A stretch of DNA of 64,000 nt from Flavivirga eckloniae (GTDB taxonomy: Bacteria; Bacteroidota; Bacteroidia; Flavobacteriales; Flavobacteriaceae). This document shows, piece by piece, positions 1 to 64,000 of this stretch (position 1 is the first letter of the stretch; each line of letters starts with the position of its first letter). Below the pieces are notes generated by a model. It worked only from the letters and a program-made list of their open reading frames with translations. It made no database searches and was not told the DNA's origin. The stretch covers positions 2,371,001 through 2,435,000 of the forward strand of contig NZ_CP025791.1 of the NCBI RefSeq assembly GCF_002886045.1. Direction: 5' to 3'. Position numbers and translations under genes: made by a program.

Positions 1-31
1 TAAAAGAAAAAGAAATCATGACGGTATAATT

Positions 32-78
32 AAAAAGCGACTTTTAGTTACTGTTCGTAGTCTAAATAGTCGCTTTTT
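32..78 (+). terminator. Rho-independent terminator of a gene left of the window
   Basis: An 11-bp perfect stem (AAAAAGCGACT at 32-42 with AGTCGCTTTTT at 68-78) ends in a T run. It lies just upstream of the first complete gene, so it most likely ends a plus-strand gene outside the window. Confidence 0.7.
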
Positions 79-111
79 CCGTAAATCTTTTAGTCTCTCT
101 CAACCCTTTAA

Positions 112-1383
112 ATGATAAAACACTTTACGCTAACTCTTTGTTTTATTTGTGCCACATATGCGCAAGCACAGAATTCATTAGAAACTATTTTAACCCCCGC
201 TAAAGATTCCATTAAAAAAAGGGAATTCATAAAACATCTTGGTAACGGGTATCTCCCCACCAGATATTTCAATTTCGATTTAAGATATTTAATAAAATAC
301 AACCAATACGAGGGTATAAGAACAGGTATTGGTGGTGTTACTAACGATGCTTTCTCAGAAAAATACCGCATAAACAGTTATGGTGTTTATGGCTTTAGGG
401 ATCATCGTTTTAAATACTCTATTGGAGGTGGTTTTCGATTGGCTAAAAAAACGAACACCTGGGTCAATCTTTCTTACACCAACGACTTAAAAGAAACAGG
501 AAGCACCAAATTTTTAACAGATGGTAGGTTCTTTCAATTTTTTGAACCTCGTTTATTAAACATCGACCTATTTCATAAGCATATTACCAAGTCTTTAAAT
601 GTAGAACACGAGTTTAATCCTAAATTATTAGCTGAAGCCGAGTTTGCTGTTAGCAATATAGACCCTACTTATAACTATCAATACATTTTAGATAACAACC
701 CTATAAGCTCTTTTCATTTAAGTACCGCACAGCTATCGTTACAATGGAATCCTTTTAGCAAGTTTGAAATATCGGAGAAGACATACAAGGAAACTAAAAA
801 AGGGTATCCACAGTTTACGCTCCAATACACCAAAAGCATTAAAAATGTTTTTAAAAGTGATTTTAACTTTTCTAAATTAGATTTTCGAACGATTTATAGA
901 ATAGGCAGTGTAAAGGACGGAATGTCTGAAATAACCTTAGTTTCCGGAATAGCAAATGGCAATACGCCTCTAACTCATTTATACCACGCTTATCCTAATA
1001 ATATTACTAAAGAAACCGTCATGCAACGTTTTTCAGTAGCTGGACTAAACAGCTTTGAAACCATGTATTTTAATGAGTTCTTTTCAGATAAGTTTACTAC
1101 AGTTCAACTAAAACATTATTTGAAGCCATTTAATATTTCACAAAAATATAAACCACAGATTGTTTTAATTTCCCGATATGCAGTAGGTGACATGAAAGAT
1201 CCAGAACTACACCAAGACGTAACATTTGGCTCTTTAAGAAAGGGGTATACGGAATCCGGGTTCGAAATCAACAAATTTCTTTTTGGCTTTGGCTTAAGCT
1301 TTACGTATCGCTATGGTGCTTATCACTTACCAGAAATTAGCGATAACATTGCTGTTAAGTTTACATTTAATGTATCTCTGTAA
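112..1383 (+). CDS. DUF5686-like outer-membrane beta-barrel protein, short form
   Basis: The 423-aa product has a Sec signal peptide (hydrophobic stretch ending AQAQ at about residue 20). The remainder is rich in alternating aromatic and polar residues, as expected for beta strands. The C-terminal 40 residues (FGFGLSFTYRYGAY ... DNIAVKFTF) match the end of the DUF5686 family common in Bacteroidota. Full-length members are usually around 800 aa and begin with a CarboxypepD_reg-like domain, which is absent here, so this is a barrel-only form or an N-terminally trimmed relative with a new signal peptide. The function is not known; an outer-membrane role is inferred. A decayed second copy of the same C-terminus lies at 12424-12561. 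It stands alone, between a terminator upstream and a convergent short ORF downstream. Confidence 0.75.
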   Translation: MIKHFTLTLCFICATYAQAQNSLETILTPAKDSIKKREFIKHLGNGYLPTRYFNFDLRYLIKYNQYEGIRTGIGGVTNDAFSEKYRINSYGVYGFRDHRFKYSIGGGFRLAKKTNTWVNLSYTNDLKETGSTKFLTDGRFFQFFEPRLLNIDLFHKHITKSLNVEHEFNPKLLAEAEFAVSNIDPTYNYQYILDNNPISSFHLSTAQLSLQWNPFSKFEISEKTYKETKKGYPQFTLQYTKSIKNVFKSDFNFSKLDFRTIYRIGSVKDGMSEITLVSGIANGNTPLTHLYHAYPNNITKETVMQRFSVAGLNSFETMYFNEFFSDKFTTVQLKHYLKPFNISQKYKPQIVLISRYAVGDMKDPELHQDVTFGSLRKGYTESGFEINKFLFGFGLSFTYRYGAYHLPEISDNIAVKFTFNVSL

Positions 1384-1386
1384 ATA

Positions 1387-1620
1387 TTAAAGCACCTTTA
1401 TTTTGATTAAATAGTGCAACTCATTTCCAAGCAAGTAAGGAATTTTAATTTCTGTATTTTCATCTAAGTTAAACCTAACATTAGTAGGGTAATTTACTTC
1501 TACAGGTTCTCTCAACATCATACACTGATTCCATTTTTTAAATGAATTCGGAACGGTTTTTATAATTGGGCGATTACCATCTAGGTGATTTCCTAACGTA
1601 TTAACCTTGAAATATCTCAT
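1387..1620 (-). CDS. Small hypothetical protein, possibly a gene remnant
   Basis: A 77-codon frame starts at ATG 1620; the open frame extends to 1686 but ATG 1620 is the last plausible start. Its stop is 3 bp from the stop of the convergent DUF5686-like gene. The composition (KVNTLGNHLDG, EVNYPTNVRFNLD) looks like real protein, but I recognise no family and there is no signal peptide or membrane segment. It could be the tail of a lost larger gene or a leftover downstream gene of the RHS locus, which is read in the same direction. It may also be chance. Confidence 0.3.
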   Translation of the reverse strand: MRYFKVNTLGNHLDGNRPIIKTVPNSFKKWNQCMMLREPVEVNYPTNVRFNLDENTEIKIPYLLGNELHYLIKIKVL

Positions 1621-1686
1621 GGGGCTTTTAATTAATATGGTTATAAAAACAGGGTTTATTTTGAGGTAAAATTCAAGGTATAACAA

Positions 1687-2054
1687 TATTTCTGATGAAG
1701 CTTGTACTGAGCAAAGTCGAAGTACCTAATCGACATTTTGTTCCTAATTTAATGGTAAAAGGACCAGTATAAATGGGATTAAACTAAAGACCAAATCCTA
1801 TTTCTAAAATGTGGTCTTTACCTTTTATTCCCTGCTGTAACGTTTCGGATTACAATCCCTTAATTCAAAGTAATTTTTCTTGTTTTTTTATCTTACCGCC
1901 ACTAAACGCAGTTTAGCGGGAGCGGGGTATTTAAATCTTCAATTAATAAAATAATAACACTCTCATTTTTCAACTCCAAAACCATTATTTCTATTACTCA
2001 ACAATAACACAAATAACCAAAATCACATCAAAAATATAGAGTACATAAATCAAA
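1687..2054. repeat. Gene-free stretch with two fragments of interspersed repeats
   Basis: No convincing gene is seen. At 1691-1735 there is a piece with GAGCAAAGTCGAAGT, a variant of the GAGCGTAGTCGA repeat found elsewhere in the window. At 1896-1926 an inverted repeat pairs the ACTAAAC and GTTTAGCGGG arms. The rest is AT-rich and has no clear structure. Confidence 0.45.
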
Positions 2055-2080
2055 ACAGGTATACTTTATAGTACACCTGT
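2055..2080 (-). terminator. Terminator of RHS locus A
   Basis: A 10-bp stem with one mismatch (ACAGGTATAC at 2055-2064, GTACACCTGT at 2071-2080) has a 6-nt loop. On the minus strand it is followed by TTTTG. It lies about 70 bp beyond the stop of the last gene of locus A. Confidence 0.6.
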
Positions 2081-2148
2081 TGTTTTAATAAGTTTAAATT
2101 ATTTTTAATTGATTACTTATGACTTAAAAGTATATGTTACTCTAACCA

Positions 2149-2625
2149 CTAATTTGAGTTAGTACCACCCAATAAACCTTTTGGGATATCTACATCATTC
2201 TTTTTTGCATATGAAATTATATCCTCTTCGTAATTTAAGCTGTATCCATCAATTAACCCATCTAAAAGTTCTTCTAAGGTATCTTTAAATAAATCAGCTG
2301 GATACTTTTCTAGATAAGAGAATAGTACCATAAAAGCTTTTTCATGTTCATCCAAATCAAAATATGATAAATACAATAAAAGGTTTGCTAATTCAACTTT
2401 TGGATTATTAGCAACTACTTTAAATGAATAATCTATGGACCTTTCATATAGTTTTAGTTTATAATAATTTCCAGCTAGTAAAAGCATAACACCATTAATT
2501 TTTTTATAATTAGGATAATTAGATATAACTTTTTCTAATACATCTATTGACTGTTGAAATTTATCTTCGTTTTTAAGTTCTATTCCTTGCTGGACAATTT
2601 CATCAATATAACTGTTTGTTTTCAT
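2149..2625 (-). CDS. Small TPR-like protein downstream of the RHS protein; candidate immunity protein
   Basis: The product is a 158-aa helical protein with tetratricopeptide character: repeated helix pairs with A/Y/L spacing and the segment FQQSIDVLEKVISNYPNY followed by YERSIDYSFKVVANNP. It has no signal peptide, so a cytoplasmic location is likely. I chose ATG 2625, 14 nt after the RHS stop; a TTG at 2643 that overlaps that stop would add six residues. It is the last gene of locus A and directly follows the variable C-terminal tip. In polymorphic toxin loci that position is usually held by the immunity gene. That role is inferred from position only; a chaperone or adaptor is also possible. 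Confidence 0.7.
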   Translation of the reverse strand: MKTNSYIDEIVQQGIELKNEDKFQQSIDVLEKVISNYPNYKKINGVMLLLAGNYYKLKLYERSIDYSFKVVANNPKVELANLLLYLSYFDLDEHEKAFMVLFSYLEKYPADLFKDTLEELLDGLIDGYSLNYEEDIISYAKKNDVDIPKGLLGGTNSN

Positions 2626-2639
2626 AACTGCTTTTATAA

Positions 2640-5600
2640 TCAAATATCACCTAGATTCTCTAAATCAATTCTTTTTAATTGGTGATCAACTCTCTGCTCT
2701 GATTTCTTTTTGCTTTGAATTCTATTTTGTTTTTCACCTTTAACCTGTTTCTTTGCTGATTGTTGTGCTTTTTCTATTCCTTCATCCTGATTCAATGCTG
2801 CTTCTAAACCACTTGCGGTTTCAGCCCTTTCCTTAGCTGTTTTTGAAGTCTCAGAAGATGTTTCTGCTTCAGCTGAACTTTCTTTAGTACTACTTTCTGT
2901 CTGAGTTGACGATGTATCTTCTGTATTTAAAGAATTATAAAAATTTGCAAAAATATTCCAGCCATCTGCTAAAGTTTGTCCAATAGCAATGCCTAAACCT
3001 GCAGATGCAAGAACTCCTCCAGCTGTAACATCACCTGGACCAGGCTCAGGTCCATCAATCAATACCAAAGTCGTAACTATAGGCATTATTGCGTTCATTG
3101 TACCTTTAGCATCTATCTGGACATCATTTGGCAACCTATCCCCTCTAACTTTTACTGGCTCACGAGTTATAACATCTCCTCCTTCATCTTCTTTATTAAT
3201 GGTTATTCCTTCTAAGCCCTCTAGCTCAATTTTCCAAATAGGATTATTATGAGCAAATTGATAAGTAGATATTGACATATACTCACTCGATACAGGGTCT
3301 ACACCAAAGAATCTCCCAATCTCAGGCATATAGTTTCTATACCTAAACGTCAACCAGCCTAAACCTAACTCTGTTTGTTCTTCCTGCCCTAAGTAATTCC
3401 AGTTTCTTGCAATATTAGTATTAGTAACATTATCATTATACCCTTTATGTTTTAAACCAAAAGGATAATAATTATTTTCCTCCAGTATTTCAACAGTCAT
3501 AGGATCGTTAACTTTACGAATACTTACATCGTCAAACCAAACACTACCAGCATAGTCGTTATCAATCCTTAAGTTTAGTTGAGTAATATTAGCTGGCACA
3601 CTTACTCGTTTCTCAAGATATACCCATTTACCTTTAGTATGTGTTCTTTGATAGTCTATTAATGTATAATAACTTGTTTCTCCTGGTTCGTTCATAAATA
3701 AAAATATATCTGCCTGGTTTTCTGGTATATTTTCAAGGTAAACCCACCCAGAATAAATATAATCTGTGGTTACCGAATTATTTATAGTTATCCAGTCATT
3801 ACTGTGCGCTACATTTTCCCAATGGGAGTGTGGATCCAACCTTGCGGCATAATTCCCTTGAAGCTTAAAATTACTATCAAACTCATCTACATCCCATCCC
3901 CAAGTATGCCCTGTACCATCCCAACCAGAAGCACTTTCGAAACCATCAAAGAATATTTGTGTTGTACTACCAGTTATATTACCATCATTGTTGCTGTCCT
4001 TATAACTCAACCTAATATTACCCAAATGATCTTTATATTGGTATACATAGTCGAAACCTTGAGGTAAATCATTTTCGTTCTTTGGCTCCACATAACCCTC
4101 AGGGTGGTTAAAGAATTTCAGGACCTCTGAATTCAACTGACCTTGATAGGTATAGTTTCCAGAATAAAGGGTAATAACTGGCTCGTCTCCTTCATCTACT
4201 GTCCACTTACGCAACTTTACCCCGTTAGCGTCATAGACATAATGTACGGCAGTTTCATCGTGCCTGTCAAAAATAATATCGGTGGGTAAGTTCAAATGGT
4301 TATAGCTAATAGAAATAATATCTTTATTCTCGTCTTTTGTCATGTTGCCATTGTCATCGTAAGTATAATCATCTGCACTATCCACAGTAGTATTTACTGC
4401 ATCGTCTTTAAACCCAAATTCGTCTACTGTAGCAGCGTCTGCCACTTTCAACAGTTTATTTCCACCATTATAAGTATAGGTTAAGTCATCCATCAGGGCA
4501 AAAGTAGTTGCGTTGGCATTCCTATGCCCCTTTCTTTTTAAATGCATGATGTTTCCGTTCTTATCATAATCGATAAGTGAAAGGTTATAATTATCTGTAT
4601 TGTCCGTCGCATTTGTAATCCGGTTAAGTGCATCATAAATATAAGAATATTTATTGGCAACAGGGTTGCTGGTATTATTAACACTTGTAGATTTCCAAAG
4701 TGTTTGACTAATATTGCCGTTATACAATACTGTTCCACCAGTACTAGGCGTATTGTAATTTATTTGAAAGCCAAACGCATCATTTGCATCCAATGTAATG
4801 GCAGAATTACTACCACCCGTATTATTAATTCCTTTTAACCACCCCCTCACATTATAAGTATAGTCTACATCTTGTAACCTGACCGTATTAGTAGATTTAC
4901 CGCCAACTCCCTTCGATTTTAAAAGCCCAAGATTGTCATAAGTATTGTCCACTATGGTTTCCTGAATAAGATCGTTAATCGTTTGCTTTTGTTCTAACAA
5001 TCTACCCTCATGGTCATATTCGAAAACATCTACATTTGTAATGGGTATTTGTCCAGTTTTTAAATGAGTGGAAGTGGTCTTATCTATTTTACCTGCAAAA
5101 TCCAATTTGCTCGAAACAATATCTGTAGTGCCTAAATAACTGTTCTTACTTGCTACATAGATTGGACGTGCCTTTACATCGTAACCAGTAACCGAGGTAA
5201 TCCATTGGGTTGTTGTTAATACCTTCACCCTAGTTCCTGTTGCCAGACCTTTGGTTAACATATTGTTTGTGCCGTTATGATTAATTATGGTTTGTTCTTC
5301 AGCTTTATCGGGCAGGATCAAAGCATCTTTGTTAAAGTAGTAGTTATCGTAATAGTTAATGGTATACAAGTCAATGGCTGCATTAGGGAAGTTCGAATTG
5401 GTGTAATAGGATCCACTATAACCCGTTCCTGAAGACACCTTAGTTTCATATAGCTCGGTATCCAGATTGTTTTCGGAATTAAAATGGGATTGCATGTCGG
5501 GACGTGTTATTTTGTCGGTATTTGTATGCAATCCAGTATAAACGACTCTACCAAAAATATCGTACTTAGTAAACAACCACTGCTTTTGGGCTCTTAAATT

Positions 5601-8600
5601 GGCATCTTGAGTTAAAACAGGTCTATCCAACTTATCGTATATAATATATTCTTTATCCTTTCCCGGAATTTTCTTTTCAACCAATCTATTTCTATCATCA
5701 TAGGTATATTGATAACACAATTCTAATAGTTCGATGGCAGATACGCCATTGGAAGTATCAACTTTTGGAGGAATAACAAATGAAAGATTACCATAGTAAT
5801 CGTATACATAGTAGGTGTCGTGGGCGGTTGACACACCTTCTATATCAGCATAGGTGCGTTTTAAAACAACCTGTCCTTGCTTGTTTTTAAACTCTTCGGT
5901 AGTGTGGTTTTTCGATAGTGTTCCGTCATGATTTTCATCCTTGGTAATGGTTTTATAGAGTTTATTAGCTGCATAAAAAGTAGTCCCTCCTAATAATGTA
6001 GGTGTATAAGTATGTATTCCACCACTACTTGAAGGCGTTAATGAAACATTATAAAACCTTACTTCATTTGCATCATTAGTATTATAGACAAACTCTATTT
6101 CGTTGTTACCACCCAGTTTCCAATCCTTGCCTGGAGCTGCTTGTTTTAAAACACGACTTAATGGAGAATCTTCAAGTTCTTTTTGAGAATATGCATTGAT
6201 ATCGGCCAGGATCATATCAGTAAAATCATCACCATAGTTGTCCTTATAATACTGTTTAGTCGCTACAGACTTATCTCCTCTGTAAGAGCCAACACTTCCC
6301 GATACTTCACGATAAGGTAACCACTCTTTATCCTGTCTACCAAAAGCATCGTAATCGATATGGGTAACGATGTCCTTTTTATCTGGAGACGCCTTAATGC
6401 CAATACTTTGCATTGGTCTGCCCAAACCGTCAAAATAGGTTACACTTTCTGTAAAATCTGATTCTTCATCTATTTCTGAGGCATTGTCCATACGATCTTG
6501 ATACACTCTGGTATAAACATAATTCTCATTGCTCGATAATGATGTTGGTATATGGCTACAGCCACTATGAGGTCCTGCTACGTTAGGGCATTGATCTGTA
6601 TTATTCGAGACATATCCGGCAGGTTTTGTACAAGCCGACTGAGTTACAGACGGATCTCCAAAGCCATCGCCATCACTATCTGCATACCAGATTGAAAGTT
6701 GTGTTATTGTATAGTTTACTGTTCTGGAGGAGCTCCAACATCCGGATGTGTTGTTCCTGGCCCTTAAATAGTATACCGTACCACTGGTACGGCTAAGCGA
6801 AATGCTCGAATTGGACGTGCTGGTTCCTGAAGCACTGCTCTGCCAGTACCAGGTTATCCCACTGGGCGAACTGCCCTTGGTTAATACCGTATTGCCACAG
6901 TTGTTGGTCACTGTAGGAGCACTCGGTATTCCGGGTACTGTATTGACAGTATAATTTATTGTTCTTGAAGAACTCCAACATCCCGTTGTATTGTTCCTGG
7001 CCCTTAAATAGTATACCGTACCACTGGTACGGCTAAGCGAAATGCTCGAATTGGACGTGCTGGTTCCTGAAGCACTGCTCTGCCAGTACCAGGTTATCCC
7101 ACTGGGCGAACTGCCTTTGGTTAATACCGTATTGCCACAGTTGTTGGTCACTATAGGAGCACTCGGTATTCCGGGTACTGTATTGACAGTATAATTTATT
7201 GTTCTTGAAGAACTCCAACATCCCGTTGTATTGTTCCTGGCCCTTAAGTAGTATACCGTACCACTGGTACGACTAAGCGACGTACTCGAATTGGACGTGC
7301 TGGTTCCTAAAGCACTGCTCTGCCAGTACCAGGTTATCCCACTGGGCGAACTGCCCTTGGTTAATACCGTATTGCCACAGTTGTTGGTCACTATAGGAGC
7401 ACTCGGTATTCCGGGTACTGTATTGACAGTATAATTTATTGTTCTTGAAGAACTCCAACATCCCGTTGTATTGTTCCTGGCCCTTAAATAGTATACCGTA
7501 CCACTGGTACGGCTAAGCGAAATGCTCGAATTGGACGTGCTGGTTCCTGAAGCACTGCTCTGCCAGTACCAGGTTATCCCACTGGGCGAACTGCCCTTGG
7601 TTAATACCGTATTGCCACAGTTGTTGGTCACTGTAGGAGCACTCGGTATTCCGGGTACTGTATTGACAGTATAATTTATTGTTCTTGAAGAACTCCAACA
7701 TCCCGTTGTATTGTTCCTGGCCCTTAAATAGTATACCGTACCACTGGTACGACTAAGCGACGTACTCGAATTGGACGTGCTGGTTCCTGAAACACTGCTC
7801 TGCCAGTACCAGGTTATCCCACTGGGCGAACTGCCCTTAGTTAATACCGTATTGCCACAGTTGTTGGTCACTGTAGGAGCACTGGGTATTCCAGGTACTA
7901 TATTGACAGTATAATTTATTGTTCTTGAAGAACTCCAACATCCCGTTGTATTATTCCTGGCCCTTAAGTAGTATACCGTACCACTGGTACGACTAAGCGA
8001 AGTGTTCGAATTGGACGTACTGGTTCCTGAAGCACTACTCTGCCAGTACCAGGTTATCCCACTGGGCGAACTCCCCTTGGTTAATACTGTATTGCCACAG
8101 TTATTGGTCACTATAGGAACACTGGGTATTCCAGGTACTGTATTGACAGTATAGTTTACACTACTGGAACCAGAACTCCATATATTTGCTGTATTTCTGG
8201 CCCTTAAATAATATTTTGTACCACTGGTTACTGTTAGGGTAATTCCAGAATAGGATATACTCGTCCCCGTAGGGCTGGTTTGCCAAAACCAAGCAACTCC
8301 TTCAGGAGGATTGCCCCTAGCTAGTACGGTATTACCACAATTAGTACTTTGTATAGTTGGTGGGCTCGGAGTGTCTGGTTGCGGGAGGTTAACAGTTACC
8401 ACCAAACTCAAAAGCTCAGGTTGCCCAGAAACCGTTGCGAACGCAGCGATAGTCGCCGTGTTACCAGGACCAGCTCCTGTCCATTCAACGGTTATAGAGC
8501 CTGGGGTAGAAGATAATGTTGTATAGTACGTACTACTGGCCCAGTTTACGTTACTCGCTGGCCCGTTTATATTATAAGTGCTAACATCTCCGATATTAAC

Positions 8601-8711
8601 ACTTGTGGGACCAAACAGTGTGGTTTGGGAATATAATTTAAATCCTGCTAATAGAATAAATAGCATTCCATAAAAAAGAGAGCTTAATTTGTATTGAAAA
8701 TTATTATGCAT
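2640..8711 (-). CDS. Giant secreted RHS/YD-repeat protein with Ig-like repeats (locus A)
   Basis: The 2023-aa product has a signal peptide (to about residue 29), a PKD/Ig-like region (about 30-110), and one divergent plus six near-identical 80-aa Ig-like repeats (about 110-670; each with NNCGNTVLTKGSSPSG and YYLRARNN). A thrombospondin-3-like Asp-rich piece follows (WYADSDGDGFGDP, about 673-715), then a DUF6443-type start of the RHS region (VTYFDGLGRPMQSIG), YD repeats, and an RHS-associated core ending near IGRFFGVDP (about 1800). A jelly-roll-like insert of about 155 aa splits the core (about 1585-1735). The last 190 aa differ entirely from the paralogue in locus B and include a hydrophobic patch, then a Ser/Glu/Lys-rich tail. 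RHS shells enclose C-terminal toxin domains in known systems; toxicity here is inferred. The gene starts 12 nt after the upstream YD gene. Confidence 0.85.
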   Translation of the reverse strand: MHNNFQYKLSSLFYGMLFILLAGFKLYSQTTLFGPTSVNIGDVSTYNINGPASNVNWASSTYYTTLSSTPGSITVEWTGAGPGNTATIAAFATVSGQPELLSLVVTVNLPQPDTPSPPTIQSTNCGNTVLARGNPPEGVAWFWQTSPTGTSISYSGITLTVTSGTKYYLRARNTANIWSSGSSSVNYTVNTVPGIPSVPIVTNNCGNTVLTKGSSPSGITWYWQSSASGTSTSNSNTSLSRTSGTVYYLRARNNTTGCWSSSRTINYTVNIVPGIPSAPTVTNNCGNTVLTKGSSPSGITWYWQSSVSGTSTSNSSTSLSRTSGTVYYLRARNNTTGCWSSSRTINYTVNTVPGIPSAPTVTNNCGNTVLTKGSSPSGITWYWQSSASGTSTSNSSISLSRTSGTVYYLRARNNTTGCWSSSRTINYTVNTVPGIPSAPIVTNNCGNTVLTKGSSPSGITWYWQSSALGTSTSNSSTSLSRTSGTVYYLRARNNTTGCWSSSRTINYTVNTVPGIPSAPIVTNNCGNTVLTKGSSPSGITWYWQSSASGTSTSNSSISLSRTSGTVYYLRARNNTTGCWSSSRTINYTVNTVPGIPSAPTVTNNCGNTVLTKGSSPSGITWYWQSSASGTSTSNSSISLSRTSGTVYYLRARNNTSGCWSSSRTVNYTITQLSIWYADSDGDGFGDPSVTQSACTKPAGYVSNNTDQCPNVAGPHSGCSHIPTSLSSNENYVYTRVYQDRMDNASEIDEESDFTESVTYFDGLGRPMQSIGIKASPDKKDIVTHIDYDAFGRQDKEWLPYREVSGSVGSYRGDKSVATKQYYKDNYGDDFTDMILADINAYSQKELEDSPLSRVLKQAAPGKDWKLGGNNEIEFVYNTNDANEVRFYNVSLTPSSSGGIHTYTPTLLGGTTFYAANKLYKTITKDENHDGTLSKNHTTEEFKNKQGQVVLKRTYADIEGVSTAHDTYYVYDYYGNLSFVIPPKVDTSNGVSAIELLELCYQYTYDDRNRLVEKKIPGKDKEYIIYDKLDRPVLTQDANLRAQKQWLFTKYDIFGRVVYTGLHTNTDKITRPDMQSHFNSENNLDTELYETKVSSGTGYSGSYYTNSNFPNAAIDLYTINYYDNYYFNKDALILPDKAEEQTIINHNGTNNMLTKGLATGTRVKVLTTTQWITSVTGYDVKARPIYVASKNSYLGTTDIVSSKLDFAGKIDKTTSTHLKTGQIPITNVDVFEYDHEGRLLEQKQTINDLIQETIVDNTYDNLGLLKSKGVGGKSTNTVRLQDVDYTYNVRGWLKGINNTGGSNSAITLDANDAFGFQINYNTPSTGGTVLYNGNISQTLWKSTSVNNTSNPVANKYSYIYDALNRITNATDNTDNYNLSLIDYDKNGNIMHLKRKGHRNANATTFALMDDLTYTYNGGNKLLKVADAATVDEFGFKDDAVNTTVDSADDYTYDDNGNMTKDENKDIISISYNHLNLPTDIIFDRHDETAVHYVYDANGVKLRKWTVDEGDEPVITLYSGNYTYQGQLNSEVLKFFNHPEGYVEPKNENDLPQGFDYVYQYKDHLGNIRLSYKDSNNDGNITGSTTQIFFDGFESASGWDGTGHTWGWDVDEFDSNFKLQGNYAARLDPHSHWENVAHSNDWITINNSVTTDYIYSGWVYLENIPENQADIFLFMNEPGETSYYTLIDYQRTHTKGKWVYLEKRVSVPANITQLNLRIDNDYAGSVWFDDVSIRKVNDPMTVEILEENNYYPFGLKHKGYNDNVTNTNIARNWNYLGQEEQTELGLGWLTFRYRNYMPEIGRFFGVDPVSSEYMSISTYQFAHNNPIWKIELEGLEGITINKEDEGGDVITREPVKVRGDRLPNDVQIDAKGTMNAIMPIVTTLVLIDGPEPGPGDVTAGGVLASAGLGIAIGQTLADGWNIFANFYNSLNTEDTSSTQTESSTKESSAEAETSSETSKTAKERAETASGLEAALNQDEGIEKAQQSAKKQVKGEKQNRIQSKKKSEQRVDHQLKRIDLENLGDI
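6708..8147 (-). repeat. Six tandem 240-bp coding repeats (Ig-like units)
   Basis: The period is exactly 240 bp (80 codons). The copies differ by only a few bases, and shared variants (for example the AATGCTC/CGTACTC alternatives, or GTAGGAGC/ATAGGAGC) occur in mixed combinations between units. This suggests recent expansion and unequal exchange. A seventh, clearly divergent unit lies just upstream in the coding direction (about 8150-8390). Confidence 0.95.
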
Positions 8712-8723
8712 GGGACTTATATA

Positions 8724-11700
8724 TTATTGTTGATTCTTATAGTGGTGTAGGTAATCGGTCACAAGTTTTTTATCGGAATCTTTAACTTCCTTAAGCCTGT
8801 TAAAACTATCGTAATTGTAATAAACGGTATAACCTTTGGGGTCTGTAGTACTTGTTACGCCAATCAGGGGTGCATAGGTATAAGTGCTTACCATAGCGTC
8901 TGGAAGCCCTGACCTTATCTTATTCAAGGTCGCTATCATCATGTTTTGATTATAGGTTCCTGCTTTAATAGCATCTAATTCTCCAGTTGTTAAAGTCGCC
9001 GTAACTGAAGTATGAGTTGCGTTTTCTATTTTAGCTACAGGATATTCTTCGTTATACCCCCATAGGTAGGCAACTGTCGTACCATCAGATTTCTTGACCT
9101 CAAGGACATGCCCTCTTTCGTCATGTTTAATAAATTCAACTCTGTCCTGTAAAGGGTTAGTTGTTTCATGATAGGAGCCTTTCAAGGTTTGCTGATCTTT
9201 TGGTAGAACAAGATTCGTGTTAGGCTTATTATAGAAATTTGTACGTTGCACTGTTTTAGATAACACGGTTGTACCATCCTTAATGGTAGTCTCTAGCTGA
9301 AGCGGAGTGGCTAACTGGTGCTGGTTTTTTAATGTATCTATGGCTACTTTTTCATAGGTGTCTAAGTCGTCATAGCCTAAATCATTTATATGAACAACAT
9401 CTTCAGGGTAATGAGTCTCTGTGATGATGGTTTTATCATCACTTGTGAAAGCCTCAGATTTATCTAATTGATAGTGGGTATCGTAATCATAAAAATATTT
9501 GGTTGCATTAACCAGCTCTATACCTCCATCAAAATAATTGGTTTCCTTGGTTGAATGTAAATCTAAAGTCCCGGCAGTATAATGGTATACTCTATAAAAA
9601 AATTCATTTGGAGCTGAAGGCGAATTATATGGTGGAGTATCATTAGGATCTGGACAGAAAGTTACGAGTGGTAAACGAAACACCCGTTTATTCTTTAGAT
9701 ATAAAATAGCTCCATTAGGATCCTTTATATCTGAAGTTAGTGTATCAACTCTCGTTTCAGGATTAAAAATAGGTACAGTGAAATACGGGGGAGTATTTAT
9801 ACCTCCAAATAGATATTCATTTCTAATTTCTTTTCTTAACGTATAAGAATTCCCCTGTCTTTCATAAATTTTCGTACTGATATTTTTCCCTCTTAACCAC
9901 TCATTATCCGTGGGCAGCGGATAAGGAAATTTATAAAAGGCTCCGGTATCTTCGAATACTGTAAACTCACTCTCTGTTTTTCCAGAATTATCTTCTTTTG
10001 TGCCTAAATACTCTGTTACATGACTATAACCAATAGAACTACCCTGTGGCGTTCCTAAAGGACTTCCTGGAACTGCTCCGAATGGTTCAAGTATGGTTGT
10101 AAAAGATGCCGCTTCATGTTCGCTATTTAATGAATAAAAATTAGGTAAGCCAAATAATTTTCCACTAGAAAATCCATCCGGGCCTTTGTATTCATATTCC
10201 TTTGAGTTTACCACACCATTACCATCATTAAACTCTATTTTTTTAATGCGTTTTCCTGGACCATATAAGAGATTAGGATCATCTGTAACTGTTGGTGGAT
10301 CATTTGTGCCTCCTGTGCTATTTTCATTCCAACTTAATATTATATTAAAACTAGAACCATGATTCATAATATCATATGGATCATAGTCACCGGGATTTAT
10401 GAAAACTTCTAAAGTATGTAATCCGGGAACAAGCACACTATTACTAATCCCTTTATTCTCTCCTGGAGTTAATGCAAGTGGCCGAGACGGTGAACCATCG
10501 GAAGGGTTTATAGTAAGGAGTGCAGAAAAAACATACCTTTCTTCTGGTGATACAGCCCAAAAGGTATAACTACCACCAGGATTATTACTCGATAAATTTG
10601 TAAGATCGATAGTTTTAATGTAGTGGCTAGACCCATTAAATATGTTCGGATCTGTATCTATAAAACCTAAACCATTTTGTTTTCTGATAATTGGGTTTGG
10701 GTCGGTATTATTTGCCCATACAACAGTTGAAAGTTTCCCGCTCTTTCTAACTTTATTATGCTCATAGGTAAAAGAAGTGCTACCACCTGTTGGGTAATTA
10801 ACCTTTTTTAACATTCCGGCTTCTGCATAGGTCGTGTCAACGGTTCTGTCATTTGGGTCAGTTCCATACTTGAAAAAAGTAAGATAGGCCCCATTGTCCT
10901 TACCATTATAATAACCCCATATGTCTTGTGCGTTGGAAAATCTATTAGGTAGCTTTGTATCACTGTATTCAAAACTGTAAGCAGGTAACTTTTTACCACC
11001 AGCATCTTCTTGCTGTACTGAAGTTAAAAATAATCGTTTTGAAGATTTGGGGTCGGATGAAAGCAAAAAGCTTAGTACATTTTTGTTGGTGGTATCGGTC
11101 GTGTAGGTGTAATTTAGTTGATGTATTTGAATGAGTTTATTGTTTTTATCAAATACTTCAATTTTATCTAAACAATGTGCACCGGACAGATCATCTCTTT
11201 CGTCTCCAGATCGTTTAAAAACTACTTTTCCCGACTTAAAATGTATTTCACTTAATTGATATTGGAAACTTCTTATTTTTGATGAATAGTTTACGGGTAT
11301 ATTGTTGGCTTCTATTTTGTCGTAGGAACGCCTATAATAGGTACTATCATCAATATCATCATTATAATAGAAAAATTCAATAAGATCTCCATTTACAGTT
11401 TCTATATCCATTAATTGCCAAGCATTATAAAAAAGTGTGCCACCAGCAGAACCAGGTGATGGAGATCCGTTAAGAGGGTAGCTGTAAGATGTTACTTCGT
11501 CTGTGTTTCTTGCTTTTCTCGATTTATCTTTCGACACCCCGAAATAATACTTGGTTCCGTTAGAATCTGTCACGACAAAACTACCTATGCCTATAGCAGC
11601 AGCACCCGTTTCGGCATCAAAGTATTCTATTTTGATATCTCTGAATTCTTGGAGAACAGCTTCGTTACTTTCCTTATCCAGTATAAATTTACCACTGGTC

Positions 11701-12194
11701 CCATTAAAGTCAAAGAAAAATAAATCAGGAGTAAAATCTATGTTAGGTCTTTGCACATATTCATTGTAAACAGATTGCCTAATAGACTGAGCTGAAGGAT
11801 TGGGAGGATTAGAAAAAAAAGTTTGATTAATAATATTTTTAGCATATCCCACCTGTGGATACTCATCTGCTATACCTCTAGTTTGTCTTGAGATAGATCC
11901 ACCATAATTTAGCGCCCACCCTAAACCAACTCTTGAAGCTACCTCTTCAACTTTTATACCTCTGGCATGGTAAGTCAAACTTATAGGAATTGTAATACCA
12001 TTTTGTTTAATTGTGTAAATAGGAACTGAAATATTAGGCACTCCAGTGTAAGTCGAAACTGGAACTTCTGTAAACTTAGCTAGCGAAGTAGCTTCAGGAG
12101 ACGGAGGAACAATGGTTGGAAGGTCTTGAGCCTTTACCAGAATAGGGTAAAAACCGATTAGTATAAATACTACTGATAACAAAAGTCTTTTCAT
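8724..12194 (-). CDS. Secreted YD-repeat protein, upstream partner of the RHS protein (locus A)
   Basis: The 1156-aa product has a signal peptide (ends VKAQ, about residue 22). The mature N-terminus has the motif PEATSLAKFTEVPVSTYTG, typical of large Bacteroidota YD-repeat secreted proteins, followed by GLGWALNYGGSISRQTRG, a long beta-rich middle, and YD-type repeats near the C-terminus (LWGYNEEYPVAKI, PLIGVTSTTDPKGYTVYYNYD, FNRLKEVKD). The stop is 12 nt before the RHS gene, so the two are probably cotranscribed. A homologue in the same position precedes the locus B RHS gene. The role is not established; it may form part of the shell or a surface fibre. It has no toxin-like tip of its own. 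Confidence 0.8.
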   Translation of the reverse strand: MKRLLLSVVFILIGFYPILVKAQDLPTIVPPSPEATSLAKFTEVPVSTYTGVPNISVPIYTIKQNGITIPISLTYHARGIKVEEVASRVGLGWALNYGGSISRQTRGIADEYPQVGYAKNIINQTFFSNPPNPSAQSIRQSVYNEYVQRPNIDFTPDLFFFDFNGTSGKFILDKESNEAVLQEFRDIKIEYFDAETGAAAIGIGSFVVTDSNGTKYYFGVSKDKSRKARNTDEVTSYSYPLNGSPSPGSAGGTLFYNAWQLMDIETVNGDLIEFFYYNDDIDDSTYYRRSYDKIEANNIPVNYSSKIRSFQYQLSEIHFKSGKVVFKRSGDERDDLSGAHCLDKIEVFDKNNKLIQIHQLNYTYTTDTTNKNVLSFLLSSDPKSSKRLFLTSVQQEDAGGKKLPAYSFEYSDTKLPNRFSNAQDIWGYYNGKDNGAYLTFFKYGTDPNDRTVDTTYAEAGMLKKVNYPTGGSTSFTYEHNKVRKSGKLSTVVWANNTDPNPIIRKQNGLGFIDTDPNIFNGSSHYIKTIDLTNLSSNNPGGSYTFWAVSPEERYVFSALLTINPSDGSPSRPLALTPGENKGISNSVLVPGLHTLEVFINPGDYDPYDIMNHGSSFNIILSWNENSTGGTNDPPTVTDDPNLLYGPGKRIKKIEFNDGNGVVNSKEYEYKGPDGFSSGKLFGLPNFYSLNSEHEAASFTTILEPFGAVPGSPLGTPQGSSIGYSHVTEYLGTKEDNSGKTESEFTVFEDTGAFYKFPYPLPTDNEWLRGKNISTKIYERQGNSYTLRKEIRNEYLFGGINTPPYFTVPIFNPETRVDTLTSDIKDPNGAILYLKNKRVFRLPLVTFCPDPNDTPPYNSPSAPNEFFYRVYHYTAGTLDLHSTKETNYFDGGIELVNATKYFYDYDTHYQLDKSEAFTSDDKTIITETHYPEDVVHINDLGYDDLDTYEKVAIDTLKNQHQLATPLQLETTIKDGTTVLSKTVQRTNFYNKPNTNLVLPKDQQTLKGSYHETTNPLQDRVEFIKHDERGHVLEVKKSDGTTVAYLWGYNEEYPVAKIENATHTSVTATLTTGELDAIKAGTYNQNMMIATLNKIRSGLPDAMVSTYTYAPLIGVTSTTDPKGYTVYYNYDSFNRLKEVKDSDKKLVTDYLHHYKNQQ

Positions 12195-12272
12195 AAATTT
12201 TATTTGTTTATTACTTAAGAATAAAGTGAAATTACTTACTGTAAAAATAAAGTGTATCGCTCAAAAATTAGC

Positions 12273-12383
12273 TAAGGATATCCTTATGATTAGTAAGGGA
12301 AAAACCTTTTTTTTGTAAGGAAAAATTGTAATTCTAATAGAAATTCGATTGTTTCTCCTTAGTTTTAATAAGGGAAAACCTTA
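12273..12383. promoter_or_regulatory. Cluster of AAGG/CCTT dyads upstream of RHS locus A
   Basis: The 415-bp gap between locus A and the RND gene holds a perfect 14-bp palindrome TAAGGATATCCTTA (12273-12286) and two near-identical sites, TAAGGGAAAAACCTT (12294-12308) and TAAGGGAAAACCTTA (12369-12383). They lie 80-190 bp upstream of the locus A start codon. They look like operator sites for a dimeric regulator; which one is unknown. Confidence 0.4.
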
Positions 12384-12423
12384 GTTTTCCAAAATGCCTA
12401 ATAGAGAAACTCTAATTAATTAA

Positions 12424-12561
12424 AGATATGATGATAGGGATTCAAAACTAACAAATCGCTTTCTGACTTTGGTATAAGCTTTATATACAGCTTTAATGCT
12501 AGCATTTATAAAAATTTAAAAGAATACAACTTTAAAGTTTACATTTAACGTCTCTTTATAA
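12424..12561 (+). pseudogene. Remnant of a second DUF5686-type gene (C-terminus only)
   Basis: From 12441 the frame reads FKTNKSLSDFGISFIYSF, matching the C-terminal FEINKFLFGFGLSFTYRY of the gene at 112-1383. After a net 2-bp loss the ending KFTFNVSL is identical, with its own stop at 12559-12561. No start or upstream part remains, and in-frame stops precede it. It lies about 50 bp before the RND transporter. Confidence 0.8.
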
Positions 12562-12581
12562 CGTATTACACTCGTTTTTCC

Positions 12582-12589
12582 TACCTTTG
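12582..12589 (+). promoter_or_regulatory. Candidate -7 box for the RND transporter gene
   Basis: TACCTTTG fits the Bacteroidota TAnnTTTG consensus exactly and lies 21 nt before the start codon at 12610. No good TTTG -33 element is seen. Confidence 0.5.
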
Positions 12590-12609
12590 CGCTTCGTTTT
12601 ATATAAGGC

Positions 12610-14997
12610 ATGTTTAAATTATTTAGTAAAGACTTTTGGGACATCGTTGCAAGATTGATTTTGCGTAACAAAACCATCATCCTTGTTGGTATTGTTTTAA
12701 TCACCTTTTTCTTTAGTACTAAGTGGGAAAACATGCGTTTTACCTATACCGAGGCAAATTTATTGCCTGATGATCATGAGGTAAACATAATCTACAACGA
12801 CTTTTTGAAAACCTTTGGAGAAGAAGGCAACCTTATTGTACTTGGCGTAAAGGACAGTTCCCTTTTTAGCATTCAAAAATTAAATGCTTGGAATAAGCTA
12901 TCGCAAAGCTTTAAAAAATATGACGAAGTAGAAACCGTCGTATCTATTAAAGACCTTCAAAAGCTTGTAAAAGATACTAAAAATGAAAAGTTTCGTTTAG
13001 AGCCTTTTATAAAAGATTCTATTTCTTCAATTGAACAGGTTAAAACATTACAAGAAGAGCTTTTTAAAAAATATCCGTTTTACGATAATTTTTTATTCAA
13101 TAACGAAACTAAAACGGTTCGAACAGCCCTTTATTTAAAAAAGGATATTGTAAACACCGCAGCAAGGAAAGACTTTGTTGTCGATGTTTTATTACCAACA
13201 ATAGAAACCTTCGAAACATCGAACAACTTAGATGTTAGAATATCGGGAATGCCCTATATTAGAACTCTAAACTCACAAAATATTGTAGATGAAATCAGCT
13301 TGTTTATAGGTGCCGCATTATTAGTAACATCTATTATTTTCTTTTTCTTCTTCAGATCGTTTAGAGCGACCTTCATATCACTTATTGTAGTATGTGTTGG
13401 AGTTATGTGGACCTTAGGAATTCTTGGTTTATTAAACTACGAAATAACCGTTTTAACAGCCCTCATTCCGCCGTTAATTATAGTTATTGGTATTCCTAAT
13501 TGTATCTTTTTAATTAATAAATACCAGCACGAAGTAAAATTACATGGTAATAAAGTAAAATCACTACAACGTGTTATCACTAAAATTGGTAACGCGACTT
13601 TAATGACCAATGTTACCACTGCTTCTGGGTTTGCAACTTTTATTTTAACAGAAAGTAAACTTTTAAAGGAGTTTGGTATTGTTGCATCCTTAAGTATACT
13701 AGCCATTTTTATTCTGTGCTTACTTATCATTCCAATTATTTATACCTTTTTACCTTATCCGAAAGAACGTCATTTAGAGCACTTGAACAAACGTTGGATA
13801 GGTGGTTTTGTAAATTGGATGGAGCATATGGTAAGACAAAAACGCATAGCTATTTACTCCACGTCTTTGGTATTATTAATATTAAGTATTATTGGTATTT
13901 ACCAAATAAAAATCTCTGGCAGTTTGATAGAGGATATGCCTAAAAACACAGAGTTTTTTAATGACATCCGTTTTTTCGAAAAAGAGTTTAATGGTATCAT
14001 GCCTTTAGAGATTATGATTGACACCAAACGTAAAAAGGGTGTTATGAAACTTTCTACTTTAAAACGCATGAATGAATTGGAAGATTTAATTATAGAGACT
14101 CCGGAATTATCTAAACCCATTTCGGTAGTCGGCTTAGTTAAATACTCTAAACAAGCTTACTATAATGGTAATACCAAATATTATCAATTACCAACATCGC
14201 AAGAAAACAGCTTTATTTTATCTTATGCCAAAAATTCGACTTCGAATGTAGACTTGCTTAAAAATTTTGTTGACAGCACTGGTCAATATGCCCGTATTAC
14301 AACGTTTATGAAAGATGTTGGAACTGATAAAATGGAGCGCATAGAAGAAAATCTTCAAACAAAAATAGACAAAGTTTTTCCAGAGGAGAGATATAATGTT
14401 ACCATGACGGGTAAAGCCTTAGTTTTTCAAAAGGGTACCAAATACCTTGTTAAGAATTTAGCCATATCGTTATCGCTTGCTATCTTTTTAATATCGTTGT
14501 TTATGGCATACATGTTCAGGTCGGGAAGAATGATTATTGTGTCATTAATACCAAACTTATTGCCATTATTAGTAACAGCAGGTTTAATGGGGTATTTAGG
14601 AGTCCCTATAAAACCTTCAACCATATTGGTGTTTAGTATAGCTTTTGGTATTTCTGTAGATGATACTATTCATTTCTTAGCAAAATACCGTCAGGAACTC
14701 CAGGCCAATCACTGGAAAATTAAGACCTCTGTGTATGGTGCATTACGAGAAACCGGAGTAAGCATGTTTTACACATCCATTGTGCTTTTCTTTGGGTTTT
14801 CTGTATTTACCATTTCCAGCTTTGGGGGTACCGTAGCATTAGGAGCTTTAGTTTCTGCCACATTACTATTTGCTATGTTATCGAACCTGCTCTTATTACC
14901 TTCTTTGTTGTTATCGTTAGAGCGTAGTATTGCCAATAAGCAAGTACTAAAAAAACCCGCAATTAATATTATTCCAGAAGAAGACGAAGACCAGTAA
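12610..14997 (+). CDS. RND/MMPL-family exporter (inner-membrane permease)
   Basis: The 795-aa product has the RND layout. TM1 is near residues 18-38 and is followed by a large periplasmic loop (EANLLPDDHEV near residue 52). A block of membrane helices follows (about 230-380), then a second TM (about 415-435), a second periplasmic loop, and a final helix block (about 620-770) with GISVDDTIHFLAKYR, a conserved MMPL/HAE3-type feature. At about 800 aa it is shorter than AcrB-type pumps (about 1040) and matches the MMPL/HAE3 group, which exports lipids or hydrophobic compounds. The substrate is unknown. No periplasmic adaptor gene is adjacent. A terminator follows. Confidence 0.85.
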   Translation: MFKLFSKDFWDIVARLILRNKTIILVGIVLITFFFSTKWENMRFTYTEANLLPDDHEVNIIYNDFLKTFGEEGNLIVLGVKDSSLFSIQKLNAWNKLSQSFKKYDEVETVVSIKDLQKLVKDTKNEKFRLEPFIKDSISSIEQVKTLQEELFKKYPFYDNFLFNNETKTVRTALYLKKDIVNTAARKDFVVDVLLPTIETFETSNNLDVRISGMPYIRTLNSQNIVDEISLFIGAALLVTSIIFFFFFRSFRATFISLIVVCVGVMWTLGILGLLNYEITVLTALIPPLIIVIGIPNCIFLINKYQHEVKLHGNKVKSLQRVITKIGNATLMTNVTTASGFATFILTESKLLKEFGIVASLSILAIFILCLLIIPIIYTFLPYPKERHLEHLNKRWIGGFVNWMEHMVRQKRIAIYSTSLVLLILSIIGIYQIKISGSLIEDMPKNTEFFNDIRFFEKEFNGIMPLEIMIDTKRKKGVMKLSTLKRMNELEDLIIETPELSKPISVVGLVKYSKQAYYNGNTKYYQLPTSQENSFILSYAKNSTSNVDLLKNFVDSTGQYARITTFMKDVGTDKMERIEENLQTKIDKVFPEERYNVTMTGKALVFQKGTKYLVKNLAISLSLAIFLISLFMAYMFRSGRMIIVSLIPNLLPLLVTAGLMGYLGVPIKPSTILVFSIAFGISVDDTIHFLAKYRQELQANHWKIKTSVYGALRETGVSMFYTSIVLFFGFSVFTISSFGGTVALGALVSATLLFAMLSNLLLLPSLLLSLERSIANKQVLKKPAINIIPEEDEDQ

Positions 14998-15040
14998 ATT
15001 TTAATGCTAATCCCTTTTCGTTTTTTAACATTTGATGCTT

Positions 15041-15060
15041 AAAAGCCAATTGGCTTTTTT
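15041..15060 (+). terminator. Terminator after the RND gene
   Basis: The perfect palindrome AAAAGCCAATTGGCTTTT extends into a T run, 44 nt after the RND stop and 28 nt before asnS. Confidence 0.7.
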
Positions 15061-15087
15061 ATCTTTACATTTTAAATTTGAACACGT

Positions 15088-16521
15088 ATGAAATCACGAA
15101 CTGTATCAGAATTACTGTCCCAAGATATTGTTTTCCCAGAAGTAGAAATAAAAGGCTGGGTTAGAACCTTTAGAGCAAACCGTTTTATAGCTTTAAATGA
15201 TGGTTCTACATTAAATAATATTCAGTGTGTAGTAGATTTTGAAAATTTCGATGAAGCGCTTTTAAAGCGTATCACGACTGGAGCTGCAGTATATATTAAA
15301 GGAGAATTAGTTGAAAGCCAAGGAAAAGGTCAAAAAGTTGAAATACAAGTAAATACTATTGAGATTTTAGGAGACTCAGACCCAGAAACCTACCCTATTC
15401 AACCTAAAAAGCATTCCTTTGAGTTTTTACGTGAGAATGCCCATTTACGTACTCGTACAAATACGTTTAGTGCTGTTATGCGCTTGCGTTCGGCATTATC
15501 ATTTGCCATTCATAAATATTTTAACGAAAATGGTTTTTACTACACACACACGCCTATTATAACAGGTAGTGATGCCGAAGGTGCTGGAGAAATGTTTAAG
15601 GTGACCAGCCTAGATGCTAAAAACCCACCCCTAAACGATGAAAAAGAAATAGACTATACAAAGGATTTCTTTGGCAAGGAAACCAATTTAACCGTTTCTG
15701 GTCAGTTAGAAGCAGAGACCTATGCTATGTCCTTAGGTAAAGTTTACACATTTGGCCCTACTTTTAGAGCCGAGAATTCAAATACATCGCGTCACTTAGC
15801 CGAATTTTGGATGATTGAGCCCGAAGTAGCCTTTATGGATTTGGCTGGAAACATGGATTTAGCCGAAGACTTTATGAAGTATGTTATAAAATACATTCTA
15901 GATAATAATCGTGAGGATTTAGAGTTTCTAGATAAGCGTTTGCAGGATGAGGACAAAAGGAAACCAATGGCAGAACGAAACGAAATGACTTTAATAGAAA
16001 AGCTCAATTTTGTAACAGACAACAATTTTAAACGTGTTAGCTATACGGAGGCTATCGATATTTTACGTAATTGTAAACCTAACAAGAAAAAGAAATTCAA
16101 ATATCTAATTGATGAGTGGGGTACGGATTTACAAAGTGAACACGAGCGTTTTCTTGTTGAAAAATACTTTAAATGTCCAGTAATCTTATTTGATTACCCT
16201 GCAAATATAAAAGCCTTTTACATGCGTTTAAATGACGACGGAAAAACTGTTCGTGCTATGGATATTTTATTCCCTGGCATAGGGGAAATTGTTGGAGGCG
16301 CGCAACGAGAGGAACGTTTAGATGTTTTAAAACAACGAATGGCAGCTATTAATATTCCAGAAGAAGAGCTTTGGTGGTATCTGGATTTACGAAAATTTGG
16401 TACAGCTGTACATTCTGGCTTTGGATTAGGTTTTGAACGTTTAGTAATGTTCGCTACTGGAATGAGTAACATTAGAGATGTAATTCCTTTTCCAAGAACA
16501 CCTCAAAATGCAGAATTTTAA
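15088..16521 (+). CDS. asnS: Asparagine--tRNA ligase
   Basis: The product is a 477-aa cytoplasmic class IIb aminoacyl-tRNA synthetase that charges tRNA-Asn. The N-terminal OB-fold anticodon-binding domain (about 1-110) is followed by the class II catalytic core. The core has [19 protein letters not shown] (motif 2 region, about residues 226-245), [10 protein letters not shown] (about 405) and motif 3 [15 protein letters not shown] (about 445-460). AsnRS is favoured over AspRS because of the short length and the insertion within the core. Length matches the family. TATCTTTA (15060-15067) and TAAATTTG (15073-15080) are possible -7 boxes. It is upstream of rpoN in the same direction. Confidence 0.97.
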
Positions 16522-16590
16522 AAACATTAGATATATGCCTATTTATAGGTAAAAAGTTTTTTTTACTTTTATCTTAAACCAAATCACAAT

Positions 16591-18045
16591 ATGCTTAAGC
16601 AGTATTTACAATTTAAACTATCGCAAAAGCTTTCGCCGCAGCAAATTCAATTAATGAAATTGATACAACTGCCTACGCAAGCTTTTGAACAACGTTTAAA
16701 ACAAGAACTGGAAGAGAATCCAGCTCTAGAGAGTGGTAAAGAAGATAATGGTGAATACGATTCTGAATTTAGCAATACAGACGATATAAACGACAGTGAA
16801 ACTATAAATGCCGAAGATATTAACGTTGATGAATATCTAAGCGATGACGAAATTCCCGATTATCGTACTCAATCAAATAATTATAGTAGCGATGATGATG
16901 AAAAAACGATGCCTTATGCGGCAGGTACATCATTTACGCAACACTTAATAAATCAATTGAACACGTATCGTCTCAATGATGAAGAACGGGAAATAGCAGA
17001 ATTTTTAGTAGGAAGTGTTGATGAAAGTGGCTATATACGTAGAGAGTTAAGCGATATTATGGACGATTTGGCGTTCACGCAAAACGTTTATACTACGGAA
17101 GAAAAAATTCAAAGTGTTTTAAGAATTGTACACCAATTGGATCCGGCAGGTGTAGGAGCAAGAAGCTTACAAGAATGTTTAAGCATACAATTACACAGAA
17201 AAGAAAAAACACCGCATTGTGAGTTAGCAATTAATATTATAGACAATGCTTTTGATCAATTTACGAAGAAGCATTATAAAAAGTTAATTCAAAAGTTTGA
17301 TATATCTGAAGAGCAATTAAAAAGTGCTATTACTGAAATTGAACACTTAAATCCGAAACCAGGAGGTTCTTATGCAGGAAATAACAGAATTGTAGAGCAT
17401 GTTGTACCTGATTTTGCTATTAAAATTATAGATGGTGAATTAGAGTTAACACTTAACGGAAGAAATGCTCCAGAGCTTCATGTATCGAGAGAGTATAATA
17501 ACATGCTTAAAGGCTATAAAGACACTAAGGACAAGTCTAAATCGCAAAAGGATGCCGTGATCTTTATTAAGCAAAAATTAGATGCTGCTAAATGGTTTAT
17601 TGAGGCTATTAAGCAACGTCAGCAGACTTTATTTGTTACCATGAGTGCCATTATGCACTATCAGAAAGACTATTTCTTAACAGGTGACGAGCGCAACTTA
17701 AAACCTATGATTTTAAAAGACATTGCCGACGAAATTTCTATGGATGTTTCAACGGTTTCAAGAGTCGCAAATAGTAAGTACGTCGATACACCTTATGGTA
17801 CAAAACTAATTAAGGAATTCTTTTCCGAGTCTATGAAAAATGACCAAGGGGAGGATGTTTCTACAAGAGAAATTAAAAAAATATTGGAAACGGTTATAGA
17901 AGAAGAGAACAAGAAAAAACCTTTAACCGATGAAACCTTAGCTTCTATTCTTAAAGAAAAAGGGTATCCTATTGCTCGTCGAACAGTAGCAAAATATAGA
18001 GAGCAATTGGATATTCCTGTTGCCCGATTACGTAAAAAGATATAA
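16591..18045 (+). CDS. rpoN: RNA polymerase sigma-54 factor
   Basis: The 484-aa product has the three RpoN parts. The N-terminal activator-interacting region is Gln/Leu-rich (QFKLSQKLSPQQIQLMKLIQ, residues 7-26). An acidic linker follows (about 45-110), then the core-binding domain (about 110-300) and the DNA-binding domain with the RpoN box ARRTVAKYRE (about residues 467-476). It directs RNA polymerase to -24/-12 promoters and needs AAA+ activators, none of which is encoded here. The stop overlaps the start of the next gene by one base, so the two are translationally coupled. Confidence 0.97.
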   Translation: MLKQYLQFKLSQKLSPQQIQLMKLIQLPTQAFEQRLKQELEENPALESGKEDNGEYDSEFSNTDDINDSETINAEDINVDEYLSDDEIPDYRTQSNNYSSDDDEKTMPYAAGTSFTQHLINQLNTYRLNDEEREIAEFLVGSVDESGYIRRELSDIMDDLAFTQNVYTTEEKIQSVLRIVHQLDPAGVGARSLQECLSIQLHRKEKTPHCELAINIIDNAFDQFTKKHYKKLIQKFDISEEQLKSAITEIEHLNPKPGGSYAGNNRIVEHVVPDFAIKIIDGELELTLNGRNAPELHVSREYNNMLKGYKDTKDKSKSQKDAVIFIKQKLDAAKWFIEAIKQRQQTLFVTMSAIMHYQKDYFLTGDERNLKPMILKDIADEISMDVSTVSRVANSKYVDTPYGTKLIKEFFSESMKNDQGEDVSTREIKKILETVIEEENKKKPLTDETLASILKEKGYPIARRTVAKYREQLDIPVARLRKKI

Positions 18046-18650
18046 TGGATAAAATACTAAGGAGTATCTCATACATTTTTCATCCATTATTAATGCCTAT
18101 TCTTGGCGTTATTTTCTATTTCTATAAATCACCACGATTTATTCCGGAAGAGATAATAAAAGCCAAGTTAGTATCCCTTTTTATACTAACAGTTATTTTA
18201 CCTATCCTGCTTTACTTTCTACTTAAAACGCTGGGTAAAGTGCAATCCATTTATCTGGCGACTACTAAAGAGCGTATTATTCCTTTAATATTAAACTGCT
18301 TTGTCATTATAATAGTATTGCAACGTATTATAACACCTTCCCAAATCGTTGAGCTTTATTTTTTCTTTGTAGGTATATTAATTTCTACTATGGCATGCCT
18401 AACACTTGCCCTTTTTAAATTTAAAGCCAGTATACACATGATTTCTGTTTCCGGATTATTCATGTTCTTTGCCATCTTAAGCATACACTTTAGCATAAAC
18501 ATTAATGGAACCTTAGCTTTAATGGCAATAATAATGGGAGCTGTTGCTACATCCAGACTACATTTAAACGCACACAATTATAAAGAGCTTATTATGGGTG
18601 GTTTTGTTGGAGCTATTCCACAGTTAATACTAGTACCTTATTGGTTATAG
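18045..18650 (+). CDS. Polytopic membrane protein coupled to rpoN
   Basis: The product is a 201-aa, very hydrophobic protein with about six membrane segments and a TKERIIP motif after the second or third helix. It has no signal peptide or known catalytic motif. Proteins of this kind are often found beside rpoN in Flavobacteriaceae and are sometimes labelled PAP2-like, but the phosphatase His/Arg motif is not visible here, so I leave the function open. The ATG overlaps the rpoN stop (TAATG). The 3' end overlaps the convergent porT-like gene by 6 bp. Confidence 0.75.
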   Translation: MDKILRSISYIFHPLLMPILGVIFYFYKSPRFIPEEIIKAKLVSLFILTVILPILLYFLLKTLGKVQSIYLATTKERIIPLILNCFVIIIVLQRIITPSQIVELYFFFVGILISTMACLTLALFKFKASIHMISVSGLFMFFAILSIHFSININGTLALMAIIMGAVATSRLHLNAHNYKELIMGGFVGAIPQLILVPYWL

Positions 18651-19346
18651 GATATAAAACATTAAACCAATTTTTACGGCATTCATATCAACTCTTTTCC
18701 CATTTACAATAACATCGTCCGTAAAGATGGGGTTTAAGGCATAATACACATATACATTCCACGTACTATAACCAGCACTAAACGTTAAGCCATATTGAAG
18801 GTTGTTAAAGTCCTTTATATTGCTATATCCTATTCTTCCTAAATCACCTCTGTACTTGGTTGTATGGGTAAACATATAACCTATTTTAAAACCCGTGTAA
18901 ATGCGCCAAAAGTTGTAATCGCTAGCTGTAGATGTACGCCACCTAAACTCTAGAGGAACCTCAATTAAATGGCTTGAGAATTTATTCTTGGTAAATGTGC
19001 TGCTACTTTCTAAAACAGTGTATGTAGTATTACCCATGTTATCCTTATCGATAAGCAAGTCCTGATTATAGGAGTTTGCAGAATATCCGACCCCCAAACC
19101 TATAGCAACATTCCTTTTTTTATTAATAGGCATATCCTTAATAAAACCTAAATGAAACCCTAAAGAGAATCCACTTTGAGAAACATTCTCTGGCATTTTT
19201 CCTAATAAATTATAAGTTACTCCTGCATAAAATTGGTCTTCTTTATAAAGTGAATCAACACTTTTATTAACGTCTCGTTCCTGCTCTTGAGCCAGACAGT
19301 TTAAATAACCAATTAAAAAGAATATTATAACGAATAAATGTTTCAT
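18645..19346 (-). CDS. porT: PorT-like outer-membrane beta-barrel protein (type IX secretion)
   Basis: The product is 233 aa from ATG 19346, which gives a clean signal peptide (MKHLFVIIFFLIGYLNCLAQ); a start at 19376 would add ten residues before it. The mature part is an eight-strand-like barrel with SLGFHLGFIKDMPINKKRNV, HLIEVPLEFRWRTS and YTGFKIGYMF, matching the PorT/SprT pattern. PorT/SprT is needed for the type IX secretion system in Flavobacterium and Porphyromonas. The position next to an ExbB/ExbD operon and rpoN is common in Flavobacteriaceae. A general porin-family assignment is the conservative alternative. Confidence 0.75.
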   Translation of the reverse strand: MKHLFVIIFFLIGYLNCLAQEQERDVNKSVDSLYKEDQFYAGVTYNLLGKMPENVSQSGFSLGFHLGFIKDMPINKKRNVAIGLGVGYSANSYNQDLLIDKDNMGNTTYTVLESSSTFTKNKFSSHLIEVPLEFRWRTSTASDYNFWRIYTGFKIGYMFTHTTKYRGDLGRIGYSNIKDFNNLQYGLTFSAGYSTWNVYVYYALNPIFTDDVIVNGKRVDMNAVKIGLMFYIL

Positions 19347-19408
19347 TAATAATAGTATTATGCTACTAACATACAATTATAATTAAAAATTATCTGGGTT
19401 TTAAAAAT

Positions 19409-19440
19409 AAAAGGCGTTTTGATAAATCAAAACGCCTTTT
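19409..19440 (-). terminator. Bidirectional-looking terminator after the ExbBD operon
   Basis: A 14-bp perfect stem (AAAAGGCGTTTTGA at 19409-19422, TCAAAACGCCTTTT at 19427-19440) has a 4-nt loop and A/T runs on both sides. It is 30 bp beyond the last exbD stop. Confidence 0.85.
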
Positions 19441-19469
19441 ATTTATATAAAATTAAGAGTATAGAACTA

Positions 19470-19943
19470 TTATCTTCCTAACACAGTACCTTTTTTAGTC
19501 GTGTAGTTAATTTTAAGTGCATTTACTTTTCTTAATTCCTGCTTTATATCTCCAATTAATCCCATATTAGCATCACTATCTACCTTTAAGGCAGTTGTTA
19601 AAAATGGTATTAATTCTTCTCGCTTAGAAGCTCTTTCTGCAGCAATAAACGCAGCAATTTCATTTACATCTGCGAACTTATCATTAAGTTGTATTTTTGC
19701 CTCTGTTCCATATTGTTTATAGTTATCACTTGGCTTACCTGCATATATATACATCACCAAATCCTTTTTATCTAACTTTTCAACCTGGTCTGCAAATGGC
19801 AAATTATTCTCGATCATTAAGGTATTTTGCCTCATTACTGTGGCTACCATAAAGAAGAATAATAACATAAATACAATATCTGGTAAAGATGCTGTGTTAA
19901 CCGCTGGCATATCGCCGCCTTTTTTCTTTTTAAATTTAGACAT
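19470..19943 (-). CDS. exbD: ExbD/TolR-family biopolymer transport protein
   Basis: The 157-aa inner-membrane protein has one N-terminal TM (about 20-40, LPDIVFMLLFFFMVATV) that carries the Asp near its start, used for proton coupling in ExbD/TolR. A periplasmic domain of about 110 aa follows. It is the last gene of a four-gene operon (ExbB, membrane protein, ExbD, ExbD), 23 bp after its paralogue. Together with ExbB it should energise TonB-dependent transport or a related envelope process. Two different ExbD subunits per operon is the usual Bacteroidota arrangement. Confidence 0.9.
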   Translation of the reverse strand: MSKFKKKKGGDMPAVNTASLPDIVFMLLFFFMVATVMRQNTLMIENNLPFADQVEKLDKKDLVMYIYAGKPSDNYKQYGTEAKIQLNDKFADVNEIAAFIAAERASKREELIPFLTTALKVDSDANMGLIGDIKQELRKVNALKINYTTKKGTVLGR

Positions 19944-19966
19944 ATTTATAAATGTTAAATTTTAAA

Positions 19967-20554
19967 CTATTGTACTTCTGAAAGTTTTTGAGGATAATCC
20001 AATTTAATTTTGTCTATCTTCTCTTTTAACCTTTCCTTATTACCTGGCCAATTTACATCCTTATAGTTTTCCTGCATTTCTGCAAAAGACTTACCGTACA
20101 GCCCTTGAGCCCTGATATTTCTTAATTCGTTATAAGCCGCTACTAATTCATTTTGAACAGCTATATAAGTTTTGTAAGTTGTTTCACGTTCATTCTTTAA
20201 AGATATAATCGCTTTATCTGGATTATCAGAAGATGACTTATCTTTATTTCCTTTACAGTAATCGCATGATCCGTCGCCTCCGTTATCTAAGAATTCAATG
20301 GCTGCTTGCCTTAAATCCTTAACCTCCATTAATTCATCTTCTACTAGCAATTGATCTTTACCATTTAATAATACGGTAAAAATATTTCTTTGCTTGATAA
20401 CTACATCTTCTTCAGACTCTTCCATAGGTGGAAGTTTTCTGTTAATCCCAGAATCTGTTTCAATTGTTGTTGTTACTAAGAAGAATATTAATAGTAAGAA
20501 CGCGATATCGGCCATGGAGCCTGCATTTACTTCTGGTGCTGCTCTTTTTGCCAT
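19967..20554 (-). CDS. exbD: ExbD/TolR-family biopolymer transport protein, larger paralogue
   Basis: The 195-aa product has the N-terminal TM with the coupling Asp (GSMADIAFLLLIFFLVTTTIE, about residues 12-32) and a periplasmic part. That part includes an acidic Ser-rich insert with two Cys (GSCDYCKG, about residues 95-102), absent from the downstream paralogue. This Cys pair could form a disulphide. The start is 4 bp after the stop of the upstream membrane protein. Confidence 0.88.
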   Translation of the reverse strand: MAKRAAPEVNAGSMADIAFLLLIFFLVTTTIETDSGINRKLPPMEESEEDVVIKQRNIFTVLLNGKDQLLVEDELMEVKDLRQAAIEFLDNGGDGSCDYCKGNKDKSSSDNPDKAIISLKNERETTYKTYIAVQNELVAAYNELRNIRAQGLYGKSFAEMQENYKDVNWPGNKERLKEKIDKIKLDYPQKLSEVQ

Positions 20555-20558
20555 AACT

Positions 20559-20990
20559 TTATTTGTTAAATATTTTTTTAGCTCCTGAATATAACATGGA
20601 TGCTATAGCTAAAATAGCTAACACATAGAATGTATATAATCCAGCTCCTACGTACTTAGATGTATCTTCGGTAACATCTAACCCTTTATCTGTAAAAGGT
20701 GTTAAATCTAAATCTGTACCAGACGACATCGAATAAGAAATAACTACAATTAGAACAAACGCTCCAACTGTCATTAATGTCTTTTTAATATTTCCAGCAA
20801 ATAGTCCTTTTATAACAAATAACAGAACCATTACTAATATTAATCCAAGTACGGTATAGGCAATATATAGCATATTTCCGCTCATGGATAGCTGTTGCTC
20901 ATCATCACCTGCTATTATCATTAGCGCAAAAATCGCGCCAATAATAGCAAGAGCGAAAGCTACTATTTTTAAAACTTTATGTAAACCCAT
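20559..20990 (-). CDS. Four-helix membrane protein of the ExbBD operon
   Basis: The product is 143 aa with about four predicted TM segments (8-28, 38-60, 70-90, 112-132) and short loops. There is no recognised family motif. It sits between ExbB (20 bp upstream) and the first ExbD (4 bp downstream), an arrangement typical of flavobacterial ExbBD operons. It probably belongs to the motor complex or its assembly, which is inferred from position. Confidence 0.75.
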   Translation of the reverse strand: MGLHKVLKIVAFALAIIGAIFALMIIAGDDEQQLSMSGNMLYIAYTVLGLILVMVLLFVIKGLFAGNIKKTLMTVGAFVLIVVISYSMSSGTDLDLTPFTDKGLDVTEDTSKYVGAGLYTFYVLAILAIASMLYSGAKKIFNK

Positions 20991-21010
20991 AATTTTTTAT
21001 ATTTAAATTA

Positions 21011-21793
21011 TTACTTCTTATTTCTAATCAATAGATCCATTAACGTAATAGAAGCATCTTCCATATCGTTAACAATACTATCAATTTTAGCAATAATGTA
21101 ATTGTAAAAAATCTGAAGTATAATAGCTACTATCAAACCGAATACAGTTGTTAAAAGTGCTACTTTAATACCACCGGCAACAAGAGATGGTTGCATATCT
21201 CCGGCAGCTTCAATTTTATCGAATGCTTGAATCATACCAATTACCGTACCCATGAAACCAAGCATTGGTGCCAAAGCGATAAATAATGAAATCCAAGATA
21301 CATTTTTTTCTAATTGTCCCATTTGAACTCCCCCATAAGCTACAACAGCTTTTTCGGCAGCTTCTATACCTTCGTCTGTTCTATCTAAACCTTGGTAGTA
21401 AATAGATGCGATAGGTCCTTTTGTATTTCTACAAACTTCTTTTGCTGCTTCAACTCCACCTGAAGATAAAGCATCCTCTACATTTTGTGTTAATTTTTTT
21501 GTGTTGGTAGTTGAAAGGTTTAAAAAGATAATTCTTTCTATAGCAATAGCTAACCCAAGAATTAAACATAATAATACAATTCCCATAAAGCCAGCACCAC
21601 CTTCTATAAAACGTTTTTTCAATTCTTGATGAAACCCAAGTGTTTCGGCAGGAGCTGCCGCAGCATCTGTTGCCTCTTCTTGAGTTGTATTAATAGCAGT
21701 TACTGCTGTAGTTGAGTTTGCAATTGTAGTTGCATTAGTAGTTCCAAATGCCATCATTCCTGTAATGGCAAGGAGAGAAAATAATCTTTTCAT
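21011..21793 (-). CDS. exbB: MotA/TolQ/ExbB proton channel family protein
   Basis: The 260-aa product starts with a signal-peptide-like segment and an Ala/Thr-rich linker. TM1 is at about 72-92 (GFMGIVLLCLILGLAIAIER). A cytoplasmic loop follows, then two long C-terminal helices (WISLFIALAPMLGFMGTVIGM at about 168-190 and VALLTTVFGLIVAIILQIF at about 212-230) that form the ExbB/TolQ channel core. It is the first gene of the ExbB-ORF-ExbD-ExbD operon and conducts protons to drive ExbD. The extra N-terminal signal-like segment is common in Bacteroidota homologues. Confidence 0.92.
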   Translation of the reverse strand: MKRLFSLLAITGMMAFGTTNATTIANSTTAVTAINTTQEEATDAAAAPAETLGFHQELKKRFIEGGAGFMGIVLLCLILGLAIAIERIIFLNLSTTNTKKLTQNVEDALSSGGVEAAKEVCRNTKGPIASIYYQGLDRTDEGIEAAEKAVVAYGGVQMGQLEKNVSWISLFIALAPMLGFMGTVIGMIQAFDKIEAAGDMQPSLVAGGIKVALLTTVFGLIVAIILQIFYNYIIAKIDSIVNDMEDASITLMDLLIRNKK

Positions 21794-21867
21794 GTTCTAG
21801 ATCTTAATATATTAGTTAAAGTGTTAAAGATATTAAAAAAAAAGCAATTAAAAATAAAATAAAAAAG

Positions 21868-21955
21868 CAGAGAGAAAGGGATTCGAACCCTCGATACGCT
21901 TTTGACGTATACACACTTTCCAGGCGTGCGCCTTCGACCACTCGGCCACCTCTCT
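21868..21955 (-). tRNA. tRNA-Ser (anticodon GGA)
   Basis: The 88-nt minus-strand tRNA has acceptor arm AGAGAGG / TCTCTCT with discriminator G, the D-arm TGGCCGAGTGG, and anticodon loop CTGGAAA (GGA, reading UCC/UCU). A long variable arm (TATACGTCAAAAGCGTATC), typical of serine tRNAs, and TTCGAAT in the T loop are also present. CCA is not encoded. Confidence 0.95.
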
Positions 21956-22035
21956 GTATTTTTAACTGCACTTTATTTTATTGGGGGCTCAAATAACAAA
22001 AAAAACTTTGAACGCTAAAATTTTAAGAGTTAATT

Positions 22036-23067
22036 TTAAGATATTTCACCCCGTAAAGCTGTTTCATAGATCGTTTTGACGTTATTTTCTGTAATATTTC
22101 GTCCCAGCACATACATTAGCTTAGTTATAGCCGCTTCGGTTGTAATGTCTTTTCCAGAAATAACTCCTATACTTTTTAACTCACTACTGGTTTCATAATG
22201 CCCCATCATAACGCTTCCTCCCGAACACTGTGTAATATTTATAATATGTATCCCTTTTTCAATATGCTCCTTTAACATGTCAATAAACCATCTTTCAGTG
22301 CTACAATTTCCGGCACCGTAGGTTTCAATAATAACAGCTTTTAAATTCGGGGTATTAAAAATGCTCTGCAATACACTTTTAGTGATACCTGGGAAGAGTT
22401 TTATTAGTGCAACATTATTATCTAAATTCTTATAGACTTTTAGAGGTTTATCTAAATCAGGCTTAAACAAATATTCTTTATTAACTTTTAAATGAACGCC
22501 AGACTCGGCTAAATCTGGATAGTTTAAAGATGCAAAAGCTTCAAAGTGTTCTGCGTTTATTTTTGTGGTTCTATTGGCTCTATATAATTTGTATTCAAAA
22601 TATAGACATACCTCCTTAATTACTGGTTTTCCATTATGTTGTAACGAGGCTACCTGAATGGATGTAATTAAGTTTTCCTTTGCATCTGTTCTTAAATCGC
22701 CTATTGGTAATTGAGATCCTGTAAATATGACTGGTTTTGCCAAGTTCTCCAACATAAAACTTAATGCAGATGATGTATAACTCATGGTATCGCTTCCGTG
22801 TAAAACCACGAAACCATCAAACGCTTCATATTTAGCCTCTATTATTTCTGCAATTTGAACCCAGTATTTCGGATTCATATTACTTGAATCTATAGGTTCT
22901 TTAAACGATACCGTATCTATATGACATTCTAAAAGCTGTAATTCCGGAATTTTTTCTAAAAGTGTTTTAAAATCAAACGCCTTAAGCGACCCCGTTTTAG
23001 GATCTTTAACCATACCTATGGTTCCTCCAGTATATATTAGTAATATTTTTGGCTTTATATCGCTCAT
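22036..23067 (-). CDS. ansA: Type I (cytoplasmic) L-asparaginase
   Basis: The product is 343 aa with no signal peptide. It has the N-terminal Thr motif LLIYTGGTIGM (about residues 9-19) and the second active-site motif VLHGSDTMSYTSSAL (about residues 88-102). It hydrolyses asparagine to aspartate and ammonia. The length and lack of export signal fit AnsA rather than periplasmic AnsB. It is 3 bp downstream of the tatD gene, so the pair forms an operon. Confidence 0.92.
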   Translation of the reverse strand: MSDIKPKILLIYTGGTIGMVKDPKTGSLKAFDFKTLLEKIPELQLLECHIDTVSFKEPIDSSNMNPKYWVQIAEIIEAKYEAFDGFVVLHGSDTMSYTSSALSFMLENLAKPVIFTGSQLPIGDLRTDAKENLITSIQVASLQHNGKPVIKEVCLYFEYKLYRANRTTKINAEHFEAFASLNYPDLAESGVHLKVNKEYLFKPDLDKPLKVYKNLDNNVALIKLFPGITKSVLQSIFNTPNLKAVIIETYGAGNCSTERWFIDMLKEHIEKGIHIINITQCSGGSVMMGHYETSSELKSIGVISGKDITTEAAITKLMYVLGRNITENNVKTIYETALRGEIS

Positions 23068-23070
23068 GGT

Positions 23071-23838
23071 TTAAATTTTAAAAACGTCCTTAGAATTCTG
23101 AGTGGTAATTGCCGCTATGTCTTCCAAAGATACACCATATATATGTCCTAACTTTTCCAACACTTGTTTTATATAGGCACTTTCGTTTCGTTTCCCTCTA
23201 TATGGAACTGGAGCTAAATAAGGTGCATCTGTTTCTAAGACAATATGTTTAAGCGGTATTTGATTTAAAAAAGTATCAATCTTCCCATTCTTAAAAGTAG
23301 CCACACCGCCTATACCAAGTTTCATGTTATAAGAAATGGCTTGATGTGCTTGTTCCAAGGTTCCAGTAAAACAATGAAAAATACCGAACAGATCATCGCT
23401 CTTTTCTGTTTCTAAAACTTCAAATATTTCGTCAAAAGCATCCCTACAATGAATTACTATTGGCAACTTATATTGCTTGGCAAGCCTAATTTGATGTTTG
23501 AATGCTTCTTGCTGAATTCCTAATGTGGATTTATCCCAATACAAATCAATTCCTATTTCGCCTACAGCATAAAAATGTCGCTTTGCGAGCATATGTTCCA
23601 CGTGTTTAAGCTCTTCTTTATAGTTCTCTTTAACATGGGTAGGATGCAACCCCATCATTAAAAACATATTATCGGGGTAATCCTTTTCAAGTTGAAGCAT
23701 GGCTTCGGTATACTCGGAATCTATAGCTGGAATAAAAAACCTAGAAACGCCCTGCTCTATAGCACGATCGATCATCTCATTTCTATCGTCATCAAAAGCT
23801 TCACTATACAAGTGGGTATGTGTGTCAGTAATAATCAT
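23071..23838 (-). CDS. tatD: TatD-family metal-dependent hydrolase (DNase)
   Basis: The 255-aa TIM-barrel amidohydrolase has the metal-binding motifs in order: DTHTHLYSEAFDDDR (about 5-19), GLHPTHV (about 63), GEIGIDLYWDKS (about 92), IHCRDAFDE (about 129), HCFTG (about 155) and ETDAPYLAP (about 203). TatD proteins are Mg-dependent 3'-5' exonucleases that act on DNA and RNA. The gene is cotranscribed with ansA and preceded by the terminator of the sigma-factor operon. Confidence 0.93.
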   Translation of the reverse strand: MIITDTHTHLYSEAFDDDRNEMIDRAIEQGVSRFFIPAIDSEYTEAMLQLEKDYPDNMFLMMGLHPTHVKENYKEELKHVEHMLAKRHFYAVGEIGIDLYWDKSTLGIQQEAFKHQIRLAKQYKLPIVIHCRDAFDEIFEVLETEKSDDLFGIFHCFTGTLEQAHQAISYNMKLGIGGVATFKNGKIDTFLNQIPLKHIVLETDAPYLAPVPYRGKRNESAYIKQVLEKLGHIYGVSLEDIAAITTQNSKDVFKI

Positions 23839-23852
23839 TTGGTAAAAATAAA

Positions 23853-23878
23853 AAAGTCACCAATAAGTTGATGACTTT
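23853..23878 (-). terminator. Terminator of the ECF sigma operon
   Basis: A 7-bp stem (AAAGTCA at 23853-23859, TGACTTT at 23872-23878) is followed on the minus strand by a TTTTTTATTTTT run. It separates the sigma-factor operon from tatD-ansA. Confidence 0.6.
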
Positions 23879-23983
23879 CTTCGAGCTTATTTATACTGTT
23901 ATACATTTTGTACTTAAATCACACATAGTATAGCAACCGATAGTTTAATAGAGGTATTTATCTTCAACAAAAACAACTTACCA

Positions 23984-24030
23984 AATACTGATCACTAAAA
24001 ACTGATTACTGATCACTGAACACTGAACAC
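23984..24030. repeat. Degenerate ACTGATCACTGAACACTGA short tandem repeat
   Basis: Units of 6-8 bp (CTGATCA, CTGATTA, CTGAACA) follow each other for about 47 bp just before the stop side of the 24033 gene. No spacers or dyads suggest a CRISPR or a site. This looks like a simple-sequence tract. Confidence 0.6.
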
Positions 24031-24032
24031 TC

Positions 24033-24767
24033 CTACTCTAGTTTATCAATTAACTTCAGAGCCTGCTCATAATCTTCAGCATCTTCTGGTATTCCTTTTA
24101 AAATTTCAGAACAAGCTTTGTATTCTTTTTGTTTTAATTTACTCAATGCTAAGTACCATATAGCTTTGTATTTATAAACTGAATCTCCATTACCTATATT
24201 TTGTAGAGTATTATCGGCAATTTCAAAATTGTCTAATTCCATGTTTGCTATACCTTTATATAACAACAATTCCAAACTATCATTTCCGCCTTCCAATAAA
24301 CTTGTAAAAGCTTTTTCTGCTGTTTCAAAATCTCTATTATTAAAAGCATCTTCGGCTGTCTTTAAAAGCTCTTCCTGACCCCCTCTAACGGTTAAACTAA
24401 TAGTTTCATAATTATTATAATCACTAAAAGACGGATTAGAAAAATTGTTGAAGGTAAAAATCCCCATTAACAACATAACACTTGCTGCTACAGCATATTG
24501 CCACGGTTTAAAGCGGACTACTTTTTTGGCTGGTTCTTGTTTTTCAAAATAAGTATTGGAAATAGTTTTTAGGTTATTTTGAAATGTCGTTGAGGCTGCT
24601 TCATTTTCATATTTATGTTCTAAAAAAGAAGACAACTCTTTATAGGTATTGAATGCCTGATTGAATTCTGCTTCATTTTCTAATCTAGATTCAAAAGCGG
24701 TGACTTCGTCTTGAGATAACTCTTTAGACAAATAGGATTCGAATAATATGTAATCTTGATCGTTCAT
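24033..24767 (-). CDS. Membrane partner of the ECF sigma factor (anti-sigma-like with periplasmic TPR)
   Basis: The 244-aa product has an N-terminal cytoplasmic region of about 85 aa (LFESYLSKELSQDEVTAFES), like the start of flavobacterial anti-sigma-type proteins. One TM follows (about 89-107, YAVAASVMLLMGIFTF), then a periplasmic TPR-like region (AFNNRDFETAEKAFTSLLEGG and later repeats). No zinc-binding HxxxCxxC is visible. It starts 5 bp after the ECF sigma gene, so cotranscription and a regulatory link to that sigma are likely but inferred. Confidence 0.75.
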   Translation of the reverse strand: MNDQDYILFESYLSKELSQDEVTAFESRLENEAEFNQAFNTYKELSSFLEHKYENEAASTTFQNNLKTISNTYFEKQEPAKKVVRFKPWQYAVAASVMLLMGIFTFNNFSNPSFSDYNNYETISLTVRGGQEELLKTAEDAFNNRDFETAEKAFTSLLEGGNDSLELLLYKGIANMELDNFEIADNTLQNIGNGDSVYKYKAIWYLALSKLKQKEYKACSEILKGIPEDAEDYEQALKLIDKLE

Positions 24768-24772
24768 GGCTA

Positions 24773-25354
24773 TTAATTATTAAGTTGGTTAAACTTTGGT
24801 GACTCCCGAACCAGTTCTGTTAACTTACCAATACATAAAGATTTCTTTTTTCTTGCATAAGCATAGGTTACACCTAAACTTTTTGCTACTTCCTCCATAG
24901 ATTTTATTTTAAAAGTAGCTGTTAACAAATCTTTACAAGCGGTTCCAAGTTTTTGAAACATTTCTGTAAATAATGCTTGTTTTTCGCCAAATACAGATGT
25001 TTCAAAAGCCAGTTCTTGAGCCTCGTCACCTTTAGATAAAATGTCCTCATTAATTGTTACCTCCTTTTTAGAAGTTTTTTTTAATTCGTTTAACCACTTC
25101 CGTTTACACAGTAGAAAGAAATAGGCATCGAACGGGCAAGTAAGCTGCAACTTATTTTCGCTTGCCTGATTATAAATGGTTATTAAAGTATCCTGTATTA
25201 CATCTTGAGCTTTATCGCTATCGCCACTATTTTGCTTTATATAATTAATCACTTTAGGTGCGAACTTATCATATATAGCCTGTATTATAAACGAATTGTT
25301 TTTTAGTAATCCTTCAATATATTTCTGGTCTTCGTGTATTTTTTTTTCACTCAT
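24773..25354 (-). CDS. ECF-type RNA polymerase sigma factor
   Basis: The 193-aa product has a sigma region 2 (about residues 28-95; FAPKVINYIKQNSGDSDKAQDVIQDT) and a region 4 helix-turn-helix (about 140-185; MEEVAKSLGVTYAYARKKKSLC). It is the first gene of a two-gene operon with the membrane protein at 24033. Three secreted or lipoprotein genes begin 260 bp away on the other strand and share the GGGTAAC motif, making them the obvious candidate targets. Confidence 0.88.
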   Translation of the reverse strand: MSEKKIHEDQKYIEGLLKNNSFIIQAIYDKFAPKVINYIKQNSGDSDKAQDVIQDTLITIYNQASENKLQLTCPFDAYFFLLCKRKWLNELKKTSKKEVTINEDILSKGDEAQELAFETSVFGEKQALFTEMFQKLGTACKDLLTATFKIKSMEEVAKSLGVTYAYARKKKSLCIGKLTELVRESPKFNQLNN

Positions 25355-25526
25355 TACCCCTTGTATTTGCTACTAAAATAAAGAATTTCTTTAAACCAGC
25401 TAGTCTCGAAGTAAAGCATGGGAAATTACTCGAGCAAACTCAGTGAATACAAGGGCTAAGCAATTACCAAGGAAATTCAAAGTAAAACTCCAAAAGATAC
25501 TTTTTAAGTAAAATCTTAAGCGAAAA

Positions 25527-25557
25527 GGGTAACATTTTTTTAATGGTCTTGATATAA
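25527..25557 (+). promoter_or_regulatory. GGGTAAC-type candidate ECF promoter, copy 1
   Basis: GGGTAAC (25527-25533) is followed 13 nt later by TCTTGATATAA (25547-25557), about 60 bp before the start codon at 25617. It has the same arrangement as at 26130, 27432 and 31981. Confidence 0.4.
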
Positions 25558-25616
25558 GGGTGTAACAGTAAAAATACTGGACAAAAATTTTAATTAATCC
25601 ATAAAATTTAGAAATC

Positions 25617-26111
25617 ATGAAAAATGCAAAGCAATTTCACAAACACCTCATCAATATTAATAACGTATGTAAAAAATCCCTTTTGGTTATTGGTACTGTA
25701 GTATTATCGATTTTAAACACGCATGCCACAACCTTAGTATCGAACTTTAATACAACAACTATTCATGCAGACATTACAAATGAAAGTTTAATTAAGGTTT
25801 ACGATTGGAACGTAGAAACCAATAAAGGATCTTATTCTGGAACATCTCCCTCTGTTGAAGACGCAAAGCGAATGATTCTTTTAACAAGCTCTGGAGAAAT
25901 AGTAAAAGCATCAAAAATTGAAAGCTATTTTGTTTTAAAAACTGAAGCAAAAAACAACTCTAAAAGAAATTATTTCTGGGAAGTTAAAACTGTAAGCGGA
26001 TATGCAAAAGGCTATTCTTCATCTAAAACTTACGCATACAAAATGATGCAATTAGTTGCCTCGGGAGATGCTATTGTATCTAGAAAAATAATCAGTCAAC
26101 CTCAACAATAA
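25617..26111 (+). CDS. Secreted protein with an internal duplication
   Basis: The 164-aa product has an N-terminal hydrophobic signal at about residues 20-38. The mature part contains two related units of about 42 aa: YDWNVETNKGSYSGTSPSV...GEIVKASKIES and YFWEVKTVSGYAKGYSSSK...GDAIVSRKIIS. The N-terminus (KQFHKHLININNVCK) resembles that of the lipoprotein at 27494 (RQFHEFLNTINNVSK). I recognise no family. Position, promoter motif and shared leader suggest it is coregulated with the two following lipoproteins, possibly by the adjacent ECF sigma. Confidence 0.7.
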   Translation: MKNAKQFHKHLININNVCKKSLLVIGTVVLSILNTHATTLVSNFNTTTIHADITNESLIKVYDWNVETNKGSYSGTSPSVEDAKRMILLTSSGEIVKASKIESYFVLKTEAKNNSKRNYFWEVKTVSGYAKGYSSSKTYAYKMMQLVASGDAIVSRKIISQPQQ

Positions 26112-26129
26112 AAAATAATTACCAAAACG

Positions 26130-26160
26130 GGGTAACAAAATAGTTGCCCTGTTTATATAA
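26130..26160 (+). promoter_or_regulatory. GGGTAAC-type candidate ECF promoter, copy 2
   Basis: GGGTAAC (26130-26136), a 12-nt spacer, then CTGTTTATATAA (26149-26160) lie 33 bp before the start at 26193. The block is almost identical to copy 3 at 27432-27463. Confidence 0.5.
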
Positions 26161-26192
26161 CCTCGAAAAACAATTTATAAATCAAATTAATC

Positions 26193-27194
26193 ATGAAAAA
26201 GACAACACAATTTTGCAACAATTTAAAATCTATTTTAGGAGCACTTTTAATGGTAGCTTTAATAACAACCAGCTGTTCTAAAAATGGTGACGACGATGGT
26301 GATATTTTAATCCGTCCAACGGCTGAAGACTTTAAAAGTTTAAAAGATGCTGCCTTAGAGAACTTAACTCAAACATTTCAATTTAACACCGATGACGGCT
26401 ATGTAACCCTTACTTCTGAAAAAGGTGTACAAATTAGCATTAGCAGTTCTTGTTTAACATTAAACGGGGACGCTGTAACGGGTACTGTAGACGTTGAATT
26501 TGTTGAGCTTTTCGACAAGGGAAACATGCTTACAGCAAACAAACCAACTATGGGAACTATGCCTAATGGTGATAAAGCATTGCTTATTTCTGGAGGGGAA
26601 TTCTTTGTGAACGCTACACAAAATGGAGCTGCTTTAGAAACCAACTGCGGATTTCAAATGCAAATTCCTGCAGATTTAACAGGAGGAGTAGATAATGATA
26701 TGATCTTATGGGAAGGTAAAATTGATGAAGACGGAAATTTAGTATGGGACGAAGTAGAAGCTGATGAGCCACAGGGAGAAGGTCGTGTATTTGGTGAAGG
26801 CAATCAATACTATGGTTTTTTCCAATCGTTTGGATGGTCTAACGTAGATCGTTTTTACAGCGACCCACGTCCTAAAACTACTATTCAAGTAGCTGTACCA
26901 GAAGGATACGACAATACGAATAGTTCTGTTTACATCTCTTACGATGGAGAAGATTCTGGGTTAGCCCATTTAGATACTTATGATAGTGAAACAGGGTTAT
27001 TTAGTGAGCATTATGGACTAATTCCTATTGGGTTAGAATGCCATATTATTTTTGCTACTGAAGACGGTGACAACTGGAAATACGCTATTAAGCCTGTAAC
27101 TATTGCCGAAAATGATGTTATAACGTTTACAGAAGATGAAACATCAATTGCTACTGAAGCGCAATTAACAACTATCATTAATGGCTTACCTTAA
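26193..27194 (+). CDS. Secreted lipoprotein, paralogue 1 of a tandem pair
   Basis: The 333-aa product has an SPII signal (hydrophobic segment then TTSCSK, Cys at about 28). An acidic linker and the segment DILIRPTAEDFKSLKDAALENL follow, then a beta-rich body (SEKGVQISISSSCLTLNGDAVTG; GFFQSFGWSNVDRFYSDPRP; YISYDGEDSGLAHLDTYD). The body resembles surface lipoproteins of flavobacteria whose function is unknown. It shares about four-fifths of its residues with the gene at 27494, including an almost identical last 130 aa. It has its own GGGTAAC-type upstream motif, so the duplication included the promoter. Confidence 0.8.
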   Translation: MKKTTQFCNNLKSILGALLMVALITTSCSKNGDDDGDILIRPTAEDFKSLKDAALENLTQTFQFNTDDGYVTLTSEKGVQISISSSCLTLNGDAVTGTVDVEFVELFDKGNMLTANKPTMGTMPNGDKALLISGGEFFVNATQNGAALETNCGFQMQIPADLTGGVDNDMILWEGKIDEDGNLVWDEVEADEPQGEGRVFGEGNQYYGFFQSFGWSNVDRFYSDPRPKTTIQVAVPEGYDNTNSSVYISYDGEDSGLAHLDTYDSETGLFSEHYGLIPIGLECHIIFATEDGDNWKYAIKPVTIAENDVITFTEDETSIATEAQLTTIINGLP

Positions 27195-27245
27195 AATTTT
27201 AATAACCTGTTTATAGTGTTGATTTATTGTTAACCTACTTGTTAG

Positions 27246-27317
27246 AGAGGTCTCAAAAGTATAATGCAATGTCTTGCTGCGAAAGTAGTATCGGTCCATT
27301 TTAACTTTTGAGCCTCT
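27246..27317. repeat. Short inverted-repeat element
   Basis: AGAGGTCTCAAAAGT (27246-27260) pairs with ACTTTTGAGCCTCT (27304-27317), one base bulged. The ends resemble those of the larger element at 28581-28758 (GAGGTCTAAAAAGT), so it may be a shortened relative. It lies between the two lipoprotein paralogues. Confidence 0.5.
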
Positions 27318-27431
27318 TATTTTTTACTTTTTAGATTCAACCCACATCCAATTCATAAACTTTCACTTTAGCAGGAATAACCATTTCTAAATATTCAAAA
27401 ATTAAAGCCCTCAGAAAAAAATCAAAAAACA

Positions 27432-27463
27432 GGGTAACAAAATAATTGCCCTGTTTATATAAA
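27432..27463 (+). promoter_or_regulatory. GGGTAAC-type candidate ECF promoter, copy 3
   Basis: GGGTAAC (27432-27438) and CTGTTTATATAA (27451-27462) have the same 12-nt spacing as copy 2. The TCGAAGAACAATT downstream resembles that copy too. It lies 31 bp before the start at 27494. Confidence 0.5.
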
Positions 27464-27493
27464 CTCGAAGAACAATTAAAAACCCAATTTATT

Positions 27494-28531
27494 ATGAAAA
27501 TTACAAGACAATTTCACGAATTCTTAAATACTATTAATAACGTGAGCAAAAACTTAAAATCTATTTTAGGAACACTTTTAATGTTAGCTTTAATAGTAAC
27601 AGGATGTTCCAAAGACCACAACGACGATGGTGACGGCGACATTCTAATTCGTCCGACTGCTGAAGAGTTTAACAATTTAAAGGAAGCAGCCTTAGAGAAC
27701 CTGACTCAAACATTTGAAATTGATGCAGACGAAGGAAGTGTAACCCTTACATCTGAAAAAGGCGTACAAATTTTTATTAGTGGTACTTGTTTAACTTTAA
27801 ACGGAAATGACGTAACGGGTGCTGTAAACATTGAATTTGTTGAACTTTTCGACAAAGGTAGCATGCTTACCGCAAACAAGCCAACCATGGGAATTATGCC
27901 TAATGGAGATAGAGCAATGTTAATCTCTGGAGGTGAGTTTTATGTAAATGCCACTCAAGACGGTGTCGATTTAGATATAAACTGTGGGTTTCAAATGCAA
28001 ATCCCTACAGATTTAACGGGAGGAGTCGATAATGATATGACTTTATGGGAAGGCAGAATTGACCAAGACGGAAACCTTGTATGGGGTGAAGTTGACGCTG
28101 CTGTTGCCGGACAAGATGCAGGTGTATTTGGAGAAGGCGATTTCTACTATGGCTTTTTTCAATCATTTGGATGGTCTAACGTAGATCGTTTTTATAGTGA
28201 TCCTCGTCCAAAAACAACCATTCAGGTAGCCGTACCAGAAGGATATGATAACATGAATAGTTCTGTTTATATCTCTTACGACGGAGAAGACACTGGGTTA
28301 GCTCATTTAGATACTTATGATGACCAAACAGGTTTGTTTAGCGAGCACTACGGACTAATCCCTATTGGTTTAGAATGCCATATTATTTTTGCTACAGAAG
28401 ATGGCGATAACTGGAAGTATGCAATCAAATCTGTAACTATTGCCGAAAATGATGTTATAACCTTTACAGAAGATGAAACATCAATTGCTACCGAAGCGCA
28501 ATTAACAACTATTATTAATGGTTTACCGTAA
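27494..28531 (+). CDS. Secreted lipoprotein, paralogue 2 of a tandem pair
   Basis: The product is 345 aa from ATG 27494. The frame is open from 27446, but that start lies inside the promoter-like block, and 27494 aligns with the paralogue. The N-terminus is MKITRQFHEFLNTINNVSK, then a hydrophobic segment and lipobox VTGCSK (Cys at about 39). The body is nearly the same as the gene at 26193 (GVQIFISGTCLTLNGNDVTG; FGWSNVDRFYSDPRPKT). The differences cluster in the linker (VDAAVAGQDAG, where paralogue 1 has VEADEPQGEGR). No function is recognised; a cell-surface role under ECF control is inferred. Confidence 0.8.
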   Translation: MKITRQFHEFLNTINNVSKNLKSILGTLLMLALIVTGCSKDHNDDGDGDILIRPTAEEFNNLKEAALENLTQTFEIDADEGSVTLTSEKGVQIFISGTCLTLNGNDVTGAVNIEFVELFDKGSMLTANKPTMGIMPNGDRAMLISGGEFYVNATQDGVDLDINCGFQMQIPTDLTGGVDNDMTLWEGRIDQDGNLVWGEVDAAVAGQDAGVFGEGDFYYGFFQSFGWSNVDRFYSDPRPKTTIQVAVPEGYDNMNSSVYISYDGEDTGLAHLDTYDDQTGLFSEHYGLIPIGLECHIIFATEDGDNWKYAIKSVTIAENDVITFTEDETSIATEAQLTTIINGLP

Positions 28532-28580
28532 TAAAGATATTATCAATGACCTACTTATATAATAATTAACATGCTTTTTT

Positions 28581-28758
28581 GAGGTCTAAAAAGTGTCATT
28601 CAAAACACCCGCCTACAGGACGGGCAGGTAATGAACCTGCCTGCAGTAGGCTGGGAATCTCTTAAAAACTTAAACACTTTTTTATTAACACATGAGATTT
28701 TTCGACTTTAGCTCGTGCTGAGCCTAGTCTAAACACTCAGGATGACACTTTTAGACCT
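28581..28758. repeat. MITE-like inverted-repeat element (about 180 bp)
   Basis: The ends GAGGTCTAAAAAGTGTCAT (28581-28599) and ATGACACTTTTAGACCT (28741-28757) are inverted copies. The interior holds a second palindrome (CCTGCCTGCAGTAGG region, 28620-28650) and a fragment of the GTGCTGAGCCTAGTC family. No ORF is present. It occupies most of the 311-bp gap after the lipoprotein gene. Confidence 0.65.
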
Positions 28759-28842
28759 ATTTTTCAATATCAACTATTTGTATTATCATCACACCATTTC
28801 AGAGTGATTAAAGATTATTTCTGTTATACAAACAAAAACTAA

Positions 28843-31143
28843 TTATTCTACTAATTCAGATGTGTTTATTTGCTTTTTCGTTCCTGGCATACTTCCAATT
28901 CCTTTAAAAAACGCTCTAACTCCGTTTCTATATTTTACTTTATCAGGAAATTTTTGGCGATACTCATCTTTCTTCAAACCAATTTCATCAAATGGTATAG
29001 CAGGGAATTTTGTTTTATCTTTAAATTGAAAATTCATTTGCTCATAATCCACAAAATCAGATGGAGTAACTTCCTTATAATCTTCAATAACACATTTTTC
29101 TAAGGCTCCCTTTTCTACACGATAATCAAGCATTTTTTGAGATCCGTTACCATAAGAGAAATTATTAACAACCTTTAAGTATATTGGCCAGAACCTACCA
29201 TAAGTTTCAGTATCGCTCATGATTTTATTAAAAGTAGGATGCTTATTAATCCAATGTGGTTTAGCCCAACCATTATCTCCTATCCTTGCCTCAACTCTAC
29301 CAATCATATCTTCTTTAGTTCCGCGTCTATGATGATTTGGGTCTGCTTTGATTTCTTTCGCCATCAACCGTTCTTTTTCTCCCGATACCTGCATTAAATA
29401 AATACCGATATCCCCTTCAAGTAGTACATTATCATAAATTGTATGTCCAGCACCTCCAAATGTGAAAATTCCTTTAGCGGCCGATTTGTAAAAGACATTC
29501 CCAATACACGTTGCACCAGATTGACCATCATCAAGATGTATACCCGAACGGCCTACCTTTCCTGGGCAATGTATTAAGTGGTGGAAAAAATTGTATCGAT
29601 ACACATTGCCATAACCTCCCATATCTGCTCCGGAATAAACAGCTCCTCCATCACCTTCTTCAAAACCAATATTAAAGAATTCGTTTAGCTCAATTAATTG
29701 CTCATTTCCTTTTACAACCAGTGCTTGACCAATTGAATTGTGCACCAGATTGTTTCTAAATACATTTCCGCACCCATTAATTGCAATATTAACTTTTTCG
29801 TGTTTAAATTGTTTTTGATAGATATGGCAATTTTCAATTTTATTATTTGCCGGCGTAATTTCATTTCCATCTGCAATTCCTCCGCCTAATCTTGCATGTA
29901 TATTTAAATCGATTAAATCACACCCAATAACACTATTATTTTTACCTAATATATCTACACCTATAGCTGTGCTATTTGTAATGTCACAACTTGCAACTAA
30001 GTTATTCTCGCCACTTAAAGCATAAACATTTCCGCCACCTACATTCGTTACAGATAAACCAATAATTTGAACATGCTTCGTGTTTTCTAATGCCATAAAT
30101 CCGTTTGCTACAGATAGACTAATTTTAGTGTCTTTAGTCATAGGTTCTGGCGGATAAATGAATAGGCGGTTAGTTAATGGATCGAAATGCCATTCGCCTG
30201 GCGCATCTAGTTCGCAAAGCATTCCAAACACACGAAATTGCTTATCGTTTTTACGCCATGCCCAACCATAACCTAATGCACGAGATAAATGCAAACATTC
30301 ATCTTTGCCACTTGCTGCGTAAATTGGTTGAGAGCTCAATAACCAATTTGCCTCAATAAAACCTGTTAGTTGATTTCGCTTGTTATTCCGTTTTAATTCA
30401 TTTTCCCACTGCACCCATGTTCCGGCCATTTCATTTTCCTTGTTGTCTATTTTTGCACGTGCACCACGAGGTTCTTCTAGACTTCCTTTCCAACCTCTAG
30501 ATTTTCCTTCTTCTAAGTATGGAACATACCCAGCTCTAAGACCGTAATCTTGCTCGCCAACAGGAATTCCAGGTGGAGTAACTTCTGCAGTTACTGTTTT
30601 TTCTACAAAATCTGCATACTCCTCATTAGGAAAAACTGATGGTAGATAGTTCTTCCCATTAAAATTTAAGTTTAACATTAACGACTCGTTAAAACGCTCA
30701 ATCATCGCTTCATTTTTAATTGTTACAGCTACAATTTTATCAATTACTTTTTTTGATAAACGAGCCTTTTCCTTAGCTTTTGTTACTTTTTTAAATTTAT
30801 TTGCATCTACTAAAACACTTCCATCAAAAACTACTTTTCCCCCTTTTGCTGCTTTTATTACTATCGGGCTTGAAGCTGTCCCCTTAAATTCTTCTCCTAA
30901 ACTTATAGGACGTTCAAAACGATAGTGTCCCCCTAAAACCAGGATCGTGATTCTCTCATCGGGCACACCAGATTCTTTAAGTAGTTTTGATGCCATTTTT
31001 ATAGCCGTCTCAAACGATACAGGGTCATCTTTTTTCCCAGTATTTTTTGTACCTCCATTTGGCGAAACATATATTTCTGTGGCATGTCCTATAAGAATTC
31101 CAAACAGCAAAAATGTTTTTAAAATAATTCCTCTAAATTTCAT
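28843..31143 (-). CDS. Secreted right-handed parallel beta-helix protein
   Basis: The 766-aa product has a signal peptide (ends GHA, about residue 21) followed by TEIYVSPNGGTKNTGKKDDP. That last motif is the usual start of pectate-lyase-fold secreted proteins (xxVSPxGxDxxxGtxxxP). Many PbH1-type turns follow (about 360-600), with N and G at repeated positions (NNKIENCHIY, GCGNVFRNNLVHNSIGQALV, GGYGNVYRYNFFHHLI). An Asp-rich cluster GRSGIHLDDGQSG (about residue 545) could be catalytic or metal-binding. Family members include polysaccharide lyases and glycosidases; no PUL partners (SusC/SusD) are adjacent, so substrate and activity are open. Confidence 0.8.
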   Translation of the reverse strand: MKFRGIILKTFLLFGILIGHATEIYVSPNGGTKNTGKKDDPVSFETAIKMASKLLKESGVPDERITILVLGGHYRFERPISLGEEFKGTASSPIVIKAAKGGKVVFDGSVLVDANKFKKVTKAKEKARLSKKVIDKIVAVTIKNEAMIERFNESLMLNLNFNGKNYLPSVFPNEEYADFVEKTVTAEVTPPGIPVGEQDYGLRAGYVPYLEEGKSRGWKGSLEEPRGARAKIDNKENEMAGTWVQWENELKRNNKRNQLTGFIEANWLLSSQPIYAASGKDECLHLSRALGYGWAWRKNDKQFRVFGMLCELDAPGEWHFDPLTNRLFIYPPEPMTKDTKISLSVANGFMALENTKHVQIIGLSVTNVGGGNVYALSGENNLVASCDITNSTAIGVDILGKNNSVIGCDLIDLNIHARLGGGIADGNEITPANNKIENCHIYQKQFKHEKVNIAINGCGNVFRNNLVHNSIGQALVVKGNEQLIELNEFFNIGFEEGDGGAVYSGADMGGYGNVYRYNFFHHLIHCPGKVGRSGIHLDDGQSGATCIGNVFYKSAAKGIFTFGGAGHTIYDNVLLEGDIGIYLMQVSGEKERLMAKEIKADPNHHRRGTKEDMIGRVEARIGDNGWAKPHWINKHPTFNKIMSDTETYGRFWPIYLKVVNNFSYGNGSQKMLDYRVEKGALEKCVIEDYKEVTPSDFVDYEQMNFQFKDKTKFPAIPFDEIGLKKDEYRQKFPDKVKYRNGVRAFFKGIGSMPGTKKQINTSELVE

Positions 31144-31429
31144 TTATAAAATATTTTATTCTTTGTGTTATACTTTGTCATTAAAATTAAAACAAGCGAA
31201 TTAACACCATTACCAACCATCTTAATTATTTATTTGGATTAGTATTATGGTATTTGAAGTTCAAATGTTGAAAAAAAATTCAGAAGAGAGGGTTTTAAAA
31301 AAGCCAAATGAGTGTTAGTTTGTTTCAAGTACACGCTTTTAAGCTTTATTCCTAACACTTTGGAAAGATTCTAATAGATTTACATACTATAAAATTGGTA
31401 ATTAACGTGGATCTTGGATAAGAAAATTT
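31144..31429. other. Gene-free AT-rich region upstream of the beta-helix gene
   Basis: I see no gene, terminator or convincing dyad. The stretch contains the promoter region of the minus-strand beta-helix gene at its left end. Confidence 0.4.
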
Positions 31430-31575
31430 ATGTCAGTTTGAGTGATCCCGATTTTCTTCGGGATCGTATCGAAAACAAGTAAATTTTTGACTAAAAAAAG
31501 CTTCTCGATAGCTCCGCTGAGCGTAGTCGAAGTGCTAAATTCTTCCAGAATTTTACTCGAAGTGACTTCCGAACT
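31430..31575. repeat. Composite interspersed repeat
   Basis: A hairpin GATCCCGA/TCGGGATC (31444-31465) is followed by CTCGATAGCTCCGCTGAG and CGTAGTCGAAGTG (about 31503-31532) and ACTCGAAGTGACTTCC (31555-31570). These pieces recur in other gaps of the window (1691, 49870, 53174). Confidence 0.6.
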
Positions 31576-31592
31576 CTTAAGCAATATTTACG

Positions 31593-31949
31593 TTAATTAA
31601 TTTCCGTGTCCAATATATTTTCGCATCTTATTGAAACATATTTTCCCCAAATATTATGCTCACTACTCGCTACAAGGGCTCCAATCTTTTTCTTTTCCAA
31701 CTCCGCCGTAAATGCTAAATCAAGCTTATCGCAATTCAACGCCCCTGCCCTAATTAGTATTTGATAAAGTATTTACTTATAGGTATTGTTCTTGTAAACG
31801 AAATTATAATCTAACCCCACGACTAATGCATTGTAAATATTCTGGTTAATATAGCTAAACATAACTCCAACAAGTATTGGGGAATCCTTTAAATGTCCTT
31901 CTATTTGTTCATTTTTTAAATAAATCTGAATGAAATCATAGTTAGGATC
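31593..31949 (-). pseudogene. Decayed gene fragment, GNAT-like tail
   Basis: On the minus strand one frame reads DPNYDFIQIYLKNEQIEGH... to ...VVGLDYNFVYKNNTYK, meets TAA at 31773-31775, then continues in the same frame as ILYQILIRAGALNC...LAFTAELEKKKIGA...ENILDTEIN to the stop at 31593. The 5' end is cut off by a stop just upstream. The pattern resembles the C-terminal acetyltransferase-type domain fused to some Bacteroidota PLP-dependent aminotransferases; that family call is from memory and tentative. The reading frame conservation around one stop argues for recent inactivation. Confidence 0.6.
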
Positions 31950-31980
31950 TTAACGAAACTGACAATTTGTAGTGAAATTT

Positions 31981-32018
31981 GGGTAACAAAACTTCCTTCT
32001 ACTGTATCTATATATAAA
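31981..32018 (+). promoter_or_regulatory. GGGTAAC-type candidate ECF promoter, copy 4
   Basis: GGGTAAC (31981-31987) followed by CTGTATCTATATATAA (32002-32017) lies 15 bp before a 33-codon ORF and 190 bp before the PKD/CHAT operon. The spacer is two bases longer than at copies 2 and 3. Confidence 0.35.
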
Positions 32019-32032
32019 CACAAAAAAACACT

Positions 32033-32134
32033 GTGAAAAAAGCAATGTCCATATTAAGTATTGTAATCATCGTATTATTGATGTTAATTGCTAATGTTAT
32101 AATTATAGCATCTAATTTTCATACACGCTCTTAA
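32033..32134 (+). CDS. Predicted 33-aa single-span membrane peptide
   Basis: GTG 32033 (or ATG 32045) opens a frame of 33 (29) codons. It is a basic start KKAM, then about 22 hydrophobic residues (ILSIVIIVLLMLIANVIIIA), then a short polar tail NFHTRS. This has the look of a small membrane protein. It follows the fourth GGGTAAC motif and precedes the CHAT operon by 73 bp. Expression is not proven. Confidence 0.4.
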   Translation: MKKAMSILSIVIIVLLMLIANVIIIASNFHTRS

Positions 32135-32207
32135 GCTAAAATAATAGTAAACAACTATATAGATTACGCTTTTTGTATATTTAAACCCTATTTAACCATA
32201 ATTATTT

Positions 32208-34163
32208 ATGAATAAACTATTCATTTTTATTTGTCTCTTATTTATTTCTGTATACTGTCACTCTCAACATTTGCTTGTAAACGACAGCCTCACAAGAACT
32301 GCGACTATTAAGAGTATTAATAATGGAAACGAAATAATATTCACTCCGGAAACACCAGCCCTAAATCAAATAGCCGGTGCACCAAAAGCATTTTATACAC
32401 ATTTCTGGGAATTTGGCGACGGACATTATAGCACCGAAGAAAAACCAAAACACATATATAAAAACAAAGGCGAGTATGAAGTAAAGCTATGGGTTACTAA
32501 TAATTACGACAACGGTAAGCCTCCAACAACGAGACCTAAAAAAATTGCCGTTAACTCCATTACAACCGACTATAATGATATTGCTTCGATGGACGATAGC
32601 TTTATATTAAAGCGTAACCGCGAGCCACTTCCCGAAGAGGAAATGGTGGTTGTAATGAGCTATAAAAATGAGAAAGAATACGTGACCAATGGTAAAATAT
32701 ATTTGTTTTATAATGAGCTTAAATATAAAGCCGATAATTTTGAATTATTAGAAACCAGAACACATCACAACGAAAAAAGCATTTCTGCCAATAGTTTTGC
32801 ATACACAAATAATATTGACGATGATGGGACTTATCTAGCTTCTGTTAATAACGATATTATTAAATCAAGCGCCATATTACAAGACTCAACAGTAAAGACA
32901 AACCTGCCTTTAACCATATCAGAATCTAAAGCTATCTATAAAGATTGGAGCCTTTTAGAATTCGACAACATGGAACCCAACAAGGAGCGCAACATCTTTT
33001 TCAGTTTAAAAACAACTCCGGAAATGGTTAAAGATACTAGTGCCATCATTTCTGTTAGAGGTGTTTATGTACCAGATAGCAACTACGATAACCATAAAAT
33101 AAAAGATATGGAAATGGAAATCGTTACCTCTCACGATCCAAATAAAATGTCATCGAATGGCAGTATTATGAATTATAGATTGGTTCGTTTTAAAACCTTA
33201 AAATATAAAATCAAATTTCAGAATAATGGTGAAGGTCCTGCTAGAACTATAAGGTTAGAAACCGATATTCCTGAAATGCTGGACAAATCGACTTTAGAGG
33301 TTGTAGACATGTATCCTAAATGCGATATATGCCCCAAACAGGAAGTTTTGTATAGTTGTTTAGATACGACCTATACCAACACTCAGGCTATTTTTACCTT
33401 TAAAAATATTTATTTGCCCGGAAGCGAACAGAAAAACGTAAAAGAATACGATTCCACAAAAGGCTTTGTAAAATACAAGATTAAGTTTGCCAAGGATTTT
33501 CATAAGAAAAAAACCAAAAGTAGGACGGCTATTATTTTTGATAAAAACGAACCTATTATCACAAACTATGCAACAACTCGATTTATACCAGGCATATCTA
33601 TTGGAGCTAAAGTAGGTTACAATTCGTTTAACGATTTAAAAAACTCCGAAAGCTATTTTTTTGGAGCCACACTGTCCCCGTATAAATCATATAGATGGTA
33701 TTGGCAAATAGAATTAATGAATAACCTGCATAACTATGATGCGCAAACCAATATATTAGATGAATTTGTTCAAGGTCCTCAAGGGCTTCGCTTTTTTCAG
33801 CGTACCACCACCGATATCTCTTATGAGAATATCGATTGGGATATTCCGGTCTTAATTCGCTATAATGTCAACAATTACATTGGTTTAGGCGCAGGTTTTC
33901 AAAACACCATATCGTTAAGCGAAAAACAAAGTCAAACCTCTCTTATAGAGCAATTCGAAGGTCAAGAACCCGGTGGTTTTGTTTTTAATACCATTACAGA
34001 TAACACCAGCACAACCAATTCTTTTACTAATTTAAGAACAGGTTTATTATTTGAAGCGACTGCTGGCTTTGCTAGAATTGGTCCAAGTTTAGGGGCGCGT
34101 TATATTATGAATTTTAAAGACAATTTTAATTACTGGCAGTTTTATGCCATTTGGAAATTTTGA
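32208..34163 (+). CDS. PKD-domain outer-membrane beta-barrel protein, first gene of the CHAT operon
   Basis: The 651-aa product has a signal peptide (ends CHSQ, about residue 20), a PKD domain (about 50-112; THFWEFGDGHYSTEEKPKHIYKNKGEYEVKLWV) and a long beta-sandwich middle with TSHDPNKM (about residue 308). A Cys cluster CDICPKQEVLYSC follows (about 365). The last 190 aa begin with FIPGISIGAKVGYNSF and form an eight-strand-like barrel ending in a Phe (YAIWKF), as for outer-membrane proteins. It probably displays the PKD part on the surface or in the periplasm. It starts 27 bp before the CHAT gene. Confidence 0.75.
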   Translation: MNKLFIFICLLFISVYCHSQHLLVNDSLTRTATIKSINNGNEIIFTPETPALNQIAGAPKAFYTHFWEFGDGHYSTEEKPKHIYKNKGEYEVKLWVTNNYDNGKPPTTRPKKIAVNSITTDYNDIASMDDSFILKRNREPLPEEEMVVVMSYKNEKEYVTNGKIYLFYNELKYKADNFELLETRTHHNEKSISANSFAYTNNIDDDGTYLASVNNDIIKSSAILQDSTVKTNLPLTISESKAIYKDWSLLEFDNMEPNKERNIFFSLKTTPEMVKDTSAIISVRGVYVPDSNYDNHKIKDMEMEIVTSHDPNKMSSNGSIMNYRLVRFKTLKYKIKFQNNGEGPARTIRLETDIPEMLDKSTLEVVDMYPKCDICPKQEVLYSCLDTTYTNTQAIFTFKNIYLPGSEQKNVKEYDSTKGFVKYKIKFAKDFHKKKTKSRTAIIFDKNEPIITNYATTRFIPGISIGAKVGYNSFNDLKNSESYFFGATLSPYKSYRWYWQIELMNNLHNYDAQTNILDEFVQGPQGLRFFQRTTTDISYENIDWDIPVLIRYNVNNYIGLGAGFQNTISLSEKQSQTSLIEQFEGQEPGGFVFNTITDNTSTTNSFTNLRTGLLFEATAGFARIGPSLGARYIMNFKDNFNYWQFYAIWKF

Positions 34164-34190
34164 AGCTAACCATATTGGTGGCTCACTCCT

Positions 34191-36791
34191 ATGAAAAAAC
34201 TAAGCTTAATTTTCTTTTTAATTTATGGAACTACTTTTTCTCAAAATTTAGAAGAAGCTATATACGCAGCTGCCGAAACATTTATTAACAACAAAAATAA
34301 TGCATCCCTAAAACTTTTAAGTACGCATGAAGCCCAATTCAAGAAACAGGTAAAAAGTAAGGATGAACAACTAGCTCTTGTTTTTTTGCAATGCCATAAA
34401 GGGTTTTACTTAGAGAAGAACTCGCAATTAAAAGATGCTATAACAACCTTTGAAAATGCCCTGAATCGTTTTAAAACAAACGAACTCTCTAAATTTTCCG
34501 ATTTCGATATTATTGAAAGCTGCTTTATTCCTCTGGGGAATTTATATACTAAAACAGGCGATTATACCAATGCCGAAAATATAATAAAACAATATATCTT
34601 CTTAGCAGAAAAGAGCAACCATACAAAACATCAAGCTAGCGGTATAATTAATCTATCTATTTTATATAAAACCTTAGAGAAGTATGAAACCGTATTAAAA
34701 TTAACCTCTGGTTACCTTAATAAAGAAGACATAAACAGGTATCAAAAACAGAAAGTTGCCCAGTTACGTATAGACAGTCAAATTGCATTAAATAAAATAA
34801 ACAGTGTTAAGGATATTCCTAAAACAATCCACAACAATGCTTACAGCAGGTTTAGAAGTACTTACATCCTTCAATTACAAAACGGCAATTATAAAGAAGC
34901 ATTACAAGCATTTAATAATGCCAAAACGCATATTTCTCAAGACAGCTTGTCCCGAAGAAAACTTGCCAAACTTTACTTAGAAGAAGCTCAACTTTACAAA
35001 CTATTAAACAAATTAAAGGAGACGAAAAACAGTCTTAATTTAGCTCTCAAAACCTTATTACCCAATATTAAACCTACAGAATTCCCCAATAAAAACAGCC
35101 TGTATGCCGAAAATACCTTTATAGATATTTTTGATTTCTACGCCACGCTACAAGAAGATTATAAATCGGCACTTCATTGCTATAACTTAAGCTTTTATGT
35201 ATCGCAATTATTAGAGAGCAACTGGACCTCCCAAGAAAACAAAATATCGAATCAGGCAACCAACAGAATTCGCAGCGAAAAATGTATCGATATTATTTTT
35301 GACGTATACCAAAACACCAAAAACGACACACTTTTATTTACCGCTTTTCAATATGCAGAATTAAACAAATCGGGAGTTTTAAAAGAGAAAGCCACTAAAA
35401 AAACACTCTTAAGCCAATACCCGAATGATAGTTTACTCCTTAAAGAAGCCTATTTACTTAAAGAACAGGAAAAAATAACCAATCGTTTAATAAATGAGCA
35501 ATTAGGCAATTCGCAAGCATCAATAATTACGACCCTAAGCTCAGATTTAAATGCTGTAAGTATTAAACTAAAAACACTTAAGGAAGTTATAACTAAAAAA
35601 TACCCCGAGTTAAATAATACTAATTTCTCGGTTGATGACATACAACATAAACTCATAAAAGATGAAGCCGTCTTGATTGAATACTTTTATGGACAAAAAA
35701 ACATCTATCAATTTATAATAGATGATAACCGTATTAATCTCAATAAGATTAATTTGAACGAAACTACACAAAAATGCATTATAGACTTCATTCATTTATT
35801 TGACGAACCATCCATAATAAATGATAACATAAATACGTTTACCACCCTAGCCCTTACCCTTTACAACACTTTAAACTTTGGAAAAACGGCAGCCTATAAA
35901 AACACAATTATTATTCCAGATGGGTTATTAAATTTTATTCCTTTTGAAGCTTTACTAACAGAGAAAACAAATACAAAGAATTTTTCAAAAATGCCATTCG
36001 TTGTACAGAAGCAACATGTTATTTACAATACAAGTGCAGCGTTTTATATAAAAGACAAAAAAGTAGAAAACAATACCAATAAGCTCCTTGGTTTCTTTCC
36101 TGTATTCGAAAAAACAAAAAACAGTTTAATTTACTCTATCGATGAGGCTAATGCTATAAAAGAAGAAATGCATTCCAACCTTTTTTTAAAGAATAAAGCA
36201 ACCAAAGAAACCTTTATTAAAAATAGTCCAGACTATAGCATTTTACATTTGTCTACCCACGCCAACAGTGGCAACGCTTCAATCTCGGCAAGTATAGCGT
36301 TTTTTAAAGAGACCATGTTTCTAAATGAACTCTATAGCCTTAACTTAAATGCTAACCTTGTTGTACTGAGTGCCTGCGAAACGGGTGTTGGGAAACGGTT
36401 TAAAGGAGAAGGTGCTATGAGTATAGCCAGAGGCTTTCAATACGCCGGTGCACAAAACGTATTATTTTCTTTATGGCAAATAAACGATTTATCCACCTCA
36501 CAAATTATGCAATCCTTTTATAAACATTATAGCGATAATCTGTCTGCTAATATTGCAAATCAACAATCAAAAATAGATTATTTAAAAGACGACTCTATTA
36601 GCAACATAAAAAAATCTCCTTATTACTGGGGAGCATTTGTATATTATGGTCAATTAACACAACCTGCCAACGTTAATAACAGTAAATTAATTTATGGTCT
36701 TATTGGCCTATTAATAGTCTTGATTGTATTATTTTTACTGCTGAGAATAAAAAAACCTTATGGAAAAAACACTACAGGAGTTTCTAAATGA
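34191..36791 (+). CDS. TPR-CHAT domain protein, periplasmic membrane-anchored caspase-like protease
   Basis: The 866-aa product has a signal peptide (ends TFSQN, about residue 19) and TPR-like helical repeats (about 20-400, for example DAITTFENALNRFKTN, EALQAFNNAKTHI). After a coiled linker, the CHAT domain spans about 560-815 with catalytic His690 (HLSTHANSG) and Cys729 (LSACETGVG). A TM near the C-terminus (about 830-852) is followed by a basic tail. The expected topology is protease in the periplasm and tail in the cytoplasm. CHAT proteases are separase/caspase relatives usually controlled by their TPR region. Its substrate may be encoded nearby; the PKD-barrel protein is a candidate. Confidence 0.88.
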   Translation: MKKLSLIFFLIYGTTFSQNLEEAIYAAAETFINNKNNASLKLLSTHEAQFKKQVKSKDEQLALVFLQCHKGFYLEKNSQLKDAITTFENALNRFKTNELSKFSDFDIIESCFIPLGNLYTKTGDYTNAENIIKQYIFLAEKSNHTKHQASGIINLSILYKTLEKYETVLKLTSGYLNKEDINRYQKQKVAQLRIDSQIALNKINSVKDIPKTIHNNAYSRFRSTYILQLQNGNYKEALQAFNNAKTHISQDSLSRRKLAKLYLEEAQLYKLLNKLKETKNSLNLALKTLLPNIKPTEFPNKNSLYAENTFIDIFDFYATLQEDYKSALHCYNLSFYVSQLLESNWTSQENKISNQATNRIRSEKCIDIIFDVYQNTKNDTLLFTAFQYAELNKSGVLKEKATKKTLLSQYPNDSLLLKEAYLLKEQEKITNRLINEQLGNSQASIITTLSSDLNAVSIKLKTLKEVITKKYPELNNTNFSVDDIQHKLIKDEAVLIEYFYGQKNIYQFIIDDNRINLNKINLNETTQKCIIDFIHLFDEPSIINDNINTFTTLALTLYNTLNFGKTAAYKNTIIIPDGLLNFIPFEALLTEKTNTKNFSKMPFVVQKQHVIYNTSAAFYIKDKKVENNTNKLLGFFPVFEKTKNSLIYSIDEANAIKEEMHSNLFLKNKATKETFIKNSPDYSILHLSTHANSGNASISASIAFFKETMFLNELYSLNLNANLVVLSACETGVGKRFKGEGAMSIARGFQYAGAQNVLFSLWQINDLSTSQIMQSFYKHYSDNLSANIANQQSKIDYLKDDSISNIKKSPYYWGAFVYYGQLTQPANVNNSKLIYGLIGLLIVLIVLFLLLRIKKPYGKNTTGVSK

Positions 36792-37203
36792 AAAAGGATA
36801 TGTTAAAGTAAAATTGCATCTTACTAAAACAAATCATTTTGAAATAAAAGCAACTATAAATGGCCATAAAGGATTATTTATTTTAGATACCGGAGCATCA
36901 AACTCTTGTGTAGGTTTTGAAGCCATCGAAACATTTAAACTTAAAACCGAAGACTCCATTATTAAAGCTGCTGGCGCAGGTGCTGTAGACATGGAAACCA
37001 AAATGTCTAAAAAGAACAAAGTGAAAATTGGAAAGTGGAAACGCAATAAGGTTGTTTTGGTTTTGTTTAACCTCACGCATGTAAATACAGCGCTAATAAA
37101 CCACAATTCTAAGCCTGTAGATGGGATAATAGGCGCGGATATCTTAAAAAAAGCTAAAGCCATAATAGATTATGAAAAGAAATATCTATATTTAAAATTA
37201 TAA
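36760..37203 (+). CDS. Retropepsin-like aspartic protease, cytoplasmic
   Basis: The 147-aa product has no signal peptide. It has the single-domain aspartic protease motif ILDTGASNSC (Asp43), a flap-like region with GAGAVDME (about 70-77), and the second hydrophobic-hydrophobic-Gly motif GIIGADILKKAKAIIDYEK (about 122-140), as in retropepsin-type clan AA proteins that work as dimers. It overlaps the CHAT gene by 32 bp, so translation is coupled. The adjacency of two different protease classes in one operon is unusual and implies a proteolytic cascade or regulated turnover. Confidence 0.8.
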   Translation: MEKTLQEFLNEKGYVKVKLHLTKTNHFEIKATINGHKGLFILDTGASNSCVGFEAIETFKLKTEDSIIKAAGAGAVDMETKMSKKNKVKIGKWKRNKVVLVLFNLTHVNTALINHNSKPVDGIIGADILKKAKAIIDYEKKYLYLKL

Positions 37204-37259
37204 ACAGATCTAAACAAAACTTATACTTTAATTAATAGCATTTCAATTCTCCTCAGGTA

Positions 37260-37892
37260 ATGAATACTTCAATAGTAATTGCTGACGATCATCCATTAAT
37301 GTTAAGGGGTTTAACTGATTTTTTAACTTCTAAGGGCTATAACATCATAGGAAGTGCCCAGGATGGCAATGCAGCCTACAATCTTATAGTAAAACTAAAA
37401 CCAGACATAGCTGTTCTAGATATAAGAATGCCTCACAGAACAGGTTTGGAAATCGCAGAGGCTTGTAAAAAAAACCATTTAAATACTAAAGTTATCCTTA
37501 TTACCTTTGATAAAGAAGAGGAGTTATACGATAAAGCAAAAGAATTTAATGTTTTTGGATACATTTTAAAAGAATTTGCCATTGAAGAAATTGAAACTTG
37601 TATTGAACATGTTATAAATGGCACGCCCTATTTTAGTGAAGAAATAGCTTCTTATTTAAATGCAAGCAACTTAGCGCAAAGACCCGAGGTAATAAATTCG
37701 TTAACCAAGTCTGAACTTAAAATAGTAAAGCTTATTTCTGAAAGCAAAACAAGCCATGATATTGCAGAAGACCTATCAATTTCTGTTCGTACTGTAGATA
37801 AGCACCGAAGTAACATCGTAGCCAAATTGGGCTTGGATAATAAACCTACATCACTTTCAATTTGGGCTAACTTAAATAAAAACCATCTTTAA
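37260..37892 (+). CDS. Orphan LuxR/NarL-type response regulator
   Basis: The 210-aa product has a receiver domain (about 3-120) with acidic pocket D9-D10 and phosphoacceptor Asp54 (VLDIRMP). The usual K105-region Lys is replaced by the segment GYILKE, which keeps a Lys. A LuxR-type HTH follows (about 145-205; LTKSELKIVKLISESKTSHDIAEDLSISVRTVDKHRSNI). No histidine kinase is adjacent. It is the last gene of the CHAT operon, 56 bp after the retropepsin gene, and is followed directly by a hairpin terminator and two tandem RNA-like units. Confidence 0.88.
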   Translation: MNTSIVIADDHPLMLRGLTDFLTSKGYNIIGSAQDGNAAYNLIVKLKPDIAVLDIRMPHRTGLEIAEACKKNHLNTKVILITFDKEEELYDKAKEFNVFGYILKEFAIEEIETCIEHVINGTPYFSEEIASYLNASNLAQRPEVINSLTKSELKIVKLISESKTSHDIAEDLSISVRTVDKHRSNIVAKLGLDNKPTSLSIWANLNKNHL

Positions 37893-37920
37893 AAAATACG
37901 TAGAAGTGCGTATTTTTTTT
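37893..37920 (+). terminator. Terminator of the CHAT operon
   Basis: AAAATACG (37893-37900) and CGTATTTT (37909-37916) form an 8-bp stem starting directly at the response regulator stop, followed by T8. A near copy at 38040-38063 starts the second tandem unit. Confidence 0.75.
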
Positions 37921-37947
37921 CTCACAAATACAACTTACCTTTACGGA

Positions 37948-38014
37948 GCTATTAATTAGTTCTTAGGGAGAATTATAGAAGGCTCTAAATATGTATATAT
38001 TTAGGGCTTTCGCA
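37948..38014 (+). ncRNA. Predicted small RNA, tandem unit 1
   Basis: The unit is preceded by TACCTTTAC (37936-37944), which is close to the TAnnTTTG -7 box. The body has a small hairpin (AGTTCT...AGAATT, about 37958-37974) and an 11-bp terminal stem (37982-37992 with 37997-38007, loop GTAT) followed by T-rich sequence. It aligns with unit 2 at a 147-bp offset, sharing GCTATTAATTA and GAATTAT and AGGCTCT. No ORF is present. Expression is predicted, not shown. Confidence 0.45.
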
Positions 38015-38094
38015 TTTTATAAACCCTATTGTAAATTGAAAAATACGTAGAACTGCTTATTTTTTATTTCGTTATCACAACATACCTTTACACT

Positions 38095-38163
38095 GCTATT
38101 AATTAATTCTTTGAGAGAGAGAATTATCCTAAAGGCTCTGCGCTAAATAAGCGCAGAGTTTTT
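38095..38163 (+). ncRNA. Predicted small RNA, tandem unit 2
   Basis: It has the same layout as unit 1: TACCTTTAC (38083-38091), GCTATTAATTAATTCT, GAGAATTAT, AGGCTCT. It then has a 9-bp GC-rich stem (CTCTGCGCT at 38136-38144, AGCGCAGAG at 38150-38158) and T5. The terminal stem sequence is almost wholly different from unit 1 but pairs equally well. That is the pattern expected when RNA structure is conserved. Confidence 0.45.
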
Positions 38164-38200
38164 AATCTAAACATTTTAAAGGGAAAATTTTAAAGTTATA

Positions 38201-38305
38201 ATGATGGAAAAAGATAATGATATTCTTGACAAATACTGTATGATAGGATTAGGTGTCCTGGTAGTTGTTGTCATTTCAATAAACCTAGTTATGTGCTTCA
38301 GTTAA
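38201..38305 (+). CDS. Predicted 34-aa single-span membrane peptide
   Basis: ATG 38201 (or 38204) opens an acidic N-terminus (MEKDNDILDKY) followed by about 20 hydrophobic residues (IGLGVLVVVVISINLVM) and a short CFS tail. It sits between the tandem RNA-like units and a strong terminator, consistent with a small transcribed gene. Several Flavobacteria have such short membrane ORFs of unknown role. Confidence 0.4.
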   Translation: MMEKDNDILDKYCMIGLGVLVVVVISINLVMCFS

Positions 38306-38342
38306 TGTTTTTTTACACTTGAATTATATTTAGTTAATCCAA

Positions 38343-38376
38343 AAGGGGCTATTAATAATCTTATTAATAGCCCCTT
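38343..38376. terminator. Strong bidirectional terminator
   Basis: A perfect 16-bp stem (AAGGGGCTATTAATAA at 38343-38358 with TTATTAATAGCCCCTT at 38361-38376) has a 2-nt loop. It lies between the small membrane ORF and the convergent gene at 38409. Confidence 0.8.
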
Positions 38377-38408
38377 CTATATTTAAAAACCTATAAGTAG
38401 TTTTAAAT

Positions 38409-39728
38409 TTATTTTGCAAGAGCAGTTCTTTTTAATTTGGCTTTCTTTAATTGCTTCTGTATTTTTTTAATTGCGAAATTGATAGACTTATCAGGTTCTA
38501 TAATATTATACGCACCCCAGAAATTTGGATCTGAAAATCCGATAGACTTTTCAATCATTATTATTGAAGGCTTAATTCTGTCTTTATATTTTGGAACACT
38601 TTCATTTATATTCTTCTCCCAATCTGTAACAGCCATTTCGCACACCATACTATAAACCGAATTAAATAACTTGTAATCCCAATTTACTTTAAACTCTAAT
38701 AAAAGTTTACTATAACCATAATACCATTTATTATTTTTTTCAAGATAATCTACACGGTATGCCACTTCTTTAGGCCAAACATCTGCTCGCGTGGGTTTTT
38801 TTCTAACAAGTATTCGAGCTGCTTCTTTTTTATCTGTTATATTCAATGAATAAATAGCGCTTGTAAGGATCTTTTTTTCAGCATCAATAAATAATTGACC
38901 TTTGTAAAGAGGCTTTTTAACATCTTCTTTTTGTTCAAAATTTATTACATAAATAAGCCTGTTATTTATTTTTGTAGAATGATCGAGCCTGAATACATAA
39001 TCATTTAGCAATCCATCAGTAAAAATATATTCAGGATACTTCATAATATCCAAATATACTGTATTAAAAGGCCCCCCTTGTAATTTTAGTGCTAATGTGT
39101 CAAGTTTTTTGTAGTTCGAACTCTTTCTGGATTTATACAGCTTTAGTTTATCCCTTTTTTGAGACTTGTAAGGCGCCTTATAAATATTTACTACCGCCTC
39201 TGAAAGCGATATATTCTTTTTCCTTTTTTTTATTGTTTCTCTGTAAAAGGCTGTCATTAAGGTGGGATCGCTAAAATAATTTTCGCCCTTTTTCTTTAAA
39301 GTTTCCCGAACTAATTCACTTGCGTTCTTGATAGTTTCAATGTTTATTTCACTTAATTCGGTTATATGCACTTCTAATCCAATATTATTTTTAGAAGCTT
39401 TAAGTTGTCTTAAAGAAATCTCCTTATTCTCATAACCTAAAGAGGATATAACAACATTACTTTCATTTATATTCTTTGGAACTTTTAATAAAAACTTACC
39501 TTCTGCATTGGTAACAGTAGTAATGTTAGTGCCTCGAATAGACAAGGTAGCCAAAACTAAAGGTTTTTTTGAGTTTTGGTCTATGACTTTGCCTTTATAT
39601 TGATTGTAATGATTATTTAACTCTTTGGTGTCTTGTGAATAAATGGTTTGATTTACACTTAATAATAATGTAAAGACCAAGAACATAGTAAGGTTTCTTT
39701 TAAAGTAGAAAAAATGAAGCGGTTTCAT
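38409..39728 (-). CDS. CarboxypepD_reg-like (DUF5686-related) secreted protein
   Basis: The 439-aa product has a signal peptide (about residues 1-30) and a CarboxypepD_reg-like Ig-fold domain (about 43-125; YKGKVIDQNSKKPLVLATL ... TNAEGKFLLKVP ... ISSLGYE). A region of about 300 aa follows with YFSDPTLMTAFYRETIKKRKK and GFSDPNFWGAYNIIEPD, common in Bacteroidota proteins of this type. It lacks the outer-membrane barrel that full DUF5686 proteins carry, so a periplasmic location is likely. Function is unknown. It is single, with its own terminator side at 38343. Confidence 0.75.
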   Translation of the reverse strand: MKPLHFFYFKRNLTMFLVFTLLLSVNQTIYSQDTKELNNHYNQYKGKVIDQNSKKPLVLATLSIRGTNITTVTNAEGKFLLKVPKNINESNVVISSLGYENKEISLRQLKASKNNIGLEVHITELSEINIETIKNASELVRETLKKKGENYFSDPTLMTAFYRETIKKRKKNISLSEAVVNIYKAPYKSQKRDKLKLYKSRKSSNYKKLDTLALKLQGGPFNTVYLDIMKYPEYIFTDGLLNDYVFRLDHSTKINNRLIYVINFEQKEDVKKPLYKGQLFIDAEKKILTSAIYSLNITDKKEAARILVRKKPTRADVWPKEVAYRVDYLEKNNKWYYGYSKLLLEFKVNWDYKLFNSVYSMVCEMAVTDWEKNINESVPKYKDRIKPSIIMIEKSIGFSDPNFWGAYNIIEPDKSINFAIKKIQKQLKKAKLKRTALAK

Positions 39729-39895
39729 GTGTTTTTGCTTTTAATTAATATTATGTTTTACTTTTTGATTACTAGTAAATTAACATAAGTATTGTTGTAA
39801 AAATGTGCGGTTTCATGAAACAGGACTCATTTTTTCAGGTATCTAATTCAGCTTTTATAAAAACCTAAAAAAGAACAAATACTTCTATACGCTTC

Positions 39896-41005
39896 TTATT
39901 GAAGTGTTTTTTTATAGTTGGTGGGTGTGGTTTGTGTATGCTTTTTAAATGCAAAATTAAAGGCGCTTTTAGAATTGAAACCAGATTCGTAAACAATTTC
40001 TAAAATAGTTTTTCCCGAATGTCTGTATTGCTCAATTAAACTTTTAGCTTCATCTATACGATAAGTATTGATATAATCCTGAAAGGACATTTTATAATAT
40101 GAGTTAATAAATTGTGACAATTGCCTTTCTTTTATTTCCATTCTCGAGGCTAATTCAGATAAGGTCAAGCTAAATTGCAAAAAAGGTTTTTGATCATTCA
40201 TGAGGAACTCCAATCTGGTCTTTAACCTGTTTAACTCTTCTTTCGAAAACGATGATGCTTTGGATATTTTTATCTGCTCTCCAAAATGGGATCCCACGAG
40301 AGCTCTAATTAGTATCACAGTAAAATATGAAAAGAATAAAATGGCAGTAGCATATTGATAGGTTGTTGTTTCTTTATATCCAGAAGTAAAATAAATAACG
40401 CCCGCTATATTATTACAAATGCAAGCGACAAAATAACCATAAATAATAAATCTATTCCATTTTATTTTTGTTTTAATGAGAGCTGTTTTTAGCTCATTTT
40501 TTTTAGCAAAATGCTCCAAAGCAAAAATGGAAAGAATATTATATGTCATAACCTGAATAGCAATAAATACACTAAGCGCTTTTCTAAAGGAAAAACTTAA
40601 TACTTCTTTAGAATAAAGAATTCGTCTTTTTTCCTCTATGGATTCAAAGTGAAAAAAGGAAATAGAATATATAGCTATTAAAATAAAAGGAAGGTAATGG
40701 AGTAAGTATATCCTTTTAAATTTAAAGTTATTAGTTGTTTCTGACTTTATGTATAAATAAATACACGGTCCCCAAACTAAGAAAAAAGGATAAGAGATAT
40801 ATGCTAAAAAAGGATAAGGTTTGAATGTGAAATCAAAATGTAACCAACATAACACCTCTAACGAACTCAAAATTTGAGCAAAAAAAAAGAAAACCATTAA
40901 CCTGTTTGAGATTAAACGATATCCTTTATACAATAAGACGATAATTAATGGAATTTGTATAAAAATTGAAAGAATATGAATGATATCAATCAGAGTAAAA
41001 TTCAA
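39896..41005 (-). CDS. Membrane-anchored AraC-family transcriptional regulator
   Basis: The 369-aa product has an N-terminal membrane part with about seven helices (residues 5-235) and a C-terminal AraC-type double HTH (about 262-369). The HTH includes LTLSELASRMEIKERQLSQFIN and the second helix region TILEIVYESGFNSKSAFNFAFKKHTQTTPTNYKK. This architecture (7TM sensor plus AraC HTH, DNA-binding from the membrane) is common in Bacteroidota. The ligand is unknown and no target gene is obvious; the CarboxypepD_reg-like gene next to it is in the same direction but separated by 167 bp. Confidence 0.88.
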   Translation of the reverse strand: MNFTLIDIIHILSIFIQIPLIIVLLYKGYRLISNRLMVFFFFAQILSSLEVLCWLHFDFTFKPYPFLAYISYPFFLVWGPCIYLYIKSETTNNFKFKRIYLLHYLPFILIAIYSISFFHFESIEEKRRILYSKEVLSFSFRKALSVFIAIQVMTYNILSIFALEHFAKKNELKTALIKTKIKWNRFIIYGYFVACICNNIAGVIYFTSGYKETTTYQYATAILFFSYFTVILIRALVGSHFGEQIKISKASSFSKEELNRLKTRLEFLMNDQKPFLQFSLTLSELASRMEIKERQLSQFINSYYKMSFQDYINTYRIDEAKSLIEQYRHSGKTILEIVYESGFNSKSAFNFAFKKHTQTTPTNYKKTLQ

Positions 41006-41230
41006 AAATACAACAGGTTTTAATTAATGATTTTTCCAGACTTATACATTTGCATAAAAATATAAAAAATGGATTTATACGTGTTAAAGTATCAAAAATG
41101 TATCAATTTCAAATAGTTTAATAAACAACTTTTAAACTTTATCATATATTCGTCAGCTAAATTTCCTTGTTATTATTCTAAAAACAAAAGAAAAATCATC
41201 GAACAACATTTAAATATTGAGCAATAAAAA

Positions 41231-41249
41231 ACACCCCTATTGGAGGTGT
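41231..41249 (-). terminator. Terminator of sucAB
   Basis: The stem ACACC.CC/GG.GGTGT (41231-41249) is followed on the minus strand by a T run; it ends 27 bp from the sucB stop. Confidence 0.65.
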
Positions 41250-41275
41250 CTTTTATTCTTTATATTACAAAAGTA

Positions 41276-42484
41276 TTAGAGTTCTAACGCTTTCTTAACA
41301 TCATTATCCATTAACAATTCTACAGGATTTTCTAAAGCCTCTTTTACAGCAACTAAAAACCCTACACTTTCTTTACCATCAATAATTCTATGGTCGTAAG
41401 AAAGCGCTACATACATAATTGGACGTATTTCTACTTTGCCATCAATCGCAACCGGACGCTCTACAATATTATGCATTCCTAAAATACCACTTTGTGGTGG
41501 ATTAATAATTGGGGTAGATAACATACTACCAAATACACCTCCATTAGATATTGTAAATGTTCCCCCAGTCATTTCATCAACCGTAATTTGTCCATCCCGG
41601 GCACGAATAGCCAAACGTTTCACTTCGGCCTCAACACCTCTAAAACTTAAATTCTCTGCATTTCGCATTACAGGAACCATCAATCCTTTAGGTCCGGAAA
41701 CAGCGATACTAATATCACAAAAGTCATAACTTATCATTTCCTTTCCATCGATCATTGAATTTACCGCTGGATACATTTTTAATGCTCTAACTACGGCTAA
41801 TGTAAAGAAACTCATAAAACCTAAACCAACACCGTGTTTAGCCTTAAATGTTTCTTTGTATTCTGAACGTAGTGCAAAAATCGGAGACATGTCTACCTCG
41901 TTAAAGGTCGTTAACATGGCTGTGGTATTTTTAGCCTCAACCAAACGCTCTGCTACCTTACGACGTAACATAGACATTTTACTTCGTGATGTACCTCTAT
42001 TTCCTCCAGTTGGAGTTCCCATAGAAGGCACAGCATTTATAGCATCTTCTTTAGTGACCCTACCATCTTTTCCTGTTCCAGAAATGGAAGCCGCTTCTAT
42101 ACCTTTTTCTGCTAAAATCTTTTTAGCAGCTGGACTTGCCGAACCTGTAGCATATGTTTTGGCTTCAGGAACAGCAGCTTTTGGTGTTTCAGTTTTTGGA
42201 GCTTCTTCTTTGCTCTCTGCTTTAGGCGCACCTCCTTCAGGTTTTTCTGCACTTGTATCGATTAAACAAACAACAGCTCCAACCTCTACAGCATCACCCT
42301 CTTCTGCTTTAAACGTAATAGTTCCGCTAACCTCTGCTGGTAATTCCAATGTTGCTTTATCACTATCTACCTCTGCTATAGCCTGATCTTTCTCAACATA
42401 ATCTCCCTCTTCTACTAACCATGTAGCTATTTCCACTTCTGTAATGGATTCCCCCGGCGAAGGCACTTTCATTTCTAAAATCAT
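41276..42484 (-). CDS. sucB: Dihydrolipoyllysine-residue succinyltransferase (E2 of 2-oxoglutarate dehydrogenase)
   Basis: The 402-aa product has an N-terminal lipoyl domain with [14 protein letters not shown] (lipoylated Lys43), a Pro/Ala/Glu/Lys-rich hinge (about 80-112), and a peripheral-subunit-binding domain ([26 protein letters not shown], about 116-150). The catalytic domain ends in [16 protein letters not shown] (active-site His about residue 373). It transfers the succinyl group from the E1-bound intermediate to CoA in the TCA cycle. It follows sucA by 46 bp and the pair is probably one operon. Length is typical. Confidence 0.97.
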
Positions 42485-42530
42485 TCTTTATAATTTTAAT
42501 TGTATGTGAATTGTTTCTCTTTAATATTTT

Positions 42531-45272
42531 TTAGTCGATACTGAAAACCGAATCGATTACAGATTGCTGTCTTCTCTTATCTCGCGTACTCGACCCTGGT
42601 GCTGGCACCGAATTATACGGTCTGGATGCTACTTCTAACTTAACCAAATCCATACGTTGAGCCATAAAACTCCAAGCTCCCATATTTCTAGGCTCTTCTT
42701 GTGCCCAAACATACTTTTCTACATTTGGATACCTATCAATAACCTTCTGTATACTTTCTAAATGTAATGGGAACAATTGCTCAATTCTTACCAATGCAAC
42801 ATCCTCTCTTTGCAATGATTCTCTTGCTGCCAATAAATCGTAATAGAATTTACCAGTACAGAAAACCAGTTTTTTTACGTTTTTAGGGGCAATCGTATCA
42901 TCAATAACTTCTTCAAATTTACCAGTTGCCAATTCATCCATAGACGATACTGCTTTTGGATGACGCAATAAACTCTTTGGTGTAAATACAACCAATGGTT
43001 TTCTAAAATCTCGTTTCATTTGACGACGCAACAGGTGGAAAAAGTTTGCTGGCGTAGTACAATCTGCAACAATCATATTATCCATACCACACAATTGTAA
43101 ATAACGTTCTATTCTAGCCGATGAATGCTCAGATCCTTGCCCTTCATATCCATGAGGTAATAAAACTACTATTCCATTTTGTGCTTTCCATTTATCCTCT
43201 GCTGCCGATAAATATTGGTCGAAAATAATTTGAGCTCCATTACTAAAATCACCAAACTGGGCTTCCCATATGGTTAATGTATTCGGATTAGCCATGGCAT
43301 AACCATAATCGAATCCAAGTACGCCATATTCAGATAAAAAGGAATTGTAGATATGCATTTCCCCTTTATTTTCAGGGTTTGTATTTAATAAGTTAATACG
43401 TTCTTCCGATATTTCATCACGCAAAATAGCATGACGATGGCTAAACGTTCCACGCTCTACATCCTGTCCCGAAATACGCACATTAAAGCCCTCTTCCATT
43501 AAACTACCATAAGCTAAAGTTTCGGCCATTCCCCAATCGAGAGTGTCTGTTTCAAAAGCCATCTTTTTACGTCCATCAAGAATTCTTTCCGCTTTACGTA
43601 AAAACTTAACCCCTTCCGGAACTGTTGATATTATTTTTGAAATACCTTCTAACTTATTCTTAGGGTACATGGTTTCTGCCGGTTCAAGCATGGCATCCAA
43701 ACCTTTACGTTCAAATGCTTTCCATCGCTCTTGCATAAATTCCCTAACCTTAGAAGATTTTGCTTCTTTAGCTTTCGTATATTCCCTTTCCAACGTTTCT
43801 TTAAAATCTGCAACAATCTTATCTACATAAGCTTTATCTACAGTATTCTCGGCAATTAATCTGTCGGAGTATATTTTAAAGGGATTAGGGTGTTTTGATA
43901 TGTATTTATATAAGTTTGGCTGTGTAAAACGGGGTTCGTCACCCTCATTATGACCATACTTACGATATCCTAATAAATCGATATACACATCTTTTTTATA
44001 GTGCATTCTATATTCCAAGGCCATCTCCACAGCATGTACAACAGCTTCAGCATCATCGGAATTAACATGTAAAACCGGCGATAAAGTTACTTTGGCAACA
44101 TCGGTACAATACGTACTAGATCGCGCATCTAAATAATTGGTCGTAAAACCAACTTGGTTGTTAACTACAATATGAATAGTACCTCCAGTTTTATAGCCAT
44201 TTAACTGACTCATCTGACTTACTTCATAAGCCACCCCTTGTCCAGCAATGGCAGCATCTCCATGTACTATAATGGGTACTATTTTTGAATTGTCACCATC
44301 ATAATCGCTATCAATTTTAGCACGTGTAATACCCTCTGCAACTGGAGCCACAGTTTCTAAATGTGATGGGTTAGGAACCAAATTCATTTTTATGTCCTTA
44401 CCGTTTTGGTAAGTTTTATCTAATGTTAGTCCTAGATGGTATTTAACATCCCCATCAATATTTGCATCCTCAAAATCTTTACCTTCAAACTCACTAAAAA
44501 GTTCATGTAATGGTTTTCTAAAAATATTAACCAACGTACTTAAACGTCCACGATGCGCCATTCCTAAAACACACTCTTTTACACCGTATTTTTCTACCGA
44601 ATAAAAAAGTACATTACTAATGGCTGGTATTAAAGATTCTCCTCCTTCTAAAGAAAAACGTTTCTGCCCCACATATTTGGTTTGCAAAAAGTTTTCGAAC
44701 GTAACGGCCTGATTTAATTTAGATAAAATATATTTTTTAGTTTCAACCGAGTACTGAGGGTGATTATCATTTTTATTAAGACGTTCTTGCCACCATTTAA
44801 TAACCTCTGGATTACGCAAATACATGTACTCAACACCTATAGAATCACAATAAATCCTTTCTAGATGACTAATTATTTCACGTAACGTCTTTGCACCAAT
44901 ACCCAGAATATCTCCAGCATTGAAAACAGTATCTAAATCGTTTTCGTGCAAATCGAAATTTTCTAAATCTAAAGTTGGTGAATAACTTCTACGTGTTCTT
45001 ACAGGATTTGTTTTGGTAAACAAATGACCTCGCATTCTGTATCCATCAATAAGCCTAACGACATTGAACTCTTTATGAACCTTTTCAGGGATTTGAGTAG
45101 AAACACCTTCTACAATCTCTCCGTTTAATCCATAGTTCTCACTACCAAAATCATACCCTTGAAAAAAAGCTCTCCAACTAGGTTCTACCGCATCGGGATT
45201 TTGTAAATATTGATCGTATAAATCAGCAAAATATGCTGTATGTGCTGCGTTTAAAAATGAAAATTTATCCAT
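42531..45272 (-). CDS. sucA: 2-oxoglutarate dehydrogenase E1 component
   Basis: The 913-aa product is a thiamine-diphosphate-dependent decarboxylase. The N-terminal small domain (FLNAAHTAYFADLYDQYLQNPDAVE) binds E2. The TPP domain has GMAHRGRLSTLVNI (about 235), HGDAAIAGQGVAYE (about 340) and NNQVGFTTNYLDAR (about 374). The C-terminal transketolase-like domain has HGYEGQGSEHSSARIERYLQ (about 720). It decarboxylates 2-oxoglutarate and passes the succinyl group to SucB. Lpd (E3) is not in the window. It is the first gene of the sucAB operon. Confidence 0.97.
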   Translation of the reverse strand: MDKFSFLNAAHTAYFADLYDQYLQNPDAVEPSWRAFFQGYDFGSENYGLNGEIVEGVSTQIPEKVHKEFNVVRLIDGYRMRGHLFTKTNPVRTRRSYSPTLDLENFDLHENDLDTVFNAGDILGIGAKTLREIISHLERIYCDSIGVEYMYLRNPEVIKWWQERLNKNDNHPQYSVETKKYILSKLNQAVTFENFLQTKYVGQKRFSLEGGESLIPAISNVLFYSVEKYGVKECVLGMAHRGRLSTLVNIFRKPLHELFSEFEGKDFEDANIDGDVKYHLGLTLDKTYQNGKDIKMNLVPNPSHLETVAPVAEGITRAKIDSDYDGDNSKIVPIIVHGDAAIAGQGVAYEVSQMSQLNGYKTGGTIHIVVNNQVGFTTNYLDARSSTYCTDVAKVTLSPVLHVNSDDAEAVVHAVEMALEYRMHYKKDVYIDLLGYRKYGHNEGDEPRFTQPNLYKYISKHPNPFKIYSDRLIAENTVDKAYVDKIVADFKETLEREYTKAKEAKSSKVREFMQERWKAFERKGLDAMLEPAETMYPKNKLEGISKIISTVPEGVKFLRKAERILDGRKKMAFETDTLDWGMAETLAYGSLMEEGFNVRISGQDVERGTFSHRHAILRDEISEERINLLNTNPENKGEMHIYNSFLSEYGVLGFDYGYAMANPNTLTIWEAQFGDFSNGAQIIFDQYLSAAEDKWKAQNGIVVLLPHGYEGQGSEHSSARIERYLQLCGMDNMIVADCTTPANFFHLLRRQMKRDFRKPLVVFTPKSLLRHPKAVSSMDELATGKFEEVIDDTIAPKNVKKLVFCTGKFYYDLLAARESLQREDVALVRIEQLFPLHLESIQKVIDRYPNVEKYVWAQEEPRNMGAWSFMAQRMDLVKLEVASRPYNSVPAPGSSTRDKRRQQSVIDSVFSID

Positions 45273-45429
45273 TGCTATTTTTAATCCCCTATAGGTTAGT
45301 CAAAATATTCCCCAAAAATACAACTTTTACTAAAATTAGATGTTTCTTTGACTATATTTATAACTGCATCATTTGCTTTTAATGAATATCTACTATTACC
45401 TGTTAATTTTTTAATGATTTTTAATTTTG

Positions 45430-45961
45430 ATGAAGACATTCTATAACATTAATAAAAAAATAATCTTAATTATGCTATTTATGTTTTTTGGTATAAACCA
45501 TGGAATAGCACAACAAAAGAACAGTTATTTTTGGAGCCATGTTCGCTTTGGTGGTGGTATTGGACTGGGTTTTGGTGACGGTTTTTTTTAGCGCAACTCT
45601 AGCTCCCAGTGCTATTTATAAGTTTGATGAAACTTTTGCCGCAGGCTTAGGTCTTAATGGAACTTTCGACAATCAAAAAAATGTTTACAAATCAACAATT
45701 TTAGGAGGTAGTATAATCGGTCTATTCAATATCATTAATGTGTTACAACTCTCTACCGAATTCGAACAACTTAATGTAAACCGGCGATATAATGTTAACG
45801 TAAATACTCCTAATGAAAACTATTGGTCTCCGGCCTTATTTATAGGTGCAGGATATAGAAATGGCAATGTAACCTTTGGAGTAAGGTACGACGTGTTACA
45901 CGATAAAGACAAAAGCATCTATATAGATCCTTGGGCGCCTTTCGTAAGATTTTATTTTTAA
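45430..45961 (+). pseudogene. Outer-membrane beta-barrel gene with a frameshift in a T8 tract
   Basis: ATG 45430 starts a signal peptide (ending GIAQQ) and the barrel start SYFWSHVRFGGGIGLGFGDGFF. A stop then falls at 45589 within the run of eight T at 45582-45589. Removing one T restores a frame through SATLAPSAIYKFDETFAAGLGLNG to the stop at 45961 (about 177 aa in all). The ending FVRFYF is typical of outer-membrane proteins. The ATG at 45539 is in a frame that only becomes real after the shift, so it is not the native start. The site could be a true mutation, a slippage-based on/off switch, or an assembly error. Confidence 0.75.
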
Positions 45962-45975
45962 AGAATACCTTATAG

Positions 45976-46407
45976 CTATAAGGGAAGAAAAGCTTTCCCT
46001 AATTTAACCTCTTCAACCAATGCTCTTATAGTTTTGTTTTTTAAACTATTCAATATCTGACTTCTCGAGGTTACTAATATACTATGCAACGGACAGGGTT
46101 TTTCTTCATTACACTTCTCTAAGCTCATCATACAGGAATTCAATTTTTTTTCACCATCTATAACGCTTACAATACTCATTATAGAATGGTTCATATTGAT
46201 TTCATCTAAATAAAACCCTCCTTTTGGACCTCTTACAGACGACACAATACCCTTTTTAACCAATTCTTGTAATAATTTCGCTATATAAGCTTGTGGCACA
46301 TTTATAGGTTGGGAAATATCCTTAGCCATAACCTTATTTTCTTCACTGGCATTCAAGGCTATAAACAATACAGCCTTAATTGCATATTTTGACGAATTCG
46401 ATAACAT
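45976..46407 (-). CDS. Rrf2-family transcriptional regulator (NsrR/IscR-like)
   Basis: The 143-aa product has a winged HTH (about 1-70; KYAIKAVLFIALNA ... INVPQAYIAKLLQELVKKGIVSSVRGPKGGF). Three Cys in C-x6-C-x5-C (SCMMSLEKCNEEKPCPLH, about residues 94-111) could bind an Fe-S cluster, as in NsrR and IscR. NsrR senses nitric oxide. The divergent nos operon starts 123 bp away, with a dyad in between, so regulation of nos is the natural guess. Which cluster or signal it uses is inferred. Confidence 0.85.
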   Translation of the reverse strand: MLSNSSKYAIKAVLFIALNASEENKVMAKDISQPINVPQAYIAKLLQELVKKGIVSSVRGPKGGFYLDEINMNHSIMSIVSVIDGEKKLNSCMMSLEKCNEEKPCPLHSILVTSRSQILNSLKNKTIRALVEEVKLGKAFLPL

Positions 46408-46432
46408 AATCTAACAGCAATTATTTTAGAAA

Positions 46433-46507
46433 CAAATATAAAAAGGATAATTATGTCCTTAATATGATTTTTGTCATATTTTATTGGTGTATAGGGTTTT
46501 AAATTTG
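46433..46507. promoter_or_regulatory. Divergent rrf2/nos promoter region with two dyads
   Basis: TAAATTTG (46500-46507) is a -7 box for the nos operon; CAAATATA (46433-46440) is a minus-strand TATATTTG -7 box for the Rrf2 gene. A dyad AAGGAT-n6-GTCCTT (46443-46460) overlaps the Rrf2 promoter. A second dyad, ATATGA-n6-TCATAT (46462-46479), is centred about 43 bp before the likely nos start, where a CRP/FNR-type activator would sit. Confidence 0.5.
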
Positions 46508-46530
46508 TACCACAAAAATCTAAACCAATT

Positions 46531-47031
46531 ATGAAAAAAGCACTAAACATTGTAATGGCACTATGTGTATCACTGCTAATAAGTTGTGGCGGAAAAGAAG
46601 AAAAAAAGAAAGAAGGATTCTCTTATGAGAAAAAAGCGCCGACAGAACAAAAAGCAAAAAAAGTTGAGTCTGAACCTGCATCTAAAAAAGTAGATTTAGC
46701 AAACAAAGGTATAGGTCCTATAACATCTTTAGAGCTCCCTTCGGATATCGACCAAACTATGGTAACCCATGGTGCAGATGTATTCAAAAAAATGTGTACC
46801 GCTTGCCACAGAGCAGATAAAAAATTTATTGGACCCTCTCCAAAAAATATTTTAGACAGACGTTCTCCTGAATGGGTTATGAACATGATACTGAATCCGG
46901 ATGAAATGGTTCAAAAAGATCCATTAGCTAAAGCATTGCTTATTGAATTTAATGGTTCTCCTATGGCGAATCAAAACCTGTCTGAGGAAGATGCCAGAGC
47001 AGTATTAGAATATTTTAGAACATTAAAATAA
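46531..47031 (+). CDS. Cytochrome c lipoprotein, first gene of the nos operon
   Basis: The 166-aa product has an SPII signal (LISCGG, Cys about 19), a Lys/Glu-rich linker, and a monohaem cytochrome c domain with CTACH (Cys89, Cys92, His93). A Met axial ligand is likely in GSPMANQNLS (about 149). It probably carries electrons to NosZ in the periplasm. It starts next to the Rrf2 regulator gene and is followed by the fasciclin and nosZ genes. Confidence 0.88.
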   Translation: MKKALNIVMALCVSLLISCGGKEEKKKEGFSYEKKAPTEQKAKKVESEPASKKVDLANKGIGPITSLELPSDIDQTMVTHGADVFKKMCTACHRADKKFIGPSPKNILDRRSPEWVMNMILNPDEMVQKDPLAKALLIEFNGSPMANQNLSEEDARAVLEYFRTLK

Positions 47032-47140
47032 CGAACCTTATTTGTGTATAGCAAATAGCCCTACACTTAAAATATTTGCTATACAAATTATACCTGCCAA
47101 TGAGCAGTACCGACCACTAACTAACAATAAATATTAACAG

Positions 47141-47710
47141 ATGAAAACATTAAAGCACATCGTTCTTACATTACTGTGCATTATAGCATTTACAGCCTGT
47201 AAAAACGAAAACAAAGAAACCTCAACGAGTTCTAAACCAGAACAAGTAACACCAGAAAAAAAATCCGGACAAGCTTTTATTAAAGACGATGAGTCAAAAC
47301 CAACTGTTTTACACATAGCTATCGGCTCTAAAGACCACACAACTTTAGTTGCAGCTGTTCAAGCAGCAGAACTTGAAAATGCTTTGGTAAATGCCGGACC
47401 ACTAATGGTATTTGCACCAACAAACGAGGCCTTTGCTGCTTTACCTGAAGGTACTGTAGAAAATTTGTTAAAACCAGAAAACAAAGACGCTTTAGCTAAT
47501 ATTTTAAAATACCACGTAACTCCTGGAAACTACTCAAAGGATTTTCTTAAAAAGTTTAAAAAGTTAGGACAAGCCAACAATGGCTATGTGAAAGTAGAAG
47601 TTGTAGACGGAGAACCACTAATTGGCGGTGCTAAAATTATTGCAAGTGTACCAGCAGGTAATGGTATTGTACATGTTATAGACAAAGTATTATTACCCCC
47701 TACGGAATAA
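47141..47710 (+). CDS. Fasciclin-domain lipoprotein of the nos operon
   Basis: The 189-aa product has an SPII signal (AFTACKN, Cys about 20), a low-complexity linker, and a single FAS1 domain (about 55-188). The FAS1 domain has TLVAAVQAAELENALVNAGPLMVFAPTNEAFAALPEG and the C-terminal HVIDKVLLPP. FAS1 domains mediate protein-protein or ligand binding. The gene lies between a cytochrome and nosZ, 28 bp before nosZ. A periplasmic role in assembly of the reductase is inferred. Confidence 0.88.
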   Translation: MKTLKHIVLTLLCIIAFTACKNENKETSTSSKPEQVTPEKKSGQAFIKDDESKPTVLHIAIGSKDHTTLVAAVQAAELENALVNAGPLMVFAPTNEAFAALPEGTVENLLKPENKDALANILKYHVTPGNYSKDFLKKFKKLGQANNGYVKVEVVDGEPLIGGAKIIASVPAGNGIVHVIDKVLLPPTE

Positions 47711-47738
47711 CTAAAACACTAACTAAATTTAAAGGACA

Positions 47739-49703
47739 ATGAAAAATATTTTAAAATCAACTGTTGCATTATTAAGTGTTCTTGTAGCATTTACAAGTTG
47801 TAATGACGCATCAAAATCTAATTCTGGAGCGCTTTCTAGTAGTGCCGCAGAAAAGGTTTATGTGGCTCCTGGAGAACACGACGAATTTTACGCCTTTATA
47901 TCCGGCGGATTTAGCGGACAGCTTTCTGTTTACGGGTTACCTTCCGGACGTTTATTTAAAGTAATACCTGTATTCTCACAAGATGCCGAAAAAGCTTATG
48001 GGTATAATGAAGAAACAAAACCTATGTTAAATACCTCTCATGGTTTTGTGCCTTGGGACGATTCTCACCATCCAGACATTTCTCAAACTAATGGGGTAAT
48101 AGATGGGCGTTGGGTATTTATTAATGGTAATAACACACCACGTATTGCAAGAATAGATTTATCTACTTTCGAAACTGCAGAAATTATTGAAGTTCCAAAT
48201 AGTGCTGGTAACCATAGTTCTTCTTTCGTAACAGAAAACTCAGAATATGTTGTAGCAGGTACGCGTTTCTCTGTACCTATTCCGCAAAAGGATATGCCAA
48301 TTAAAGATTACAAAGGAAACTTTAAAGGATCTTTATCTTTTATATCTATAGATCCGGAACACGGTCATATGGATATTAAATTCCAATTAATAATGCCTGG
48401 TTTCGATTACGATTTATCACACCCTGGTCGTGGAAAATCTCATGGTTGGTTTTTCTTTACAACTTACAATACAGAAGAAGCAAGTACGCTAATGGAAGTA
48501 AATGCATCTCAAAATGACAAAGATTTTATTGCCGCTGTTAACTGGAAAAAGATTGAAGAATATGTAAACAACGGTGGTGGTACTATGATGCCAACTAAGT
48601 ATGCTCACAACATATACGACGAAGCAACTCATACCGCAACGTCAACAATGAAAAAAGAAGTACGTGTTGTAAATCCGTTAGACGTTCCTGGCGCTGTTTA
48701 TTTCTTACCAACACCAAAATCTCCACACGGTTGTGATGTTGATCCTTCTGGTGAATATATTGTTGGTAACGGTAAACTATCTGCAAACTTAACAGTACAC
48801 TCGTTTACTAAAATGTTAGATGCTATCGAAAACAATAAAGTAGCTGGAGATGCCTATGGTATTCCTATCTTAAATTTCGAAGATGTGTTAGCAGGTGTTG
48901 TAGAACAACCAGGTTTAGGCCCTTTACATACAGAATTTGATGGCAAAGGAAATGCATATACCACCTTCTTTATTTCTTCCGAAGTTGTAAAATGGAAACT
49001 AGGCACTTGGGAAGTTGTAGACAGACAACCTTGCTACTATTCTGTTGGTCATCTAATGATTCCAGGAGGAAACTCACAAAAACCATTCGGTAAATATGTA
49101 GTAGCCATGAATAAGATTACTAAAGACCGTTATTTACCAACAGGTCCAGAAGTAACACAATCTGCTCAGCTTTACGATATTTCTGGAGAGAAAATGGAGT
49201 TATTATTGGATTTCCCAACAGTTGGAGAGCCTCACTATGCTGCCGGATGTCCTGCAGACTTAATAAAACCACGCTCTAAAAAGCTTTTTAAACTAGAAGA
49301 AAACAAGCATCCGTACGCTACTTTAAACGAAGCAGATACAAAAGTTGTTAGAGACGGCAATGTCGTTCATATTTACATGACCACAATACGTAGCCACTTT
49401 GCACCAGATAATATTGAAGGCATAAAAGTTGGAGACAAAGTATATTTTCATATAACAAATTTAGAACAAGATTACGATGTACCTCACGGTGTAAGTATGA
49501 TTGGGGCTAACACCTCAGAACTGCTAATTATGCCGGGGCAAACCGAAACCTTCTTATGGGAACCAAAAGAAATAGGTGTATGGCCCTTCTATTGTACAGA
49601 TTTCTGTTCGGCATTACATCAGGAAATGCAAGGATATGTTCGTGTATCTCCTGCAAATGCCAACACACCATTAAAATGGTCGCTTGGTGAAGACATTGAA
49701 TAA
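47739..49703 (+). CDS. nosZ: Nitrous-oxide reductase, Sec/lipoprotein type (clade II)
   Basis: The 654-aa product has an N-terminal beta-propeller holding the CuZ centre (WDDSHHPDISQTNG, about residues 103-116, and HGCDVDPSGEYIVGNGKLS, about 330). The C-terminal cupredoxin domain has the CuA motif C619-x3-C623-x3-H627-x2-M630 (CTDFCSALHQEM). It reduces N2O to N2. The signal is a Sec/SPII type (VAFTSCNDA, Cys about 22) and not the twin-arginine signal of proteobacterial NosZ, which places it in the clade II group. The operon order is cyt c, FAS1, nosZ, membrane protein, nosL, nosD, nosF, nosY. A terminator-like hairpin follows at 49759. Confidence 0.97.
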   Translation: MKNILKSTVALLSVLVAFTSCNDASKSNSGALSSSAAEKVYVAPGEHDEFYAFISGGFSGQLSVYGLPSGRLFKVIPVFSQDAEKAYGYNEETKPMLNTSHGFVPWDDSHHPDISQTNGVIDGRWVFINGNNTPRIARIDLSTFETAEIIEVPNSAGNHSSSFVTENSEYVVAGTRFSVPIPQKDMPIKDYKGNFKGSLSFISIDPEHGHMDIKFQLIMPGFDYDLSHPGRGKSHGWFFFTTYNTEEASTLMEVNASQNDKDFIAAVNWKKIEEYVNNGGGTMMPTKYAHNIYDEATHTATSTMKKEVRVVNPLDVPGAVYFLPTPKSPHGCDVDPSGEYIVGNGKLSANLTVHSFTKMLDAIENNKVAGDAYGIPILNFEDVLAGVVEQPGLGPLHTEFDGKGNAYTTFFISSEVVKWKLGTWEVVDRQPCYYSVGHLMIPGGNSQKPFGKYVVAMNKITKDRYLPTGPEVTQSAQLYDISGEKMELLLDFPTVGEPHYAAGCPADLIKPRSKKLFKLEENKHPYATLNEADTKVVRDGNVVHIYMTTIRSHFAPDNIEGIKVGDKVYFHITNLEQDYDVPHGVSMIGANTSELLIMPGQTETFLWEPKEIGVWPFYCTDFCSALHQEMQGYVRVSPANANTPLKWSLGEDIE

Positions 49704-49758
49704 TTAATTGGTTAATGACTTTAGGGAAATTTTGTTTTAGTGTTTATTTTCCTAATTT

Positions 49759-49795
49759 AAGGCGAGAGTAATCCACTTCGCTCTCGCCTTTCTTT
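49759..49795 (+). terminator. Terminator-like hairpin after nosZ
   Basis: AAGGCGAGAG (49759-49768) and CTCTCGCCTT (49781-49790) form a 10-bp stem followed by TCTTTTT. It could end or weaken transcription between nosZ and the downstream nos genes, which lie in the same direction. Confidence 0.7.
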
Positions 49796-49835
49796 TTAAA
49801 ACACTAAAGAAGCTGCTGTCTAAAAAAGTCCTTGA

Positions 49836-49899
49836 ATTGTCATTTTGAAGCAGTCGAAATACAGTCGCCGAGCGTAGTCGAGGCGAAGGCAGGAATCTT
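49836..49899. repeat. Interspersed repeat fragment between nosZ and the downstream nos genes
   Basis: GTCATTTTGAAGCAGTCGAAAT and CGAGCGTAGTCGAGGCGAAGG are pieces of the repeat family also seen at 31430 and 53174. The rest of the 316-bp gap is AT-rich. A hairpin ATTCCTAT/ATAGGAAT (49993-50012) lies 7 bp before the next start codon. Confidence 0.55.
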
Positions 49900-50019
49900 A
49901 AAATATTTGTCCAAATATTTGAATGTTCAATACTCTTGAGTAAAAAAATAAGAGTAATATCTTAAAGGATTAATAGTATAACTAAAAAAGAGATTCCTAT
50001 TTTCATAGGAATTATAAAG

Positions 50020-50616
50020 ATGAAAAGGTCAAATATCATCATGCTAATTGCAGCATTATTACCACTGGGATTATTCTTTTTTCCGCTTTGGAAAATAACG
50101 CTGGAAGCACCACAATACCCTATTCCGTTAGGAATGTATATTCATATTAATGATTTTTCTGATGTACACCCTCACGACATTAAAAACATTAATTTAATGA
50201 ACCATTACGTGGGAATGAAATACATACCCGAAGCAATTCCCGAATTTAAAATTTTCCCTATTGGAATTATTGTTACAAGCATTTTGGGGTTAATCATAGC
50301 CCTTAAAGGCAATTATAAATGGTTCTTATCATGGTTTGTTTTAATGATTATTTTAAGCAGCGCTGGGCTTTACGATTTTTACCTATGGGAATACGACTAT
50401 GGCCATGATCTAGATCCTAAAGCCATAATGAAATTTACAAACCCAGATGGAAGCGTTATGGGGTTCCAACCCCCTCTATTTGGAAGTAAAGACATTTTAA
50501 ATTTTAGAGCGCATTCTTACCCAAGACTAGGTGCATTTTTCTTAGGATTAGGAATTGCAGCTTCTTTTATAGCCTATTTAATTGGAAAGAAGAACAATAA
50601 AAGAATTACTTCCTAA
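50020..50616 (+). CDS. Membrane protein of the nos operon
   Basis: The 198-aa product has about four TM segments (near 7-27, 85-105, 110-130 and 172-192) and a periplasmic loop with a His-rich start (YIHINDFSDVHPHDIKNIN, about 40-58), suggesting metal contact. I recognise no named family. Membrane proteins like it often lie between nosZ and nosL in Bacteroidota. It is followed by nosL after 90 bp. Confidence 0.75.
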   Translation: MKRSNIIMLIAALLPLGLFFFPLWKITLEAPQYPIPLGMYIHINDFSDVHPHDIKNINLMNHYVGMKYIPEAIPEFKIFPIGIIVTSILGLIIALKGNYKWFLSWFVLMIILSSAGLYDFYLWEYDYGHDLDPKAIMKFTNPDGSVMGFQPPLFGSKDILNFRAHSYPRLGAFFLGLGIAASFIAYLIGKKNNKRITS

Positions 50617-50706
50617 ACGCTTACTAAAGGAAAGGTATTAAACACCAATTGTTAAAGTGTAAAGTCCCTTTTCTTTGGAAAGACTTAGGGATAAAAACAC
50701 TAAAAC

Positions 50707-51147
50707 ATGAAAACACTAAAACGCTATTCAACAATATCATTATTGCTGCTGCTATGCTTTAGCTGTAATATTAAACCACAGGCTATTGATTATGGAAATG
50801 ATGGTTGTCATTTTTGTAAAATGACTATCGTAGACAAAGTTCATGCCGCAGAAATCGTTACAACAAAAGGCAAAGTATATAAATTCGATGCTACAGAATG
50901 CATGGTTAATTTCATTGATGAATTTGACTCATCCGAAATCCAACTCTATTTATCCAATAACTATAAAGAACCCGAAGCGTTAATAGACGCTACACAAGCC
51001 ACGTTCTTAATAAGCAAAAACATACCCAGTCCCATGGGTGCATTTCTATCGGCTTTTAAATCTGAAGAAGATGCTAAAAAAACTCAAGCAGAAAAAGGAG
51101 GAAAACTATATAATTGGAACGAGTTATTAGCTCATTTTAAAAGCTAG
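50707..51147 (+). CDS. nosL: NosL copper chaperone lipoprotein
   Basis: The 146-aa product has an SPII signal (LLCFSCN, Cys about 20) and the NosL pattern GCHFCKMTIVDKVHAAEIVT (about 34-53) followed by YKFDATECMVNFIDEF (about 60-75). NosL binds Cu(I) and delivers it to NosDFY/NosZ for CuZ assembly. It is anchored to a membrane facing the periplasm. It is 93 bp upstream of nosD. Confidence 0.93.
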   Translation: MKTLKRYSTISLLLLLCFSCNIKPQAIDYGNDGCHFCKMTIVDKVHAAEIVTTKGKVYKFDATECMVNFIDEFDSSEIQLYLSNNYKEPEALIDATQATFLISKNIPSPMGAFLSAFKSEEDAKKTQAEKGGKLYNWNELLAHFKS

Positions 51148-51239
51148 TTTATAAAATGGTCCTTAATAACAAAGCTTATTATTAAGTCTAATTTAAGAGC
51201 GAATGACCTCCAGTGTAGAAAACAGTTATATTTAAACAG

Positions 51240-52475
51240 ATGAAAAATTTATTGCTTTTTTTCTCAGCCATTTTAATGGCCTACCCAACATATGCTCAAA
51301 ATATTGAGGTTTGCAATACATGCCCTGTTTCAAGCTTAAAAGAAGCTATATCTTTAGCTAAAGATTTTGATACTATCTTGATTAAAAAAGGCACTTATAA
51401 AGAACATAACATATTAGTAAACAAACCGCTAACTATTATAGGCGAAAACTACCCGGTGATTGATGGGGAGTTAAAAGGCGAAATAATAACTGTTAGTGCA
51501 GATAATGTAACTGTTGATGGCTTATTCATCATAAATGTAGGCACAAGTTATACAGAAGATTATGCCGCCATTCGAGTAAGAAGAAGCAAGAATTTTGTAA
51601 TTCAAAATTTAGTTTTAGAAAAGCTCTTTTTTGGGATTTATCTGGAAAAATCACGAGACGGAAAAGTGTTTCATAACAAGATTATAGGAGAAGCTGTAGA
51701 AGAATATAATTCCGGAAATGGTATTCAATTATGGTACAGTAACAATGTGGTAATCGAACACAACTTCGTGCAACACGTACGCGATGGTATTTATTTAGAA
51801 TTCTCCGACGATTGCTTAATAAAAAACAATGTTAGTGCAGAAAACTTACGCTACGGTTTACATTTTATGTTTTCTAATAACGACATCTATCAAGATAATA
51901 CATTTGAAAAAAATGGTGCTGGTGTTGCAGTTATGTTTTCTAAAAAAATAAAGATGTTAAATAATACCTTTAAAGAAAACTGGGGAACGGCATCCTATGG
52001 TATGCTTTTAAAAGAAATAAACGACTCAGAAATTATAGGCAACACCTTTGAAGAGAACACCATTGGTATTAACATTGAAGGCTCAAACCGTATGGTTTAT
52101 AAAAACAACAACTTTATTAATAACGGTTGGGCGATTAAAGTTCGTGGTGCATGCTACACAAATAACTTTGTAGAAAATAATTTTTTATATAACTCTTTCG
52201 ATATCTCATACAACAGTAAAGTAAACGATAATGTTTTTAATAAAAACTACTGGTCGAGTTACACAGGTTACGATTTAGATAAAGATGGCATTGGTGACGT
52301 ACCCTACAGACCCGTAAAACTATTTTCATACATTGTAAACAGAACACCAGAAACAATTATTCTATTACGCAGTTTATTTATAGATGTTATTGATTTTTCC
52401 GAAAAAGTTTCGCCTGTTTTTACGCCCGATAATTTATTAGACAATAACCCATTAACAAAAAAGATAACATGGTAA
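51240..52475 (+). CDS. nosD: NosD periplasmic copper-processing protein
   Basis: The 411-aa product has a signal peptide (ends TYAQN, about residue 20). It is a right-handed beta-helix of the CASH type with repeated turns (AIRVRRSKNFVIQNLVLEKLFFGIYLEKS, GIQLWYSNNVVIEHNFV, GLHFMFSNNDIY, GVAVMFSKKIKM). It also has YWSSYTGYDLDKDGIGDVPYRP (about 336-358), diagnostic of NosD. It works with NosF and NosY to supply copper and sulphur for NosZ. It overlaps nosF by 7 bp. Confidence 0.96.
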   Translation: MKNLLLFFSAILMAYPTYAQNIEVCNTCPVSSLKEAISLAKDFDTILIKKGTYKEHNILVNKPLTIIGENYPVIDGELKGEIITVSADNVTVDGLFIINVGTSYTEDYAAIRVRRSKNFVIQNLVLEKLFFGIYLEKSRDGKVFHNKIIGEAVEEYNSGNGIQLWYSNNVVIEHNFVQHVRDGIYLEFSDDCLIKNNVSAENLRYGLHFMFSNNDIYQDNTFEKNGAGVAVMFSKKIKMLNNTFKENWGTASYGMLLKEINDSEIIGNTFEENTIGINIEGSNRMVYKNNNFINNGWAIKVRGACYTNNFVENNFLYNSFDISYNSKVNDNVFNKNYWSSYTGYDLDKDGIGDVPYRPVKLFSYIVNRTPETIILLRSLFIDVIDFSEKVSPVFTPDNLLDNNPLTKKITW

Positions 52476-53164
52476 GTATTGAAAATCTACATAAAAAGTT
52501 TAACAAAAATGTTGTGCTTAGCGGGGTAGACTTAAGCATTACCGAAGGAGGTATTTTTGCTATTTTGGGGCCTAATGGCTCTGGAAAAACAACACTTATC
52601 AAATCTATTTTGGGCATGGTTATTCCTAACGAAGGAACCATTAATGTGCTTGGAGAAAATATTAAAAACAGTTCCAGTTATAGGCATAAAATTGACTATT
52701 TACCACAAATCGCCAATTTTCCCAATAACCTAAAAGTTAAGGAACTCATTAAAATGATAAAAGATTTACGTGGAAAAACCAATGAAGACCAACGCTTAAT
52801 CGAACTCTTTACATTAGAGCCTTTTCTAGATAAAAAACTTGGTAACCTTTCTGGTGGTACTAAGCAAAAAGTAAATCTGGTTTTAACCTTTATGTTCGAC
52901 AGTCCTCTAATTATTTTAGATGAACCAACAACAGGTTTAGACCCTATTTCACTCATCCGATTAAAAGATTTAATACAGAAAGAAAAAGCTAAAGGAAAAA
53001 CCATTCTTATAACCTCACATATTATGAGTTTTGTCGAGGAGGTTTCAGATGAAATAGTCTTTCTTTTAGAAGGTCAAATTTACTTTAAGGGTACAATAGC
53101 AGCATTAAAAAGTAAAACCAATCAACCAGATTTTGAACATGCCATTGCATCTATATTAACTTAA
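52469..53164 (+). CDS. nosF: ABC transporter ATP-binding protein NosF
   Basis: The 231-aa ABC ATPase has Walker A GPNGSGKTT (about 34-42), the signature LSGGTKQK (about 128-135) and Walker B PLIILDEPTTGLDP (about 147-160), with the switch His in ITSHI (about 186). It pairs with NosY and powers NosD. The start overlaps nosD by 7 bp. A repeat element separates it from nosY. Confidence 0.96.
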   Translation: MVSIENLHKKFNKNVVLSGVDLSITEGGIFAILGPNGSGKTTLIKSILGMVIPNEGTINVLGENIKNSSSYRHKIDYLPQIANFPNNLKVKELIKMIKDLRGKTNEDQRLIELFTLEPFLDKKLGNLSGGTKQKVNLVLTFMFDSPLIILDEPTTGLDPISLIRLKDLIQKEKAKGKTILITSHIMSFVEEVSDEIVFLLEGQIYFKGTIAALKSKTNQPDFEHAIASILT

Positions 53165-53173
53165 AGAAATTAG

Positions 53174-53236
53174 GTCTCGACTGCGATCGACCTGACAATC
53201 AGCGTATAAAATGTCCCCTCGAGCGCAGTCGAGAGG
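53174..53236. repeat. Inverted-repeat element inside the nos operon
   Basis: TCTCGACTGCG (53175-53185) and CGCAGTCGAGAG (53224-53235) are inverted copies around a GCGTATAAAATG centre. It sits in the 93-bp gap between nosF and nosY, where nos operons are normally tightly spaced. The core resembles the CGAGCGTAGTCGAG repeats elsewhere. Confidence 0.6.
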
Positions 53237-53257
53237 TTTGTAAATTGAAACAAAATC

Positions 53258-54040
53258 ATGCTTAAAATATTAAAATATAGTTTTTTCGATTTAATGCGTA
53301 GCCGCTGGAGTTATGTATACTTCACTTTTTACTTGTTACTGGGAATCGTTTTGCTGTTTCTTAATAATGATTTATCAAAAGCCGTTATCACCTTAATGAA
53401 TGTTATTATCGTGCTAGTACCGCTTATAGGAACCATTTTTGGAGTAATGTATTATTATAACTCCAAAGAATTTACAGAGCTGTTACTCGCTCAGCCCTTA
53501 AAACGTTCTTCCATATTTCTGGGGCAGTACCTGGGTGTAGCCATCTCTCTATCCATGAGTTTAGTTTTAGGACTAGGTATTCCATTTATCGCTTATGGCT
53601 TATTTAAATCGAATGCCATCTGGGGTTTTTCCCTGTTGTTAATTACAGGAACATTTTTAACATTCATCTTTACAGCATTAGCATTTAACATCGCACTAAC
53701 TAACGAAAACAAAATTAAAGGTTTTGGATATGCCATCTTGGTCTGGCTATTTTTAGCTATTATTTACGATGGTTTATTTTTAATGACTCTGATTCTGTTT
53801 GAAGATTATCCATTAGACAAACTATCATTAGTAGGCACAATGCTAAACCCCATAGATTTATCGCGAACACTTATTTTGTTAAAACTAGATATCTCGGCGT
53901 TACTAGGATACACTGGAGCTGTTTTTAAAAAATTCTTTGGCACCAATTTCGGGCTCATCATATCCTTTATAATGCTAACCATATGGGTGATTTTGCCCGT
54001 ATTACGAATTGTATTTAAATCAAGAAAAAAGGATTTTTAA
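53258..54040 (+). CDS. nosY: ABC transporter permease NosY
   Basis: The 260-aa membrane protein has six TM segments, including MNVIIVLVPLIGTIFGVMYYYN (about 47-68) and GFGYAILVWLFLAIIYDGLFL (about 155-175). The motif KEFTELLLAQPLKRSSIFLGQYLG (about 71-94) is typical of NosY. It is the permease partner of NosF. The downstream small lipoprotein starts 12 bp after it. Confidence 0.95.
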   Translation: MLKILKYSFFDLMRSRWSYVYFTFYLLLGIVLLFLNNDLSKAVITLMNVIIVLVPLIGTIFGVMYYYNSKEFTELLLAQPLKRSSIFLGQYLGVAISLSMSLVLGLGIPFIAYGLFKSNAIWGFSLLLITGTFLTFIFTALAFNIALTNENKIKGFGYAILVWLFLAIIYDGLFLMTLILFEDYPLDKLSLVGTMLNPIDLSRTLILLKLDISALLGYTGAVFKKFFGTNFGLIISFIMLTIWVILPVLRIVFKSRKKDF

Positions 54041-54052
54041 CTTATATGACTT

Positions 54053-54475
54053 ATGAGACATTTGATATTTATATTTCTAATTGTTGTTACCTACAGCTGT
54101 AAAGACAACAAAGTAGAAATCAAAACAGACCCAGCACTTGAAGAATTAGTATTAGACAAAGGAAACCCATGGCTCGTAAACAACGAAACGCACATAGGTA
54201 TTACCAAAATGGACGCTTTAATTAAAGATTTCAACAAGTCGAAAGATAAAGACTATGTAAACTTAGGTGAATTACTATCAAAACAAACCAGCTATATCAT
54301 TAAAAAATGCTCTATAAAAGGGAAAGCTCACGATCAGTTACATATTGTTGTAATACCGATGCTAGACGAAATTTCCATCCTTAAAGAAAATAAAGAAACA
54401 GCTATAAAAAAAGCAGCATTATTAAAGCTTCAAATATACATAAACAAGTATTTTCAGTACTTCACAATTGAATGA
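54053..54475 (+). CDS. Small lipoprotein of the nos operon
   Basis: The 140-aa product has a signal with Cys at about 16 (VTYSCKDN). It is mainly alpha-helical, with conserved-looking segments KGNPWLVNNETHIGITKMDALIKDF and ISILKENKETAIKKAALLKLQIYINKYF. I do not recognise a family; it may bind metal or haem, since H and M residues cluster (H53, M59; HDQLHIVVIPMLDE). It is coupled to nosY (12-bp gap). Confidence 0.65.
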   Translation: MRHLIFIFLIVVTYSCKDNKVEIKTDPALEELVLDKGNPWLVNNETHIGITKMDALIKDFNKSKDKDYVNLGELLSKQTSYIIKKCSIKGKAHDQLHIVVIPMLDEISILKENKETAIKKAALLKLQIYINKYFQYFTIE

Positions 54476-54507
54476 CATGAATCATATTTACTTAGATAAA
54501 AATATTA

Positions 54508-54515
54508 TAAATTTG
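54508..54515 (+). promoter_or_regulatory. Candidate -7 box before the copper-accessory genes
   Basis: TAAATTTG matches TAnnTTTG and ends 5 nt before the ATG at 54521, so a transcript from it would be almost leaderless. Confidence 0.4.
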
Positions 54516-54520
54516 CGCCC

Positions 54521-54916
54521 ATGATTAAGGTTTTTATACATAAGATCGTAGCGCTATTTTTGGTGATTATGTTATTGGCACATAACATTAACACCTTGGC
54601 AATTATTGGTGATTTTATTATTAACCAAGACCTCATCGCCAAAACCTTATGTATTCAAAAAGAGAACCAACAAGGCTGTCAAGGTAAATGTCACTTAAAA
54701 GATCAATTGGCAAAAAACAATCCCGATACCAATAGCAAAATTCCTTCTCAAGAAAGCAAAAGAGTAGAACTTGATATTTATTGTCTTTTTACTTCAGGCA
54801 TATCAAGTATTCACTCAAAAAAATTCATATTACCCCGAGTTAACTTTCCATATAACTCATCTAAAGTCATAAAAACACTCCTAGAGGTAGAAACGCCTCC
54901 TCCGATGTTTAGTTAA
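54521..54916 (+). CDS. Small membrane/secreted protein with a Cys cluster (copper-accessory type)
   Basis: The 131-aa product has an N-terminal hydrophobic segment (about 6-26) with its positively charged start. A Cys/His cluster C-x8-C-x3-C-H (CIQKENQQGCQGKCHLKDQL, about residues 44-63) is followed by a Lys/Ser-rich tail and a PPPMF end. I know no named family. Proteins like it often lie upstream of TonB receptors in Bacteroidota; copper handling is inferred from the nos context and the OprC-like receptor two genes on. Confidence 0.6.
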   Translation: MIKVFIHKIVALFLVIMLLAHNINTLAIIGDFIINQDLIAKTLCIQKENQQGCQGKCHLKDQLAKNNPDTNSKIPSQESKRVELDIYCLFTSGISSIHSKKFILPRVNFPYNSSKVIKTLLEVETPPPMFS

Positions 54917-55020
54917 TTTTTTTCGCTACAAAACCTCTATGGGTTTTATCTATTCTTCTGGCTCATACAAATGGGCGAGGCAGACCTTTTACGTATTTAA
55001 AAAAATTAAAAACATCAAAA

Positions 55021-55863
55021 ATGAAACTAAAGTATATATTACCACTTTTATTTATAACCCTTTTTACAACAGCCTGCTCTAACGACGACGATGAAACACC
55101 AACAGATGAAATTGAAAATCTAGTCAAAATTCAAGAAATCGCAAATAACGACCATACTATCGAATTGTATAACAAAAATGGGAAGTTTAAAACAGGTTAT
55201 AATAGTGTATCCATTAGAGTTAAAGACAATACCGACGATTCTTATTTTGAAAATGCAAGCATTTCATGGATGCCAATGATGGACATGCAAACCATGCAGC
55301 ATTCCTGCCCAAGATCGGCAATCACAAAAATAGCAGATAAAAACACCGTATATCAAGGAACTGTAGTATACCAAATGACTGGCACCAATGGTTCTGGATG
55401 GTCGTTAACATTTAATTACACTGTAAATGGCAAAGACTACTCGGCAACAGATACTATTACTGTAACACAATCTGAAAAACAAAACGCAGCAGTTTTTATG
55501 GGAAGCGACGACACCCGTTATATCGTAGCGCTTATTGAACCAAAGGATCCTATAATTGGAATTAATGATCTTATGGTTGGATTATACAAAATGGAAAGTA
55601 TGATGTCCTTTCCAGTTGTAAAAGACTATTCCATCATGTTAGACCCTAGAATGCCAGGAATGGGCAATCACAGTTCCCCTAACAATACAGATTTAAGTTA
55701 TAAAGCAACAAATACCATGTATCAGGGTGACTTATCGTTAACAATGACGGGATTTTGGGTACTTAACTTAAAACTAAAAAATAGCGAAGGCACTATTTTA
55801 AAAGGTGAAGATGTTACAACATCTAACGAAAAAAGCTCTCTATACTTAGAGTTGGAATTTTAA
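55021..55863 (+). CDS. Lipoprotein with Met-rich segments (copper-accessory type)
   Basis: The 280-aa product has an SPII signal (FTTACSND, Cys about 19) and an acidic linker, then two similar Ig-like halves (about 40-155 and 158-280). Each half has a Met/His-rich stretch: SWMPMMDMQTMQHSCPRS (about 80-97) and VKDYSIMLDPRMPGMGNHSS (about 200-219). These would suit Cu(I). The two halves share the pattern ...T.MYQG.L.(L/M)TG. It lies between the Cys-cluster protein and the copper receptor. Confidence 0.7.
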   Translation: MKLKYILPLLFITLFTTACSNDDDETPTDEIENLVKIQEIANNDHTIELYNKNGKFKTGYNSVSIRVKDNTDDSYFENASISWMPMMDMQTMQHSCPRSAITKIADKNTVYQGTVVYQMTGTNGSGWSLTFNYTVNGKDYSATDTITVTQSEKQNAAVFMGSDDTRYIVALIEPKDPIIGINDLMVGLYKMESMMSFPVVKDYSIMLDPRMPGMGNHSSPNNTDLSYKATNTMYQGDLSLTMTGFWVLNLKLKNSEGTILKGEDVTTSNEKSSLYLELEF

Positions 55864-55874
55864 CGATTTAGTAT

Positions 55875-56008
55875 AAAAAATGTCATTCAGAGGCCTGCCT
55901 GCAGGCAGGCAGGGAGGAACGACCGAAGAATCTAAAGAGATTCCTTCTCCTTATTAGAATTAATTAAAGCCGAAAGGCTCAATACAAGTCACTCTGAATG
56001 ACATTTTT
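55875..56008. repeat. MITE-like inverted-repeat element (134 bp)
   Basis: AAAAAATGTCATTCAGAG (55875-55892) and CTCTGAATGACATTTTT (55992-56008) are inverted. The interior has the palindrome CCTGCCTGCAGGCAGGCAGG (55894-55913). The ends share TGTCATTC with the element at 28581-28758. It fills most of the gap before the TonB receptor gene. Confidence 0.7.
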
Positions 56009-56038
56009 AAACGCTTTCAACTTGATAATACGTGTATC

Positions 56039-58033
56039 ATGAAAAAAATCTTTATAATAAGTATTTGCTGCTTTTGTAGTTACAATATTTTTTCTCAGGA
56101 GTATATTGTAGAAAAAGACACAACCAAACTCCAAGAAACTATTATTATAGCACAACGCAAATTAAGCAACTATCGACAAGAAAAAACCTTGTCGAGTATT
56201 GATGCTTATTTAGAAAAAGCCAATCAGGTAACCATGATAAAACGAGGGAATTATGCCTGGGAGCCTTCGCTAAACAACATGGTAAGTGACAGATTGAATG
56301 TAACCATAGATGGTATGCAGATTTTTGGTGCCTGTACCGATAAAATGGATCCCATTACATCGTATGTTGATGTTTCTAATCTTGAACAGGTAAACATAAA
56401 TTCCGGACAAGAAGGTACCGAAAACGGACATTGTGTTGGGGGTGGTATCGATTTACAAATCGCACCATCAAAGTTCCATAATTCAGGTTTAAAAACCAGT
56501 GTAGATTTAGGGTACGAAACTAATGGTAATTATAAGGTTGCTGGTTTAGATGTAGAGTATTCTGGCAATAAATTTTACTTGAACACAGACGCCATATTTC
56601 GTGAATCGGACAATTATGATGCTGGAGACAACAAAGAAATACTGTATTCTCAATTTCAAAAATACAATATCTCTCTCCAAGGAGGTTATCAGTTGGCTAA
56701 CAACCATGTGTTAGAAGCAAATGTTATATATGATAAGGCTACAGACGTTGGTTACCCGGCCTTACCAATGGATGTTTCTTTAGCCGAAGCATTAATAACA
56801 TCGGTAACCCACAATTATAAAAACGCAGATGCTAAGATAAAATCATTAGAGTCTAAACTTTACTTTAACACCATAACACATATTATGGACGATAGTAAAC
56901 GCCCCGACGTACCAATAAGAATGGATATGCCCGGGTGGAGCGATACCTACGGGTTTTACAGTAAAGCCTCCCTCGCAGAAAAAAAGCATCATATCCGTAT
57001 CAACCTCAACGGGTTTTATAATAGGTCGTTAGCAGAAATGACCATGTACCCTAACGATCCAAACCAACCTGATATGTTTATGTACACCTGGCCAGATATT
57101 AGGACACTTTATACAGGCTTGTACCTAAACGATAATATTGCTTTAAATGCTCAAGAATCGATTTCTGGAACATTAAGGTTGGGATTCCATCAAAACAAAA
57201 TAGCAAAACAAGTGGGTGTTGAAAGTTTACAAATTTTTCACCCAAATACAAGCGACTCAAAAAATCGTTTTCTATTAAGCCTTTCTGGGGCATATACCAT
57301 TAAAAAAAGTATGTTCGATGCATCTTTGGGACTTGGTTACGGCGAAAGAGCACCATCAGTAAGTGAAGGCTATGGTTTTTTCCTATTCAACAGTTTTGAT
57401 AGATATGATTATATAGGTAATCCCAATTTAAAAAATGAAAAAGCTTTAGAATTTAATACCAGAATAAACTTCAAAATCAATAACTTAAAACTAGGTGTCA
57501 CCTCATCCTTCTTTCATATTTCAAATTATATTATTGGAGAAATCGACGATACTGCCAGCCCCATGACTATTGGAGCAAATGGCGTAAGACTGTACAATGC
57601 CCTAAACAATGCTTCCATTTTCGATGTATACCTTAACACGAGCTACGGTTTTTCAAAAAAAGTATCATTCAATAGTTCCGTTGGGTATAACTATGGAGTA
57701 GGAAGCAATAAGGAAAACCTACCTTTAATCAGGCCCCTTTCCTATGTTGCCGAAATAAATTACAATACCAAAAAATTTAATGCGGCATTACAACTAGAAG
57801 GCAATGGTAATCAAAGTAAATACAGTAGTTTTTATGGTGAAGACGAAACACCAACCTATGCTGTTTTAAACCTTAATCTGGGTAACATGTTCCACTTAAA
57901 ACAGCACAAATTGGTTTTTAAATATGGTGTTGAGAATATTTTGGACACCAACTACTCCACCTATGCCGATTGGAACAATATACCAAGGCAAGGCAGGAAC
58001 TTTTATTTAAATGCTTCTTATATTCTTTTTTAG
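56039..58033 (+). CDS. nosA: TonB-dependent copper receptor (OprC/NosA-like)
   Basis: The 664-aa product has a signal peptide (about residues 1-20), a plug domain with LNVTIDGMQIFGACTDKMDP (about 85-104), typical of OprC/NosA copper receptors, and GQEGTENGHCVGGGIDLQI (about 121-139). A 22-strand barrel follows with FNTRINFKINNLKLGV and a C-terminal NASYILF. It imports copper through the outer membrane, needed for NosZ. The gene ends the nos island and is separated from the preceding lipoprotein by a repeat element. NosA is used by analogy; iron-siderophore transport is less likely. Confidence 0.88.
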   Translation: MKKIFIISICCFCSYNIFSQEYIVEKDTTKLQETIIIAQRKLSNYRQEKTLSSIDAYLEKANQVTMIKRGNYAWEPSLNNMVSDRLNVTIDGMQIFGACTDKMDPITSYVDVSNLEQVNINSGQEGTENGHCVGGGIDLQIAPSKFHNSGLKTSVDLGYETNGNYKVAGLDVEYSGNKFYLNTDAIFRESDNYDAGDNKEILYSQFQKYNISLQGGYQLANNHVLEANVIYDKATDVGYPALPMDVSLAEALITSVTHNYKNADAKIKSLESKLYFNTITHIMDDSKRPDVPIRMDMPGWSDTYGFYSKASLAEKKHHIRINLNGFYNRSLAEMTMYPNDPNQPDMFMYTWPDIRTLYTGLYLNDNIALNAQESISGTLRLGFHQNKIAKQVGVESLQIFHPNTSDSKNRFLLSLSGAYTIKKSMFDASLGLGYGERAPSVSEGYGFFLFNSFDRYDYIGNPNLKNEKALEFNTRINFKINNLKLGVTSSFFHISNYIIGEIDDTASPMTIGANGVRLYNALNNASIFDVYLNTSYGFSKKVSFNSSVGYNYGVGSNKENLPLIRPLSYVAEINYNTKKFNAALQLEGNGNQSKYSSFYGEDETPTYAVLNLNLGNMFHLKQHKLVFKYGVENILDTNYSTYADWNNIPRQGRNFYLNASYILF

Positions 58034-58246
58034 ATGGAATAGTTTTTATATTTTAGTTTGTTTGCTGTTAAGGCACAAGTTGCATACTTGCGCTCAATGT
58101 CATTAAGTTAAGGGTTTATCATAAGCTATCTTTTTGGTTTTTAGATATTTTAGGTTTGATACGAGAGCGATATTTTCCTGAATTTCGTTCAAAAGAGCGA
58201 TTTGGTCTTATGGGTATTTGGTTTTCTTTAAATATTTACAAACTTA

Positions 58247-58924
58247 TTAGGGATATTCAAAACCAAATTCAATCCTTTTAATTGTATTATCTGTGAAATA
58301 ATACTTTGCAGAATACATCGGCATATTATACTCTTTTAAAAAAGAATTGTTGAAGTCGTCTAAAACAAAAGACAATAATTTGTCTCCTTGTATAAGCTTA
58401 AAGTTCTCTGATAAATATTTGCTTTCTATGACCTCCTTTTTTACTCCAAGAGCTATACCATTGTTAGTCTTAAATATAGCTTCCGCGATTTTAAATACAT
58501 TTTCACCTTTAGGGATAGTAGCTCGATCAATTTGTTCTAAAATGAAATAGCTTACTTGATTTTTATTGCTTCCCGGATAAAATAGCAAAGTAAGCTTTTG
58601 CGTGTTGTCTTTATTTAAAATAATCAATTCAGGAAATTCACTTTTTCCATTTTCTATAAAAACTGGACTACTAATTACGTTTAAAAGACTTTTGCTATCT
58701 AAAAGATTTATTTTATTTATTGAAGTTTCAATAGCAAATTGTAACTCTTCGTTACCCTTCATTCGGTTGCTGATTTCAGTATCTTGCTTTTTATTTGTTA
58801 GCGTATCTTTAATATTGACTTTGCTTATATTATCAATACTAGCTTTTTCTTTGGTTTCAGTTTTACAAGAGAAACAAATAAGCATAATACATACTAATAA
58901 AAATTTAGTTTTAATTACCATCAT
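58247..58924 (-). CDS. Lipoprotein downstream of RHS locus B; candidate periplasmic immunity protein
   Basis: The 225-aa product has an SPII signal (LICFSCKTE, Cys20) and a Lys/Thr-rich linker. The compact alpha/beta domain (about 60-225) includes FAIETSINKINLLDSKSLLNVI and PELIILNKDNTQKLTLLFYP. I recognise no family. Its start overlaps the end of the RHS gene by 14 bp. The RHS tip next to it looks like a peptidoglycan-directed enzyme, so a periplasmic inhibitor is the natural hypothesis. A different lipoprotein function cannot be excluded. Confidence 0.7.
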   Translation of the reverse strand: MMVIKTKFLLVCIMLICFSCKTETKEKASIDNISKVNIKDTLTNKKQDTEISNRMKGNEELQFAIETSINKINLLDSKSLLNVISSPVFIENGKSEFPELIILNKDNTQKLTLLFYPGSNKNQVSYFILEQIDRATIPKGENVFKIAEAIFKTNNGIALGVKKEVIESKYLSENFKLIQGDKLLSFVLDDFNNSFLKEYNMPMYSAKYYFTDNTIKRIEFGFEYP

Positions 58925-61900
58925 TATTTGGATTGTTTGTAATATTAACGTTCACATTAATACTTGTATTATTACTTAAATAATTATTTACTCTTGTTCT
59001 AAAATCTCTTAATCCAGTAGCTCCACATGTTAAACCAATACAACCTAATGTCCCTGCTGTTCCTCCATCTGGATGAAACCTTAACAAATCTCTACTTGTA
59101 GTAAAAGTTGGATTTACATCAAAAGTAAAACCTACTCCATGATTCGCATAAGAGCCAGTTCTATTATCTCTTAAATTATTAGTAGTATAATCTCCATTTT
59201 CAAGTGAACCATTTCCCCAAGGACCTGATATAGCTGTCCAACTTTTATCTGTTAATGTTTTTCCATTTGCATATGAAGAAGTTAATGTTACATCTCCTGA
59301 AGCCCATTCTTTATTAGCATTACTTGGAAAAGTTTCCATTGAACCTGTAAAACTTAAAGACTTACTTGATAAAGCTGAAAATTCTTTAACAGGGGATTTA
59401 TTATTATCAACTGAAAAGAAAGTAGCTCCTTCAGTTCCCGCGCTATTATTACCCTGTATTGCACCACTAGCAACAGTACCTTCTTTAGCTGTCATAGAAA
59501 AACCTGTAATCCCTTCAGTGACAAACCCTTTCGTATTTATAACACCACGTGCCATACTATAATCGTATCCTGCCCAATTATAATTAGCTATTTGGTCTGA
59601 ATTCGGTGCTATATTATTACCATCAGCATTAACAGGCTGCCATTCTAAACCTTCTAATTCATTTCCATCAATAACTCTATTTTCTGCAAAATTATAAACA
59701 CCATTATATCTATAATCTTCCGCTAGGGGGTCTATTGAAATGAATCTACCAATAGCAGGGTCACTAAATCTATACTTCCATTCATGTAAATTTAAACCAA
59801 GTTCATCGTGCCACTCCTGACCTTGATAAGTTTTGTACTTGTATTCTACGCCATTTACAACATTATTATACCCTTTATGTTTAAGTCCAAAAGGATAGTA
59901 GTTGTTCTCCTCCAGTATTTCAGAAGAAGCTACGCTACCATTATCGTTACTATCTTTATAACTCAACCTTATATTTCCCAGATGATCTTTGTATTGATAT
60001 ACATAATCGAAACCTTGCGACAGATCAAATTGGTTTTTTGGCTCCAAATAACCTTCGGAATGGTTAAAGAATTTCAATATTGTATTGTTCCTTTGTGATT
60101 CGTATATATAGTTTCCAGCATATAAAGTAACAGTGCCACCGCCAGCAGTAGGCAGGTTAACTCTCTTGAGTATTTTTATACCTGTAGCGTCATAAGTATA
60201 ATCTATAGACCGTCCAAAACCAAAATCAACCTTGGTTGGTAGGTTTAAATGATTATATTCTATGCTGATAATTCCTTTATTAGTATCGGTTAACAAATTA
60301 CCATTCACATCATAAGTGTAATCATCAGAAATATCCGAAGCCTTATCTACAGCGTCATCCTTGAACCCGTACTTGTCCGTAGCTGCAGCATCAGATACTT
60401 TTAAAAGCTTGTTCGAATTGGTTTGGTAGGTATAGCTCAGTTGATCCATGGTTCCAAAATGGGTATTATTGCTTGCAACAGGGTTGTCAACTACATGACC
60501 CGTTCTGGTAAAGTTAGTAATATTTCCGTTCTTGTCATATAGAACGTTGATCAAATTATAATGTCCCGAATTATCCGTTGCATTAGTAATTCTATTCAGG
60601 GCGTCATATTGATAGTTATAGGTCTTTAGACTGGGATCCGTATTGGCGGTCCTCCACTGTGTCGAGCTTATGTTGCCATTATATAACGGATTAGCGCCCT
60701 CGTTATAGCCGATCTTAACCCCGAACAGATCATTGCCTAAAATAGCAGGATCGTTGATCTGTTTTAACCAGCCTCTTACATTATATGCATAGTTTACGGT
60801 TTGCAATCTGGTAGTACTAGATGATTTACCTCCAACGCCTTTTATTGTCAATTGTCCAAGATTGTTGTAAGTATTATCTACTATGGTCTCTTGACCCAGA
60901 TCATTAATGGTCTGCTTTTGCCTTAGTAACCTACCTTCATGGTCGTATACGAAAGTGTCTATGGCTGTAATGGTGGATTGACCTGTTTTAACATGTGTAG
61001 TTGTTGACTCTGTAACTTGTCCCGCAAAGTTTATTCGATTTTTAGCTTTGTCCGTTGTTTTTAAATAATCATTAAAACTATAGATATATATGGGTCTGGA
61101 CTTGTTATCGTAATAGGTTACCGTAGTGATCCATGTGTTCGATCCTAAAACTCTAACTTTACTCCCCGTTGTAAGCCCTTTTGCATTTGTAATTGGCGTT
61201 ATATCATATGAGGTCTCAGGGTTACCGGATACTTTGTCGAAAGTATAGTTGTCGTAGTAATTAATGGTTAAAATCTGCGAGCCTCTTGTTTGGTTATAAA
61301 TTGGGACCATATTATAGTACAATGTGGTTCCGTTATAAAGGATGCCCGTTTCTCTCTTGCTCACGGAAACACTACTGTTTTGGTCGGCATAAGCTTGCAC
61401 ATCTATATTTGTTGCGTCGGGAAGGGAACATTTTCCTTTATATGCCACTCTTCCAAAAGCATCGTAATATGTAAACAACCATTCCTCATTGGTTCTTTGG
61501 TTGGCATCTTGGGTCATTATCGGCCTATCCAATTTGTCATATATGATATACTCTTTGCCTTTGCCCGGAATTTTCTTTTCAACCAACCTATTCCTAAGAT
61601 CATATTTGTATTGATAACACAGTTCTGATAATTCTGTTAGGGATATTCCATCGGAGGTATCCACTTTAGGAGGAATAACATAGGTAAGGTTTCCAAAATC
61701 GTCATACACGTAATGGGTGTCATGAGGTATATTGGTTTGAGATACCCCATTGACCATTGAGGTAACATAGGTACGCTTTAAAACTACTTGTCCCTGTTTG
61801 TTCTTGAACTCTTCTGTAGTATGGGCCTTAGAGGATGTCCCATCATGGTTTTCGTCTTTGGTTATGGTTTTAAAGAGTGATCCTGCTGGATAGTTCGTGG

Positions 61901-62687
61901 TGCCTCCTGTTAATGTTGGAGCATAGATATTATTTGCAAAAATTAAGCTTACACCATATTGTTTAACTTCCGTTCCTGTATTGGTATTATAGCCAAACTC
62001 TATTTCTTTCCCTCCGCCTAGTTTCCAGTCCTTGCCAGGAGCTGCTTGTTTTAAGACCCGATTTAAAGGGGAAGCTTCCAGATTTTTTTGGGAATAGGCA
62101 TTGATGTCTGGAAGGGTCACTTCTGTAAAGTCATTGCTATAGTTGTCCTTATAGTACTGTTTCGTTGCTGTTGCCCTGTTCCCTCGGTATGCACCGACAC
62201 TGCCCGTTATTTCGTGGTAAGATAGCCAGTCCTTGTCCTGTCTGCCAAAGGCATCGTACTCTATATGGGTAATGATATCTTTTTTATCGGGAGCAGACTT
62301 GATACCGATGTTCTGTATCGGCCTGCCTATACCGTCGAAATAGGTGACTTGTTCTACAACATCGCCTTCCCTAGCAGTAGTTGCTTTAAAAGAAGTCATC
62401 GGGGCTTGGAAATTACGTGTAAATACATAGTTCTGATTACTGCCTAGTGAAACACCTGTATATGAGTCGGTTGTAGTGGTATGTTCGACTATTTCTGCCG
62501 TAAAAGTACTCCCGTTCTTGATCCATACATTTGGCTTTAGGATAATAGACTGTGTTGCTTTTAGCTCTACCTTACCAGAAGCTGCACTTATGGTGTAATC
62601 GCCTTTTTCTATAATCGTTTCTCGGGCTTGCGACAGGGCTGTTTGGGATATGAGTAACAGCAAAAGGATATAAATGTATTCTCTCAT
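58911..62687 (-). CDS. RHS/YD-repeat protein with an L,D-transpeptidase-like C-terminal tip (locus B)
   Basis: The 1258-aa product has a signal peptide (ends ALSQA, about residue 20) and a 3-coathanger-stack-like segment (GKVELKATQSIILKPNVWIK, about residues 36-55). A DUF6443-type start of RHS (VTYFDGIGRPIQNIGIK) and YD repeats follow, then an RHS core ending IGRFISIDPLAEDYRYNGVYN (about 985-1005). The last 230 aa have no Rhs character. They contain RFHPDGGTAGTLGCIGL with His1205 and Cys1216, similar to the His/Cys motifs of L,D-transpeptidase-like hydrolases (Tlde1/YkuD type). The core is closely related to locus A, but it lacks the Ig repeats and the jelly-roll insert. Confidence 0.85.
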   Translation of the reverse strand: MREYIYILLLLLISQTALSQARETIIEKGDYTISAASGKVELKATQSIILKPNVWIKNGSTFTAEIVEHTTTTDSYTGVSLGSNQNYVFTRNFQAPMTSFKATTAREGDVVEQVTYFDGIGRPIQNIGIKSAPDKKDIITHIEYDAFGRQDKDWLSYHEITGSVGAYRGNRATATKQYYKDNYSNDFTEVTLPDINAYSQKNLEASPLNRVLKQAAPGKDWKLGGGKEIEFGYNTNTGTEVKQYGVSLIFANNIYAPTLTGGTTNYPAGSLFKTITKDENHDGTSSKAHTTEEFKNKQGQVVLKRTYVTSMVNGVSQTNIPHDTHYVYDDFGNLTYVIPPKVDTSDGISLTELSELCYQYKYDLRNRLVEKKIPGKGKEYIIYDKLDRPIMTQDANQRTNEEWLFTYYDAFGRVAYKGKCSLPDATNIDVQAYADQNSSVSVSKRETGILYNGTTLYYNMVPIYNQTRGSQILTINYYDNYTFDKVSGNPETSYDITPITNAKGLTTGSKVRVLGSNTWITTVTYYDNKSRPIYIYSFNDYLKTTDKAKNRINFAGQVTESTTTHVKTGQSTITAIDTFVYDHEGRLLRQKQTINDLGQETIVDNTYNNLGQLTIKGVGGKSSSTTRLQTVNYAYNVRGWLKQINDPAILGNDLFGVKIGYNEGANPLYNGNISSTQWRTANTDPSLKTYNYQYDALNRITNATDNSGHYNLINVLYDKNGNITNFTRTGHVVDNPVASNNTHFGTMDQLSYTYQTNSNKLLKVSDAAATDKYGFKDDAVDKASDISDDYTYDVNGNLLTDTNKGIISIEYNHLNLPTKVDFGFGRSIDYTYDATGIKILKRVNLPTAGGGTVTLYAGNYIYESQRNNTILKFFNHSEGYLEPKNQFDLSQGFDYVYQYKDHLGNIRLSYKDSNDNGSVASSEILEENNYYPFGLKHKGYNNVVNGVEYKYKTYQGQEWHDELGLNLHEWKYRFSDPAIGRFISIDPLAEDYRYNGVYNFAENRVIDGNELEGLEWQPVNADGNNIAPNSDQIANYNWAGYDYSMARGVINTKGFVTEGITGFSMTAKEGTVASGAIQGNNSAGTEGATFFSVDNNKSPVKEFSALSSKSLSFTGSMETFPSNANKEWASGDVTLTSSYANGKTLTDKSWTAISGPWGNGSLENGDYTTNNLRDNRTGSYANHGVGFTFDVNPTFTTSRDLLRFHPDGGTAGTLGCIGLTCGATGLRDFRTRVNNYLSNNTSINVNVNITNNPNNDGN

Positions 62688-62692
62688 GGGGC

Positions 62693-64000
62693 TTAGTTTT
62701 TATAGTTATACTTGTTCTCACTCATTAGATTACCGTCGGCATCTTTTACAAACTCGAGGCGATTAAATTCATCATAATCATAGTATGTGGTATAACCCTT
62801 GGAATCCGTCAAACTGGTAACGCCTATTAACGGATCGTAGGTATAAGTAGTGACCATGGCATTTGGTAACGAATTTCTAAGATTTCTAAGAGCTTCTCTT
62901 AAACTACCCTCTTTTCCAACTTTAGTAATTAATCCATTGGAATTAATAATATCAACGGTTCTATCATCATCAGCATTACTTAATGTTTGTAAATTAGAAA
63001 TAATTGAAGTACTTATAGCACTATAGTGTACACCATCTAGCTTTGCAATAGGATATTCACCTTTATAACCCCAGATATAGCATGTAGGGGCACCATTGGT
63101 CCTCTTAACTTCTAATATTTTACCCGTATTATTGTACTTTACAAATTCTATTCTATCTTCTAGATCATTGGTTCCCTTGCCTGTTTTTACAGACTTAGGT
63201 AGAATAACATTGTCCCAATTATTAAATACATTTGCCTTAGTAGTTAATAGGACATCATTCTTAAAGGTCTCTTGTTTGATTACAGGACTCAATATATTCT
63301 GTTCAACCATTTTATTATAGACTAAACTAGGAATACCTACACCTGTAGGCTTATCTGAAGGATATGAATTTAAAGTCTTTAATACTTCTCCCTTACTGTT
63401 GGTGGTATTAATTTCAGTTGGCAGTTTGTGTATTTCACTATGATAAATGTAATTTGTAACATTAGCTACAGGGTTATTACCGTTTACATCATAAATAGTA
63501 CCTTTTTCTTTGTCTAAATGCCACCATTCGGATCTGATATGGTAAGGTGCATAACCTATATAAGAAGAAGGAATATGATCTAGACTATTAGGAGGATTTA
63601 ATAAATCTCTGAAATAACCTATGTCTAAAATACCTACTTCTATGCTGATTTTAGATTGTTCTCTTTGAGAATATTTAAAACTTTTTTCTGAAACAAGCTT
63701 ACCGAGACTATTATAATGCTTTTCTTTTAATAATTGACCATTGCTATAAGGAGCAAAATACGGTACTCCTGAAAGATAAACTTCTTCCCTAACTACCGAA
63801 GGTTTATTATTATAAAAATATTCAGAAAAAAAGCTAGAACCTTCAACAGTACCTGTATGTGTAACTTTTACCTTGGAATAGCCTACAGGATTCCCTTGAG
63901 CAGAACTCCCCATAGCAACAACACTACCAGAAGTCCTAACAAGATAATTTTTACTAATTGTTATTGGCGGTAAATTAAGGGTGTTATACAATCTATAATT
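62693..64000 (-). CDS. YD-repeat secreted protein, partial (upstream partner of locus B)
   Basis: At least 432 aa are visible; the gene continues past the right end. It is homologous to the C-terminal part of the 1156-aa protein at 8724 (TCYIWGYKGEYPIAKLDG; ATHTS/YSAIST; LPNAMVTTYTYDPLIGVTS; YDEFNRLEFVKDADG). The first in-window ATG (63991) is probably not the start. The gene ends 5 bp before the RHS gene of locus B, the same order and spacing as in locus A. Confidence 0.8.
   Translation of the reverse strand, partial: NYRLYNTLNLPPITISKNYLVRTSGSVVAMGSSAQGNPVGYSKVKVTHTGTVEGSSFFSEYFYNNKPSVVREEVYLSGVPYFAPYSNGQLLKEKHYNSLGKLVSEKSFKYSQREQSKISIEVGILDIGYFRDLLNPPNSLDHIPSSYIGYAPYHIRSEWWHLDKEKGTIYDVNGNNPVANVTNYIYHSEIHKLPTEINTTNSKGEVLKTLNSYPSDKPTGVGIPSLVYNKMVEQNILSPVIKQETFKNDVLLTTKANVFNNWDNVILPKSVKTGKGTNDLEDRIEFVKYNNTGKILEVKRTNGAPTCYIWGYKGEYPIAKLDGVHYSAISTSIISNLQTLSNADDDRTVDIINSNGLITKVGKEGSLREALRNLRNSLPNAMVTTYTYDPLIGVTSLTDSKGYTTYYDYDEFNRLEFVKDADGNLMSENKYNYKN

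Follow-up and report, generated by a model that had tools for sequence, protein, structure and literature searches.

Organization of the RHS locus

The genome of Flavivirga eckloniae is a single contig of 5.67 Mb. The window, that is, the whole stretch of 64,000 nucleotides analysed here, carries close to its end three genes on the minus strand, the first of which lies in the window with its 3' part:

62693..64000, minus strand: 3' part of the upstream gene, which encodes a protein of 1161 aa and lies mostly beyond the window (whole gene L090:94-3579)
58911..62687, minus strand: putative RHS polymorphic toxin, 1258 aa, assigned from a signal peptide read by eye and from profile matches
59367..59588, minus strand: aa 1034-1107 of the RHS protein, from the core end to the modelled domain (boundaries cut by us)
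58914..59366, minus strand: aa 1108-1258 of the RHS protein, predicted catalytic tip domain as modelled (AlphaFold, structural match, residue conservation)
58247..58924, minus strand: candidate immunity lipoprotein, 225 aa, lipobox Cys20, overlapping the toxin gene by 14 bp

The last two genes and their 14-bp overlap are as an earlier note on this DNA had described them. The RHS protein consists of a signal peptide, a DUF6443 domain (aa 90-235), an RHS repeat, an RHS core (aa 930-1006) and a variable tip. Its N-terminus was recognised by eye as a Sec-type signal peptide, and profiles match DUF6443 (E 1.5e-41), RHS_repeat (7.2e-7) and, at residues 930-1006, Rhs_assc_core (33.4 bits vs. a cut-off of 32.5). 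This is the RHS-repeat and core architecture with a variable C-terminal tip that is found in polymorphic toxins. DUF6443 is matched five times in the genome, and BLASTP alignments with the other four RHS proteins end at residues 1022, 1017, 1015 and 1138. The last of these (L097) reaches 31 residues into the modelled domain and stops short of the part that holds the putative active-site histidine and cysteine. The tip had been called unrelated to that of another RHS locus (locus A), and indeed the alignment with locus A stops at residue 1022 and leaves the tip unmatched. Between the core end and the modelled domain, aa 1034-1107 are little conserved when Aquimarina-type and Flavobacterium tips are aligned. 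The RHS protein was matched by none of the PDB chains, and PADLOC returned no match.

The 1161-aa upstream protein has a signal peptide (by eye) and an RHS-like end, and a similar open reading frame (ORF) directly precedes the RHS gene in L008, L010 and L023. In a PDB search its matches were confined to designed or WD-repeat propellers. Judged from gene order, it is possibly an RHS companion, with which the RHS protein could form a two-protein shell like that of Tc toxins. Two further DUF6443 RHS loci of the same genome (L095:1098-6375 and L096:1928-6331) carry, by eye, a HELTH tip followed by a 267-aa lipobox ORF and an NCSTF tip followed by a 125-aa lipobox ORF.

The tip and its lipoprotein partner

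Including the window, we found ten related tips in nine genomes, each paired with a homologous lipoprotein. They occur in Aquimarina pacifica (L008), Flavobacterium limi (L009), F. chilense (L010) and five other genomes of the order, one of which has two in tandem. Counting the window genome each time, tips were found in 1 of 12 genomes of the genus, 2 of 299 of the family (a search in which the window tip was the only query), 7 of 395 of the order and 5 of 395 of the phylum. Among the phylum matches, G722/L021 (E 0.004) was rejected, being a large unrelated ORF that lacks the motif. Next to an eleventh, distant tip (L027) stands an unrelated protein whose N-terminus is signal-like.

The earlier note had proposed that the downstream gene encodes a lipoprotein, which is borne out by the lipobox ICFSC, whose Cys20 is invariant in all ten homologues. 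A homologue lies directly downstream of every one of the ten tips, with a spacing of -56 to +3 bp, and the two diverge together: the distances of toxins and lipoproteins are correlated at 0.82 over the ten pairs (permutation p 5e-5). The corresponding values are 0.32 (p 0.036) for toxin and shell and 0.49 (p 0.005) for lipoprotein and shell, the shells of the short cassettes being partial. Within one genome, the members of the L025 tandem pair are 94% identical in their shells, 34% in their tips and 30% in their lipoproteins; L009 and L010 share 88% of the tip and 55% of the shell. An exception is L024 vs. L026, where the tips are 72% but the lipoproteins 31% identical. On the whole, this correlated divergence of tip and lipoprotein on different shells is as predicted for polymorphic toxins whose immunity proteins are specific.

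Does the lipoprotein also occur on its own? A strong match (over 45 bits) is present in at least 10 of the 395 genomes of the order, seven with a tip and three without; up to seven candidates per genome were scored, so that some may be missed. Among the scored candidates, the other 97 of the 107 genomes with lipoprotein matches reach at most 24.8 bits. The lipoprotein was not found widely apart from the tips; wide occurrence without them would have spoken against the pairing. In G571, G654 and G346 no tip was found either in the genome or beside the lipoprotein, whose tip-less homologues lie at L060:3145-3825, L061:6410-7066 and L062:17-1045. These lone lipoproteins, in three of the ten genomes, are possible orphan immunity genes. 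None of the Pfam immunity families was matched by the ten lipoproteins, and a PDB sequence search gave weak matches (best 0.029). A match of one of the ten to PF09635 (23.1 bits, cut-off 24.8) was taken as chance.

The earlier note had also read the lipoprotein neighbour as a clue to a wall-directed toxin. The lipoprotein is there, but its value as a clue is reduced, because in a census covering the order the gene after an RHS tip is lipoprotein-like in 13 of 33 loci (the corresponding figures are 8 of 46 for window ORFs and 11 of 62 for ORFs at other loci), and such a neighbour is thus not specific to wall toxins. The census followed crude rules of our own and covered 50 loci (the 30 best-scoring and 20 picked by frame length), of which 15 had no recognised RHS ORF and two no next ORF, leaving 33 to be classed.

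Short RHS cassettes and the question of a self-directed role

Arrays of short cassettes, each an RHS core plus a tip, are seen at L022:2-11000, L024:219-5195 and L025:4528-12501, with varied predicted enzymes (HExxH, by eye; M74-like; VanY), most of them followed by a lipoprotein or signal-peptide gene (by eye). Some of these array tips look wall-directed: one protein matches both VanY and M15_4 (1.1e-10 and 3.3e-14), and another has a weak match to M74 (0.0012, under the cut-off). A different tip at L024:219-1160, with the pattern H...SSEGC and no relevant Pfam match, is followed by a lipoprotein-like ORF and is perhaps a second L,D-transpeptidase-like toxin. In a genome of the phylum, an RHS-type tip at L029:913-1869 matches Tlde1_dom weakly (3.9e-4) with the motif IHGG..GSRGCID; the stretch examined there holds no downstream ORF of 80 aa or more on the same strand.

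Export signals, read by eye, are carried by both proteins of the window pair, as would also be expected if the RHS protein served its own cell, its tip remodelling the producer's wall and the lipoprotein acting as cofactor or regulator. We consider this improbable. Similar tips with their lipoprotein sit on different shells, short tip-lipoprotein cassettes stand in arrays beside other enzyme tips, tips occur patchily (in 7 of 395 genomes), and lone lipoproteins in three of ten genomes fit orphan immunity genes. A toxin-immunity pair aimed at rival cells remains our preferred reading.

Predicted fold of the tip

An AlphaFold model of aa 1108-1258 (pLDDT 89.6, pTM 0.86) has structural matches of the L,D-transpeptidase (YkuD) fold, most of them titled as peptidoglycan enzymes, and this fold is accordingly predicted for the tip, in line with the YkuD/Tlde1-type fold proposed earlier. 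A previous model built from 4 sequences was poor (pLDDT 37.2), and Foldseek against the PDB alone gave nothing at E <= 0.001 (best 0.88, unrelated).

For the window tip, Pfam and NCBIfam hold no relevant match. Among the 11 tips, YkuD (PF03734) matches only the distant L027, at 20.1 bits and below the cut-off of 23.4, and Tlde1_dom (PF10908) matches two (best E 4.4e-4); the window tip is matched by neither. The whole L025b protein scores 20.3 bits against Tlde1_dom, for which the cut-off is 30.1. The family touched by most tips is DUF2141 (4 of 11, best E 0.016). Comparison with E. coli LdtA/B/C/E by hhalign gave 2% and 1%, vs. 1.2% for an unrelated control, with a template of only 4 close sequences. 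PDB sequence searches of the tip yielded nothing usable (a tail sheath protein at E 0.28, and designed beta-trefoils matched over a short motif), and no YkuD match was found in the host genome.

Predicted active-site residues

The tip reads FHPDGGTAGTLGCIGL, with His1205 and Cys1216, and thus contains the pattern of type H...GTLGCIGL that had been pointed out in it. Arg1199, His1205, Gly1215 and Cys1216 are invariant across the 11 RHS tips, which were collected by whole-domain searches. Alignment A10 comprises 25 rows, 12 from RHS tips (L029 included) and 13 from phages; it leaves out the repeat-contig rows L072, L073, L079, L084, L085, L088 and L089, the identical proteins L074, L078 and L081, and L076, a near copy of L075. 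Patterns containing parts of the motif served to find the phage rows, whose agreement in it therefore weighs less. The histidine, glycine and cysteine are kept in all 25 rows, with Thr or Ser three positions before the cysteine, so that every row has the putative catalytic histidine and an (S/T)xGC cysteine. An arginine six positions before the histidine is present in 23 rows, the window included. Two positions before the cysteine stands L, Q, A, E, D or R and never His. From the fold match and the motif, His1205 and Cys1216 are predicted to lie in one pocket.

Relatives in phages

YkuD-like proteins or fused domains were found in phages (L064-L069, L071 and L075-L086 of the viral_contigs set), L086 being kept despite its short match of 20 residues. 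Two other short matches were dropped: L070 lacks the GC motif, and no ORF was obtained for L087. The phage relatives belong to the sequence family of the tips (hhalign 99.6%; motif HPDG..GT.GCIG), and one of them, L067, scores above the YkuD PF03734 cut-off. Unlike the RHS-borne tips, they are small stand-alone proteins or parts of baseplate-type or lysozyme proteins. On viral contigs, the tip domain is fused to a phage lysozyme or occurs with a baseplate injector OB domain (L069:1464-3464, L068:3452-4552), which suggests phage tail proteins armed with an enzyme of the L,D-transpeptidase fold. In a tree of the 25 rows, the two fused phage domains fall among the RHS tips. Firm support is confined to 4 of the 22 inner branches, all of them elsewhere in the tree, and long rows meet, so that we claim no direction of transfer.

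A first viral scan, with patterns of alignment A3 that leave the active site outside, found nothing, and in the phage records no match was obtained with the L068, L069 and L067 domains as queries. Plasmid records held no match for the window tip or the L024 tip, and the latter was unmatched in the phage records too. PMC9144972 lists a DUF2778 (Tlde1-type) protein of a phage.

Could the fold be kept while the substrate is something other than peptidoglycan? That no direct profile match links the tip to canonical L,D-transpeptidases would agree with this, but most structural matches are titled peptidoglycan enzymes and two of the phage relatives are combined with a baseplate or a lysozyme domain, and we hold another substrate to be quite unlikely. 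Peptidoglycan stays the probable target.

Comparison with known systems

YkuD L,D-transpeptidases, carboxypeptidases and DpaA have GCIR where the tip has GCIG, and the tip, unlike them, is RHS-borne. Counted on the alignment, the spacing from His to Cys is 11 in the window tip and 16 in E. coli LdtA, and by sequence the tip is connected to YkuD enzymes only by way of distant tips and phage proteins. DpaA detaches Lpp from the wall. It is possible, if doubtful, that the YkuD-fold tip likewise hydrolyses, as an endopeptidase or amidase, and kills by cutting cross-links or envelope tethers. Our preferred reading has it act on the stem peptide, as set out below.

Zhang et al. 2012 (PMC3482391) predicted RHS toxins with L,D-peptidase tips in several phyla, bacteroidetes among them, and the kind of toxin is therefore already known. 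In the portion of that paper available, the partners of Tox-LD-peptidase are Imm16 or Imm57, some immunity proteins are secreted or membrane proteins, and only Imm65, the partner of Tox-JAB-1, is given as a lipoprotein. The window tip fits the description of Tox-LD-peptidase as a tip with a predicted L,D-peptidase fold on an RHS protein, next to a linked candidate immunity gene, and shares its conserved H, S and C (PMC3482391, same portion). It differs in that the lipoprotein partners have no Pfam Imm match, a comparison made with the descriptions in that portion. A search of open-licence PMC found no paper on the tip family, the lipoprotein family or the phage relation. Both families are unnamed in the libraries searched.

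The tip was considered earlier not to be a member of the Tlde1 family of T6SS effectors. Our results agree: the window tip has no match over the PF10908 cut-off, is carried by an RHS protein and has a lipoprotein partner, and the (S/T)HGC motif of Tlde1 is absent, there being no His two before the Cys in any of the 25 rows. VipB (PF05943), one T6SS component, had no match in the host genome, while the E. coli control was positive. In another Bacteroidetes toxin class about 87% have Sec signals, according to Jana et al. 2020 (PMC7073777). For Tlde1a (PDB 7uma), PMC9638812 reports that the D-amino acid is held by R115, which lies six positions before H121, that H129A, a change two positions before C131, reduces trimming and cross-linking and leaves D-amino-acid exchange intact, and that every tested variant except D40A lost toxicity. 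An arginine at the spacing of R115, matched by spacing only, is found in 23 of our 25 rows. If the Tlde1a positions correspond, the tip would retain the exchange pocket and lack an equivalent of H129.

Proposed mechanism and implications

We consider it likely that the locus encodes an antibacterial polymorphic toxin-immunity pair, in which an RHS shell carries a YkuD-fold tip that attacks the peptidoglycan of rivals and a lipoprotein blocks the tip. It draws on computed evidence: tip and lipoprotein recur as a pair and diverge together, similar tips are found on different shells, a YkuD fold is predicted, and the His and Cys are conserved. The exported RHS protein would be a shell carrying the C-terminal enzyme, with Cys1216 and His1205 as its active site. 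Once delivered to the periplasm of a rival, the tip would attack the bond between residues three and four of the stem peptide, either trimming the peptide as an L,D-carboxypeptidase or swapping D-Ala4 for another D-amino acid, or both. The altered stem peptides would spoil wall maintenance and so make the protein toxic, and the lipoprotein in the producer's own envelope would bind and block the tip.

More speculatively, and rather unlikely as a whole, RHS warheads and phage baseplate-type proteins may share one mobile wall-editing module, an enzyme of the L,D-transpeptidase fold borne by some phages on an OB-domain protein or next to lysozyme. It would have been traded with Bacteroidota RHS toxins, would be accompanied there by a dedicated lipoprotein immunity family and may favour D-amino-acid exchange. 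A preference for exchange is conceivable because the second His is absent and the exchange-pocket Arg is kept, and exchange survives H129A in Tlde1a (PMC9638812). Exchange alone may not kill, since the tested Tlde1a variants other than D40A are reported to lose toxicity (same paper).

Our analysis gives the tip and the lipoprotein a testable function. It suggests that secreted RHS toxins of Bacteroidota are armed by one branch of the L,D-transpeptidase fold, which escapes the Pfam cut-offs and is shared with phages. Two activities that go together in Tlde1a would be separated in this enzyme, should it favour exchange over trimming. In the lipoprotein family, moreover, the L,D-transpeptidase fold has a candidate natural inhibitor.
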